34,036 nucleotides of DNA from [Clostridium] clostridioforme AGR2157 (GTDB taxonomy: Bacteria; Bacillota; Clostridia; Lachnospirales; Lachnospiraceae): assembly GCF_000424325.1 (NCBI RefSeq), contig NZ_AUJR01000050.1:1-34036 (forward strand), read 5' to 3'. Shown here one piece after another: positions 1 to 34,036 of this stretch. The position numbers and the translations under genes are program-made. The notes under the pieces were generated by a model. The model was not told the origin of the DNA. It did no database searches and saw nothing but the letters and a program-made list of their open reading frames with translations. The stretch's first letter is position 1. Each line of letters starts with the position of its first letter.

Positions 1-228
1 AGCTTTCACGCCTGATTCCATATATTTTTTCAGGCAGAGCTTTACCGTCGGTCTCGAAATATCGAGTTTGTCAGCAATGGCTTCATCTGCCATGCCATCT
101 GATTTTAATAAGAGGATTTTGGCTCTCCTGTGGACTCTGGCTTCAACAGTCCCCTTCTGTAGAATGGACTTTAAATATGACTTATCATCATTGGAAAGAA
201 AAATAGGCGTAGCACTCTTTGGCATCAT
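1..228 (-). CDS. IS630-family transposase, N-terminal part (runs off the window)
   Basis: The first 76 residues are visible, starting MMPKSATPIFLS. Residues 30-75 form a winged/helix-turn-helix DNA-binding region of the type that opens IS630 and related DDE transposases: RRAKILLL, then ADEAIADKLDISRPTVK, then LKKYMESG. It would bind the element ends; the catalytic DDE domain lies beyond base 1. A strong AGGAGG sits at 233-238. The first ATG (228) is 4 bases from it and the second ATG (225) is 7 bases away, so translation may begin at 225. A good promoter lies just upstream. The family call rests on the HTH alone. Confidence 0.75.
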   Translation of the reverse strand, partial: MMPKSATPIFLSNDDKSYLKSILQKGTVEARVHRRAKILLLKSDGMADEAIADKLDISRPTVKLCLKKYMESGVKA

Positions 229-234
229 TTTACC

Positions 235-271
235 TCCTGAAATGGTCTATAAGTATTATACCATTTCAGGA
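235..271. repeat. 12-bp inverted repeat overlapping the transposase -10 and RBS
   Basis: TCCTGAAATGGT (235-246) and its exact complement ACCATTTCAGGA (260-271) are separated by 13 bases that hold most of the -10 box. The left arm covers part of the transposase Shine-Dalgarno sequence. It could be a transposase binding site used for autoregulation, or an mRNA hairpin that hides the RBS. Confidence 0.5.
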
Positions 272-283
272 TAATAATGTAAA
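255..283 (-). promoter_or_regulatory. Promoter of the IS630 transposase
   Basis: Reading leftward, a -35 TTTACA (278-283) is followed after 17 bases by a -10 TATAAT (255-260). This is near-consensus sigma-A spacing and lies about 25-30 bases before the transposase start. The promoter is inside the element, so the transposase carries its own expression signal. Confidence 0.65.
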
Positions 284-287
284 CTTA

Positions 288-1238
288 TTAAAATCGAGTT
301 ATACTAGCTCCAACAACAGACGGCTGTTGAGCCGCAGAACCGGTTGCAGAACCATTTGCCACATAACTCATAAAATCCGGATTCCCGTCAACACCATATA
401 TTACAATATCAGACCTATTGGACGCTGCGCACGCTTGTACACAGCCCAGCGCAGCCATATCGTTGATGCAAAAGAAGCCAGCAAGCCCGCTGTCGGCTGT
501 AATTGCGTCTTCAGCAACCGGCAGTGTCGTTGCAGTATCTCCTGAAGTATCAGAAGTCCCTATAATATTAAAATAACCGCCAATGGTATCCCTAAATCCC
601 TGCTCGCGCTGCACACACGCAGTTCCCGAAGGCTGATTCATAATATAAATTTTAGATCCCTCTTCCAGCTTTTCCATCATATTTTTTGCACATTCAACAC
701 CCGCCGCATAGTTATCAGAAGCAATCACCGATACCACTAAATCTGTGCGATCTGCAGCGGTATCCACATTAACAACCGGAATGTTGGCATCCGCACACGC
801 CAAAAGCGCTTCTGTACATGCAGTACAATCCATAGGCGCCATAATGATTGCATCCACTTCCTGGTTAATCAAGTCATAAATGTAATTATTCATGGTTGCC
901 TGATCGCTTTCAGCATCTACTGTAACCAACTGTCTGCCCGGATCCATTCCCTTATCAGTCATGGCATCCTTGATACCCCCCATCATAGCTGTCCAAAATG
1001 GATTATTCATCGTTGTTGGGACATACGCAATCGTTATATCTGATACAACTTTATCCGACTTTGCCTCCGCTGATGCAGCCTTATCGGCTCCTGATGACGT
1101 TTCCTCTTTTTCAGAAGACACTTCCGCCGTCTTTGTTGGTTCGCCGCTTCCCGCATCTGTGCCGGAACTTCCGCATCCAGCTAAGTTTGCAGCCATTGCC
1201 ACTGCCATCATAATGCTCAGTACACCCTTCTTTTTCAT
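288..1238 (-). CDS. RbsB-like sugar-binding lipoprotein, C-terminus truncated by the IS
   Basis: This is a periplasmic-binding-protein type 1 family solute receptor (ribose/galactose-like) for an ABC sugar importer. The signal peptide is followed by the lipobox LAGC with Cys22, so the protein should be lipid-anchored outside the membrane. A Ser/Lys/Glu-rich linker runs to about residue 65; the sugar-binding fold follows, with ITIAYVPTTMNNPFW at its start and VIYGVDGNPDFMSYV near the end. Family members normally continue 25-40 residues past the AQQP motif. Here the frame ends soon after SAAQQPSVVGA with ASITRF, which matches entry into the IS end. The last strand and helix are missing, so function is doubtful. 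An AAGGAG RBS precedes the start. The ROK regulator upstream is the likely partner; no permease or ATPase is visible. Confidence 0.8.
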   Translation of the reverse strand: MKKKGVLSIMMAVAMAANLAGCGSSGTDAGSGEPTKTAEVSSEKEETSSGADKAASAEAKSDKVVSDITIAYVPTTMNNPFWTAMMGGIKDAMTDKGMDPGRQLVTVDAESDQATMNNYIYDLINQEVDAIIMAPMDCTACTEALLACADANIPVVNVDTAADRTDLVVSVIASDNYAAGVECAKNMMEKLEEGSKIYIMNQPSGTACVQREQGFRDTIGGYFNIIGTSDTSGDTATTLPVAEDAITADSGLAGFFCINDMAALGCVQACAASNRSDIVIYGVDGNPDFMSYVANGSATGSAAQQPSVVGASITRF

Positions 1239-1313
1239 ATCATCTTCTCCTTTTTAACATGTTTTATATCTTTTTATCTTTTCCCGCGCGTAAAAAAGAC
1301 AAATAGTATCCTG

Positions 1314-2543
1314 TCAGCATAATGCCTGCCGAATCCTTTCCAGTAATAGGTTGTTTTTAAACAGCTTCTCCAGCGCAATATAATACCCTCCCAGCAAAAC
1401 CGTATCCTCTTTCAGCTTTGTGCATCTTATGGAAACATTTTCCATTATAGATGGATGGACGAACTGACTGACTGACCGCTGTACCTTCTCGAGGAATTCC
1501 GGCAAATCTGGATAATCCGCTCCCAATATGACACAGTCCGGGTTGATAATATAAACAATACTGGCAATTCCATATCCAAGCATCCACGCCATCTTATCAA
1601 TTGCATAAACCGCCAGCGGGTCACCATTTTTATAAGCATCTAATATTTCCCAATAGGAGCTTTTTTCGGTTAATGGACTTTCCGGAAATTCATAAAGACG
1701 TTCCAACATATACCGCACTGCGCTTTCTGTGCCCGCACAGTATTCATAGGTACCCTGTATCCCATTCTGCACATGCTTTCCGTTATAATTGATACCCATA
1801 TGTCCGATTTCTCCGGCGATTCCCAACTGTCCCTCTACAATTTTTCCATTAATTATAATTCCTGCCCCGATGCCAAATCCCACGGAGCCCAGAGCAACTA
1901 AACTGACATGCCTATCTGTCTGGCGTTCTTCGGCACATTTCCACTCAGCATAGGCTAATAATTTTGCATCGTGTTCAGATATAATAGGGCGGCCAAAAGC
2001 CTCCTCCAGTTCTTTATGTATATTGACCCAGCTTAACTGCTCAAATCCCGATACAAGGAATTCTTCCTGGTCTACATCTTTATCTTTACGGATATATGGT
2101 CCTGGTAATCCCAGACAAATTTCTATCACACGGTCTTTACCATACTGTTCTATCAGATTCTTTCCCGTCTCTTTCAGCCTTCTTATTATTTCATAAATAT
2201 CTCTTTTTTCCAAAAATTCAAATCGTATATGATTAATCATATGTCCGTCAACGGAATACACGCTAACTCGGTAATCTTTCCGATTAATACTAATCGACAT
2301 GATGTAAATTCCGTCCAGTTTAAGGCAAATCAATTCACCACGTCTCCCCGAAGCGCTTTCTCCATCCACAGCAATAATACCCAAATCTAAAAATTCATTT
2401 ATGATATTGGTTATGGTTGCCTTCTGAAGTCCAATCCGCGCCGAAAGGTCTGTCCTTGTCATACTTCCATTTTCCAGAAGGGTTTTAAGGACAAGAGTAC
2501 GGTTTGTCTTCTGCATTTCATTACTATTCATTCCATACTTCAT
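1314..2543 (-). CDS. ROK-family transcriptional regulator (XylR/NagC type)
   Basis: This 409-aa protein has an N-terminal winged helix (residues about 10-65, with TRTDLSARIGLQKATITNII) followed by a ROK sugar-kinase-like domain. Members of this family repress sugar-uptake genes and release DNA when bound to a sugar. The kinase domain looks non-catalytic: the phosphate-loop DxGxT is replaced by a SISINRKDYRVSV region. The usual Cys-rich zinc motif after GExGH is also lost; only GEIGHMG remains, followed by HVQNGIQGTYEYC where CxCGxxGCxE is expected. The gene lies directly upstream of, and in the same direction as, the RbsB-like lipoprotein, its probable target. AGGAGG lies 12 bases before the chosen ATG. 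Confidence 0.85.
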   Translation of the reverse strand: MKYGMNSNEMQKTNRTLVLKTLLENGSMTRTDLSARIGLQKATITNIINEFLDLGIIAVDGESASGRRGELICLKLDGIYIMSISINRKDYRVSVYSVDGHMINHIRFEFLEKRDIYEIIRRLKETGKNLIEQYGKDRVIEICLGLPGPYIRKDKDVDQEEFLVSGFEQLSWVNIHKELEEAFGRPIISEHDAKLLAYAEWKCAEERQTDRHVSLVALGSVGFGIGAGIIINGKIVEGQLGIAGEIGHMGINYNGKHVQNGIQGTYEYCAGTESAVRYMLERLYEFPESPLTEKSSYWEILDAYKNGDPLAVYAIDKMAWMLGYGIASIVYIINPDCVILGADYPDLPEFLEKVQRSVSQFVHPSIMENVSIRCTKLKEDTVLLGGYYIALEKLFKNNLLLERIRQALC

Positions 2544-2611
2544 AATCAGCCATATCCTCCTCTCTATTTATGTTCATTATTTTAATATATAACTAAAAGT
2601 TTTGGCAATAT

Positions 2612-2628
2612 AGTTTATTAAATTAACT
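2612..2628. promoter_or_regulatory. Candidate ROK/XylR-type operator
   Basis: A 17-bp palindrome, AGTTTATTAAATTAACT, has one mismatched pair. It lies about 70 bases upstream of the ROK regulator start. XylR-type ROK repressors bind AT-rich palindromes with AGTT...AACT arms, so this is a plausible autoregulatory site. That assignment is inference from the arms and the location. Confidence 0.35.
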
Positions 2629-2765
2629 TAAATACATTTTCTTTTGTATATATTACATTATTTTATCTATTTTGTCAACATATATTTAACTATTTTTTAT
2701 ATTATAGTGTTCATTGCATTAACTATACATTCTTAATATACCACTGTTCTTTCTCAAATCATCAT

Positions 2766-2793
2766 TCTGGTTTCAGACATGAATGAAACCAGA
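2766..2793. repeat. Perfect 10-bp inverted repeat
   Basis: TCTGGTTTCA (2766-2775) and TGAAACCAGA (2784-2793) are exact complements with an 8-base loop. No T-tract follows on either strand, so it is not a typical terminator. It may be an operator or part of a decayed element. Confidence 0.4.
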
Positions 2794-2955
2794 TAAGGAT
2801 AAAACTCAAAATTATGTTTAAGACAGCGGACATAGTATTCTCTACCAGCCAAAAAATATGCATGGACAAGTAAAAGGGTAATTGAAAAATTAAATTCTAC
2901 TTTGCTTACAAAAAGTCGCTATAACTATGGAACAAAAAAGAACTTCACAAACAGC

Positions 2956-2991
2956 AAAAACGAGATGTATGCCTCATATCATACACCTCGT
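2956..2991 (-). terminator. Rho-independent terminator after the FeoB-associated gene
   Basis: Arms 2960-2971 and 2980-2991 pair over 12 bp with one G-U, with an 8-base loop. Read leftward the stem ends in TTTTT (2960-2956). A TTTT also follows on the plus strand, so it could act in both directions. Confidence 0.7.
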
Positions 2992-3048
2992 TTTATTCAT
3001 AGTACATTATCTATTCAGGACAGCTTTTAACCTGAGACCCTGCAGATA

Positions 3049-3231
3049 CTAAACCCCTTTCCCAGCCTTCTCATGGCTTCCATGACACATAGAGGAACCC
3101 GCGCAACCTCCGCATCCTCCTGCACATCCTCCGCATCCCTTGCCTGACTTCTTGTCCTTTATCATGACACGGACGATTGCCCCTGTGATCAGGACCAATA
3201 TGACCAGAATGATTAATGTCGAAAGATTCAT
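3049..3231 (-). CDS. FeoB-associated Cys-rich membrane protein
   Basis: This 60-aa peptide has an N-terminal membrane helix (residues 5-24, LSTLIILVILVLITGAIV), a basic stretch, KDKKSGKGC, and then a CGGCAGGCGGCAGSSMC cluster with repeated CxxC. This is the layout of the small FeoB-associated Cys-rich proteins found next to ferrous-iron transporters in Firmicutes. It probably sits in the cytoplasmic membrane and handles iron; its exact role in the family is unknown. No feoA or feoB is present here, so the gene is separated from its usual partner. It diverges from a DtxR-type repressor, and an iron-box-like palindrome overlaps its predicted transcription start. An AAGGAGGAG sequence precedes the ATG. 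Confidence 0.85.
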   Translation of the reverse strand: MNLSTLIILVILVLITGAIVRVMIKDKKSGKGCGGCAGGCGGCAGSSMCHGSHEKAGKGV

Positions 3232-3327
3232 TTGTATCTTCTCCTCCTTCCTTTTTATGCCTGGACAGACACCGGTTCTGACCCTTTCCCAGTCTTTTTA
3301 CAGGCGCTCTTATAAGCGCTCTTACAG

Positions 3328-3343
3328 GTTAGCCTTTTCTAAC
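3328..3343. promoter_or_regulatory. Iron-box-like DtxR operator
   Basis: GTTAG-N6-CTAAC lies in the context AGGTTAGCCTTTTCTAAC. It resembles the core of the DtxR/IdeR box, whose half-sites are TTAGG...CCTAA. It overlaps the predicted start point of the leftward FeoB-associated transcript and lies next to a DtxR-family gene. A further TTAGC half-site is at 3356-3360. Confidence 0.5.
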
Positions 3344-3352
3344 TTCATTCTC

Positions 3353-3381
3353 AGATTAGCACTTTCAAACTCTCTTGTCAA
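3353..3381 (-). promoter_or_regulatory. Promoter of the FeoB-associated gene
   Basis: Read leftward, TTGACA (3376-3381), 17 bases, then TAATCT (3353-3358). On the plus strand an overlapping TTGTCA (3375-3380) with TACACT 17 bases downstream could serve the DtxR-type gene. The two divergent promoters would then share their -35 region. Confidence 0.55.
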
Positions 3382-3442
3382 TCGTTTTTTAATATGTTAC
3401 ACTTAGAACTATCATATTAAATAAACGGGGGTATTTACAGAC

Positions 3443-3823
3443 TTGAAAATACAGGAATCAGCAGAAAATTATCTGGAAACCATACTCATGCTGGCCAAGG
3501 AACAGCCCTATGTCCGCTCCATCGACATTGCCAATGAACTCGGATTCTCCAAGCCCAGTGTCAGCGTGGCCATGAAGAATCTCCGCCAGAACGGGTATGT
3601 CCAGATGGACGATCAGGGGCATATCATGCTGACGCCTTCCGGACAGGCCATTGCGGACACCATGTATGAACGCCATACGCTGCTGTCCAACTGGCTGATT
3701 TACCTGGGTGTGGACCCCAGGACAGCTGCTGAGGATGCCTGCCGCATGGAACACACCCTGAGCGCTGAAAGCTTCGATGCCATCAAGCGCCACATCACCC
3801 ACGGCCATGAACTGCCGGATTAG
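3443..3823 (+). CDS. DtxR/MntR-family metal-dependent transcriptional repressor
   Basis: This 126-aa regulator has an N-terminal winged helix (residues about 5-64, with SIDIANELGFSKPSVSVAMK) and a short metal-binding dimerisation domain. The third SH3-like domain of DtxR is absent, as in MntR. Likely metal ligands are Glu12, His78, Cys100, Glu103 and His104. The ACRMEH motif matches the DtxR/IdeR iron-type site, whereas MntR has Glu at the Cys position, so iron sensing is favoured. Asn9 stands where MntR has Asp and DtxR has Met. Translation starts at TTG, with a GGGGG upstream; no in-frame ATG exists further up. A nitroreductase-like gene follows after 10 bases. Its likely targets are itself and the divergent FeoB-associated gene. 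Confidence 0.85.
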   Translation: MKIQESAENYLETILMLAKEQPYVRSIDIANELGFSKPSVSVAMKNLRQNGYVQMDDQGHIMLTPSGQAIADTMYERHTLLSNWLIYLGVDPRTAAEDACRMEHTLSAESFDAIKRHITHGHELPD

Positions 3824-3833
3824 GAGGAAGCTT

Positions 3834-4403
3834 ATGCTTAAAGACCTTGTGAAACAATGCCGCTCTTACAGAAGATTTTATCAGGATACCGCCATCCCAT
3901 ACAATGAACTGGCCGATATGGTGGATACGGCCCGTCTGACTGCTTCTGCCTACAATGCCCAGGCCCTCAAATTCAAGATTCTGTGCACACCGGAGGAATG
4001 CGCTGATATCTTCCCGTATATTGCATGGGCGGGCGCCCTAAAGGATTGGGACGGACCAGAGGAGGGCGAGAGACCCTCCGCCTACATCGTCATTGCCTGT
4101 GACCTGGCTATCGGCAAGAACAAGCAGTGGGATGACGGAATCACGGCCCAGACCATCATGCTGGCTGCCGTGGAAAAGGGGTACGGCGGCTGTATGATTG
4201 GCAGCTGTATGCGGTCAGAGATTGGCCGGCTCCTGGGACTTGATCCGGAGCATTACAGCATAGACCTGGTGCTGGCCCTTGGAAAGCCCAGGGAAGATGT
4301 AGTCCTGGTGCCGGTAAAAGAAGATGGAGCCACTGCGTACTACCGTGACGGGAATCAGGTTCACTATGTTCCCAAACGCAGCCTGGAGGACATCCTTCTG
4401 TGA
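3834..4403 (+). CDS. Nitroreductase-family flavoprotein
   Basis: This 189-aa protein has the nitroreductase fold: MLKDLVKQCRSYRRF supplies the Arg-rich FMN-phosphate motif at the N-terminus, TASAYNAQALKF the second FMN contact, and AAVEKGYGGCMIGS the conserved glycine-rich segment. LVLALGKPRED is the usual C-terminal motif. Such proteins bind FMN as dimers and reduce nitro compounds, quinones or similar electrophiles with NAD(P)H; the substrate cannot be read from sequence. The ATG at 3834 is chosen because TAGGAGGAAG lies just before it, although the frame stays open further upstream inside the repressor gene. It is probably cotranscribed with the DtxR-type gene and so may be iron-regulated. 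Confidence 0.85.
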   Translation: MLKDLVKQCRSYRRFYQDTAIPYNELADMVDTARLTASAYNAQALKFKILCTPEECADIFPYIAWAGALKDWDGPEEGERPSAYIVIACDLAIGKNKQWDDGITAQTIMLAAVEKGYGGCMIGSCMRSEIGRLLGLDPEHYSIDLVLALGKPREDVVLVPVKEDGATAYYRDGNQVHYVPKRSLEDILL

Positions 4404-4509
4404 TGGTCTTACCATGATTTGGTTTTCAGCACCCCGGCATTATTTTCTGCCATGAATAAAACAAAGCGAAAGGGAAATATTTCTTCACTGCCAAAAAGCA
4501 ATACGCTTA

Positions 4510-6444
4510 TTACAGTGACAGGGCTCTCATTGCGTTTAGTATGGCAATGACCGACACCCCCACATCCGCGAACACTGCCTCCCACATATTGGCCGCGCCC
4601 ACAGCGCCCAATAAGAGCACCACTGCCTTCACCCCCAAGGCAAAGGCGATGTTCTGCTTTACAATGGACATGGTCTTTCGTGATATGCGGACCACATCCG
4701 CGATTCTGGCAGGGTTATCGTCCATAAGCACAATATCCGCTGCCTCAATGGCTGCATCTGAGCCCATGCTTCCCATGGCAATTCCCACGTCCGCCCTGGA
4801 GAGAACAGGCGCGTCATTGATTCCGTCCCCCACAAAGGCCAGCCTGTGTCTTCCTGTCTGCTGGGCCAGCAGCTCCTCCACCTTTGCCACCTTGTCTCCC
4901 GGAAGGAGCTCCGCATGGACCTCATCCAGTCCCAGCCTGGCCGCCACTGCTTCTCCTACCTCTTTCTTGTCGCCGGTGAGCATGATTGTCCTTCTGACGC
5001 CTACCTTCTTAAGATTCTTTATTGCCTCGAAGGCCTCATCCTTGATTGAATCCGATATGACGATATATCCGCAGTATACGCCGTCCAGAGCCACATAGAC
5101 AACTGTGCCCATGCTCATGCACTCCTGATAGTGCACATTCATTTCTTTCATCAGCTTGCTGTTGCCGGCCAGTACGGTATGACCGTCAATCTCCGCCCGC
5201 ACTCCATGGCCGGATATCTCCTGCGCATTGCCGACACGGTTCATGTCGATGGCGTCTCCCCACGCATCCTTGATGGAGCGTGAGATGGGGTGGTCTGAAT
5301 AACTTTCCGCCAGTGCCGCCAGCTCCAGCAGGGAGCGCTTTTCCTCATCAGAAGGCTGGCCGGCCGCCCACACCCTGGTCCGCGGCACCTCAGATGCCTC
5401 CGGGACAGGGCTGCCGGCTACCGCGTGAATCTCAGTCACCTTGAATTCTCCCTTGGTCAGCGTACCTGTCTTATCAAAGACAATGGTGTCCATCTCAGAC
5501 AGAGCCTCCAGATAGTTGCTTCCCTTGATGAGCACTCCCTTCTTGGATGCAGCCCCAATGCCTGAGAAGAAGCTCATAGGCACGGAAATCACCAGGGCAC
5601 ACGGGCAGGAGATTACCAGGAAGGTGCAGGCCCTTCTGACACCCTCAGACCAGGTCTGGCCAAAGAACAGGGGCGGAATCACAGCCAGGAGCACGGCTCC
5701 CATTACCACCAGGGGGGTATAATATCTGGCAAACCGGGTGATGAAGTTTTCCACATGGGCCTTCTTGCTGCTGGCGTTCTCCACCAGCTCCAGAATCTTT
5801 GCCACTGTGGAATCATCAAACTCCTTTGTAACCTGCACCCGCAGAAGGCCGCTGCCGTTGACACAGCCGCTGATGATGTCGTCTCCCTCTGCCACCTTAC
5901 GTGGCACGGACTCACCTGTCAGCGCTGAGGTATCCACCATGGAATCCCCAAACACGACTTTGCCGTCAAGAGGAATTCTCTCCCCGGACTTGACAACGAT
6001 GATATCTCCCACCTGTACGTCGTCCGGATCTACCTGCTTTAACTGCCCATCCTCCTCTATGTTGGCATATTCCGGGCAAATATCCATAAGCTCAGTGATG
6101 GACCGCCTGGAACGGTTCACTGCATAGCTCTGGAACAGTTCACCCACCTGATAAAACAGCATGACCGCCACAGCTTCCGAATATTCCCCCACGCCAAAGG
6201 CGCCAAAGGTAGCCACTGTCATCAGGAAATTCTCATCAAAAACCTGGCCGTTGCGGATATTGCGGAATGCCTTATATACAATGTCCCATCCTATAAGAAC
6301 ATATGGAATCAGATACAAGGCCATCTTTCCCCACAACCCAAGCCATTCCGGCAAAATCTCCATGTGGTCTGTTACTGCCAGGGTAATATAAATGATGAAG
6401 GCTGCTATGATACGGGACAGCATTGCCTTTTGTTTCTTAGTCAT
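4510..6444 (-). CDS. P1B-type heavy-metal efflux ATPase (Zn/Cd/Pb type)
   Basis: This 644-aa ATPase exports soft divalent metal ions across the cytoplasmic membrane. The motifs appear in order: TGES (176-179, actuator), SCPCAL (279-284, membrane metal site), DKTGT (324-328, phosphorylated Asp), SDHPIS (383-388) and GDGINDAP (539-546). The last membrane helices carry a Lys and an Asp (FADVGVSVIAILNA) at positions that mark ZntA/CadA-type Zn/Cd/Pb pumps rather than Cu pumps. No N-terminal HMA domain is present; it is encoded separately by the next gene upstream (34 bases away). The gene is last in an ArsR-HMA-ATPase operon and converges with the nitroreductase gene, with about 105 bases between them. 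Confidence 0.92.
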   Translation of the reverse strand: MTKKQKAMLSRIIAAFIIYITLAVTDHMEILPEWLGLWGKMALYLIPYVLIGWDIVYKAFRNIRNGQVFDENFLMTVATFGAFGVGEYSEAVAVMLFYQVGELFQSYAVNRSRRSITELMDICPEYANIEEDGQLKQVDPDDVQVGDIIVVKSGERIPLDGKVVFGDSMVDTSALTGESVPRKVAEGDDIISGCVNGSGLLRVQVTKEFDDSTVAKILELVENASSKKAHVENFITRFARYYTPLVVMGAVLLAVIPPLFFGQTWSEGVRRACTFLVISCPCALVISVPMSFFSGIGAASKKGVLIKGSNYLEALSEMDTIVFDKTGTLTKGEFKVTEIHAVAGSPVPEASEVPRTRVWAAGQPSDEEKRSLLELAALAESYSDHPISRSIKDAWGDAIDMNRVGNAQEISGHGVRAEIDGHTVLAGNSKLMKEMNVHYQECMSMGTVVYVALDGVYCGYIVISDSIKDEAFEAIKNLKKVGVRRTIMLTGDKKEVGEAVAARLGLDEVHAELLPGDKVAKVEELLAQQTGRHRLAFVGDGINDAPVLSRADVGIAMGSMGSDAAIEAADIVLMDDNPARIADVVRISRKTMSIVKQNIAFALGVKAVVLLLGAVGAANMWEAVFADVGVSVIAILNAMRALSL

Positions 6445-6477
6445 ATCGTTTTCCTTTCCAGTGCCGTCCTGCTGCGT

Positions 6478-6696
6478 TTAAAGCCGGATAATGCAGTCAG
6501 GCTCCACCTTCCTGCACACGGACACTACTTCCTTCATGATTTCATCGAACCTGCTGTCATCTGCTTCTATGGTCATCTTCTGGGTCATGAAGCTTACCGT
6601 TGCATCTGAGACTCCCTCAATCTTCTTGATTGCTTCCTCCATCTTGGCTGCGCAGTTGGCACAATCCAGGTCCTGCAGTTTGAATTTCTTCTTCAT
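6478..6696 (-). CDS. Free-standing HMA-domain metallochaperone
   Basis: This 72-aa protein is a single heavy-metal-associated domain, with the DCANC motif at residues 11-15 (Cys12 and Cys15 as metal ligands) and beta-alpha-beta features such as IEGVSDATVSF. The Asp before the first Cys is typical of Zn/Cd-type HMA domains. The adjacent ATPase has no HMA domain of its own, so this protein probably delivers metal to it or serves as its detached regulatory domain. AGGAGAATAAGA lies before the start. It sits between the ArsR-type regulator and the ATPase. Confidence 0.88.
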   Translation of the reverse strand: MKKKFKLQDLDCANCAAKMEEAIKKIEGVSDATVSFMTQKMTIEADDSRFDEIMKEVVSVCRKVEPDCIIRL

Positions 6697-6773
6697 TCTT
6701 ATTCTCCTCCATATTTGTTATTTTATTTATGATCCATTTTCCATCCCTGCACCATCGGCATCTGCCGCAAAAC

Positions 6774-7133
6774 CTATTCCTCTATATGCTCCATACCCTG
6801 GTTGATGATGGTCCTCACATGGCTGTCCGCCAGCGAATAGAATACTGCCTTGCCGTCCCTGCGGCTCTTTACCAGGCGGTTCTGCTTAAGGTTTCTCAGC
6901 TGGTGTGATATGGCTGACTGGTTCATATTAAGCAGCTGCGCAATGTCGCAGACACACATCTCCGCCTCGAAGAGCACATACAATATCTTGATTCTGGTGG
7001 AATCCCCAAACACCTTGAATATCTCTGCCAGGTCATATAGCTTATCCTCATCCGGCATCTTATCATTGACTGCCTTCACCACATCCTCATGGACCTGGTA
7101 AAAATCGCAGCACTCCACATCGTTCATTGCCAT
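6774..7133 (-). CDS. ArsR/SmtB-family metal-sensing repressor (CadC/CzrA-like)
   Basis: This 119-aa winged-helix repressor has recognition helix NQSAISHQLRNLKQN and releases DNA on binding metal. Two metal sites are visible. The first has Cys60 and Cys62 in EMCVCDIA, with Cys8/Cys9 near the N-terminus, as in CadC. The second has Asp103, His105, His116 and Glu119 in the last helix, the alpha-5 zinc site of CzrA and SmtB. Having both suggests response to Cd/Pb and Zn. It is first in the operon and lies below a promoter with an inverted-repeat operator. AAGGAAGG precedes the ATG at 7133. Confidence 0.9.
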   Translation of the reverse strand: MAMNDVECCDFYQVHEDVVKAVNDKMPDEDKLYDLAEIFKVFGDSTRIKILYVLFEAEMCVCDIAQLLNMNQSAISHQLRNLKQNRLVKSRRDGKAVFYSLADSHVRTIINQGMEHIEE

Positions 7134-7162
7134 GGCTGGTAACCTTCCTTTCTTATTTTCAT

Positions 7163-7189
7163 TTATTCAAATGAATAAGTGTTCATATG
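7163..7189. promoter_or_regulatory. ArsR/SmtB-type operator
   Basis: Overlapping palindromes lie just downstream of the -10 box: TTATTCA-AA-TGAATAA (7163-7178) and TGAA-N6-TTCA (7172-7185), followed by TTCATATGT. SmtB/CzrA/CadC operators are imperfect 12-2-12 repeats built on TGAA...TTCA, so this is the expected site for the adjacent repressor. Confidence 0.65.
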
Positions 7190-7200
7190 TTTATATCTAC

Positions 7201-7228
7201 ATTATATACTCTGATTTTAAAATGTCAA
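7201..7228 (-). promoter_or_regulatory. Promoter of the metal-resistance operon
   Basis: Read leftward, TTGACA (7223-7228), 16 bases, then TATAAT (7201-7206). This is a near-perfect sigma-A promoter located 68 bases before the ArsR-type start. Confidence 0.75.
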
Positions 7229-7301
7229 CTGTTTTTTCCTATATTTAGGCGTGATTGAAAATTTAAAATTGTTTAAAAAACGGATTCTGTCCGGCAAAGC
7301 T

Positions 7302-7335
7302 AAAAACGGAGCCGGCCCCATGGGACCAGCTCCGT
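7302..7335 (-). terminator. Terminator of the relA-aspS operon
   Basis: Arms 7306-7320 and 7321-7335 form a 15-bp stem with two mismatches (ACGGAGC against GCTCCGT at the base). Read leftward it ends in TTTTT (7306-7302). It lies 21 bases past the aspS stop codon. Confidence 0.75.
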
Positions 7336-7356
7336 CTGATAATCATATATATGATA

Positions 7357-9147
7357 TTACTCTTCCTCAGCCGCAACCGCAATATGCAGTTCCTCCAGCT
7401 GTTTCTCATCCACCTGTCCAGGCGCCTCCGTCATCAGACAGGAAGCATCCTTCACCTTGGGGAACGCGATAACGTCGCGGATACTGTCAGCTCCCACCAT
7501 TAACATCACCACGCGGTCCAGGCCATATGCCAGGCCTGCGTGAGGCGGAACACCATACTTAAATGCCTCCAGAAGGAAGCCGAACTGCTCCTTGGCCCTC
7601 TCAGGCGTAAAGCCCAGCACCTCAAACATCTTGGACTGGATATCAGCCTGGTGGATACGCACAGAGCCGCCTCCCATCTCCACACCGTTCAGGACAATAT
7701 CATAAGCCTTGGCACGAACCCGGCCAGGGTCAGAATCAATATACTGCAAATCCTCATCCATGGGCATGGTGAAGGGATGGTGCATGGCCACGTAACGGTC
7801 CTCTTCCTCTGAATATTCCAGAAGCGGGAACTCTGTCACCCACAGGAACTTAAAGTCATCCTTCTTAAGCAAATCCAGCTGTCTGGCCAGTTCCAAACGC
7901 AGGTTGCCCAGGACATCAAATACCACCTTATTCCGGTCAGCGGCAAACAGTAACAGGTCGCCCGGCTTTCCGTCCATGACGTTTATCAGCGCATTCATTT
8001 CCTCCTCCTTCATGAACTTTGCAAAGGAGGACTTGAAGGTGCCGTCCTCGCTGATTGCCACATAGGCAAGACCCTTGGCGCCAAAGCCCTTGGCATACTC
8101 CACCAGAGCGTCTATCTTTTTACGGGGCATATGTCCCTGTCCCTGGGCATTAATGCCGCGGACGCTGCCGCCATTTTCCAGGGCCCCCTTAAACACCGCG
8201 AACTCACAGCCCTTAACCACCTCCGAAACATTCTTAAGCTCCATACCAAAACGCAGGTCCGGCTTATCAGAGCCAAAGCGGTCCATGGCCTCCTGCCAGG
8301 TCATGCGGGGAATGGGCAGCTGCACATCAAAATTGCAGATTTCCTTAAACAGCTTCTTTAACAGGCGCTCATTTACATCCAATACATCGTCCACATCCAC
8401 AAAGGACAGCTCCATGTCAATCTGTGTGAATTCAGGCTGACGGTCTGCCCTCAGGTCCTCATCGCGGTAGCAGCGGGCCAGCTGGAAGTAGCGGTCATAA
8501 CCGGAACACATGAGAAGCTGCTTGAACAGCTGCGGGGACTGGGGCAGGGCGTAGAAGGAACCAGGATGCACGCGGCTGGGTACCAGATAATCCCTGGCCC
8601 CCTCAGGCGTACTCTTAATCAGGGTAGGGGTCTCAATCTCAAGAAATCCCTCAGAAGCCAGAAAAGCTCTGGTCAGGGTAGCCACCCGGCTCCTAATCAT
8701 AAGATTTTTCTGGATATCCGGTCTTCTCAAATCCAGGAAACGGTATTTCAGGCGCAGCTCTTCCTTTGTCTTGCTGTTCTCCTCAATGGGGAAGGGAGGT
8801 GTCTCGGACTCGGAAAGAATGCGCATGGAATTGGCCCTGATTTCTATGGCTCCTGTGGCCAGATTGGTATTTACCGCGCCGGAGCGGGCCTCCACCCGTC
8901 CTGTAACGGCAACTACGAACTCGCTCCTCAGCTTTTCCGCCTTTGCAAAGTTCTCTGCGCCGCAGTCATTTTCCTCAAATATAATCTGAAGGATGCCGGA
9001 GCGGTCCCTCAAATCCACAAAGATGATGCCGCCCTTATTCCTGCTCTTCTGGACCCATCCCATAACGGTCACTTCCTGACCGATGTGGGCAGTGGTCACT
9101 TCCGTACATCTATGGGTACGCTTTAACCCAACCATTGATTCTGCCAT
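7357..9147 (-). CDS. aspS: Aspartyl-tRNA synthetase
   Basis: This 596-aa class II synthetase charges tRNA-Asp in the cytoplasm. The N-terminal OB-fold anticodon domain (about 1-110) contains VMGWVQKSRNKGGIIFVDLR. Motif 2 is visible in CYRDEDLRADRQPEFTQID, the bacterial GAD insertion occupies roughly residues 290-420, and motif 3 appears in AGLAYGLDRVVMLM near the C-terminus. The length is normal for bacterial AspRS. AAAGGAGA precedes the ATG. It follows hisS by 22 bases and is the last gene before a terminator. Whether it charges only Asp or also Asn cannot be decided from sequence alone. Confidence 0.95.
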   Translation of the reverse strand: MAESMVGLKRTHRCTEVTTAHIGQEVTVMGWVQKSRNKGGIIFVDLRDRSGILQIIFEENDCGAENFAKAEKLRSEFVVAVTGRVEARSGAVNTNLATGAIEIRANSMRILSESETPPFPIEENSKTKEELRLKYRFLDLRRPDIQKNLMIRSRVATLTRAFLASEGFLEIETPTLIKSTPEGARDYLVPSRVHPGSFYALPQSPQLFKQLLMCSGYDRYFQLARCYRDEDLRADRQPEFTQIDMELSFVDVDDVLDVNERLLKKLFKEICNFDVQLPIPRMTWQEAMDRFGSDKPDLRFGMELKNVSEVVKGCEFAVFKGALENGGSVRGINAQGQGHMPRKKIDALVEYAKGFGAKGLAYVAISEDGTFKSSFAKFMKEEEMNALINVMDGKPGDLLLFAADRNKVVFDVLGNLRLELARQLDLLKKDDFKFLWVTEFPLLEYSEEEDRYVAMHHPFTMPMDEDLQYIDSDPGRVRAKAYDIVLNGVEMGGGSVRIHQADIQSKMFEVLGFTPERAKEQFGFLLEAFKYGVPPHAGLAYGLDRVVMLMVGADSIRDVIAFPKVKDASCLMTEAPGQVDEKQLEELHIAVAAEEE

Positions 9148-9169
9148 TGTCTTATCTCCTTTATTTTCC

Positions 9170-10435
9170 TTAATTCTTCAGGCTTTCCTTATAAAATTCC
9201 TTAAACTCCGTATACCCTTCCCTGCCCAGCTGTTCCTTCTGGAACTTCTTGTTCTTATTCATCTGGGCAACCAGAACCTGCACGCCCTTCTTTCTCTCGT
9301 CCATGGCCTCGCGGATTACAGCTGCCAGCCTGGCGCTGTCCACGCCCTTTTCAAAGAGAAACGCCTTACTGGCAGAAGCGCCGGGCACGGTAAAGCCATT
9401 GTCCATAAGGATGGTTACAATGCGCTCAAAGCCTATGGAGAATCCGCAGGCCGGTGTCTCCATGCCTGTAAACTTGCCAATCATCTTATCGTAGCGGCCG
9501 CCGCCTGCCACGGAACCGCCGAAGCCCTCCATGGAGACCTCGAAAATAGTTCCTGTATAATATGACATGCCTCTGACCAACGTGGGGTCGAACTCCAGGC
9601 CGAAGTCAGCCTCAGCCACCTCAGCCACTGTGTCCATGATGTGGGCCAGGCCCTCGCTTACATTGGCGGGCATCACCTCTGAGAGCATCTGTCCCAGGGC
9701 CCTTACCCCGGCTGCATCCTTTGTCACGTTCTTAAGCATGTCCAGATATTTACTTACGCTCTCCGGACAATAGCCGGATTCCAGAAGCTCCTTCTCCACG
9801 CCTTCATACCCAATCTTATCCATCTTGTCCAGGGTAATAAATACCTGGTCCATGGACTCCTCCGGAAAACCGCAGTACAGGGCCATGCCCCGCAGGATGC
9901 CCCTGTCATTGATACGGACAGTAAAGCCGTTGTCCGGGCAGATTCTTCCAAGGGCAGTGGTGGTGGCCAGAATCAGCTCAATTTCAGCCAGGCTGGTGGC
10001 ATCTCCCAGAATATCGATGTCACACTGTACAAACTGGCGGAAACGGCCCTTCTGGGGGCGGTCCGCGCGCCACACGCTTCCCATCTGAAGCGCCTTGAAG
10101 GGACTTGGCAGGTTGGCTGCATTGTTGGCGTAATAGCGGGAAAGGGGGAGGGTCAGGTCATAGCGCAGGCCGCTGTCCACCAGGTCATTCTCTTCCTTTG
10201 CCCCTTCCAGGTTAAGCTTGTCCCCTCTTTTCAGTATCTTGAAAATCAGCTTCTCATTATCCCCGCCCTGTTTGCTGGTCAGGTTCCCGATGTGCTCTAC
10301 GCAGGGTGTCTCTATCTGGGTAAATCCAAAGCTTTTATAGGTCTCTTTGATTTGATTCATCACGTACTCACGAATCTGCATCTCAGCAGGCGTGATATCT
10401 CTCATGCCGGTGACCGGCTTCTTAGCTAATGCCAT
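9170..10435 (-). CDS. hisS: Histidyl-tRNA synthetase
   Basis: This class II synthetase charges tRNA-His. Visible motifs are motif 2 (QMGSVWRADRPQKGRFRQF), the histidine-binding loop LVRGMSYYTGTIFEV followed by GGGRYDKMIGKF, motif 3 (CGFSIGFERIV) and a C-terminal anticodon-binding domain that ends FKEFYKESLKN. The start is set at 10435 (MALAKKPVTGMRD) because TTGGAGAA lies just upstream and the protein then begins like the family. The frame stays open to an ATG at 10483, but that start has no RBS and would add a Lys-rich leader of 16 residues. The His loop differs from the usual bacterial VRGLDYY. It sits between hemZ and aspS. Confidence 0.93.
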   Translation of the reverse strand: MALAKKPVTGMRDITPAEMQIREYVMNQIKETYKSFGFTQIETPCVEHIGNLTSKQGGDNEKLIFKILKRGDKLNLEGAKEENDLVDSGLRYDLTLPLSRYYANNAANLPSPFKALQMGSVWRADRPQKGRFRQFVQCDIDILGDATSLAEIELILATTTALGRICPDNGFTVRINDRGILRGMALYCGFPEESMDQVFITLDKMDKIGYEGVEKELLESGYCPESVSKYLDMLKNVTKDAAGVRALGQMLSEVMPANVSEGLAHIMDTVAEVAEADFGLEFDPTLVRGMSYYTGTIFEVSMEGFGGSVAGGGRYDKMIGKFTGMETPACGFSIGFERIVTILMDNGFTVPGASASKAFLFEKGVDSARLAAVIREAMDERKKGVQVLVAQMNKNKKFQKEQLGREGYTEFKEFYKESLKN

Positions 10436-10554
10436 ACGCGTTCTCCAATCCTGATTTTTCTTCAATATCTTTATTTTAAGCATCTTTTATGATTTTGCAA
10501 GTGTTTTCAATGATTTTTTCCTCCCTATGAGTCCGCGGCGTTGCGGGCTTACAG

Positions 10555-12075
10555 TTAAAGGATGCGCTCCTTGCGCTGTATCATCTCGTCAATCCTGCTG
10601 ATGTACTGCTCCACTTCCTTTACATTCTCGCAGCGTTCCCTGCGGTTCTCAGAAGGAAATACCACCTTGGTGGTGGTTCCCGCGCCGCAGGCAGCTATGG
10701 TCTGCATCTCCTCCATGATAAGGATGTTGTAGATACAGGCTTTGCCGGGCAGGGAGTACCCTACATTCTCAAAATTACCGGCCATGTTTTTCTGGCGGTA
10801 CAGATAATAGGGCTCCATACCCATCTCACGGGCGCAGGCAGCGCTGAGCTCGATCATCTCCGGGGTGTTCTGAATCTTCAGCCCGCCGTACTCTTCCCTG
10901 AACATGTTGAGCCTGGCCGCCCTCTTGATGGCCAGGGAATGGACCGTAAGGGAATCCGGGCCTAGAGCCCGTACCTCCTCCAATGTGCGCCGCACATCAT
11001 CCATATTCTCCTCTGGAAGCCCCATAATCAGGTCCATGTTGATGTTGTCAAATCCCAGCTCGCGGGCCGTGTAAAAACGCTCCTTCACCATCTCCACGGT
11101 GTGGTGGCGGCCAATCAGGTCCAGGGTTTTTTGGTTCATGGTCTGGGGATTAATGGAAATACGGGTGATGCCGTGGTCTCTCAGCACCTTAAGCTTGTCC
11201 TGGGTAATGCTGTCCGGCCTTCCGGCCTCCACTGTAAACTCCAGCACGCGGCTCAGGTCAAAGAGCTGCTCCAGCCTGCTTAAGAGAGCTTCTAAATCCT
11301 CCGCAGGAAGGGATGTAGGGGTGCCTCCGCCAAAATAGACCGTGTCCAGAGGCCTTCCCTCCATCTTCCGGGCCGTATATTCCAGTTCCTTAAACAATGC
11401 TTCCAGGTAAAGGCCTGTGCGCCCCTTCCATTTTCCAATGGGATAGGAGGTAAAGGAACAGTACAGACATGTGGTGGGGCAGAATGGTATCCCCACGTAC
11501 AGGCTGTAGCCCCGCTCATAGTCCAATGGTTCCAGAAGTTTTTTCTCCCTGGCGGCAATCTCAATGCTCAAATCTATCTTTTCATCGCTGGCAAGGTAGG
11601 TCTCCTTCATAAAAGAACGGATATCCTCCTCCTTCCAGCCTTCCTCCAGCCTGGTAAGGGCTATCTTGGTGGGGCGGATGCCGGTGAGGGAACCCCAGGG
11701 CATTTCCTTTCCCGTGCGCGCCGCCAGCATGAGGTAAAACATTTTCTTTATGACATTCTTGGTGGCGGAGTGGTCCGAAAGGTCCGAGGGGCGGGTGCAG
11801 GAATCCGATAACTTCCAGCCCTTTAACCCCTCCGGCCGTGATGGGGCCTGATCTTTTCCCGGCTCCAGCCCGGTCCCGTTCCCGCTTAAGTCCTCTGAGG
11901 CGGCTCCATTTTCCCATATAAAAACGGAAACCGTGCCATCTCCCAGCCGTGTCTCCACGTAAAAGTCCACCCCGTCTTTTACCTCATGGGCATAAGCCTC
12001 ACCTGGATAAAAGGACATCAGAAGTTCTCTGATGTCCTGTTCGTACCGGTTATCCTGTATTAAAAGTCCAATCAT
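10555..12075 (-). CDS. hemZ: HemZ-type radical SAM protein (coproporphyrinogen dehydrogenase-like)
   Basis: This 506-aa radical SAM protein carries the cluster motif CPTTCLYC (Cys199, Cys203, Cys206), which binds a 4Fe-4S centre and SAM. FGGGTPTSL and VEAGRPDS are the downstream SAM contacts of the coproporphyrinogen III oxidase/HemN family. The long N-terminal extension of about 190 residues and the length match clostridial and Bacillus HemZ. Family members are annotated as oxygen-independent coproporphyrinogen dehydrogenases, though many HemN-like proteins do other chemistry and no other haem gene is seen here. It lies between the MBL hydrolase (32 bases) and hisS (119 bases). Residues 60-105 form a low-complexity, probably flexible insertion. 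Confidence 0.88.
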   Translation of the reverse strand: MIGLLIQDNRYEQDIRELLMSFYPGEAYAHEVKDGVDFYVETRLGDGTVSVFIWENGAASEDLSGNGTGLEPGKDQAPSRPEGLKGWKLSDSCTRPSDLSDHSATKNVIKKMFYLMLAARTGKEMPWGSLTGIRPTKIALTRLEEGWKEEDIRSFMKETYLASDEKIDLSIEIAAREKKLLEPLDYERGYSLYVGIPFCPTTCLYCSFTSYPIGKWKGRTGLYLEALFKELEYTARKMEGRPLDTVYFGGGTPTSLPAEDLEALLSRLEQLFDLSRVLEFTVEAGRPDSITQDKLKVLRDHGITRISINPQTMNQKTLDLIGRHHTVEMVKERFYTARELGFDNINMDLIMGLPEENMDDVRRTLEEVRALGPDSLTVHSLAIKRAARLNMFREEYGGLKIQNTPEMIELSAACAREMGMEPYYLYRQKNMAGNFENVGYSLPGKACIYNILIMEEMQTIAACGAGTTTKVVFPSENRRERCENVKEVEQYISRIDEMIQRKERIL

Positions 12076-12107
12076 ACAAAACCTGCTTTCTATAATAAAG
12101 CCTTCTT

Positions 12108-12794
12108 TTATTCCTGTTTGAAGGCATCCGGGCCTTTTACCCGGAGGATGTTGTCTCTTACCGTAAGCACGGGATTCCCCTTCTTCTCAAACCCGATGGT
12201 GGTGGGATCTCCGTGTCCTGTATACACCATGGTATCATCCGGCAGTTTAAACAGTACGTCCACAATGGAGCTGACAATACGAATCGTATTCCCTGTGGGC
12301 AGGTCTGTCCTGCCATAGGAACCGCAAAACAGGGTATCGCCTGCAAAGACAATGCCCTCATCCGGCAGATAGAAGCAGCAGGAGCCTGCGGTATGTCCCG
12401 GTGTGAACAGCACCTTCCATCTGGTTCCCAGGAGATCCAGTTCCTGTCCGTCATGAAGAAGCACATCCGCATGCAGGCTGGTCTGGGGTCCTCTGAATCC
12501 TCCGGTCATATTAAGCTTTGTATCGGCCAGCATATTTTCCTCTGTCTCATATGCATAGACCTTTACCCGAAATGCCCTGAGCACATCCGGCACAGCCATG
12601 ATATGGTCAAAATGACCGTGGGTCAGCAGGACTGCCGTGAGATTGATTCCCAGCTCGCTGCACTTGTTCAGAATATAAGGAGCGTTGTCAGCCGGGTCAA
12701 TGACCGCCCCCTCCTTGGTCTGCTCATCATAAACCAGATAACAGTTGGTACTCACCTGTCCCAATACACATGTCTTAATCCTAATATCGCTCAT
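12108..12794 (-). CDS. MBL-fold metallo-hydrolase (glyoxalase II-like)
   Basis: This 228-aa protein has the metallo-beta-lactamase fold with the dinuclear metal motif THGHFDH (His59, His61, Asp63, His64). Further ligands come from TPGHTAGS, FAGDTLF and YTGHGDPT. The arrangement resembles the short glyoxalase II/YcbL group that hydrolyses thioesters such as S-lactoylglutathione, but the C-terminal helical domain of classical GloB is missing, so the substrate is unknown. It is cotranscribed between relA (21 bases) and hemZ (32 bases), a common arrangement in this bacterial group. Confidence 0.88.
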   Translation of the reverse strand: MSDIRIKTCVLGQVSTNCYLVYDEQTKEGAVIDPADNAPYILNKCSELGINLTAVLLTHGHFDHIMAVPDVLRAFRVKVYAYETEENMLADTKLNMTGGFRGPQTSLHADVLLHDGQELDLLGTRWKVLFTPGHTAGSCCFYLPDEGIVFAGDTLFCGSYGRTDLPTGNTIRIVSSIVDVLFKLPDDTMVYTGHGDPTTIGFEKKGNPVLTVRDNILRVKGPDAFKQE

Positions 12795-12815
12795 ATCCTT
12801 CCCCTTTCATCACAG

Positions 12816-15101
12816 CTATCCTGTTGTTCTCTCTATATCCAGGACGCCCTCAATCTGGCGTATCTTATCCGTCAGCCGGGTCAGCTCATCGGTCCCATGA
12901 ATGTCAAATGTCATGATGATGGTGGCCTTGCCCTGCTTGCTGGTCCTCACATTCATGGAAGTAATGTCAATCTGCTTCTCCGTAAAGACCTTGGATATAT
13001 CTGCAAACATGCCAATCCGGTTGTTGGCAAATATCTTGATTTCCGTGGAGTACTGCTCATTGCTGCTGGCTCCCTCCGCCATCTGCCATTCTGCGTCAAT
13101 CATCCTGCTGCGTTCATCCTCCGGCAGGTTGATGATATTCACACAGTCCGTGCGGTGGATGGATACGCCGCGGCCCCTGGTGACAAATCCTATAATTTCA
13201 TCCCCCGGCACCGGGTTGCAGCACTTGGAGAACCGAACCGCCAGGTCATGGATTCCCTTGACCATTATGCCGCTCTTTGATTTGCGGACGCTTGCCTCAC
13301 CGGCCCTTCCCGCTGTGTCAGCAATACCGCTGAGCACATCCGCATCCGTAATTTCTCTCTTTAACTTTTTCTCCCGCTCCTCCAGCATCTTGTTGATGAC
13401 CTGGCCCTCTTTCAGGCCCCCGTGTCCAACGGATGCCAGAACGGAATCCCAATCCTTATAGGCATACCGGTTCATGACCTTTTCCATGAACTCGGGCTTG
13501 CCGATTTCAGACCAGTTAATGCCCTTAGCCTTACAGTAGCGTTCAATCTGGTCCCGGCCCCTGACGATGTTGTCTTCCTTCATCTGGCTCTTGAACCACT
13601 GGTTAATCTTATTCTTGGCCTGGGTACTCTTCACAATGCCCAGCCAGTCCCGGCTGGGTCCCTTGGAATTCTGGGATGTGATGATTTCCAGCTGGTCGCC
13701 GTTTTGAATCACATATTCGATGGGCACCAGCTTGCCGTTGACCCTGGCTCCCACCATCTTATTTCCCACCGCGCTGTGTATACAATATGCAAAGTCGATG
13801 GGGGTGGAACCGCTGGGCAGGGTCTTTACATCCCCTGACGGTGTAAAGCAGTACACACTGTCGGAGAACAGATCCAAATCCCCCTTGACCATACTCAGGA
13901 ATTCCTTGGAATCGTCCGTATCCCTCTGCCACTCCAGAATCTGGCGCAGCCAGCTGAGCTTTGCCTCAGCGCTTCCCGCAGCCACCTGTCCGCTTCCGCT
14001 CTCCTTATACTTCCAGTGGGCGGCGATACCGTATTCCGCTGTCCTGTGCATCTCATAGGTGCGGATCTGTATCTCAAAGGGCTGTCCGTTGCTCCCAATC
14101 AGGGTGGTGTGCAGGGACTGGTACATATTCTGTTTGGGCATGGCTATATAGTCTTTGAAACGGCCCGGAATGGGCTTATACATCTCATGGATGACGCCCA
14201 GGGCAGCATAGCAGTCTTTCACGGTCTCCACCATGATGCGCACTGCAAACAAATCATATATCTGGTCCAGAGTCTTGTTCTGGTTCACCATCTTTTTATA
14301 GATACTGAAGAAATGCTTCACACGTCCGCCCACCGTGGCCTCAATGCCCGCATCCTCCATGTGGTTCTTGACTTCGTCCACGATTTCCCGGACAAAGGCC
14401 TCCCTTGTATCCTTGCGAAGGGCCACTTTCTCCACCAGGTCGTAATATACATCCGGCTGAAGGAACTTAAGGGACAGATCATCCAGTTCAATCTTGATCT
14501 TGGAAATGCCCAGCCTGTCAGCGATGGGAGCATAAATCTCCATGGTCTCCCTGGCCTTTTCCTTTTGCTTCTCCGGCTTCCAGTACTGACCTGTCCTCAT
14601 GTTGTGGAGACGGTCCGCCAGCTTGATGATAATAACGCGGATGTCCTTTGCCATGGCCAAAAACATCTTGCGCAGATTGTCTGCCTGAATCTCCACCTTG
14701 TCCTTATCCCAGTTTAACTGTGTCAGCTTGGTGACACCGTCCACCAGGAAGGAAACCTCAGAGCCGAACTCCTTGGTCAGCTGCTCCAGGGTCATAATGG
14801 TATCCTCTACCACATCATGAAGAAGCCCTGCTGCAATGGTCTCCTTATCCATCTCCAAGTCGGCCAGTATGATAGCCACGCAGAGCGGATGGATGATATA
14901 GGGCTCACCGGACTTGCGCTTCTGCTCCTTATGGGCCTCATCTGCAATCCTGTAAGCCTTTTCGATCATGGTGATATCATCCGAAGGATGATATTTGCGG
15001 ATTGTATTAATCAAGTCCTGATACAGCTCTTCAGGGCTGGTAAAGTCGGCCGGCGCTTCCAATTCGATATCCAGTTTTTCTTTTGTTCCCTCATTTGCCA
15101 T
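12816..15101 (-). CDS. relA: Bifunctional (p)ppGpp synthetase/hydrolase
   Basis: This long RelA/SpoT homologue makes and degrades the alarmone (p)ppGpp. Domains in order are HD hydrolase (about residues 40-190, GLLHDVVEDT), nucleotidyltransferase synthetase (about 240-360, with RFKDYIAMPKQNMYQSLHTT), TGS (about 390-455, CFTPSGDVKTLPSGSTPIDF), a helical/zinc-finger region with SKCCNPVPGDEI, and a C-terminal ACT domain. The HD and synthetase motifs look intact, so both activities are expected. The ATG at 15101 is chosen because AAGGTG lies 9 bases before it; a GTG four codons upstream (15113) is also possible. It is first in the relA-MBL-hemZ-hisS-aspS operon, with its own promoter. Confidence 0.94.
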   Translation of the reverse strand: MANEGTKEKLDIELEAPADFTSPEELYQDLINTIRKYHPSDDITMIEKAYRIADEAHKEQKRKSGEPYIIHPLCVAIILADLEMDKETIAAGLLHDVVEDTIMTLEQLTKEFGSEVSFLVDGVTKLTQLNWDKDKVEIQADNLRKMFLAMAKDIRVIIIKLADRLHNMRTGQYWKPEKQKEKARETMEIYAPIADRLGISKIKIELDDLSLKFLQPDVYYDLVEKVALRKDTREAFVREIVDEVKNHMEDAGIEATVGGRVKHFFSIYKKMVNQNKTLDQIYDLFAVRIMVETVKDCYAALGVIHEMYKPIPGRFKDYIAMPKQNMYQSLHTTLIGSNGQPFEIQIRTYEMHRTAEYGIAAHWKYKESGSGQVAAGSAEAKLSWLRQILEWQRDTDDSKEFLSMVKGDLDLFSDSVYCFTPSGDVKTLPSGSTPIDFAYCIHSAVGNKMVGARVNGKLVPIEYVIQNGDQLEIITSQNSKGPSRDWLGIVKSTQAKNKINQWFKSQMKEDNIVRGRDQIERYCKAKGINWSEIGKPEFMEKVMNRYAYKDWDSVLASVGHGGLKEGQVINKMLEEREKKLKREITDADVLSGIADTAGRAGEASVRKSKSGIMVKGIHDLAVRFSKCCNPVPGDEIIGFVTRGRGVSIHRTDCVNIINLPEDERSRMIDAEWQMAEGASSNEQYSTEIKIFANNRIGMFADISKVFTEKQIDITSMNVRTSKQGKATIIMTFDIHGTDELTRLTDKIRQIEGVLDIERTTG

Positions 15102-15138
15102 ATGTTCGGTCACCTTTTCCTATGGATAGTCAAGATAC

Positions 15139-15167
15139 ATTATAATTTTTTTTATGTAAAAAAGCAA
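15139..15167 (-). promoter_or_regulatory. Promoter of the relA operon
   Basis: Read leftward, TTGCTT (15162-15167), 17 bases, then TATAAT (15139-15144), about 40 bases before the relA start. It lies after the apt terminator, so the two units are separate. Confidence 0.65.
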
Positions 15168-15240
15168 GGGGCGCTTGGAAAAAAGCGGGGCAAGAAAATA
15201 TCAGACGAATTTTGAGGTGTGTTTGATGCTCAGACATAAC

Positions 15241-15269
15241 AAAAAGGCCCATTTTTAATCTAATGGGCC
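15241..15269 (-). terminator. Terminator after apt
   Basis: GGCCCAT (15246-15252) pairs with ATGGGCC (15263-15269), and read leftward the stem is followed by TTTTT (15245-15241). It lies 30 bases beyond the apt stop codon. Confidence 0.75.
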
Positions 15270-15298
15270 CATTCTTTAACCAAATCTATTTCATTTTT

Positions 15299-15823
15299 CT
15301 ACTTACCTTCATAAATAATCGCTGAATCCACATCATACCCCTTCAGATGCTCCCGCCCGTTCAGCCCTGCCAGCTCCATGACAAAGCAGATCTTTACCAC
15401 CTGTCCGCCCAGCTGTTCAATCAGCTTGACAATTGCCTCGGTGGTTCCTCCTGTGGCGATCAGGTCGTCCACAATGATTACCTTCTGACCCGGGCGGATG
15501 GCATCCTTGTGCATTTCAATGGTTGCCTGTCCGTATTCCAGGTCATATTCCATGGCAATGGTCTCGCAGGGAAGCTTACCCTTTTTGCGTACAGGCACAA
15601 ATCCCTTGTGCTGTGCATAGGCCACCGGAACCCCAAAGATAAATCCCCTTGATTCGGGGCCTATCACCAGGTCGTAATCCAGGTCCTTAACCATGTCAAT
15701 CAGACTGTCCACTGCCATGTGCAGCCCGTCCGCGTCCTGCAGGATGCTGGTCACATCCCGGAATATGATTCCAGGCTCCGGAAAATCCGGTATGCTTCTT
15801 ACATACTCCTCTAACTTTTTCAT
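15299..15823 (-). CDS. apt: Adenine phosphoribosyltransferase
   Basis: This 174-aa cytoplasmic purine-salvage enzyme converts adenine and PRPP to AMP. The PRPP-binding loop VVIVDDLIATGGTT and the upstream GPESRGFIFGVPVAYAQ are typical of Apt, and the length is normal. Its ATG overlaps the stop codon of the LacI-type regulator (shared ATGA at 15820-15823), so translation is probably coupled to that regulator. A terminator follows. apt next to relA is common in Firmicutes; the unusual feature is the tie to a sugar-type LacI regulator. Confidence 0.94.
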   Translation of the reverse strand: MKKLEEYVRSIPDFPEPGIIFRDVTSILQDADGLHMAVDSLIDMVKDLDYDLVIGPESRGFIFGVPVAYAQHKGFVPVRKKGKLPCETIAMEYDLEYGQATIEMHKDAIRPGQKVIIVDDLIATGGTTEAIVKLIEQLGGQVVKICFVMELAGLNGREHLKGYDVDSAIIYEGK

Positions 15824-16830
15824 GATGGTTTCCTCTCTTCCATATTCAGATTCTTAACCGTATCCCTGATAATCAGCTTATTGTTCAGGTAAATCCTCCG
15901 GTTGTCGATGATTCCCTCGTCCAGGCGCCTGAGCAGCACCCTGGCTCCCTCTTTGGCAATCTCACCCATGTTGCGCTCCACCGTGGTCAAATGCATATCC
16001 GAATAGCCTGACATATCCCAGTTGTCAAAGCCCACCAGAGAAACATCGTCCGGCACCTTAAGGCCGGCCTCCACAATGGCTGTCCTGGCTCCAAAAGCCA
16101 TCTCATCGTTAAAGCACAGCAGAGCCGTGGGCCGGAAGGCGAGAAGCTGTTTTGCCGCGGTATATCCGCTGGCATACCGGTAATTGCCGCTGATGACGGG
16201 AAGGGCATCCGGATCCAGTCCGTGGCTGGTCATGGACGTCCTCCATCCCCTGCGGCGCAGCCGGCTGGAATCCAGTCCCGGATTTCCTTCTATGATGCCG
16301 ATATTCCGGTGTCCGTTCTCCAGCAGATAGTCCATGGCCCGTTCCATGGCAAGGGCCTCATCCGTGGTCACATTGGGCGCGTCCACGTCCACTGCACGGC
16401 AGATGACTGCCATTGGAATCTTTTTGTCCAGGACCTCGTTCATAAACTCCATGTCCTCGCTTCGCTGGGACAATACGATGATTCCGTCAAAATAGCTGGG
16501 ATTCAGTGTTCCTGGTTCATGCATATCAATACCTTTAACCACTACATTATACTTGCCTCCCGCAACGCTGTAAACCCCTGTCAGCACGTCGTGAAGCACA
16601 AACGGCGATGTCATCTTGCTGATGGCAGAGAAATACAGCCCTATTACATAGGATCTGGATTTTTTCAGGTTGATGGCAGCCTGGTTGGGCACATACCCCA
16701 TCTCCTGAGCCAGGCGCAGTATGTTCTTCCTGCTCTCCGTGTTCTCCACCCCTATGCCGTTTAAGGCCCTGGATACCGTGGAATAGGAAACCCCTGCCCT
16801 TTTCGCGATATCCTTTATCGTCACTGCCAT
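15820..16830 (-). CDS. LacI-family transcriptional regulator
   Basis: This is a LacI/GalR regulator with the N-terminal helix-turn-helix VTIKDIAKRAGVSYSTVSRAL and hinge VPNQAAINLKKSRS, followed by a periplasmic-binding-protein-like effector domain. The start is set at 16830 because GAGGGGG lies 6-8 bases before it; an ATG nine codons upstream (16857) has no RBS and overlaps an operator-like palindrome. It follows the GH28 gene in the same direction, which makes it the probable regulator of the pectin locus. Matching LacI-type palindromes are seen at 16857-16868, 22216-22229 and 22535-22548. Its stop overlaps the apt start. The effector is unknown; a uronate or oligogalacturonide is inferred from context. 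Confidence 0.9.
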   Translation of the reverse strand: MAVTIKDIAKRAGVSYSTVSRALNGIGVENTESRKNILRLAQEMGYVPNQAAINLKKSRSYVIGLYFSAISKMTSPFVLHDVLTGVYSVAGGKYNVVVKGIDMHEPGTLNPSYFDGIIVLSQRSEDMEFMNEVLDKKIPMAVICRAVDVDAPNVTTDEALAMERAMDYLLENGHRNIGIIEGNPGLDSSRLRRRGWRTSMTSHGLDPDALPVISGNYRYASGYTAAKQLLAFRPTALLCFNDEMAFGARTAIVEAGLKVPDDVSLVGFDNWDMSGYSDMHLTTVERNMGEIAKEGARVLLRRLDEGIIDNRRIYLNNKLIIRDTVKNLNMEERKPS

Positions 16831-16856
16831 AATATCCCCCTCTTTGCAATCCACCA

Positions 16857-16868
16857 TAAGCGTTTACA
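16857..16868. promoter_or_regulatory. LacI/CcpA-type operator half-palindrome upstream of the LacI gene
   Basis: The minus strand reads TGTAAACGCTTA here, a LacI/cre-type core (AAACGCTT). It lies 27 bases before the LacI start and resembles the TGCAAACGTTTACA site at 22535-22548. It may be autoregulatory or a CcpA catabolite site; these cannot be told apart by sequence. Confidence 0.45.
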
Positions 16869-16921
16869 TATCATTTCCGTTCAGACGTACGAATACAATC
16901 TAACTCGTTTTCCGGCTTCTG

Positions 16922-18490
16922 TCAAATGCTTCCGCAGACACGGCCGATATTTTCCGTGATGATGGCCGGACCATCCTGTCCTTCCACCTTCACATCCTTA
17001 AGAATCAGCTCTTCAATCTGATTGGCGTAGATTCCCATGCGGCGTATATGGGAGTCACAGCCATCCATCATGGCAGGCTGCCCTTCCCTGGCAGACGGCG
17101 CATAGGTGACGCGGACATGCTCCATCTCCACCCGTCCAATCCGCTGTTCCGGAAGACCATACATATAGGCAGCCGCCACATGGCAGTTTCCCGCCTCTAT
17201 ATCCTTAAAGCACAGGCTCTTAATCAAAGGCGTTCTGTCATCCACCGGAAGCGCTTCCTTTGTTCGCACATATTCGCTGTGTCCGTCCGGGTCACAGAAA
17301 TAGAAACAGTTGATGACAAAGGGAGTCATCACATGGTCCATGCGGATGTGTTCAAAGACAATTCCGTCCACCACGGCGTCCTTTCCCCTGCCCCTGCGCG
17401 TCTTGATGCGCAGTCCCCTGTCCGTGTGCAGGAACATGCAGTCCTTAACGGTCAGGTCCTTTACCCCGCCCGCCATCTCGCTTCCGATGGTAACGGATCC
17501 ATGACCGTCCCGCATACAGCATCTTCGGATAGATATGTCCTTTGACGGGCGTTTATAGGTGGAGCCCATATAGATTTTTCCCGACTTTACGGCAATGCAG
17601 TCATCTCCCAGGGAGAAGCAGACGCCTGCAATCTCCACATCCTCGCATGATTCCGGATCCAGTCCGTCCGTGTTCGGCGAATCCTTGGGACTCAGCACCT
17701 TAAGGTCAAAGAATCTTAAGTGGTCGGAAAAATAGGGATGGATGTTCCAGCTGGGACTGTTTCTCACTGTGATTCCCTGAATCGTCACCTGCCGGCACCG
17801 CTCCAGGAAAATCATCCTGGGCCGGCAGGCCGTGTGTATCACCTTGGGCTCGTGCCACCAGTTTCCCTCCCCGGCCCCCGCGTTCCCGTCTATGATTCCC
17901 TGTCCATAAATGACGGCGCCCTTCACGTTCACGCCTGTTATGATGCCGGTAAACATGGGCAGCGGATTGCCCTCCCATGTGCCCAGATTATATTCACCCT
18001 GCTCGTCATAGCTCTGGAGCATTCCCTGAAACACAGGAAAACGGGTCCGGTCCGTATACGCGGACAGCACCGCCCCCTCAGCCAGCTCAATATTCACATC
18101 ATCCTTTAAGAACAGGGACACAATCCGGTAGGTCCCGGCCGGAATCAGGACCCGGCTCTTTTCAGGGCAGGCCATAATGGCAGCCTGGATAAACAGAGTG
18201 TCATCCTGAATCCCGTCTCCCTTTGCCCCAAAATCACGCACATCCAATGTCACGAATTCACTGTCCGTGGTAAAGGAGGACTTTAACTCAAGGCCGTCCC
18301 CGCTTCTGGCCTCCACCTGATAGCTGGTATCCGGTTTCAGATTATAAAGACTTGTGACAGCTTTTCCTGTTTCCCGGATGAATTCCCCGTTCAGATAGAG
18401 GCGGTACATCCGGCTGGTTTCATATGTACCTCCGTCCTCTATCTCAAGTACGGCGCAGCGCGCATTTTTATAAATCACCTTTAAATCCAT
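16922..18490 (-). CDS. Glycoside hydrolase family 28 (polygalacturonase-type), cytoplasmic
   Basis: This 522-aa protein has an N-terminal fibronectin-III-like region (about 1-75) and a GH28 right-handed beta-helix. The catalytic signature is complete: NTD (273-275), GDDC with two Asp (296-297), GHGS (329-332) and RIKT (361-364). GH28 enzymes hydrolyse alpha-1,4 galacturonic acid bonds by inversion, and forms with an N-terminal FnIII-like module are often exo-acting. There is no signal peptide, so it should act on oligogalacturonides inside the cell after import by the two adjacent permeases. It follows the second permease by about 115 bases, which hold two hairpins, and precedes the LacI regulator. 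Confidence 0.92.
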   Translation of the reverse strand: MDLKVIYKNARCAVLEIEDGGTYETSRMYRLYLNGEFIRETGKAVTSLYNLKPDTSYQVEARSGDGLELKSSFTTDSEFVTLDVRDFGAKGDGIQDDTLFIQAAIMACPEKSRVLIPAGTYRIVSLFLKDDVNIELAEGAVLSAYTDRTRFPVFQGMLQSYDEQGEYNLGTWEGNPLPMFTGIITGVNVKGAVIYGQGIIDGNAGAGEGNWWHEPKVIHTACRPRMIFLERCRQVTIQGITVRNSPSWNIHPYFSDHLRFFDLKVLSPKDSPNTDGLDPESCEDVEIAGVCFSLGDDCIAVKSGKIYMGSTYKRPSKDISIRRCCMRDGHGSVTIGSEMAGGVKDLTVKDCMFLHTDRGLRIKTRRGRGKDAVVDGIVFEHIRMDHVMTPFVINCFYFCDPDGHSEYVRTKEALPVDDRTPLIKSLCFKDIEAGNCHVAAAYMYGLPEQRIGRVEMEHVRVTYAPSAREGQPAMMDGCDSHIRRMGIYANQIEELILKDVKVEGQDGPAIITENIGRVCGSI

Positions 18491-18544
18491 GGCATTATAC
18501 CTCTTTTCTAGTCTGACCCTCTATGGCCGCAATATCAAATCAGG

Positions 18545-18594
18545 AATGGGGACCCTCCCAGGAGAGCCCCCATTCGCATCCAGGCTGACCCTGG
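18545..18594. other. Double hairpin between permease and GH28 genes
   Basis: AATGGGG (18545-18551) pairs with CCCCATT (18568-18574), and CCAGG (18580-18584) pairs with CCTGG (18590-18594). Read in the transcribed (leftward) direction neither is followed by a T-run, so they are more likely mRNA-processing or stabilising structures than terminators. The second is followed by TCTTTTTA on the plus strand, but no rightward gene ends here. Confidence 0.4.
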
Positions 18595-18606
18595 TCTTTT
18601 TATATT

Positions 18607-19458
18607 TTAACCCTTAACCCCGCCTGCCGCAATACCGTCAATGAAAGAATCCTGTGCGCAGAAGAACACAATCAGCGATGGTACAATGGAAATCAGGGAC
18701 ATGGCCAGGATACGGTTCCACTGGAAGCCCACATCTCCGTCCATGGACATGCGCAGGTATACGGAGTTGGTATATTTCTGCATGTCCGCAATGTAAATCA
18801 ACGGCCCCTGGAAATCATTGTTGGTCCACATGAACTGGAACAGGGCGCAGGACACCAGAGACGGCTTCAGCATAGGAACAATCACGAACCACAGCGTCTT
18901 GAATGTATTGCAGCCGTCAATCTTGGCGGCTTCCTCCAGCTCCTTGGGCACTCCCCTGAGGAACTGAATCAGCATGAATACGAAGTAGGTATCCGCCGCG
19001 AACAGGGAGGGTACGATCAGAGGAAGGTAGGTGTTGACCCACTTCCACTTGTTAAACATGATGTACTGGGGCGCATTGAGAACCACCTGCGGAAGAAACA
19101 GGGTGGACATCAGCAGCGCAAAGAAAATCTTCTTTCCCTTAAAGTCAAACCGTCCGAATCCATAGGCCGCGATGGCGGCGGATACCACGGTGAAAATCAC
19201 CTTGGGAATCACAATTTTATATGTATTAATCAGGGAGGAAACCAGGGATATTTTTCCTCCATAGCTCTTAAAGGCATTGCTGTATCCGTCAAACACAGGG
19301 TTCTTAGGCAGGAACCATGCGCTGGTGAATATCTCGGAGTTGGTCTTAAATGTGGCCCCAACCATCCAGATTAGAGGGTATACCATGATGAACCCCACCA
19401 GAATCAGCAGGGTGTAGCGGATTACCGTGCTGACCTTCCGTTTTGTCTCTCTTGTCAT
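18607..19458 (-). CDS. Carbohydrate ABC transporter permease (MalG/AraQ type)
   Basis: This 283-aa inner-membrane permease has about six hydrophobic helices and the ATPase-docking EAA loop EEAAKIDGCNTFKTLWFVIVP. It pairs with the permease encoded just upstream (6-base gap) to form the channel of a CUT1-type sugar importer. The operon has no ATPase gene; such systems commonly share an MsmK/MsmX-type ATPase encoded elsewhere. The pectinolytic genes on both sides suggest an oligogalacturonide or rhamnogalacturonan substrate. Confidence 0.9.
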   Translation of the reverse strand: MTRETKRKVSTVIRYTLLILVGFIMVYPLIWMVGATFKTNSEIFTSAWFLPKNPVFDGYSNAFKSYGGKISLVSSLINTYKIVIPKVIFTVVSAAIAAYGFGRFDFKGKKIFFALLMSTLFLPQVVLNAPQYIMFNKWKWVNTYLPLIVPSLFAADTYFVFMLIQFLRGVPKELEEAAKIDGCNTFKTLWFVIVPMLKPSLVSCALFQFMWTNNDFQGPLIYIADMQKYTNSVYLRMSMDGDVGFQWNRILAMSLISIVPSLIVFFCAQDSFIDGIAAGGVKG

Positions 19459-19464
19459 ACGTTC

Positions 19465-20358
19465 CTACCTCCCTTCCTCGTCTGAATAATATACCCATTT
19501 TTTCTGGCTGATGAACGCCACCGCGGTCAGCGTCATGACAATCAGGAACAGAATCCATGCCTGTGCGCTGGCCATGCCCATCTTATGGCGCAGGAATGCA
19601 TTGTTGTAAATCAGCATGGAAATCAGGGTGGTTGCACCGTTTGGCCCGCCCTTTGTAACCAGGAACGGAGCGTTGAATTCCTGGAATGCCTGGCAGAGCT
19701 GTGTAATCAGGTTATAGAAAATAACCGGTGTGATAAGGGGTACCGTAATCTTAAAGAACTGGGTCCACTTGCCCGCGCCGTCAATGGAGGCAGCCTCATA
19801 CAAATCTTCGGACACGCCCTTTAAGGCTGCCAGGAAAATGACCATGGCAGAACCAAACTGCCAAACGCGCAAAAGTACAATCACGAACAGCGCGCTGTTG
19901 GAACCGGCCATCCAGTTAATCTTTGGCCCTCCGAAAAATGTGATTACCGTGTTAATCAGGCCATCCGTATTAAATACAGCCCTCCAGAGAATCGCTATGG
20001 CAATGGAACCGCCCAGGATGGATGGGATGTAATATGCTGTCCTGAAGAAGTTCACGCCCTTCAGCTTGAAGTTAAGGATGTACGCGATAAAGAGGGCGAA
20101 GGCCAGCTTTAAGGGCACGTCTAGGATGGCATATTTAAACGTCACCACAAAGGCCCTTATGATGTCCTCATCCGTAAATATCTTCTCGTAGTTCAGAAGT
20201 CCGGTCTTTGTTATTCCGTTGAACAAATCATAGTTGGTAAAGCTGTAGTACAGCGAAGATGCAAATGGATATACCTTGAACAGAAGAAATCCAACCAGCC
20301 ACGGCAGAATGTAAAGCAGGCCGATATTCAGCGCCCAGAATCCTTTCTTTTTTTTCAT
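19465..20358 (-). CDS. Carbohydrate ABC transporter permease (MalF/UgpA type)
   Basis: This 297-aa inner-membrane permease has about six hydrophobic helices and the EAA loop YEAASIDGAGKWTQFFKITVP. It is the first permease of the CUT1 importer and is followed at 6 bases by its partner. The N-terminus KKKKGFWALNIGLLYILPWL is a short cytoplasmic lead into the first helix. GGTAACC lies before the ATG. Upstream sits an unknown 98-aa gene and then the sugar-binding lipoprotein. Confidence 0.9.
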   Translation of the reverse strand: MKKKKGFWALNIGLLYILPWLVGFLLFKVYPFASSLYYSFTNYDLFNGITKTGLLNYEKIFTDEDIIRAFVVTFKYAILDVPLKLAFALFIAYILNFKLKGVNFFRTAYYIPSILGGSIAIAILWRAVFNTDGLINTVITFFGGPKINWMAGSNSALFVIVLLRVWQFGSAMVIFLAALKGVSEDLYEAASIDGAGKWTQFFKITVPLITPVIFYNLITQLCQAFQEFNAPFLVTKGGPNGATTLISMLIYNNAFLRHKMGMASAQAWILFLIVMTLTAVAFISQKKWVYYSDEEGR

Positions 20359-20377
20359 ACGGTTACCTCCAAACCTA

Positions 20378-20674
20378 TTAATCTAAATAGCTCTCATACT
20401 TCTCCCTGAGCAGCGTACCTGTGCTGCACCCCTTTTTGATAATGTATGCCAGCTGCTCATGCGGGCCCGGATTTTCTCCTGCCAGCATGGCCTTTAACCT
20501 TATGCGGAACATGTCCTGGAGCGCCCTGTAATGCTCGTATATTTCCGGGGACATCTGCTCTATGGTATCTATCAGCAGGACCATCTGGTCCATGCCGGGC
20601 GTTTTCAAAGTCTTAAAATATGTAACAATGCTGTCGTAGTTTTCCCTGTATTTTACTGCTTCCCTAACATCCAT
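20378..20674 (-). CDS. Uncharacterised 98-aa protein in the pectin transporter operon
   Basis: No family was recognised. The protein is soluble, largely helical and charged, without signal peptide, membrane segment or Cys motif (one Cys near the C-terminus). It begins MDVREAVKYRENYDSIVTYF, with DTIEQMSPEIYEHYRALQDM in the middle and LREKYESYLD at the end. AGGA lies 5 bases before the ATG. It sits between the sugar-binding lipoprotein and the first permease, 19 bases from the latter, so it is almost certainly cotranscribed with the importer. It might be an accessory or regulatory factor of the transporter; that is inference from position only. Confidence 0.7.
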   Translation of the reverse strand: MDVREAVKYRENYDSIVTYFKTLKTPGMDQMVLLIDTIEQMSPEIYEHYRALQDMFRIRLKAMLAGENPGPHEQLAYIIKKGCSTGTLLREKYESYLD

Positions 20675-20749
20675 TCTATTCCTGACACCGCCCTTTTCCT
20701 GATTATCCGCCGTGCCTTTCCTGCTGCCCGCTGCCTGGGGCCAGGATAC

Positions 20750-20777
20750 GGGCCGCCCGGGTCATGTCCGGCGGCCC
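20750..20777 (-). other. GC-rich intercistronic hairpin after the binding-protein gene
   Basis: GGGCCGCCCGG (20750-20760) pairs with CCGGCGGCCC (20768-20777) with one bulge and a 7-base loop. No T-run follows in the leftward direction. A stable hairpin just after a binding-protein gene usually keeps its mRNA more abundant than the downstream permease mRNA, and that is the inferred role here. Confidence 0.5.
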
Positions 20778-20821
20778 TGTCTTTCATTCCAACACAATAT
20801 CTTTCCTGAAGCTGTTTAAAA

Positions 20822-22177
20822 TCAGAAGTTATAGCAGTCGTCAATACCCTTCATCAAGTCTTCTGCTGCTTCGGCGGAAGTGATGTCGCCTGCACTCAGC
20901 TTTCCAAATACCTTATAATATACACCGTCCGGATTGGCCTTCAGGTCGTTGTGCTCAAACATGGGGTCCAGAGGGAATTTGGAGTAGGCCAGAACCTTTG
21001 CATTGGCTTCCATGACCAGCTTGTCACCGATTCCCTTTTCCTCCAGAATCTTTACACCCTCTGCCGAGCATGGAATGCCGCGCTCCGTACCGCAGATTTC
21101 AATTGCCTCGTCATCATTTAATAAGTAGTTAATCAGCATGGCTGCTTCCTTTGGATGAGCTGAATTTGCGGACACTGCCAGCGCCACGGAAATCTTGGTA
21201 AAGCCGCCATCGTAATCGCCAAACTTAAGGAAGTCGCCGATAACCAGCTCCTGGCCCGGCTTTGTGGTGCTCTCCGCGATTGCCTTCTGAACCTTGGAAA
21301 CTGCGGAATCCCACTCAAATACGCCTGCATACTTGCCGTCGATTACCTTTGCGTTCTTGTCTAAGGAATCAGCCATATCGCCCTGAAGGGTAGCGATGGT
21401 AGGAATCACGTGTGCCTCCTCCAGCTTTGTCATGAAGTCCATGCCTGTTTGAATCTCCTCAGCTGTATACTGAAGCTCCCCGTTTTCAACCCATGGCTTG
21501 CCGTATACGCTTTCCAGATAGTATACCAGGAAGATGGCCCTGTCATATTCCATCATGGCCAGAGGGTAGTAATCTTCATTGTAAGCCTTAAACTTAGCGC
21601 CCGCCTCCAGGAGGGAAGCCTCATCCGTAGGAATCTCACATCCAACCTCATCAAAGGTGGTCTTGTTCCAGTAGAACAGTCGTCCTGTCAGGGCCACCGG
21701 CACTGCCATCAGCTTGCCGTCCGCCCTACACTGGTCCAGGCTTTCCTGTGAAAACTGGGTCAGGTCCAGGACATCGCTGCAGTCCTCCAGATTTGCAAAG
21801 TTGGTTCCGTTGCCGCTGTAGGATGTAATCCAGTTCCAGTTAATCTGCATGACATCGGCTGCATTGCCTCCCTGAATGGCCAGGGACTGCTTCTCTTCCC
21901 ATCCGGTCCAGGCTCCGTACTCGCATTCTACCTTAATATTAGGATACTTTGCCATGAAAGCGTCCACTGCCTTCTCAGTTGCCTCATGTCTGGAGTCACC
22001 GCCCCACCAGCAGAACTTAATGGTCACGTCCTCAGATCCGCTCTCTGCTTCCTTGCCTTCTGTCTGCGCTGCCGTGGTGGTCCCGCTGCCGCTGCCGCCT
22101 GCGCAGGCTGTCAGCGATAATGCCATTACAGATGCCAGGGCCAGGGACACTGCTTTTTTCAGGTTCTTCTTCATCAT
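20822..22177 (-). CDS. Extracellular sugar-binding lipoprotein of a CUT1 ABC importer
   Basis: This 451-aa family 1 solute-binding protein has a signal peptide with lipobox LTAC (Cys25) and a Gly/Thr/Ser-rich linker. The binding domain follows, containing IKFCWWGGDSRHEATEKAV and DVMQINWNWIT. It should be anchored outside the membrane and deliver an oligosaccharide to the two permeases downstream. GAGGGAGAGAA precedes two consecutive ATG codons (22177 and 22174). A near-consensus promoter lies about 140 bases upstream, and a LacI-type palindrome sits in its leader. The pectin substrate is inferred from the GH28, GH105 and esterase neighbours. Confidence 0.92.
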   Translation of the reverse strand: MMKKNLKKAVSLALASVMALSLTACAGGSGSGTTTAAQTEGKEAESGSEDVTIKFCWWGGDSRHEATEKAVDAFMAKYPNIKVECEYGAWTGWEEKQSLAIQGGNAADVMQINWNWITSYSGNGTNFANLEDCSDVLDLTQFSQESLDQCRADGKLMAVPVALTGRLFYWNKTTFDEVGCEIPTDEASLLEAGAKFKAYNEDYYPLAMMEYDRAIFLVYYLESVYGKPWVENGELQYTAEEIQTGMDFMTKLEEAHVIPTIATLQGDMADSLDKNAKVIDGKYAGVFEWDSAVSKVQKAIAESTTKPGQELVIGDFLKFGDYDGGFTKISVALAVSANSAHPKEAAMLINYLLNDDEAIEICGTERGIPCSAEGVKILEEKGIGDKLVMEANAKVLAYSKFPLDPMFEHNDLKANPDGVYYKVFGKLSAGDITSAEAAEDLMKGIDDCYNF

Positions 22178-22215
22178 TTCTCTCCCTCTCTTTTCTTTGT
22201 CTTTGCTCGCGCGTT

Positions 22216-22251
22216 TGCAAAGGTTTGCATAATTGCTTCAAAAATTATGCA
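22216..22251. promoter_or_regulatory. Two overlapping palindromes in the importer leader (LacI-type operator candidate)
   Basis: TGCAAA-GG-TTTGCA (22216-22229) is a perfect inverted repeat like LacI-family operators. It overlaps TGCATAAT...ATTATGCA (22226-22233 with 22244-22251), an exact 8-bp inverted repeat. Both lie downstream of the promoter, where a bound repressor would block elongation. Confidence 0.5.
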
Positions 22252-22321
22252 TATCTGCTATTTGTAAGCAATTACATTTAGCTTATTTTAAGCAAACATG
22301 CATCGTTTTTCTTTGAGTTAC

Positions 22322-22350
22322 ATAGTAACACTATTTATATCGTATGTCAA
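22322..22350 (-). promoter_or_regulatory. Promoter of the pectin importer operon
   Basis: Read leftward, TTGACA (22345-22350), 17 bases, then TACTAT (22322-22327). The leader to the binding-protein start is about 135 bases and contains two palindromes. Confidence 0.65.
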
Positions 22351-22501
22351 TTGTTTGATTCGTATAGTTTTTTAATATTTTTTTGTATAATATATCCAAT
22401 TCTTTTCCTGCTTTTTTTGTGTTAAGATAGATTCAGGATTAAAAAAATGGATTTCGAGGATTTCAAAGACATATTGCACTGTAATTTGAGGGTTTATCCC
22501 A

Positions 22502-22520
22502 AATTTAGTTGAACTAAATT
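22502..22520. promoter_or_regulatory. Perfect 19-bp palindrome upstream of GH105
   Basis: AATTTAGTT-G-AACTAAATT is an exact inverted repeat of 9-bp arms around one base, about 100 bases before the GH105 start. Its sequence is unlike the LacI-type sites nearby, so a second regulator may bind here. Confidence 0.5.
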
Positions 22521-22534
22521 ACTACCGTTTTGTC

Positions 22535-22548
22535 TGCAAACGTTTACA
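22535..22548. promoter_or_regulatory. LacI/CcpA-type operator upstream of GH105
   Basis: TGCAAACGTTTACA fits the LacI-family core AAACGTTT and nearly fits the cre consensus. It lies about 70 bases before the GH105 start. It could bind the pectin-locus LacI regulator or CcpA. No convincing rightward -35/-10 pair was found in 22380-22600. Confidence 0.55.
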
Positions 22549-22616
22549 CTTCCATTTTTCAAAGACGCCTTACATCAGGCTCAGTGTACATATATGCATA
22601 AAGGAGAGTTAAGATT

Positions 22617-23744
22617 ATGAAAATACTGGACCGTTACGTCGACCAGCTGATTGAACAGAGCACCCCTGAGTCCCCTGTGTGGAACATTGAAAAAATCCGG
22701 GAGGGTTCAAAATCCACCTGGAACTATATTGACGGCTGCATGATTAAGGCCATCATCGAACTCTACCTTATAACCAGGAATGACCGGTATCTGAACTTCG
22801 CAGACGCCTTCACCGGCCACTTTGTAAGGGAGGACGGCTCCATTGAATCCTATGACCCAAAGGAGTACAACCTGGATAATGTAAATGCCGGCAAAACCCT
22901 GTTCGACCTTTACAAGCTGACCGGAAAAGAAAAATACAGGAAGGCTATGGATACTGTATACAGCCAGTTAAAGGAACAGCCCCGCACATCCACGGGGAAC
23001 TTCTGGCATAAGAAAATCTATCCCAGCCAGATATGGCTGGACGGGCTGTACATGGCCCAGCCTTTCTATATGCAGTATGAAGCAGAGTATAACGGCTGTA
23101 AGAACTGCGAGGATTCCTTCCGGCAGTTCCTCCAGGTATACGAACGGATGAGGGACCCGCTCAACGGACTGTACTACCATGCCTACGATGATTCACGCCA
23201 GATGTTCTGGTGCGATAAGGTGACCGGACTGTCGGAGAACTTCTGGCTCAGGGCCATGGGCTGGTATGCCATGGCCTTAATCGACACCATGGAAGTCATG
23301 CCGGAATCCATGGCGTGCCAGAAGGCGCGGCTGAACGTCATCTATAAGGAACTGATTGATGCCATGCTGCCTTACCAGGACCAGGCCACCGGCATGTGGT
23401 ACCAGGTGGTAAACCGGGGCGGAATCGCCCCCAACTACCTGGAGGAATCCGGTTCCGCCATATTCGCCTATGCCATCATGAAAAGCGTACGCCTCCATTA
23501 CCTTTCTGATGAATATTTTAAATACGGCCAAAAGGCATTTGAGGGCATATGCAGCACATATCTCTCCGAGAAAGACGGCAGGCTCCAGCTGGGCGGCATC
23601 TGCCTGGTTGCCGGGCTGGGCAACACGGACATGCGGGAGGGAACCTTTGAATACTATATGAGGGAGCCGGTGGTGGAAAATGAAGCAAAGGGAATCGCCC
23701 CCCTTATCCTGGCTTACATTGAAACCATGTTTCGCCGACAGTAA
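22617..23744 (+). CDS. GH105 unsaturated rhamnogalacturonyl/glucuronyl hydrolase (YteR-like)
   Basis: This 375-aa (alpha/alpha)6-barrel enzyme removes the 4,5-unsaturated uronic acid left at oligosaccharide ends by pectate or rhamnogalacturonan lyases. The family motifs are visible: IWLDGLYMAQPF with Asp142 (equivalent to catalytic Asp143 of YteR), AYDDSRQMFW, and GLSENFWLRAMGWYAMALID. There is no signal peptide, so it acts in the cytoplasm. AAGGAGAG precedes the ATG. It starts the rightward half of the pectin locus and is followed by a strong terminator, so the downstream esterase would be read at a lower level or from its own start. Confidence 0.92.
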   Translation: MKILDRYVDQLIEQSTPESPVWNIEKIREGSKSTWNYIDGCMIKAIIELYLITRNDRYLNFADAFTGHFVREDGSIESYDPKEYNLDNVNAGKTLFDLYKLTGKEKYRKAMDTVYSQLKEQPRTSTGNFWHKKIYPSQIWLDGLYMAQPFYMQYEAEYNGCKNCEDSFRQFLQVYERMRDPLNGLYYHAYDDSRQMFWCDKVTGLSENFWLRAMGWYAMALIDTMEVMPESMACQKARLNVIYKELIDAMLPYQDQATGMWYQVVNRGGIAPNYLEESGSAIFAYAIMKSVRLHYLSDEYFKYGQKAFEGICSTYLSEKDGRLQLGGICLVAGLGNTDMREGTFEYYMREPVVENEAKGIAPLILAYIETMFRRQ

Positions 23745-23787
23745 AGGCAGTGACATAAAACAGGCGGCAAAAATGATTGAACCCCTG

Positions 23788-23826
23788 AGCTGTTTTCAGT
23801 ATAATGATACTGGAAACAGCTTTTTT
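23788..23826 (+). terminator. Terminator after GH105
   Basis: A 15-bp stem (AGCTGTTTTCAGTAT with its complement, one G-U) around a 4-base loop is followed by TTTTTT. It lies about 45 bases after the GH105 stop and 40 bases before the esterase start. Confidence 0.85.
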
Positions 23827-23864
23827 CATATTCACCACCCTCCTGTTTCCGGAAAGGCGAGAAC

Positions 23865-24701
23865 ATGAATATAAAACATTTTAATATTATGGTTACGAAA
23901 CAGGAATGCGGCCATGCAAGGGCATCCCGGGAGCCGGCGGACCTGACTGCTTATCTGCTGGATCGCCTGCCCCATAAGCCGGAGCTTCTCCGCCCGGCCG
24001 TCGTCCTATGCGCCGGAGGCGGATACGGCTTTGTGTCCCCCAGGGAAGACCAGCCCGTGGCCATGGAATTTCTGGCAGCGGGATGCCAGGTCTTTTCCCT
24101 GCACTACAGCGTTGCCCCGGAAACATTTCCCGTGGCTCTTATGGAACTGGCCAAATCCGTGGCTTTTGTGAAAAGCCATGCCCGGGAATGGAATATTGAC
24201 ACAGAGCGGATCATCGTGTGCGGTTTCTCTGCGGGAGGTCATCTGGCCGCCTGCCTGGGCATGATGTGGAACCGCGAATTTCTCTATGCCCCCCTGAATG
24301 CGGCCCCTGAGGACATACAGCCAAAGGGAATGATTCTGTGCTATCCGGTTATCACATCCGGAGAATTCGGACATAAACGCTCCTTTGAACAGCTTTTGGG
24401 AGACAGGGCCGGCGACCCCCAGCTCAGGGAACTGGTTTCCCTGGAACTTCAGGCAGGCGCGCAGACACCCAGGACCTTCCTGTGGCACACCTGGACCGAC
24501 CAGTCCGTGCCTGTGGAAAACTCTCTGCTGCTGGCCCAGGCCCTGAAAAAGGCGGGCGTCAGCCTGGAAATGCACATCTATCCCAGCGGACGCCACGGAC
24601 TGTCCCTGGCTACGGACGAGGTTTCTGACAGCACAGGCGACTGCCTTGTGCCGCACTGTCAGGGCTGGATGGAACTGGTAAAAGAATGGATAAAAGAATG
24701 A
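23865..24701 (+). CDS. Alpha/beta-hydrolase esterase (probable sugar O-acetyl esterase)
   Basis: This 278-aa alpha/beta hydrolase of the BD-FAE/lipase type has the oxyanion segment VVLCAGGGYGF, the nucleophile elbow GFSAGGH with Ser122, Asp212 in HTWTDQSVPVENS, and His244 in YPSGRHGLSLA. That gives a complete triad. There is no signal peptide. Between GH105 and a sugar regulator, the likely role is removing acetyl groups from imported pectin fragments; this is inferred from neighbours and not shown by sequence. GGAAAGGCGAG precedes the ATG. The N-terminal 40 residues are less family-like. Confidence 0.85.
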   Translation: MNIKHFNIMVTKQECGHARASREPADLTAYLLDRLPHKPELLRPAVVLCAGGGYGFVSPREDQPVAMEFLAAGCQVFSLHYSVAPETFPVALMELAKSVAFVKSHAREWNIDTERIIVCGFSAGGHLAACLGMMWNREFLYAPLNAAPEDIQPKGMILCYPVITSGEFGHKRSFEQLLGDRAGDPQLRELVSLELQAGAQTPRTFLWHTWTDQSVPVENSLLLAQALKKAGVSLEMHIYPSGRHGLSLATDEVSDSTGDCLVPHCQGWMELVKEWIKE

Positions 24702-24726
24702 ATAAAAGAAAAGGACAGGGAATGAT

Positions 24727-25476
24727 ATGTTAAAAGAAGAACGGCAGGCATTAATCTTAAATAAGCTTCACTCCTCCGGCAAGGTGGTGGTCAGCAGACT
24801 GGCAGTGGAGCTGAATGTATCCGAGGATACCATCCGCCGCGATTTGCTGGACCTGGACCAGAAAGGGCAGGTCAAGCGTGTGTTCGGCGGCGCCATTCCC
24901 ATGGAGCGCCCGGTCATCAATTTCTTTGACCGCGAGACAACGGATGTGGAATTAAAGCAGCGCCTGGCGCTGAAGGCCCTGGACTTTCTGGAGAAGGACC
25001 AGCTGGTGGCCATTGACGGCAGCAGTACGAACCTGCAGTTTGCCAAGAACATTCCAAACGGCCTTAAGCTGACCGTGCTGACCAACAGCTATTCCATTGC
25101 CCACGCCTGTTCCATGAAGGACCAGGTGGATGTAATCGTCCTGGGAGGACGGCTGTTAAAGGAATCCATGACCAATGTGGGTGAAACCGCGGCCAGCCAG
25201 GCAGCCCTCTACCACCCGGACCTGTGCTTTATGGGCGTATACGCCATCCATCCCGAATACGGCATGACCATCCCATACCCGGACGAGGTCAGCATAAAGA
25301 GGCAGCTGATTCAGTCCTCCCGAAGGGTCATTGCCCTGGTGAATCCCATTAAACTGAATACCGTATCCAGATACCATGTGTGCGGCATCGAGGCTTTTAC
25401 CACATTAATCACGGACAACGACGTGTCCGTCGAGATGGCAGTGGACTACCGGAACAAGGGATTGGATTTTTTATAG
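24727..25476 (+). CDS. DeoR-family transcriptional regulator (pectin locus side)
   Basis: This 249-aa regulator has an N-terminal HTH (residues 1-57, with VSRLAVELNVSEDTIRRDLLDL) and a DeoR C-terminal sensor domain (AIDGSSTNLQFAKNI, then VIVLGGRL). DeoR proteins usually sense a phosphorylated sugar. The RBS GGACAGGGAATGAT precedes the ATG. It follows the esterase by 25 bases and lies just before the aldolase gene, whose promoter region contains TTTTGCG-type direct repeats; it may control that gene. Confidence 0.9.
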   Translation: MLKEERQALILNKLHSSGKVVVSRLAVELNVSEDTIRRDLLDLDQKGQVKRVFGGAIPMERPVINFFDRETTDVELKQRLALKALDFLEKDQLVAIDGSSTNLQFAKNIPNGLKLTVLTNSYSIAHACSMKDQVDVIVLGGRLLKESMTNVGETAASQAALYHPDLCFMGVYAIHPEYGMTIPYPDEVSIKRQLIQSSRRVIALVNPIKLNTVSRYHVCGIEAFTTLITDNDVSVEMAVDYRNKGLDFL

Positions 25477-25504
25477 TTAGCACTCCAAAAAAACCGCTGC
25501 AATT

Positions 25505-25526
25505 TTTTGCGTTACTTTTGCGGTAT
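25505..25526. promoter_or_regulatory. 11-bp direct repeats upstream of the aldolase promoter
   Basis: TTTTGCGTTAC and TTTTGCGGTAT are adjacent 11-bp direct repeats. Further phased motifs follow: CGCA at 25572 and 25582, TTGC at 25591 and 25601. DeoR regulators often bind tandem direct repeats, and a DeoR gene ends 29 bases upstream. Confidence 0.4.
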
Positions 25527-25604
25527 TTCATTTGTGTTCCGGTATCATTCTGTGTGCATTCCAGCAAAAATCGCATACTAACGCACATTTTTGCAATAAT
25601 TTGC

Positions 25605-25632
25605 TTGACATAGCATGTATATGCGCTATAAT
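25605..25632 (+). promoter_or_regulatory. Promoter of the aldolase gene
   Basis: TTGACA (25605-25610), 16 bases, TATAAT (25627-25632): both hexamers are consensus. The transcript would start about 60 bases before the aldolase ATG. Confidence 0.8.
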
Positions 25633-25698
25633 ACACTTAGAGATAAAAAGGAAACGGGCAGGGGAGCCTGTCCCACACATTTTAGGAGGGTATTTACT

Positions 25699-26352
25699 AT
25701 GAAATTTTTTGTGGACACAGCGAATGTTGAGGATATCAAAAAAGCCAATGATATGGGTGTCATCTGCGGCGTTACCACCAATCCATCCCTGATTGCAAAA
25801 GAGGGAAGAAACTTTGCCGAAGTCATTAAGGAAATCACCGACATCGTGGACGGACCTATCAGCGGCGAGGTTAAGGCTACCACCGTTGACGCAGAGGGCA
25901 TGATTAAGGAAGGCCGCGAGATTGCAGCCATCCATCCCAACATGGTAGTTAAGATTCCTATGACAATAGAAGGCTTAAAGGCTGTCAAGGTGCTTCACGC
26001 AGAGGGCATCAAGACCAACGTTACCCTGGTATTCACATCCGCACAGGCTCTCTTAGCCGCACGGGCAGGCGCGTCCTACGTATCCCCATTCCTTGGACGT
26101 CTGGATGACATCTCCATGCCGGGTATCGACCTGATTTACGACATCACCGAGATTTTCCAGATGCACAACATTGAAACCGAAATCATTGCCGCCAGCGTGC
26201 GCAACCCGATTCACGTAATCGACTGCGCCAAGGCCGGTGCCGACATTGCAACTGTTCCCTACAAGGTACTGGAGCAGATGACAAAGCATCCTCTGACCGA
26301 CCAGGGCATTGCCAAATTCCAGGCTGATTATAAGGCTGTGTTTGGGGATTAA
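25699..26352 (+). CDS. fsa: Fructose-6-phosphate aldolase / transaldolase-like protein
   Basis: This 217-aa class I aldolase of the small transaldolase (TalC/FSA) subfamily begins [17 protein letters not shown]. It has the family motif [13 protein letters not shown] and the Schiff-base lysine Lys85 in MVVKIPMT. Small members either cleave fructose 6-phosphate or act as transaldolases in the pentose phosphate pathway; sequence alone does not decide. The ATG at 25699 is chosen because AGGAGGG lies 9 bases before it, although the frame stays open upstream. The gene has its own consensus promoter, suggesting high expression. A large fold-back element begins seven bases after its stop. Confidence 0.92.
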
Positions 26353-26358
26353 GGGTAG

Positions 26359-26672
26359 ATGTGATGTAAAGGTGCAGGGGGGGAGGTGCATCCGTCCGTG
26401 AGTGAAATGGGGGCGGGTGAGTCGGACGCGGGCTGCGGAGCGGGAATCACTAAGGCCCCGTGAAACGGCTTTAAACAAGATTCAGGCGACCCAACTCGCG
26501 CTTAGGTGTTACCTGGAATCCAGGTACTGAGCTCAGACAAGGGTACGCCTGAATCTTAAAGCCGCTTCCCACGGCCTAAGTGATACCAACGCTCCTGTAG
26601 ATGCATCCGCCTCCCCCGCCCCCATTTCACTCACCCGCAACGTATTACCGCGTCTGCATCGTTTATATCACA
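26359..26672. repeat. 314-bp fold-back (long inverted repeat) element
   Basis: Two arms of about 130 bp are imperfect complements. Paired blocks from outside to inside: 26359-26377 with 26653-26672; 26398-26417 with 26615-26634 (20 bp, perfect); 26423-26429 with 26603-26609; 26437-26442 with 26590-26595; 26446-26462 with 26570-26584 (one mismatch, two bulged bases); 26466-26488 with 26546-26564 (four bulged bases). The central loop carries its own hairpin TACCTGG-AAT-CCAGGTA (26510-26526) and the palindrome CTGAGCTCAG (26527-26536). It codes for nothing recognisable. It may be a non-autonomous mobile element, a structured RNA or a bidirectional transcription barrier between the convergent aldolase and DeoR genes. 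Confidence 0.8.
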
Positions 26673-26696
26673 TATCTAATAAAGAAAAATGGCATG

Positions 26697-26812
26697 CCGG
26701 GATTCTGGCGCCTTAGTCTCTCCCACTGCGGAAACGGTCACCTCCCGCCCTGCGTTCCCGGCTCTCACGGACGCGGCTCCCTACCCGCGTCCGCGTATTT
26801 TCCCTCACATCC
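26697..26812. repeat. Possible degenerate third copy of the fold-back arm, with hairpin
   Basis: This C-rich stretch follows the order of the right arm in direct orientation (GCC-TTAGT, CACCTCCCGCC, CTCAC, TACCCGCGTC, TCACAT) over about 110 bases. It also contains a 9-bp hairpin, CGGACGCGG (26768-26776) with CCGCGTCCG (26785-26793). Part of the likeness may be base composition, so the copy call is tentative. It ends at the DeoR stop codon. Confidence 0.35.
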
Positions 26813-27517
26813 TTACCTATTATCTTCCTCCTCTGTAATCAAAACCGCCTCACCCAAATCAAACACCTTGGAAAACGCATACTTATTCTTTTTAGATGTA
26901 TCCATCAGCACATAGACCACCTTGGAATGGTCTTTTACAATCACCTTTTTCCTGGCCTCTCTGTCATCGTAGGTGTAGATGCCTCCGTCCGGAATATAAC
27001 CGTTGGCGCCAATGAACGCCTTATCAAAATACATGTCGGATATCATCTTTTCCGTCAGGGCGCCCAGTACGGATTCCAAATCATCCCTCACCTCTCCCCC
27101 CAGCAGGATACACTTTGCGTTCTTGATGGGCAGATTGTCCAGCAGTTCCGTGCTGCTGGAGACAATGGTGATTCGCTTTCCCTGGAGATATTTGAGCATC
27201 CCTACCGTGGTAGTGCCTGAATCCACGTAAACGCAGTCTCCGTCCTCCACCAGCGCAGCCGCCTTCCTGGCTATGATCTCCTTCTCCTCGCTGTGAATCA
27301 GCTTTTTCTTTACCACAGGCTCGTCGAAATCCTCCGCCTTATACTTAACCGCGCCTCCGCGCATGACGATGACACTGCCTTCCTGTTCCAGAGCAGCAAC
27401 ATCCCTGCGCACAGTGGACAGGGAAATGTTTAATTCCGCTGCCAGGTCTTTTATATAAGAGATATCCCTCTTTTTAATACTCTTCAGTATCTCTTCTTTT
27501 CTCAACTCAGGAACCAT
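26813..27517 (-). CDS. DeoR-family transcriptional regulator (second sugar operon)
   Basis: This 234-aa regulator has an N-terminal HTH (YIKDLAAELNISLSTVRRDVAAL, residues 20-42) and a DeoR sensor domain with VYVDSGTTTVGML and CILLGGEV. It lies last in the leftward sugar operon but has its own promoter (27548-27577). The TGTCA/TTTCA repeat upstream of that promoter shares a 14-base core with the operon promoter region at 33393-33409, so it probably controls both itself and the operon. The effector is likely the phosphosugar made by the kinase next to it; that is inference. Confidence 0.9.
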   Translation of the reverse strand: MVPELRKEEILKSIKKRDISYIKDLAAELNISLSTVRRDVAALEQEGSVIVMRGGAVKYKAEDFDEPVVKKKLIHSEEKEIIARKAAALVEDGDCVYVDSGTTTVGMLKYLQGKRITIVSSSTELLDNLPIKNAKCILLGGEVRDDLESVLGALTEKMISDMYFDKAFIGANGYIPDGGIYTYDDREARKKVIVKDHSKVVYVLMDTSKKNKYAFSKVFDLGEAVLITEEEDNR

Positions 27518-27527
27518 ATGCTTACCC

Positions 27528-27559
27528 CTTTGAACTATAATAGCTTTATTATATCAAAG
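27528..27559. promoter_or_regulatory. Inverted repeat over the DeoR start site
   Basis: CTTTGA-AC-TATAATA (27528-27542) pairs with TATTATA-TCAAAG (27547-27559), giving 13 bp with a 2-base bulge. It covers the -10 box and the expected start point, so it may be an autoregulatory operator. Confidence 0.45.
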
Positions 27560-27577
27560 AGCCCATCCTTAGTTCAA
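27548..27577 (-). promoter_or_regulatory. Promoter of the DeoR gene
   Basis: Read leftward, TTGAAC (27572-27577), 18 bases, then TATAAT (27548-27553), about 30 bases before the start codon. Confidence 0.6.
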
Positions 27578-27596
27578 CCATGATTATTGCATTTTC

Positions 27597-27611
27597 TGTC
27601 ACATTTTTTCA
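27597..27611. promoter_or_regulatory. DeoR-type direct-repeat operator (TGTCA/TTTCA, 10-bp spacing)
   Basis: TGTCA (27597-27601) and TTTCA (27607-27611) are spaced exactly 10 bp, within TCACATTTTTTCAT, a 14-base sequence that recurs at 33396-33409 upstream of the sugar operon. Confidence 0.5.
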
Positions 27612-27645
27612 TTTCTCGTAACAGATAAGACGGCAGGAACAAGGG

Positions 27646-28560
27646 TTAGTTAATCTCCCTTAAGCAGGGCATGGCCTCCTGCGCCCCTATCTTTGTCACG
27701 GTCACTGAAGCTGCCCTTGCTGCAAAGCAGCACGCCTGGCGGTCCGTCATACCTTTATATTTGCCATAGGCAAATGCCCCTATATAGGAATCCCCCGCCC
27801 CGGTGCTATCTGTCACATGCTCCACCTTTACAGGCTCAATGGGGACCACTCCCTCTTTCTCCAGCAGCATGCTGCCCTTGGAGCCCAGGGTGACGATAAC
27901 AGTCCCGTCTGTCAGCTGCCTCAGCCTGTCTGCATGAGCCCTTACCATGCCGCCATCCGTCATGTCAACTCCCGCGTAAAAGGATGCCTCTGTCTCATTG
28001 ACAATCAGGCCGTCCACCAGTTTAAGCACATCCCGGTCTATTTCCTTGGCCGGGGCGGCGTTAAGTATGGTGTATACATGATACTGTTTTGCCTTTCGGA
28101 TGATATGTTCCACCACACCGGTAGGTATCTCCAGCTGGAGAATGATAATCCCGCTGTTCCTGACCAGCTCGTCCAGCCCATCGATTTCCAGGGATGTAAT
28201 ATCAAAATTGGCGCCTGTAATGATGGATGCATACACACTTCCATCCTCCAGGGCATGGACCACGCCCACGCCCGTGGGGCTGCTGCTCCTGCCAATGCAG
28301 GAACAGTCCACCCCATACTCCTTCAGCTTTTCCACCAGGGTATCCCCAAAGGTGTCCCTTCCGACCTTCCCCACCATAATGGTGTCGATTCCCAGCTTGG
28401 CGCACTGTACCGCCTGATTGGCACCCTTTCCTCCCCCGGAATAGGTTATGCTGTCAGCGGTGTATGTCTCCCCCAGAAAAGGCATGCGCTTCTGCTTCAT
28501 GATGATATCGTAGTTAAGGCTGCCGATGACACAAATGTAATCTCTCTCCCAGTCTCTCAC
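27646..28560 (-). CDS. PfkB-family sugar kinase (ribokinase-like)
   Basis: This 304-aa kinase has the N-terminal PfkB motif GGGKGANQAVQCAKLG and the C-terminal DSTGAGDSYIGAF, with catalytic Asp257 and the anion hole at GAG 254-256. It phosphorylates a sugar in the cytoplasm with ATP; ribokinase is the closest familiar match, but PfkB members vary widely in substrate. Translation starts at GTG (28560), with AAGGGGG 9 bases upstream. It lies between the RbsC-like permease (21 bases) and the DeoR gene, consistent with phosphorylating the imported monosaccharide. Confidence 0.88.
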   Translation of the reverse strand: MRDWERDYICVIGSLNYDIIMKQKRMPFLGETYTADSITYSGGGKGANQAVQCAKLGIDTIMVGKVGRDTFGDTLVEKLKEYGVDCSCIGRSSSPTGVGVVHALEDGSVYASIITGANFDITSLEIDGLDELVRNSGIIILQLEIPTGVVEHIIRKAKQYHVYTILNAAPAKEIDRDVLKLVDGLIVNETEASFYAGVDMTDGGMVRAHADRLRQLTDGTVIVTLGSKGSMLLEKEGVVPIEPVKVEHVTDSTGAGDSYIGAFAYGKYKGMTDRQACCFAARAASVTVTKIGAQEAMPCLREIN

Positions 28561-28581
28561 TGTCCGGACCCCCTTATACGT

Positions 28582-29556
28582 TTATTCCGCCTTTGCCTTC
28601 TTATTCAGTCTCACGGCTGCCAGTTTACCCTGGATTACGTCCACATATACCGCGAAGACTATGATAAGACCCGTAGCAATATACTGCCAGAAAGTATCCA
28701 CGCCGCAGACCACCAGCCCTACCTTCAGGGCCTGGAGAAGGATTGCTCCCAGGAACGTACCTATGATGCTTCCCTTGCCGCCTGCCAGGCTGGTGCCTCC
28801 AATGGCCGCAGCGGCAATGGCATTGGTCTCATAGCTGGCTCCGGCCGCAGGCTCGCCGGTTCCCAGTTTCGCCAGCATGACCATCCCAGCAAACGCAACG
28901 CAGACACCACAGATTGCGTAAGACATGATTTTGTTGAAATCCACATTGACGCCGGACAGACGTGTGGCCTCCTCATTGCTGCCAATGGAATACAGGTAGG
29001 TGCCAAACTTTGTGTGCTTCAGCAGGATATAGGCAGCCACTGTCACAACCAGGAACAGAATCATGGACGAGGACAGGGCGCCTATTACATCACCGTCCAT
29101 GATATCCCTGAAATTCTGCGGAATGTTAAGTACAGGCCAGCCCCCTGTTATAAGGTAGGCAACGCCCCTGTATACGGACATCATGCCCAGAGTAGCCACA
29201 AAGGGCTGCAGCTTCATCTCAGCCACAAGGATTCCGTTCACAAGCCCCAGCCCAAAGCCGATGGCCGCGCCTGTAAGGACGGCTGCAAAAGGATTAAGAC
29301 CCATAACCAGGAAATTACCCACGCTTACGATTACAATAGCCAGCGTGGAGCCAACTGTCAGGTCAATTCCTGCGGTGATGATAACCAGGGTCATGCCGAT
29401 AGCCAGAAGGCCGTTGATGACGGACTGGTCCAGGATATCAAGCAGGTTGGACGGTGAAAAATAAATGGGCTGTATGACGCCAAATACCACCATGATTACA
29501 GCCAGCGCAGCAACTACTTCTAATTCCCTTAAAAATTTCTTAATTACATTCTTCAT
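28582..29556 (-). CDS. RbsC-like sugar ABC transporter permease
   Basis: This 324-aa inner-membrane permease of the CUT2/BPD_transp_2 family has 8-10 hydrophobic helices and the hallmark MTLVIITAGIDLTVGS. AAAIGGTSLAGGKGSIIGT is the conserved cytoplasmic loop. It works with the ATPase encoded 2 bases upstream and the binding protein before that to import a monosaccharide. The C-terminus KKAKAE is short and basic. Confidence 0.92.
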   Translation of the reverse strand: MKNVIKKFLRELEVVAALAVIMVVFGVIQPIYFSPSNLLDILDQSVINGLLAIGMTLVIITAGIDLTVGSTLAIVIVSVGNFLVMGLNPFAAVLTGAAIGFGLGLVNGILVAEMKLQPFVATLGMMSVYRGVAYLITGGWPVLNIPQNFRDIMDGDVIGALSSSMILFLVVTVAAYILLKHTKFGTYLYSIGSNEEATRLSGVNVDFNKIMSYAICGVCVAFAGMVMLAKLGTGEPAAGASYETNAIAAAAIGGTSLAGGKGSIIGTFLGAILLQALKVGLVVCGVDTFWQYIATGLIIVFAVYVDVIQGKLAAVRLNKKAKAE

Positions 29557-29558
29557 AG

Positions 29559-31046
29559 TCAGCCTCCCATCGCAAAACTCATTATGACTTCTTCATTCAG
29601 TTCATCGTGGTTCAGAAAGCCCATGATCTTTCCTTCCCTCATGACCACGACCCTGTCGCTCATGCCTATGACCTCCGGCAGCTCCGAGGACACCATGATG
29701 ATGGCCTTTCCTCCAGCTACCAGGTCCTCCATCAGGCGGTATATCTCCGCCTTGGCACCCACGTCGATTCCCTTTGTGGGTTCGTCAAATATAATGATAT
29801 CGGCGTCCGTGGTCATCCACTTCGCGATGATGACTTTCTGGGCATTTCCGCCGCTCAGACTCTCTGTCAGATAATCCGGATCCGCAGGATGCAGATTCAT
29901 TTCCCCTGTGTAATACATACAGTTGTCATATATCTTCCTGGCATTCACGAAGCCCTTGCTGCAGAACCGGTTCATGGAGGCCAGCGCCATGTTGCCGGCG
30001 TTGGTAAAGTTCTTTACAAAGCCCTGGGTCTTTCTGTTTTCAGGTATCAGCCCCAGACTGTACCCCAGGGCATCCTTAGGGCTCTTTATCTCCGCCCTTT
30101 TACCTTTTATGTAAACTTCCCCGCTGGTATAGGGGTCGGCTCCAAATATTGCCCGCATCACATCCGTTCTCTTGGATCCCACCAGTCCGGCGAAGGACAG
30201 AATCTCGCCTCTGTGGAGCTCAAAGCTTATATGCTCAAATACTCCGTTCCTGCACAGGTCCCTGGCCTCCAGCACCACCTCGTCAGTGGCGCACAGAGGA
30301 TTATTCCTAACGGCATAGGCGGACACATCCCGGCCCACCATGTGGCGTATCAGTTCTTCCTTGGATGTCTCCTTCATGTCCAAAGTGGTGATATACCTTC
30401 CGTCGCGCAGAATGCTGGCCCTGTCCGCTATGGCAAACACCTCGTCCAGACGGTGCGTGATGTACAGTATAGTGATTCCCTGGTCCTTCAGTTCCATAAT
30501 CATCTTAAGCAAACGGTCCACTTCACGGTCAGTCAGGGCCGATGTGGGTTCGTCAAAGGAAATGATTTTTGCATTGTGAAACAATGCCTTGGCAATCAGT
30601 ATCATCTGCATCTCGCCGGTGCTGAGGGAGGTCACACGGTCCCTGCCTCTGAATTTACACCCCAGCTTTTCCAGGATGATGTCCGTCTTTCTGTACATGG
30701 CGTCGTAGTCCACCAGGAATCCTCTTGTCACCTCGTAGCCAAGGGCTATATTCTGCCCCACCGTCAGCTCTGTCACAAGGTTTACCTCCTGATGCACCTT
30801 GGCAATGCCGAATTCGATGGCGTCATTGGCATTCTTAAAGTCCACCTTTCCCCCGTCAATCTCCACACCTCCATCGTAATCAGGATAGATGCCGTGGAGG
30901 ATATTGAGAAGGGTGGATTTACCCGCGCCGTTTTCCCCAAGAAGGGCGTGTATCTCCCCTTTGTCCACCGTAAAATCCACACTGTCCAGCGCCTTGTTGC
31001 CGGGGAACTGCTTTGTTATATTGGAAAAATGTATCATTGTCGCCAT
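29559..31046 (-). CDS. RbsA-like sugar ABC transporter ATPase (tandem domains)
   Basis: This 495-aa peripheral membrane ATPase has two ABC domains, as is normal for CUT2 importers. The first has Walker A GENGAGKST (residues 37-45), signature SLSTGEMQ and Walker B IISFDEPTSAL. The second has a degenerate Walker A (FAGLVGSKRTDVM), signature LSGGNAQKV and Walker B IIIFDEPTKGIDVG. The degenerate second site is usual in RbsA-type proteins. GAGGGG lies 7-8 bases before the ATG. A strong hairpin separates it from the binding-protein gene. Confidence 0.93.
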   Translation of the reverse strand: MATMIHFSNITKQFPGNKALDSVDFTVDKGEIHALLGENGAGKSTLLNILHGIYPDYDGGVEIDGGKVDFKNANDAIEFGIAKVHQEVNLVTELTVGQNIALGYEVTRGFLVDYDAMYRKTDIILEKLGCKFRGRDRVTSLSTGEMQMILIAKALFHNAKIISFDEPTSALTDREVDRLLKMIMELKDQGITILYITHRLDEVFAIADRASILRDGRYITTLDMKETSKEELIRHMVGRDVSAYAVRNNPLCATDEVVLEARDLCRNGVFEHISFELHRGEILSFAGLVGSKRTDVMRAIFGADPYTSGEVYIKGKRAEIKSPKDALGYSLGLIPENRKTQGFVKNFTNAGNMALASMNRFCSKGFVNARKIYDNCMYYTGEMNLHPADPDYLTESLSGGNAQKVIIAKWMTTDADIIIFDEPTKGIDVGAKAEIYRLMEDLVAGGKAIIMVSSELPEVIGMSDRVVVMREGKIMGFLNHDELNEEVIMSFAMGG

Positions 31047-31067
31047 ATTTTATCCCCTCTTTGAAAT

Positions 31068-31096
31068 ATCAGCCAGGGTTTGACCCTCTGGCTGAT
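31068..31096 (-). other. Intercistronic hairpin after the RbsB-like gene
   Basis: ATCAGCCAGGGT (31068-31079) pairs with ACCC-T-CTGGCTGAT (31083-31096), 13 bp with one bulge and a 3-base loop. It lies 24 bases after the binding-protein stop and is not followed by a T-run. It probably stabilises the binding-protein mRNA or partly terminates transcription. Confidence 0.6.
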
Positions 31097-31119
31097 GATG
31101 GTTTCCATGCTGTCTTTGT

Positions 31120-32211
31120 CTATTCTGCATATACAGGGTCGGTCCAGCCGATGATTTCCTCTGCCGGCTTATCCACGTTCTCGGAATCAATGAGAGCCTG
31201 AGGAGTCCACAGCACCCTGGGAATCTCCTGTCCGCCCAGGCTTCTGAGCATTACCTCGCCTGCAATTTGAGCCTTATAGAACGGAAAGGAATCAATAGTG
31301 GCATCCAGCTCGCCCCTGCGGATGGAATCATACGCCTCACCTATGCCGTCAACGCCAACCACCAATATATCCTTGCCGGAAGACTTCACAGCCTCCACCA
31401 CGCCCAGGGCCATGGTATCGTTGTTGCAGAAAATGGCATTCAGGTCCGGATACTGTTTAATCCATGTGTCTGCCAGGTCTTTGGACTTCTGGCGGTCCCA
31501 GTCGGCATTCTGCTTTGCCACAATCTCAATATCCTTAGCATTGGCCGCCATCCAGTTCTCAAAGCCTTCCGTCCTCTGCCTTGCGGCAAACGCCTTAGGC
31601 ATACCGATGACAATAGCCACCTTGCCCTTGCCGCCCAGCTTATCGGCAATCCACTCTGCTGCCAGCTCCCCGTTCTGGTCCGCCTTGGGGCCCACAAAGG
31701 AATCCGCATTGGCAATCAGGCCGTCGTTCACATTGATAACCGGGATTCCCGCCTTCTTGGCATCCTCCACGCCGGGTGTCAGGTTTCCGTCGGATATAGG
31801 CGACAGGAGAAGTCCTGTGTACTTCTTATTAATCATATCCTTAACAATGGAAAGCTGTCCCTGCTCGTCGTTCTCGCCCTGGGCCGAGGTCACGTCTATA
31901 GTGATATTATAGCCGGCGGCAGCTGCCTTGGTCTGGTACTCGCCGTATCCCTCTCTCAGGGTTCTCCAGTACTCATTATCAAAGGATTTTGCCACTGCTC
32001 CCAATTTGACTTCGCCGTCCAGCTTCGGAACATCCCCCAGCTTCTCTCTCAATTCCTCAATGCTGACCCCTGCCTCCTTATCCGGATTAAAGGTATCGGC
32101 AGCCGCCTCTGTCTGCGCCGTGGCAGCCGCCTGCTTATTGGTACATCCTGCCATTAGCCCTGCTGCCATGGCAATTGCTGTCATAGATAAAACCAAACCT
32201 CTCTTTTTCAT
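31120..32211 (-). CDS. RbsB-like sugar-binding lipoprotein
   Basis: This 363-aa periplasmic-binding-protein type 1 receptor has a signal peptide ending in lipobox MAGC (Cys22) and an Ala/Thr-rich linker. The two-lobed sugar-binding fold contains AVAKSFDNEYWRTLREGYGEY, LSPISDGNLTPGVEDA, INVNDG and FCNNDTMALGVVEAV. It should sit on the outer face of the membrane and feed the RbsA/RbsC-like transporter. Unlike the lipoprotein at the left end of the window, this copy is full length. AAAGGAGAAGAAG precedes the ATG. The ligand is unknown; the flanking isomerase and kinase suggest a monosaccharide. Confidence 0.93.
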   Translation of the reverse strand: MKKRGLVLSMTAIAMAAGLMAGCTNKQAAATAQTEAAADTFNPDKEAGVSIEELREKLGDVPKLDGEVKLGAVAKSFDNEYWRTLREGYGEYQTKAAAAGYNITIDVTSAQGENDEQGQLSIVKDMINKKYTGLLLSPISDGNLTPGVEDAKKAGIPVINVNDGLIANADSFVGPKADQNGELAAEWIADKLGGKGKVAIVIGMPKAFAARQRTEGFENWMAANAKDIEIVAKQNADWDRQKSKDLADTWIKQYPDLNAIFCNNDTMALGVVEAVKSSGKDILVVGVDGIGEAYDSIRRGELDATIDSFPFYKAQIAGEVMLRSLGGQEIPRVLWTPQALIDSENVDKPAEEIIGWTDPVYAE

Positions 32212-32241
32212 CTTCTCTTCTCCTTTTACATTAAATAGTTT

Positions 32242-33162
32242 TTATAATAAAGCAACCATCATGTTGCTTACAGCTACTGCATCGTTCTGTTCCACCACCT
32301 TCTCCATCCGGCAGAGCCCATAGGTGTCAATGAGCTGTTCAATCCGGCGGCACATCCTTATGTTTGCCTCACATTCCTCCACCGCCTTCTCCCGCTTCGG
32401 AAATGTGTCAAAATATATCACGCCCTGGAAGTCATATTTTTTGAGGTAGTACACGACCTCCACTGTCTTCCAGAAATTCACGGTTCCCACCATAAGGCCG
32501 TCGTCCGTGGAACCCTCTCCGTCATTGAGATGTATATTGTAAAGCTTCCCCCGTTCCAGCAGCCAGGCCGCCGCAAACGCAGGATTCTCCTTTTTCATCA
32601 GCATGTGGCAGAAGTCCAGGGTGACCCCCAGGTTTTCCCTGTCCACGTCGTGGAGAATGGAAACCGCGGTTCCAAAGCTGTCAATGAAAGCATGGACCCT
32701 CTCCTCATAAGGCTTGTACTCAATGCTCACAGGCACCTTGGAATAGTCGCACACATCCCGGAACGCCTTCACAATCCGGTTCCAGTAGCTTACATAATCG
32801 ATCTGGAAGGAATAATCAAAACCGTCAAATCCCAGCCATATGATCATCTGGTTTCCTCCCAGCCTCCTGCACACATCTGCCGCTTCCCTGCATAAGGTTA
32901 TGGCGTCCTGCGATATGGCCGGCTCATGGTTTCCGAACTCTCCCCCTATGTACTTGTCCCTGAACCTGAGGTTAATGGCATTACACCTCAGCCCGCATTC
33001 CTCCATCTTTGCCTTTATCACCTCTATATCATAGTCAGCAAAATGTTCCGGATAATTCAAATCCACATAATCCACTCCCTCAATGGCTCCTATGGACCGG
33101 AATGCATTCAGCAGGTTGCTGTCAAATCTCAAAAACGAGTTAATCCGTGTGGCGTACTTCAT
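32242..33162 (-). CDS. Xylose-isomerase-like TIM-barrel sugar isomerase/epimerase
   Basis: This 306-aa member of the AP-endonuclease-2/xylose-isomerase-like TIM-barrel family has probable metal ligands Glu148 (SIEYKP), Asp183 (TLDFCH), His211 (NIHLND) and Asp252 (YFDTFP). The fold is shared by ketose 3-epimerases, L-rhamnose/apiose-type isomerases and inositol enzymes, so the exact reaction is open. The ATG at 33162 is chosen because AAGGAGGT lies 10 bases before it; an ATG nine codons upstream (33189) would lie inside the -10 region and has no RBS. It is first in the sugar operon and would convert the imported sugar before phosphorylation by the PfkB kinase. Confidence 0.85.
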   Translation of the reverse strand: MKYATRINSFLRFDSNLLNAFRSIGAIEGVDYVDLNYPEHFADYDIEVIKAKMEECGLRCNAINLRFRDKYIGGEFGNHEPAISQDAITLCREAADVCRRLGGNQMIIWLGFDGFDYSFQIDYVSYWNRIVKAFRDVCDYSKVPVSIEYKPYEERVHAFIDSFGTAVSILHDVDRENLGVTLDFCHMLMKKENPAFAAAWLLERGKLYNIHLNDGEGSTDDGLMVGTVNFWKTVEVVYYLKKYDFQGVIYFDTFPKREKAVEECEANIRMCRRIEQLIDTYGLCRMEKVVEQNDAVAVSNMMVALL

Positions 33163-33187
33163 ATGATTGCTACCTCCTTGTAGCTTC

Positions 33188-33216
33188 ATAATAGCATTTG
33201 TTTCAAATTATGTCAA
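33188..33216 (-). promoter_or_regulatory. Promoter of the second sugar operon
   Basis: Read leftward, TTGACA (33211-33216), 17 bases, then TATTAT (33188-33193). The transcript would start near 33181, giving a leader of about 20 bases with AAGGAGGT. The promoter is overlaid by TTTCA-type repeats. Confidence 0.7.
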
Positions 33217-33225
33217 TACTTTTCA
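33201..33225. promoter_or_regulatory. 10-bp-phased TTTCA/TGTCA repeats over the operon promoter
   Basis: TTTCA (33201-33205), TGTCA (33211-33215) and TTTCA (33221-33225) are spaced exactly 10 bp and span the spacer and -35 box. A further pair, TTTCA (33266-33270) and GTTCA (33276-33280), lies upstream. Confidence 0.5.
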
Positions 33226-33465
33226 AAATATTTTATTTTAATTTTTGGCATAAGTTTCTATATTTTTTCATTTTTGTTCAGTGGTATTCTACACTTTTTA
33301 TTTCATTATAGTTGTTTCTGTATTTATCAAGGTGGTTTTAACTAATTCAAGGACTAAAATATGAAAATCAATGCAACATCCCTTTCTTTGTCATTTCACA
33401 TTTTTTCATATATTTTCATTTGAAGACATCAATTGATTATGTATAGGTATTTTTCGCTGAAAATA
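33226..33465. other. AT-rich control region upstream of the sugar operon
   Basis: No gene is visible in this stretch. It holds the TTTCA/GTTCA pair at 33266-33280 and the three-repeat cluster at 33394-33418. The strong T-richness of the plus strand (TTTTCATTT-like runs) suggests bent DNA. Nothing else was recognised. Confidence 0.5.
33394..33418. promoter_or_regulatory. Upstream cluster of three TTTCA repeats
   Basis: TTTCA occurs at 33394-33398, 33404-33408 and 33414-33418, exactly one helical turn apart, about 200 bases upstream of the operon promoter. It includes the TCACATTTTTTCAT core also found before the DeoR gene. Confidence 0.5.
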
Positions 33466-33516
33466 ATACAAATGCCGCAGAACCATGCTGGACTCACAGC
33501 ATTGCTCTGCGGCATT
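33466..33516 (-). terminator. Probable terminator of the transposase remnant
   Basis: AATGCCGCAGA (33471-33481) pairs exactly with TCTGCGGCATT (33506-33516). Inside, ATGCTG (33485-33490) pairs with CAGCAT (33497-33502). Read leftward, TTTGTATTATTTT follows. It lies about 23 bases after the remnant's stop codon. Confidence 0.6.
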
Positions 33517-33538
33517 CATCCTATTTTAAGTTTTTAAC

Positions 33539-33702
33539 TTATATTCCAAACGCGACAAATAGCTGTCGGCGGTACTCCTTATCCTTTGAAGCCCTCTCCA
33601 AATCATCATACCGTTTCTCAGCCATGAGCAGCAGGTTCAGTTTGCTGACCCGTTCCTCGCCTTCTTTTTTCCTTCCTCTTTGCCATCCTCAATCAAATCA
33701 TC
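33539..33702 (-). pseudogene. C-terminal remnant of a PD-(D/E)XK-type (Rpn-like) transposase, frameshifted
   Basis: The last 38 or so codons read EERVSKLNLLLMAEKRYDDL...YRRQLFVAFGI, the usual tail of Rpn/PD-(D/E)XK nuclease-family transposases. The preceding linker DDLIEDGKEEG is in another frame; one extra base in the A6 run (plus-strand T6 at 33665-33670) would join the two. The rest of the gene is missing because an IS21-type end begins at about 33703. It is therefore a double-damaged fragment. The family call rests on the tail and linker style only. Confidence 0.6.
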
Positions 33703-33815
33703 TGTTTATGATACACTAGAATTACCGAAAAAAAGCGTCAGAATTCCCTGAAAAGAGCAAGGGAAAGTCCCTAAAAAAGGCGGGACATATTGAATCCCCT
33801 TTAACCAACGCTTAT

Positions 33816-33845
33816 CCTTTATCTAAGCACGACCAAAGATAAAGG
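33816..33845 (+). promoter_or_regulatory. Hairpin covering the istA ribosome-binding region
   Basis: CCTTTATCT (33816-33824) pairs exactly with AGATAAAGG (33837-33845), and the right arm runs into the AAAGGAGG Shine-Dalgarno region before istA. A transcript entering from outside the element would form this hairpin and could hide the RBS, a known protective device in other insertion sequences. Confidence 0.45.
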
Positions 33846-33856
33846 AGGAAAGGAAG

Positions 33857-34036
33857 ATGCTCACTATGTCCCAAATCAATCATATCAAAGATTTGAGCAG
33901 TTGTGGATACCGAATCAGTGAAATTTCCGAAAAAACCGGCTCGGATCCCAAAACAATACGCAAATACCTCTCACAGGATGATTTCTCCCCTGTTCCACCG
34001 ATTGCACAGGAGAATCCTTCAAAACTTGATCCATTT
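33857..34036 (+). CDS. istA: IS21-family transposase IstA, N-terminal part
   Basis: The first 60 residues begin MLTMSQINHIKDLSSCG, followed by the helix-turn-helix YRISEISEKTGSDPKTIRKYLSQDDFSPVPP. This is the typical start of IS21-family IstA proteins, which carry out DNA cleavage and strand transfer with the IstB ATPase. The catalytic DDE domain and istB are beyond the window. AAAGGAGGAAAGGAAG precedes the ATG at 33857; the ATG at 33866 (MSQINH) is an alternative. No defect is visible in the part seen. Confidence 0.82.
   Translation, partial: MLTMSQINHIKDLSSCGYRISEISEKTGSDPKTIRKYLSQDDFSPVPPIAQENPSKLDPF

Follow-up and report, generated by a model that had tools for sequence, protein, structure and literature searches.

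What kind of element is the long fold-back that lies between two convergent genes in the window, i.e., the whole analysed stretch of 34,036 nucleotides from [Clostridium] clostridioforme AGR2157? The upstream gene, of the transaldolase/fructose-6-phosphate aldolase family, is on the + strand (25615..26352; PF00923, E 6e-63), and the downstream gene, a DeoR-family regulator gene, is on the - strand (26813..27517; PF00455, E 8e-39). The convergent flanks named in the original prediction were recovered, as was its spacing, 26359 being seven bases past the aldolase stop at 26352. The self-pairing of a single strand was assigned to an intergenic quasi-palindrome of 312 nt (26361-26672). Its 5' arm (26361..26492, +) and 3' arm (26540..26672, +) were complementary at 103 of 123 aligned positions, with an alignment score of 55.5 against a mean of -3.4 and a maximum of 11.5 in 1000 single-base shuffles of one arm. 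The exact 20-bp block was also found, i.e., 26398-26417 is the perfect reverse complement of 26615-26634. RNA folding, which had been proposed as a check, gave -188.1 kcal/mol for 26340-26700 compared with -120.4 +/- 5.8 in 100 shuffles (z -11.6), none of which was as good. The DNA fold of 26353-26690 reached z -12.6 on the + strand and -12.3 on the - strand, and 0/100 shuffles were as good on each strand. The long fold-back is real, as both the arm complementarity and the RNA fold lie far outside the shuffles.

The full fold-back copy, element A (26353..26690, +), was recognized by BLAST to its own and related genomes and by a covariance-model match. Its + strand is the strand reading the AACTCGC...TCAGACA tip. 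The conserved apex, AACTCGCG...GCTCAGACA (26493..26539, +), is enlarged here to 47 nt by a small inner hairpin, TACCTGGAATCCAGGTA (26510-26526), which agrees with the central hairpin predicted before. A conserved internal loop was assigned by alignment to GGCTTTAAACAAG on the 5' side (26467..26479, +) and CTTAAAGCC on the 3' side (26555..26563, +). In relatives, these two sides read GGCTAAA..ACAAG and CTTAACGCC, and in the genus alignment this lower loop and the apex are the constant unpaired motifs. In Rfam, nothing scored above the thresholds, and the sole match was at chance level (12.8 bits, E 4.3, gathering score 37).

A second feature, missed by the original prediction, begins after a spacer of 32 bases. 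This element B (26705..26797, -; BLAST) is a truncated partner, inverted with respect to A, of which only the outer (5') arm is left; the window lacks the remainder of B and most of the spacer between A and B. B was matched by BLAST in its own genome, in genomes G004, G012, and G015, and weakly in G014. Longer A(+)...B(-) composites, up to about 800 bp, were found at several loci in G000, G004, G012, and G015. The composites of the window's genus are in various states of deletion, and the window holds A with one arm of B, the outer one. A small hairpin (26768..26793, +) is located at the outer end of B and is terminator-like on the + strand with the tail CGTATTTTCC. This weak site is the one terminator-like stem in B, against 0.5 +/- 0.6 in shuffles, i.e., not above chance. 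At another locus, L022 (contig C8 of G012, roughly 590-750), a separate inverted-repeat insert, GGGCGTGTTTGAAAATT ... AATTTTCAAACACGCCC, breaks the outer arm of a B element.

The arm search suggested earlier revealed that copies are dispersed over this genome and others of the genus, and the element is not single-copy. BLAST of its own genome gave, besides the window, several partial copies and, on contig C26, an inverted doublet. Of 41 genomes, 6 contained BLAST copies. A covariance model, built from 22 core sequences, matched 8 of 17 genomes of the genus and, with stricter filters, 9 of 397 genomes of the family, the own genome being included in each of these counts. The model matched A with E 6.3e-32 over 26448-26586, the window copy itself being among the model sequences. 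Among the matches listed, G010 had nine and G007 had 23, some of the latter being one place on both strands. The paired stretch in family copies is 86-331 nt long. In loci L106-L113 of G010, the inner stems are very similar, and the outer arms differ yet remain complementary.

In divergent copies, the apex is shortened to a compact tip, AAACTCGCTNCGCTCARACAG. This tip was found in at least 119 stretches of several phyla by scanning a named genome collection. The names include Lachnospiraceae, Peptococcaceae, Selenomonas, Thermotoga, Nitrospirae, Deltaproteobacteria, and a candidate-phylum bacterium, and also Bacteroides, Parabacteroides, Flavobacteria, Flammeovirga, Ralstonia, Variovorax, and Polaromonas. 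In a strict hairpin test of 119 tips, each with 40-nt flanks, 60 tips had 10 or more pairs among the 14 positions closest to them, compared with 1.4% with shuffled partners (mean paired positions 9.7 against 5.9). The arms beside the tips are unrelated, with 98 distinct 12-mers among the 119 tips. In 16 genomes, which were chosen for having the tip, 359 tip matches (up to two mismatches; 1-91 per genome) were counted, compared with 31 when the pattern was reversed. In the genus of Ralstonia sp. A12, one locus query gave 16-37 matches in 16 of 16 genomes; among the matches listed, these are mostly to its repeat, at 85-95% identity. In Bacteroides ihuae (L288-L290, contig C2, 303-382 kb), 12 tip matches with up to two mismatches lie within about 80 kb, several of them nearly identical. 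The putative membership of the window copy in this family of several phyla is supported by a looser apex pattern together with Lachnospiraceae intermediates, not by a single alignment. Literature searching for the apex and flank sequence returned no paper that, by its title, describes such an element.

The tips share an architecture beyond the apex. In 125 non-redundant tips, a GCTA motif peaks at 12-13 and 33-34 nt before the tip, and a TTAACGC-like motif peaks at 10-11 and 34-36 nt after it. These preferred distances suggest two internal loops about 21 bp apart. The loop motif was at the expected places in 23 of 114 non-redundant exact tips, and in 5 and 0 of the shifted controls. Tips less than 1 kb apart formed 51 pairs, i.e., 39 +- with the 3' ends facing, four ++, seven --, and one -+. 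However, 30 of the 39 facing doublets are Ralstonia loci, which were fetched for their repeats and are partly orthologous, whereas the 20 close pairs outside Ralstonia comprise nine +-, ten tandem, and one -+. The inverted doublets are mainly a Ralstonia habit in the examined set. In sum, the copies form a repeat family with a conserved apex and loops, arms that are varied yet largely complementary, inverted doublets, and a mostly intergenic position.

An RNA or transcript-end role is the main rival explanation of such a family. The fold-back would be a long hairpin of the 3' UTR that terminates or stabilises transcripts, bidirectionally between convergent genes, and that spread by recombination rather than transposition. 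The locus fits this: the paired part starts 9 bases after the stop codon in a convergent gap, no other terminator is above chance, and in G004 this gap holds a terminator-like stem followed by a T-run. A itself has no G+C-rich stem followed by a T-run, i.e., no intrinsic terminator, and the predicted absence of a T-run after the element was confirmed. The covariation check also favoured the role in part, since at least one two-sided stem change with pairing kept was seen in 16 of 27 predicted core pairs. If the DNA reading given below is right, such pairing in the intergenic DNA of bacteria, however strong, would be no proof of an RNA function. In three ortholog pairs of the genus, one of which was inferred from contig ends only, the paired sites had 21 single pair-breaking substitutions and 0 double changes, which stands against the role. 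A further 12 pairs in that identity bin, some of which may be orthologs, had 37 double (and three double without pairing) and 56 single changes. The idea that double changes occur only between copies at different places was rejected, because Ralstonia orthologs show many, apparently by block replacement.

The mismatches in the arms bear on the same question. The arm analysis kept 111 of 180 hairpins (score of 15 or more), in which 7904 of 9307 aligned positions were Watson-Crick pairs. If a + strand transcript were under selection, G.U should exceed A.C, but the counts show the opposite. On the + strand of the 111 hairpins, 201 G.T and 273 A.C were found, with conserved loop and mismatch positions included in the counts. 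Isolated mismatches gave 33 G.T against 77 A.C, and 54 Ralstonia copies gave 25 against 41. None of these three sets has an excess of RNA-type wobble on the tip strand. The A.C excess means that wobble pairs are commoner on the opposite strand, and an RNA from that strand, where G.T exceeds A.C, may be compatible with the counts.

The neighbours of the 111 hairpins were oriented ++ in 28, -- in 18, -+ in 17, and +- in 17 cases, with 31 ambiguous, i.e., without clear bias. By a codon-based gene caller, 19 Ralstonia doublets lay in 13 codirectional, five convergent, and one divergent gap, against 16, one, and three of 20 Ralstonia background gaps; the single divergent gap agrees with the RNA role, though the background has just 3/20. 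A convergent gap was found for 5 of 12 resolved doublets and for 23 of 123 background gaps, while four doublets were unresolved and 24 were too short to judge. A preference for convergent genes was rejected as weak (5/19 against 1/20 in Ralstonia, some loci being orthologous). REPs lean to codirectional and convergent gaps as described (PMC3733652); for the present element the numbers are too small, and such a lean is not claimed. The predicted structured RNA keeps the two-sided pairing changes in its favour and is weakened by the lack of a G.U excess, an Rfam match, and a clear gene orientation, and we consider the RNA role unlikely, although it is the strongest of the rivals.

A folded DNA strand was considered next to the RNA. 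On the opposite strand, the compact apex reads GCGNAGC, of which the N position on the + strand is T in 60, G in 33, A in 25, and C in 9 of 127 cases. In the literature, GCGNAGC is described as a GNA-loop DNA mini-hairpin of extraordinary stability in which N can be any base (PMC4686876). The enlarged window apex is without this heptamer. By ViennaRNA with DNA parameters, the 22-nt apex had no stable fold on either strand, and the mini-hairpin was not reproduced. The apex and the strand of the wobble pairs point to the folded bottom DNA strand as the form that would be recognized.

Mobility was suggested by the transaldolase locus, compared on the 3' sides of genes on the + strand of their contigs. 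The element is present in G000 and G012 and internally deleted in G015, whereas G004, with a protein 98% identical, has the terminator-like stem in place of the element. In Alkalibaculum, two copies whose paired parts are 98% identical lie inside hairpin-bearing units of about 350 bp (L183:4240-4600 and L210:1255-1615). These have GGNNATCGCATGAAAA-type terminal inverted repeats and target duplications, i.e., 8 bp (TCCAACTA) in one and 8 or 9 bp (GTTTCCCTT) in the other. Such units are what would be expected of an ordinary MITE, i.e., an IS that has lost its interior but kept short terminal inverted repeats, is mobilised by a DDE transposase, and carries the hairpin as cargo. The terminal repeats lie outside the hairpin, which may be a passenger in these units. 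The right-hand repeat was absent within 230 bases in seven of nine Alkalibaculum copies examined, and at the window copy, inspected by eye, no target duplication, clean empty site, or terminal repeat was seen; the terminal-repeat search covered the Alkalibaculum copies and the window copy. We consider an ordinary MITE improbable. Of the three options first proposed, i.e., a miniature fold-back transposon, a structured RNA, or a barrier between convergent transcripts, the first is the best supported, by the dispersed copies, the presence and absence at one locus, and the two Alkalibaculum units. A barrier would suit the location in the window, but 13 of 19 Ralstonia doublets are in codirectional gaps. 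A simple two-arm transposon does not fit, as the copies are often inverted doublets and the arm sequence varies while the fold and tip are kept. The target duplications named as a check in the original prediction were seen in the two Alkalibaculum units and not at the window copy.

Candidate enzymes for moving the hairpin were searched in the copy-bearing genomes. A RAYT or other Y1 transposase was rejected, since PF01797 was unmatched in 6 of the 18 genomes that bear hairpins (70 tips in one of these six), and no tip lay within about 1.5 kb at any of the 30 Y1 loci that were fetched. G010, of the window's genus, has its nine listed element matches and no Y1 match. Among the loci examined, no apex enclosed a gene, as it would in an autonomous copy. 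Reverse transcriptase was rejected too, with RVT_1 unmatched in 6 of 18 copy-bearing genomes, three Ralstonia among them. This counts, together with the lack of G.U excess, against a retro-element, whose transcript would be copied back to DNA. Slippage of the copying enzyme would explain the perfect tandem repeats, almost always with a 6-7-bp unit, that were found on the 3' side of 17 of 191 islands, on the 5' side of two, and in one of 1301 control windows. Many of these islands are from Ralstonia and Alkalibaculum. We regard a retro-element as very improbable. In L330, L333, L344, L349, L352, L293, and others, the 6-7-bp repeats begin roughly 75-185 bases past the tip, and the unit varies by locus.

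Among known systems, REPs and REPINs are the closest in behaviour. They are described as dispersed extragenic palindromes of many phyla that form inverted doublets, REPINs being predicted to fold in single-stranded DNA or mRNA and REPs lying mostly between codirectional or convergent genes (PMC3116915, PMC3733652). The present element is likewise a dispersed extragenic palindromic repeat, and it forms inverted doublets (39 +- against one -+ of 51), with the A/B composites in the window's genus. REPs are, however, 20-40 bp long with a GTAG or CGTC tag, and the GTAG types are linked to RAYTs, according to the same sources (PMC3116915, PMC3733652). Here the pairing covers 86-331 nt and the constant part is the apex. 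Near its foot the window copy A has CCGTCCGTGAG, which Ralstonia and Bacteroides copies are without, as judged by eye. With a far longer unit, no constant GTAG or CGTC foot, and no RAYT that can be linked to it (six of 18 genomes without Y1, no tip at 30 Y1 loci), the element behaves like a REP or REPIN and is not a member of the class as defined.

Other systems share single features. The TIRs of TIRYTs are described as long, partly self-complementary inverted repeats that flank a tyrosine transposase and sometimes form repeat families or dimers (PMC3733652, PMC6006769), and for the Y1 subclasses 2.1 and 2.3 the cited work reports that no REP-like sequence was found (PMC6006769). The present element is alike in its long self-complementary repeats, but its apex was at none of the 30 Y1 loci. 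The MITEs QMITE2 and Chunjie, as described, are also below 500 bp, intergenic, and strongly hairpin-forming by prediction, with many truncated copies (PMC10969869). MITEs are defined there by short terminal repeats and target duplications (PMC10969869), whereas only the two Alkalibaculum units have these here and the constant part is the apex. The scattering of the copies, singly, in tandem, or in doublets, distinguishes the present element from one further system. Integron attC sites would be comparable as imperfect hairpins that are read in single-stranded, folded form, keep certain unpaired bases constant, and vary in their arms; they flank cassettes beside an integrase.

It is reasonable to consider the element a dispersed extragenic fold-back of REP/REPIN-like kind, recognized in its folded DNA form and mobilised by a putative trans-acting enzyme; the window carries A and a truncated inverted B of this element. 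We give this reading a probability slightly above one half (about 55%). The working form would be a folded single strand, i.e., a DNA hairpin exposed in replication or by cruciform extrusion. The apex and loops, not the arm sequence, would be recognized, and a trans-acting enzyme would copy or move the hairpin, after which the inserted copy would decay. In the window, A would have come to lie at the place that is taken in a close relative by an ordinary terminator-like stem. A wider claim is more tentative and rather doubtful, i.e., that the copies of several phyla make up a new superfamily. It would be marked by folded-ssDNA recognition, the GCGNAGC apex, loops spaced by about two turns of the helix, complementary arms of freely varying sequence, doublets with facing 3' ends, 6-7-bp repeats added on the 3' side, and a mover other than a Y1 transposase or a reverse transcriptase. 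If true, a repeat family with one apex, unnamed and without a known mover, is scattered in the intergenic DNA of unrelated bacteria. This would widen the REP/REPIN class and point to an enzyme that reads DNA folds, not sequence, and the shared signature could be searched for finding it.

A phage or plasmid origin was also considered and rejected, as the window element had no BLAST match in phages or plasmids. The Ralstonia query, searched in near mode, had no match in plasmids. The exact apex was found in two viral-contig stretches, and a Parabacteroides query matched three Parabacteroides plasmid records. In Flammeovirga (G438, loci L387 and L390), strong hairpin windows without this apex flank a Y1 transposase gene, and this arrangement looks like an ordinary REP-transposase unit.
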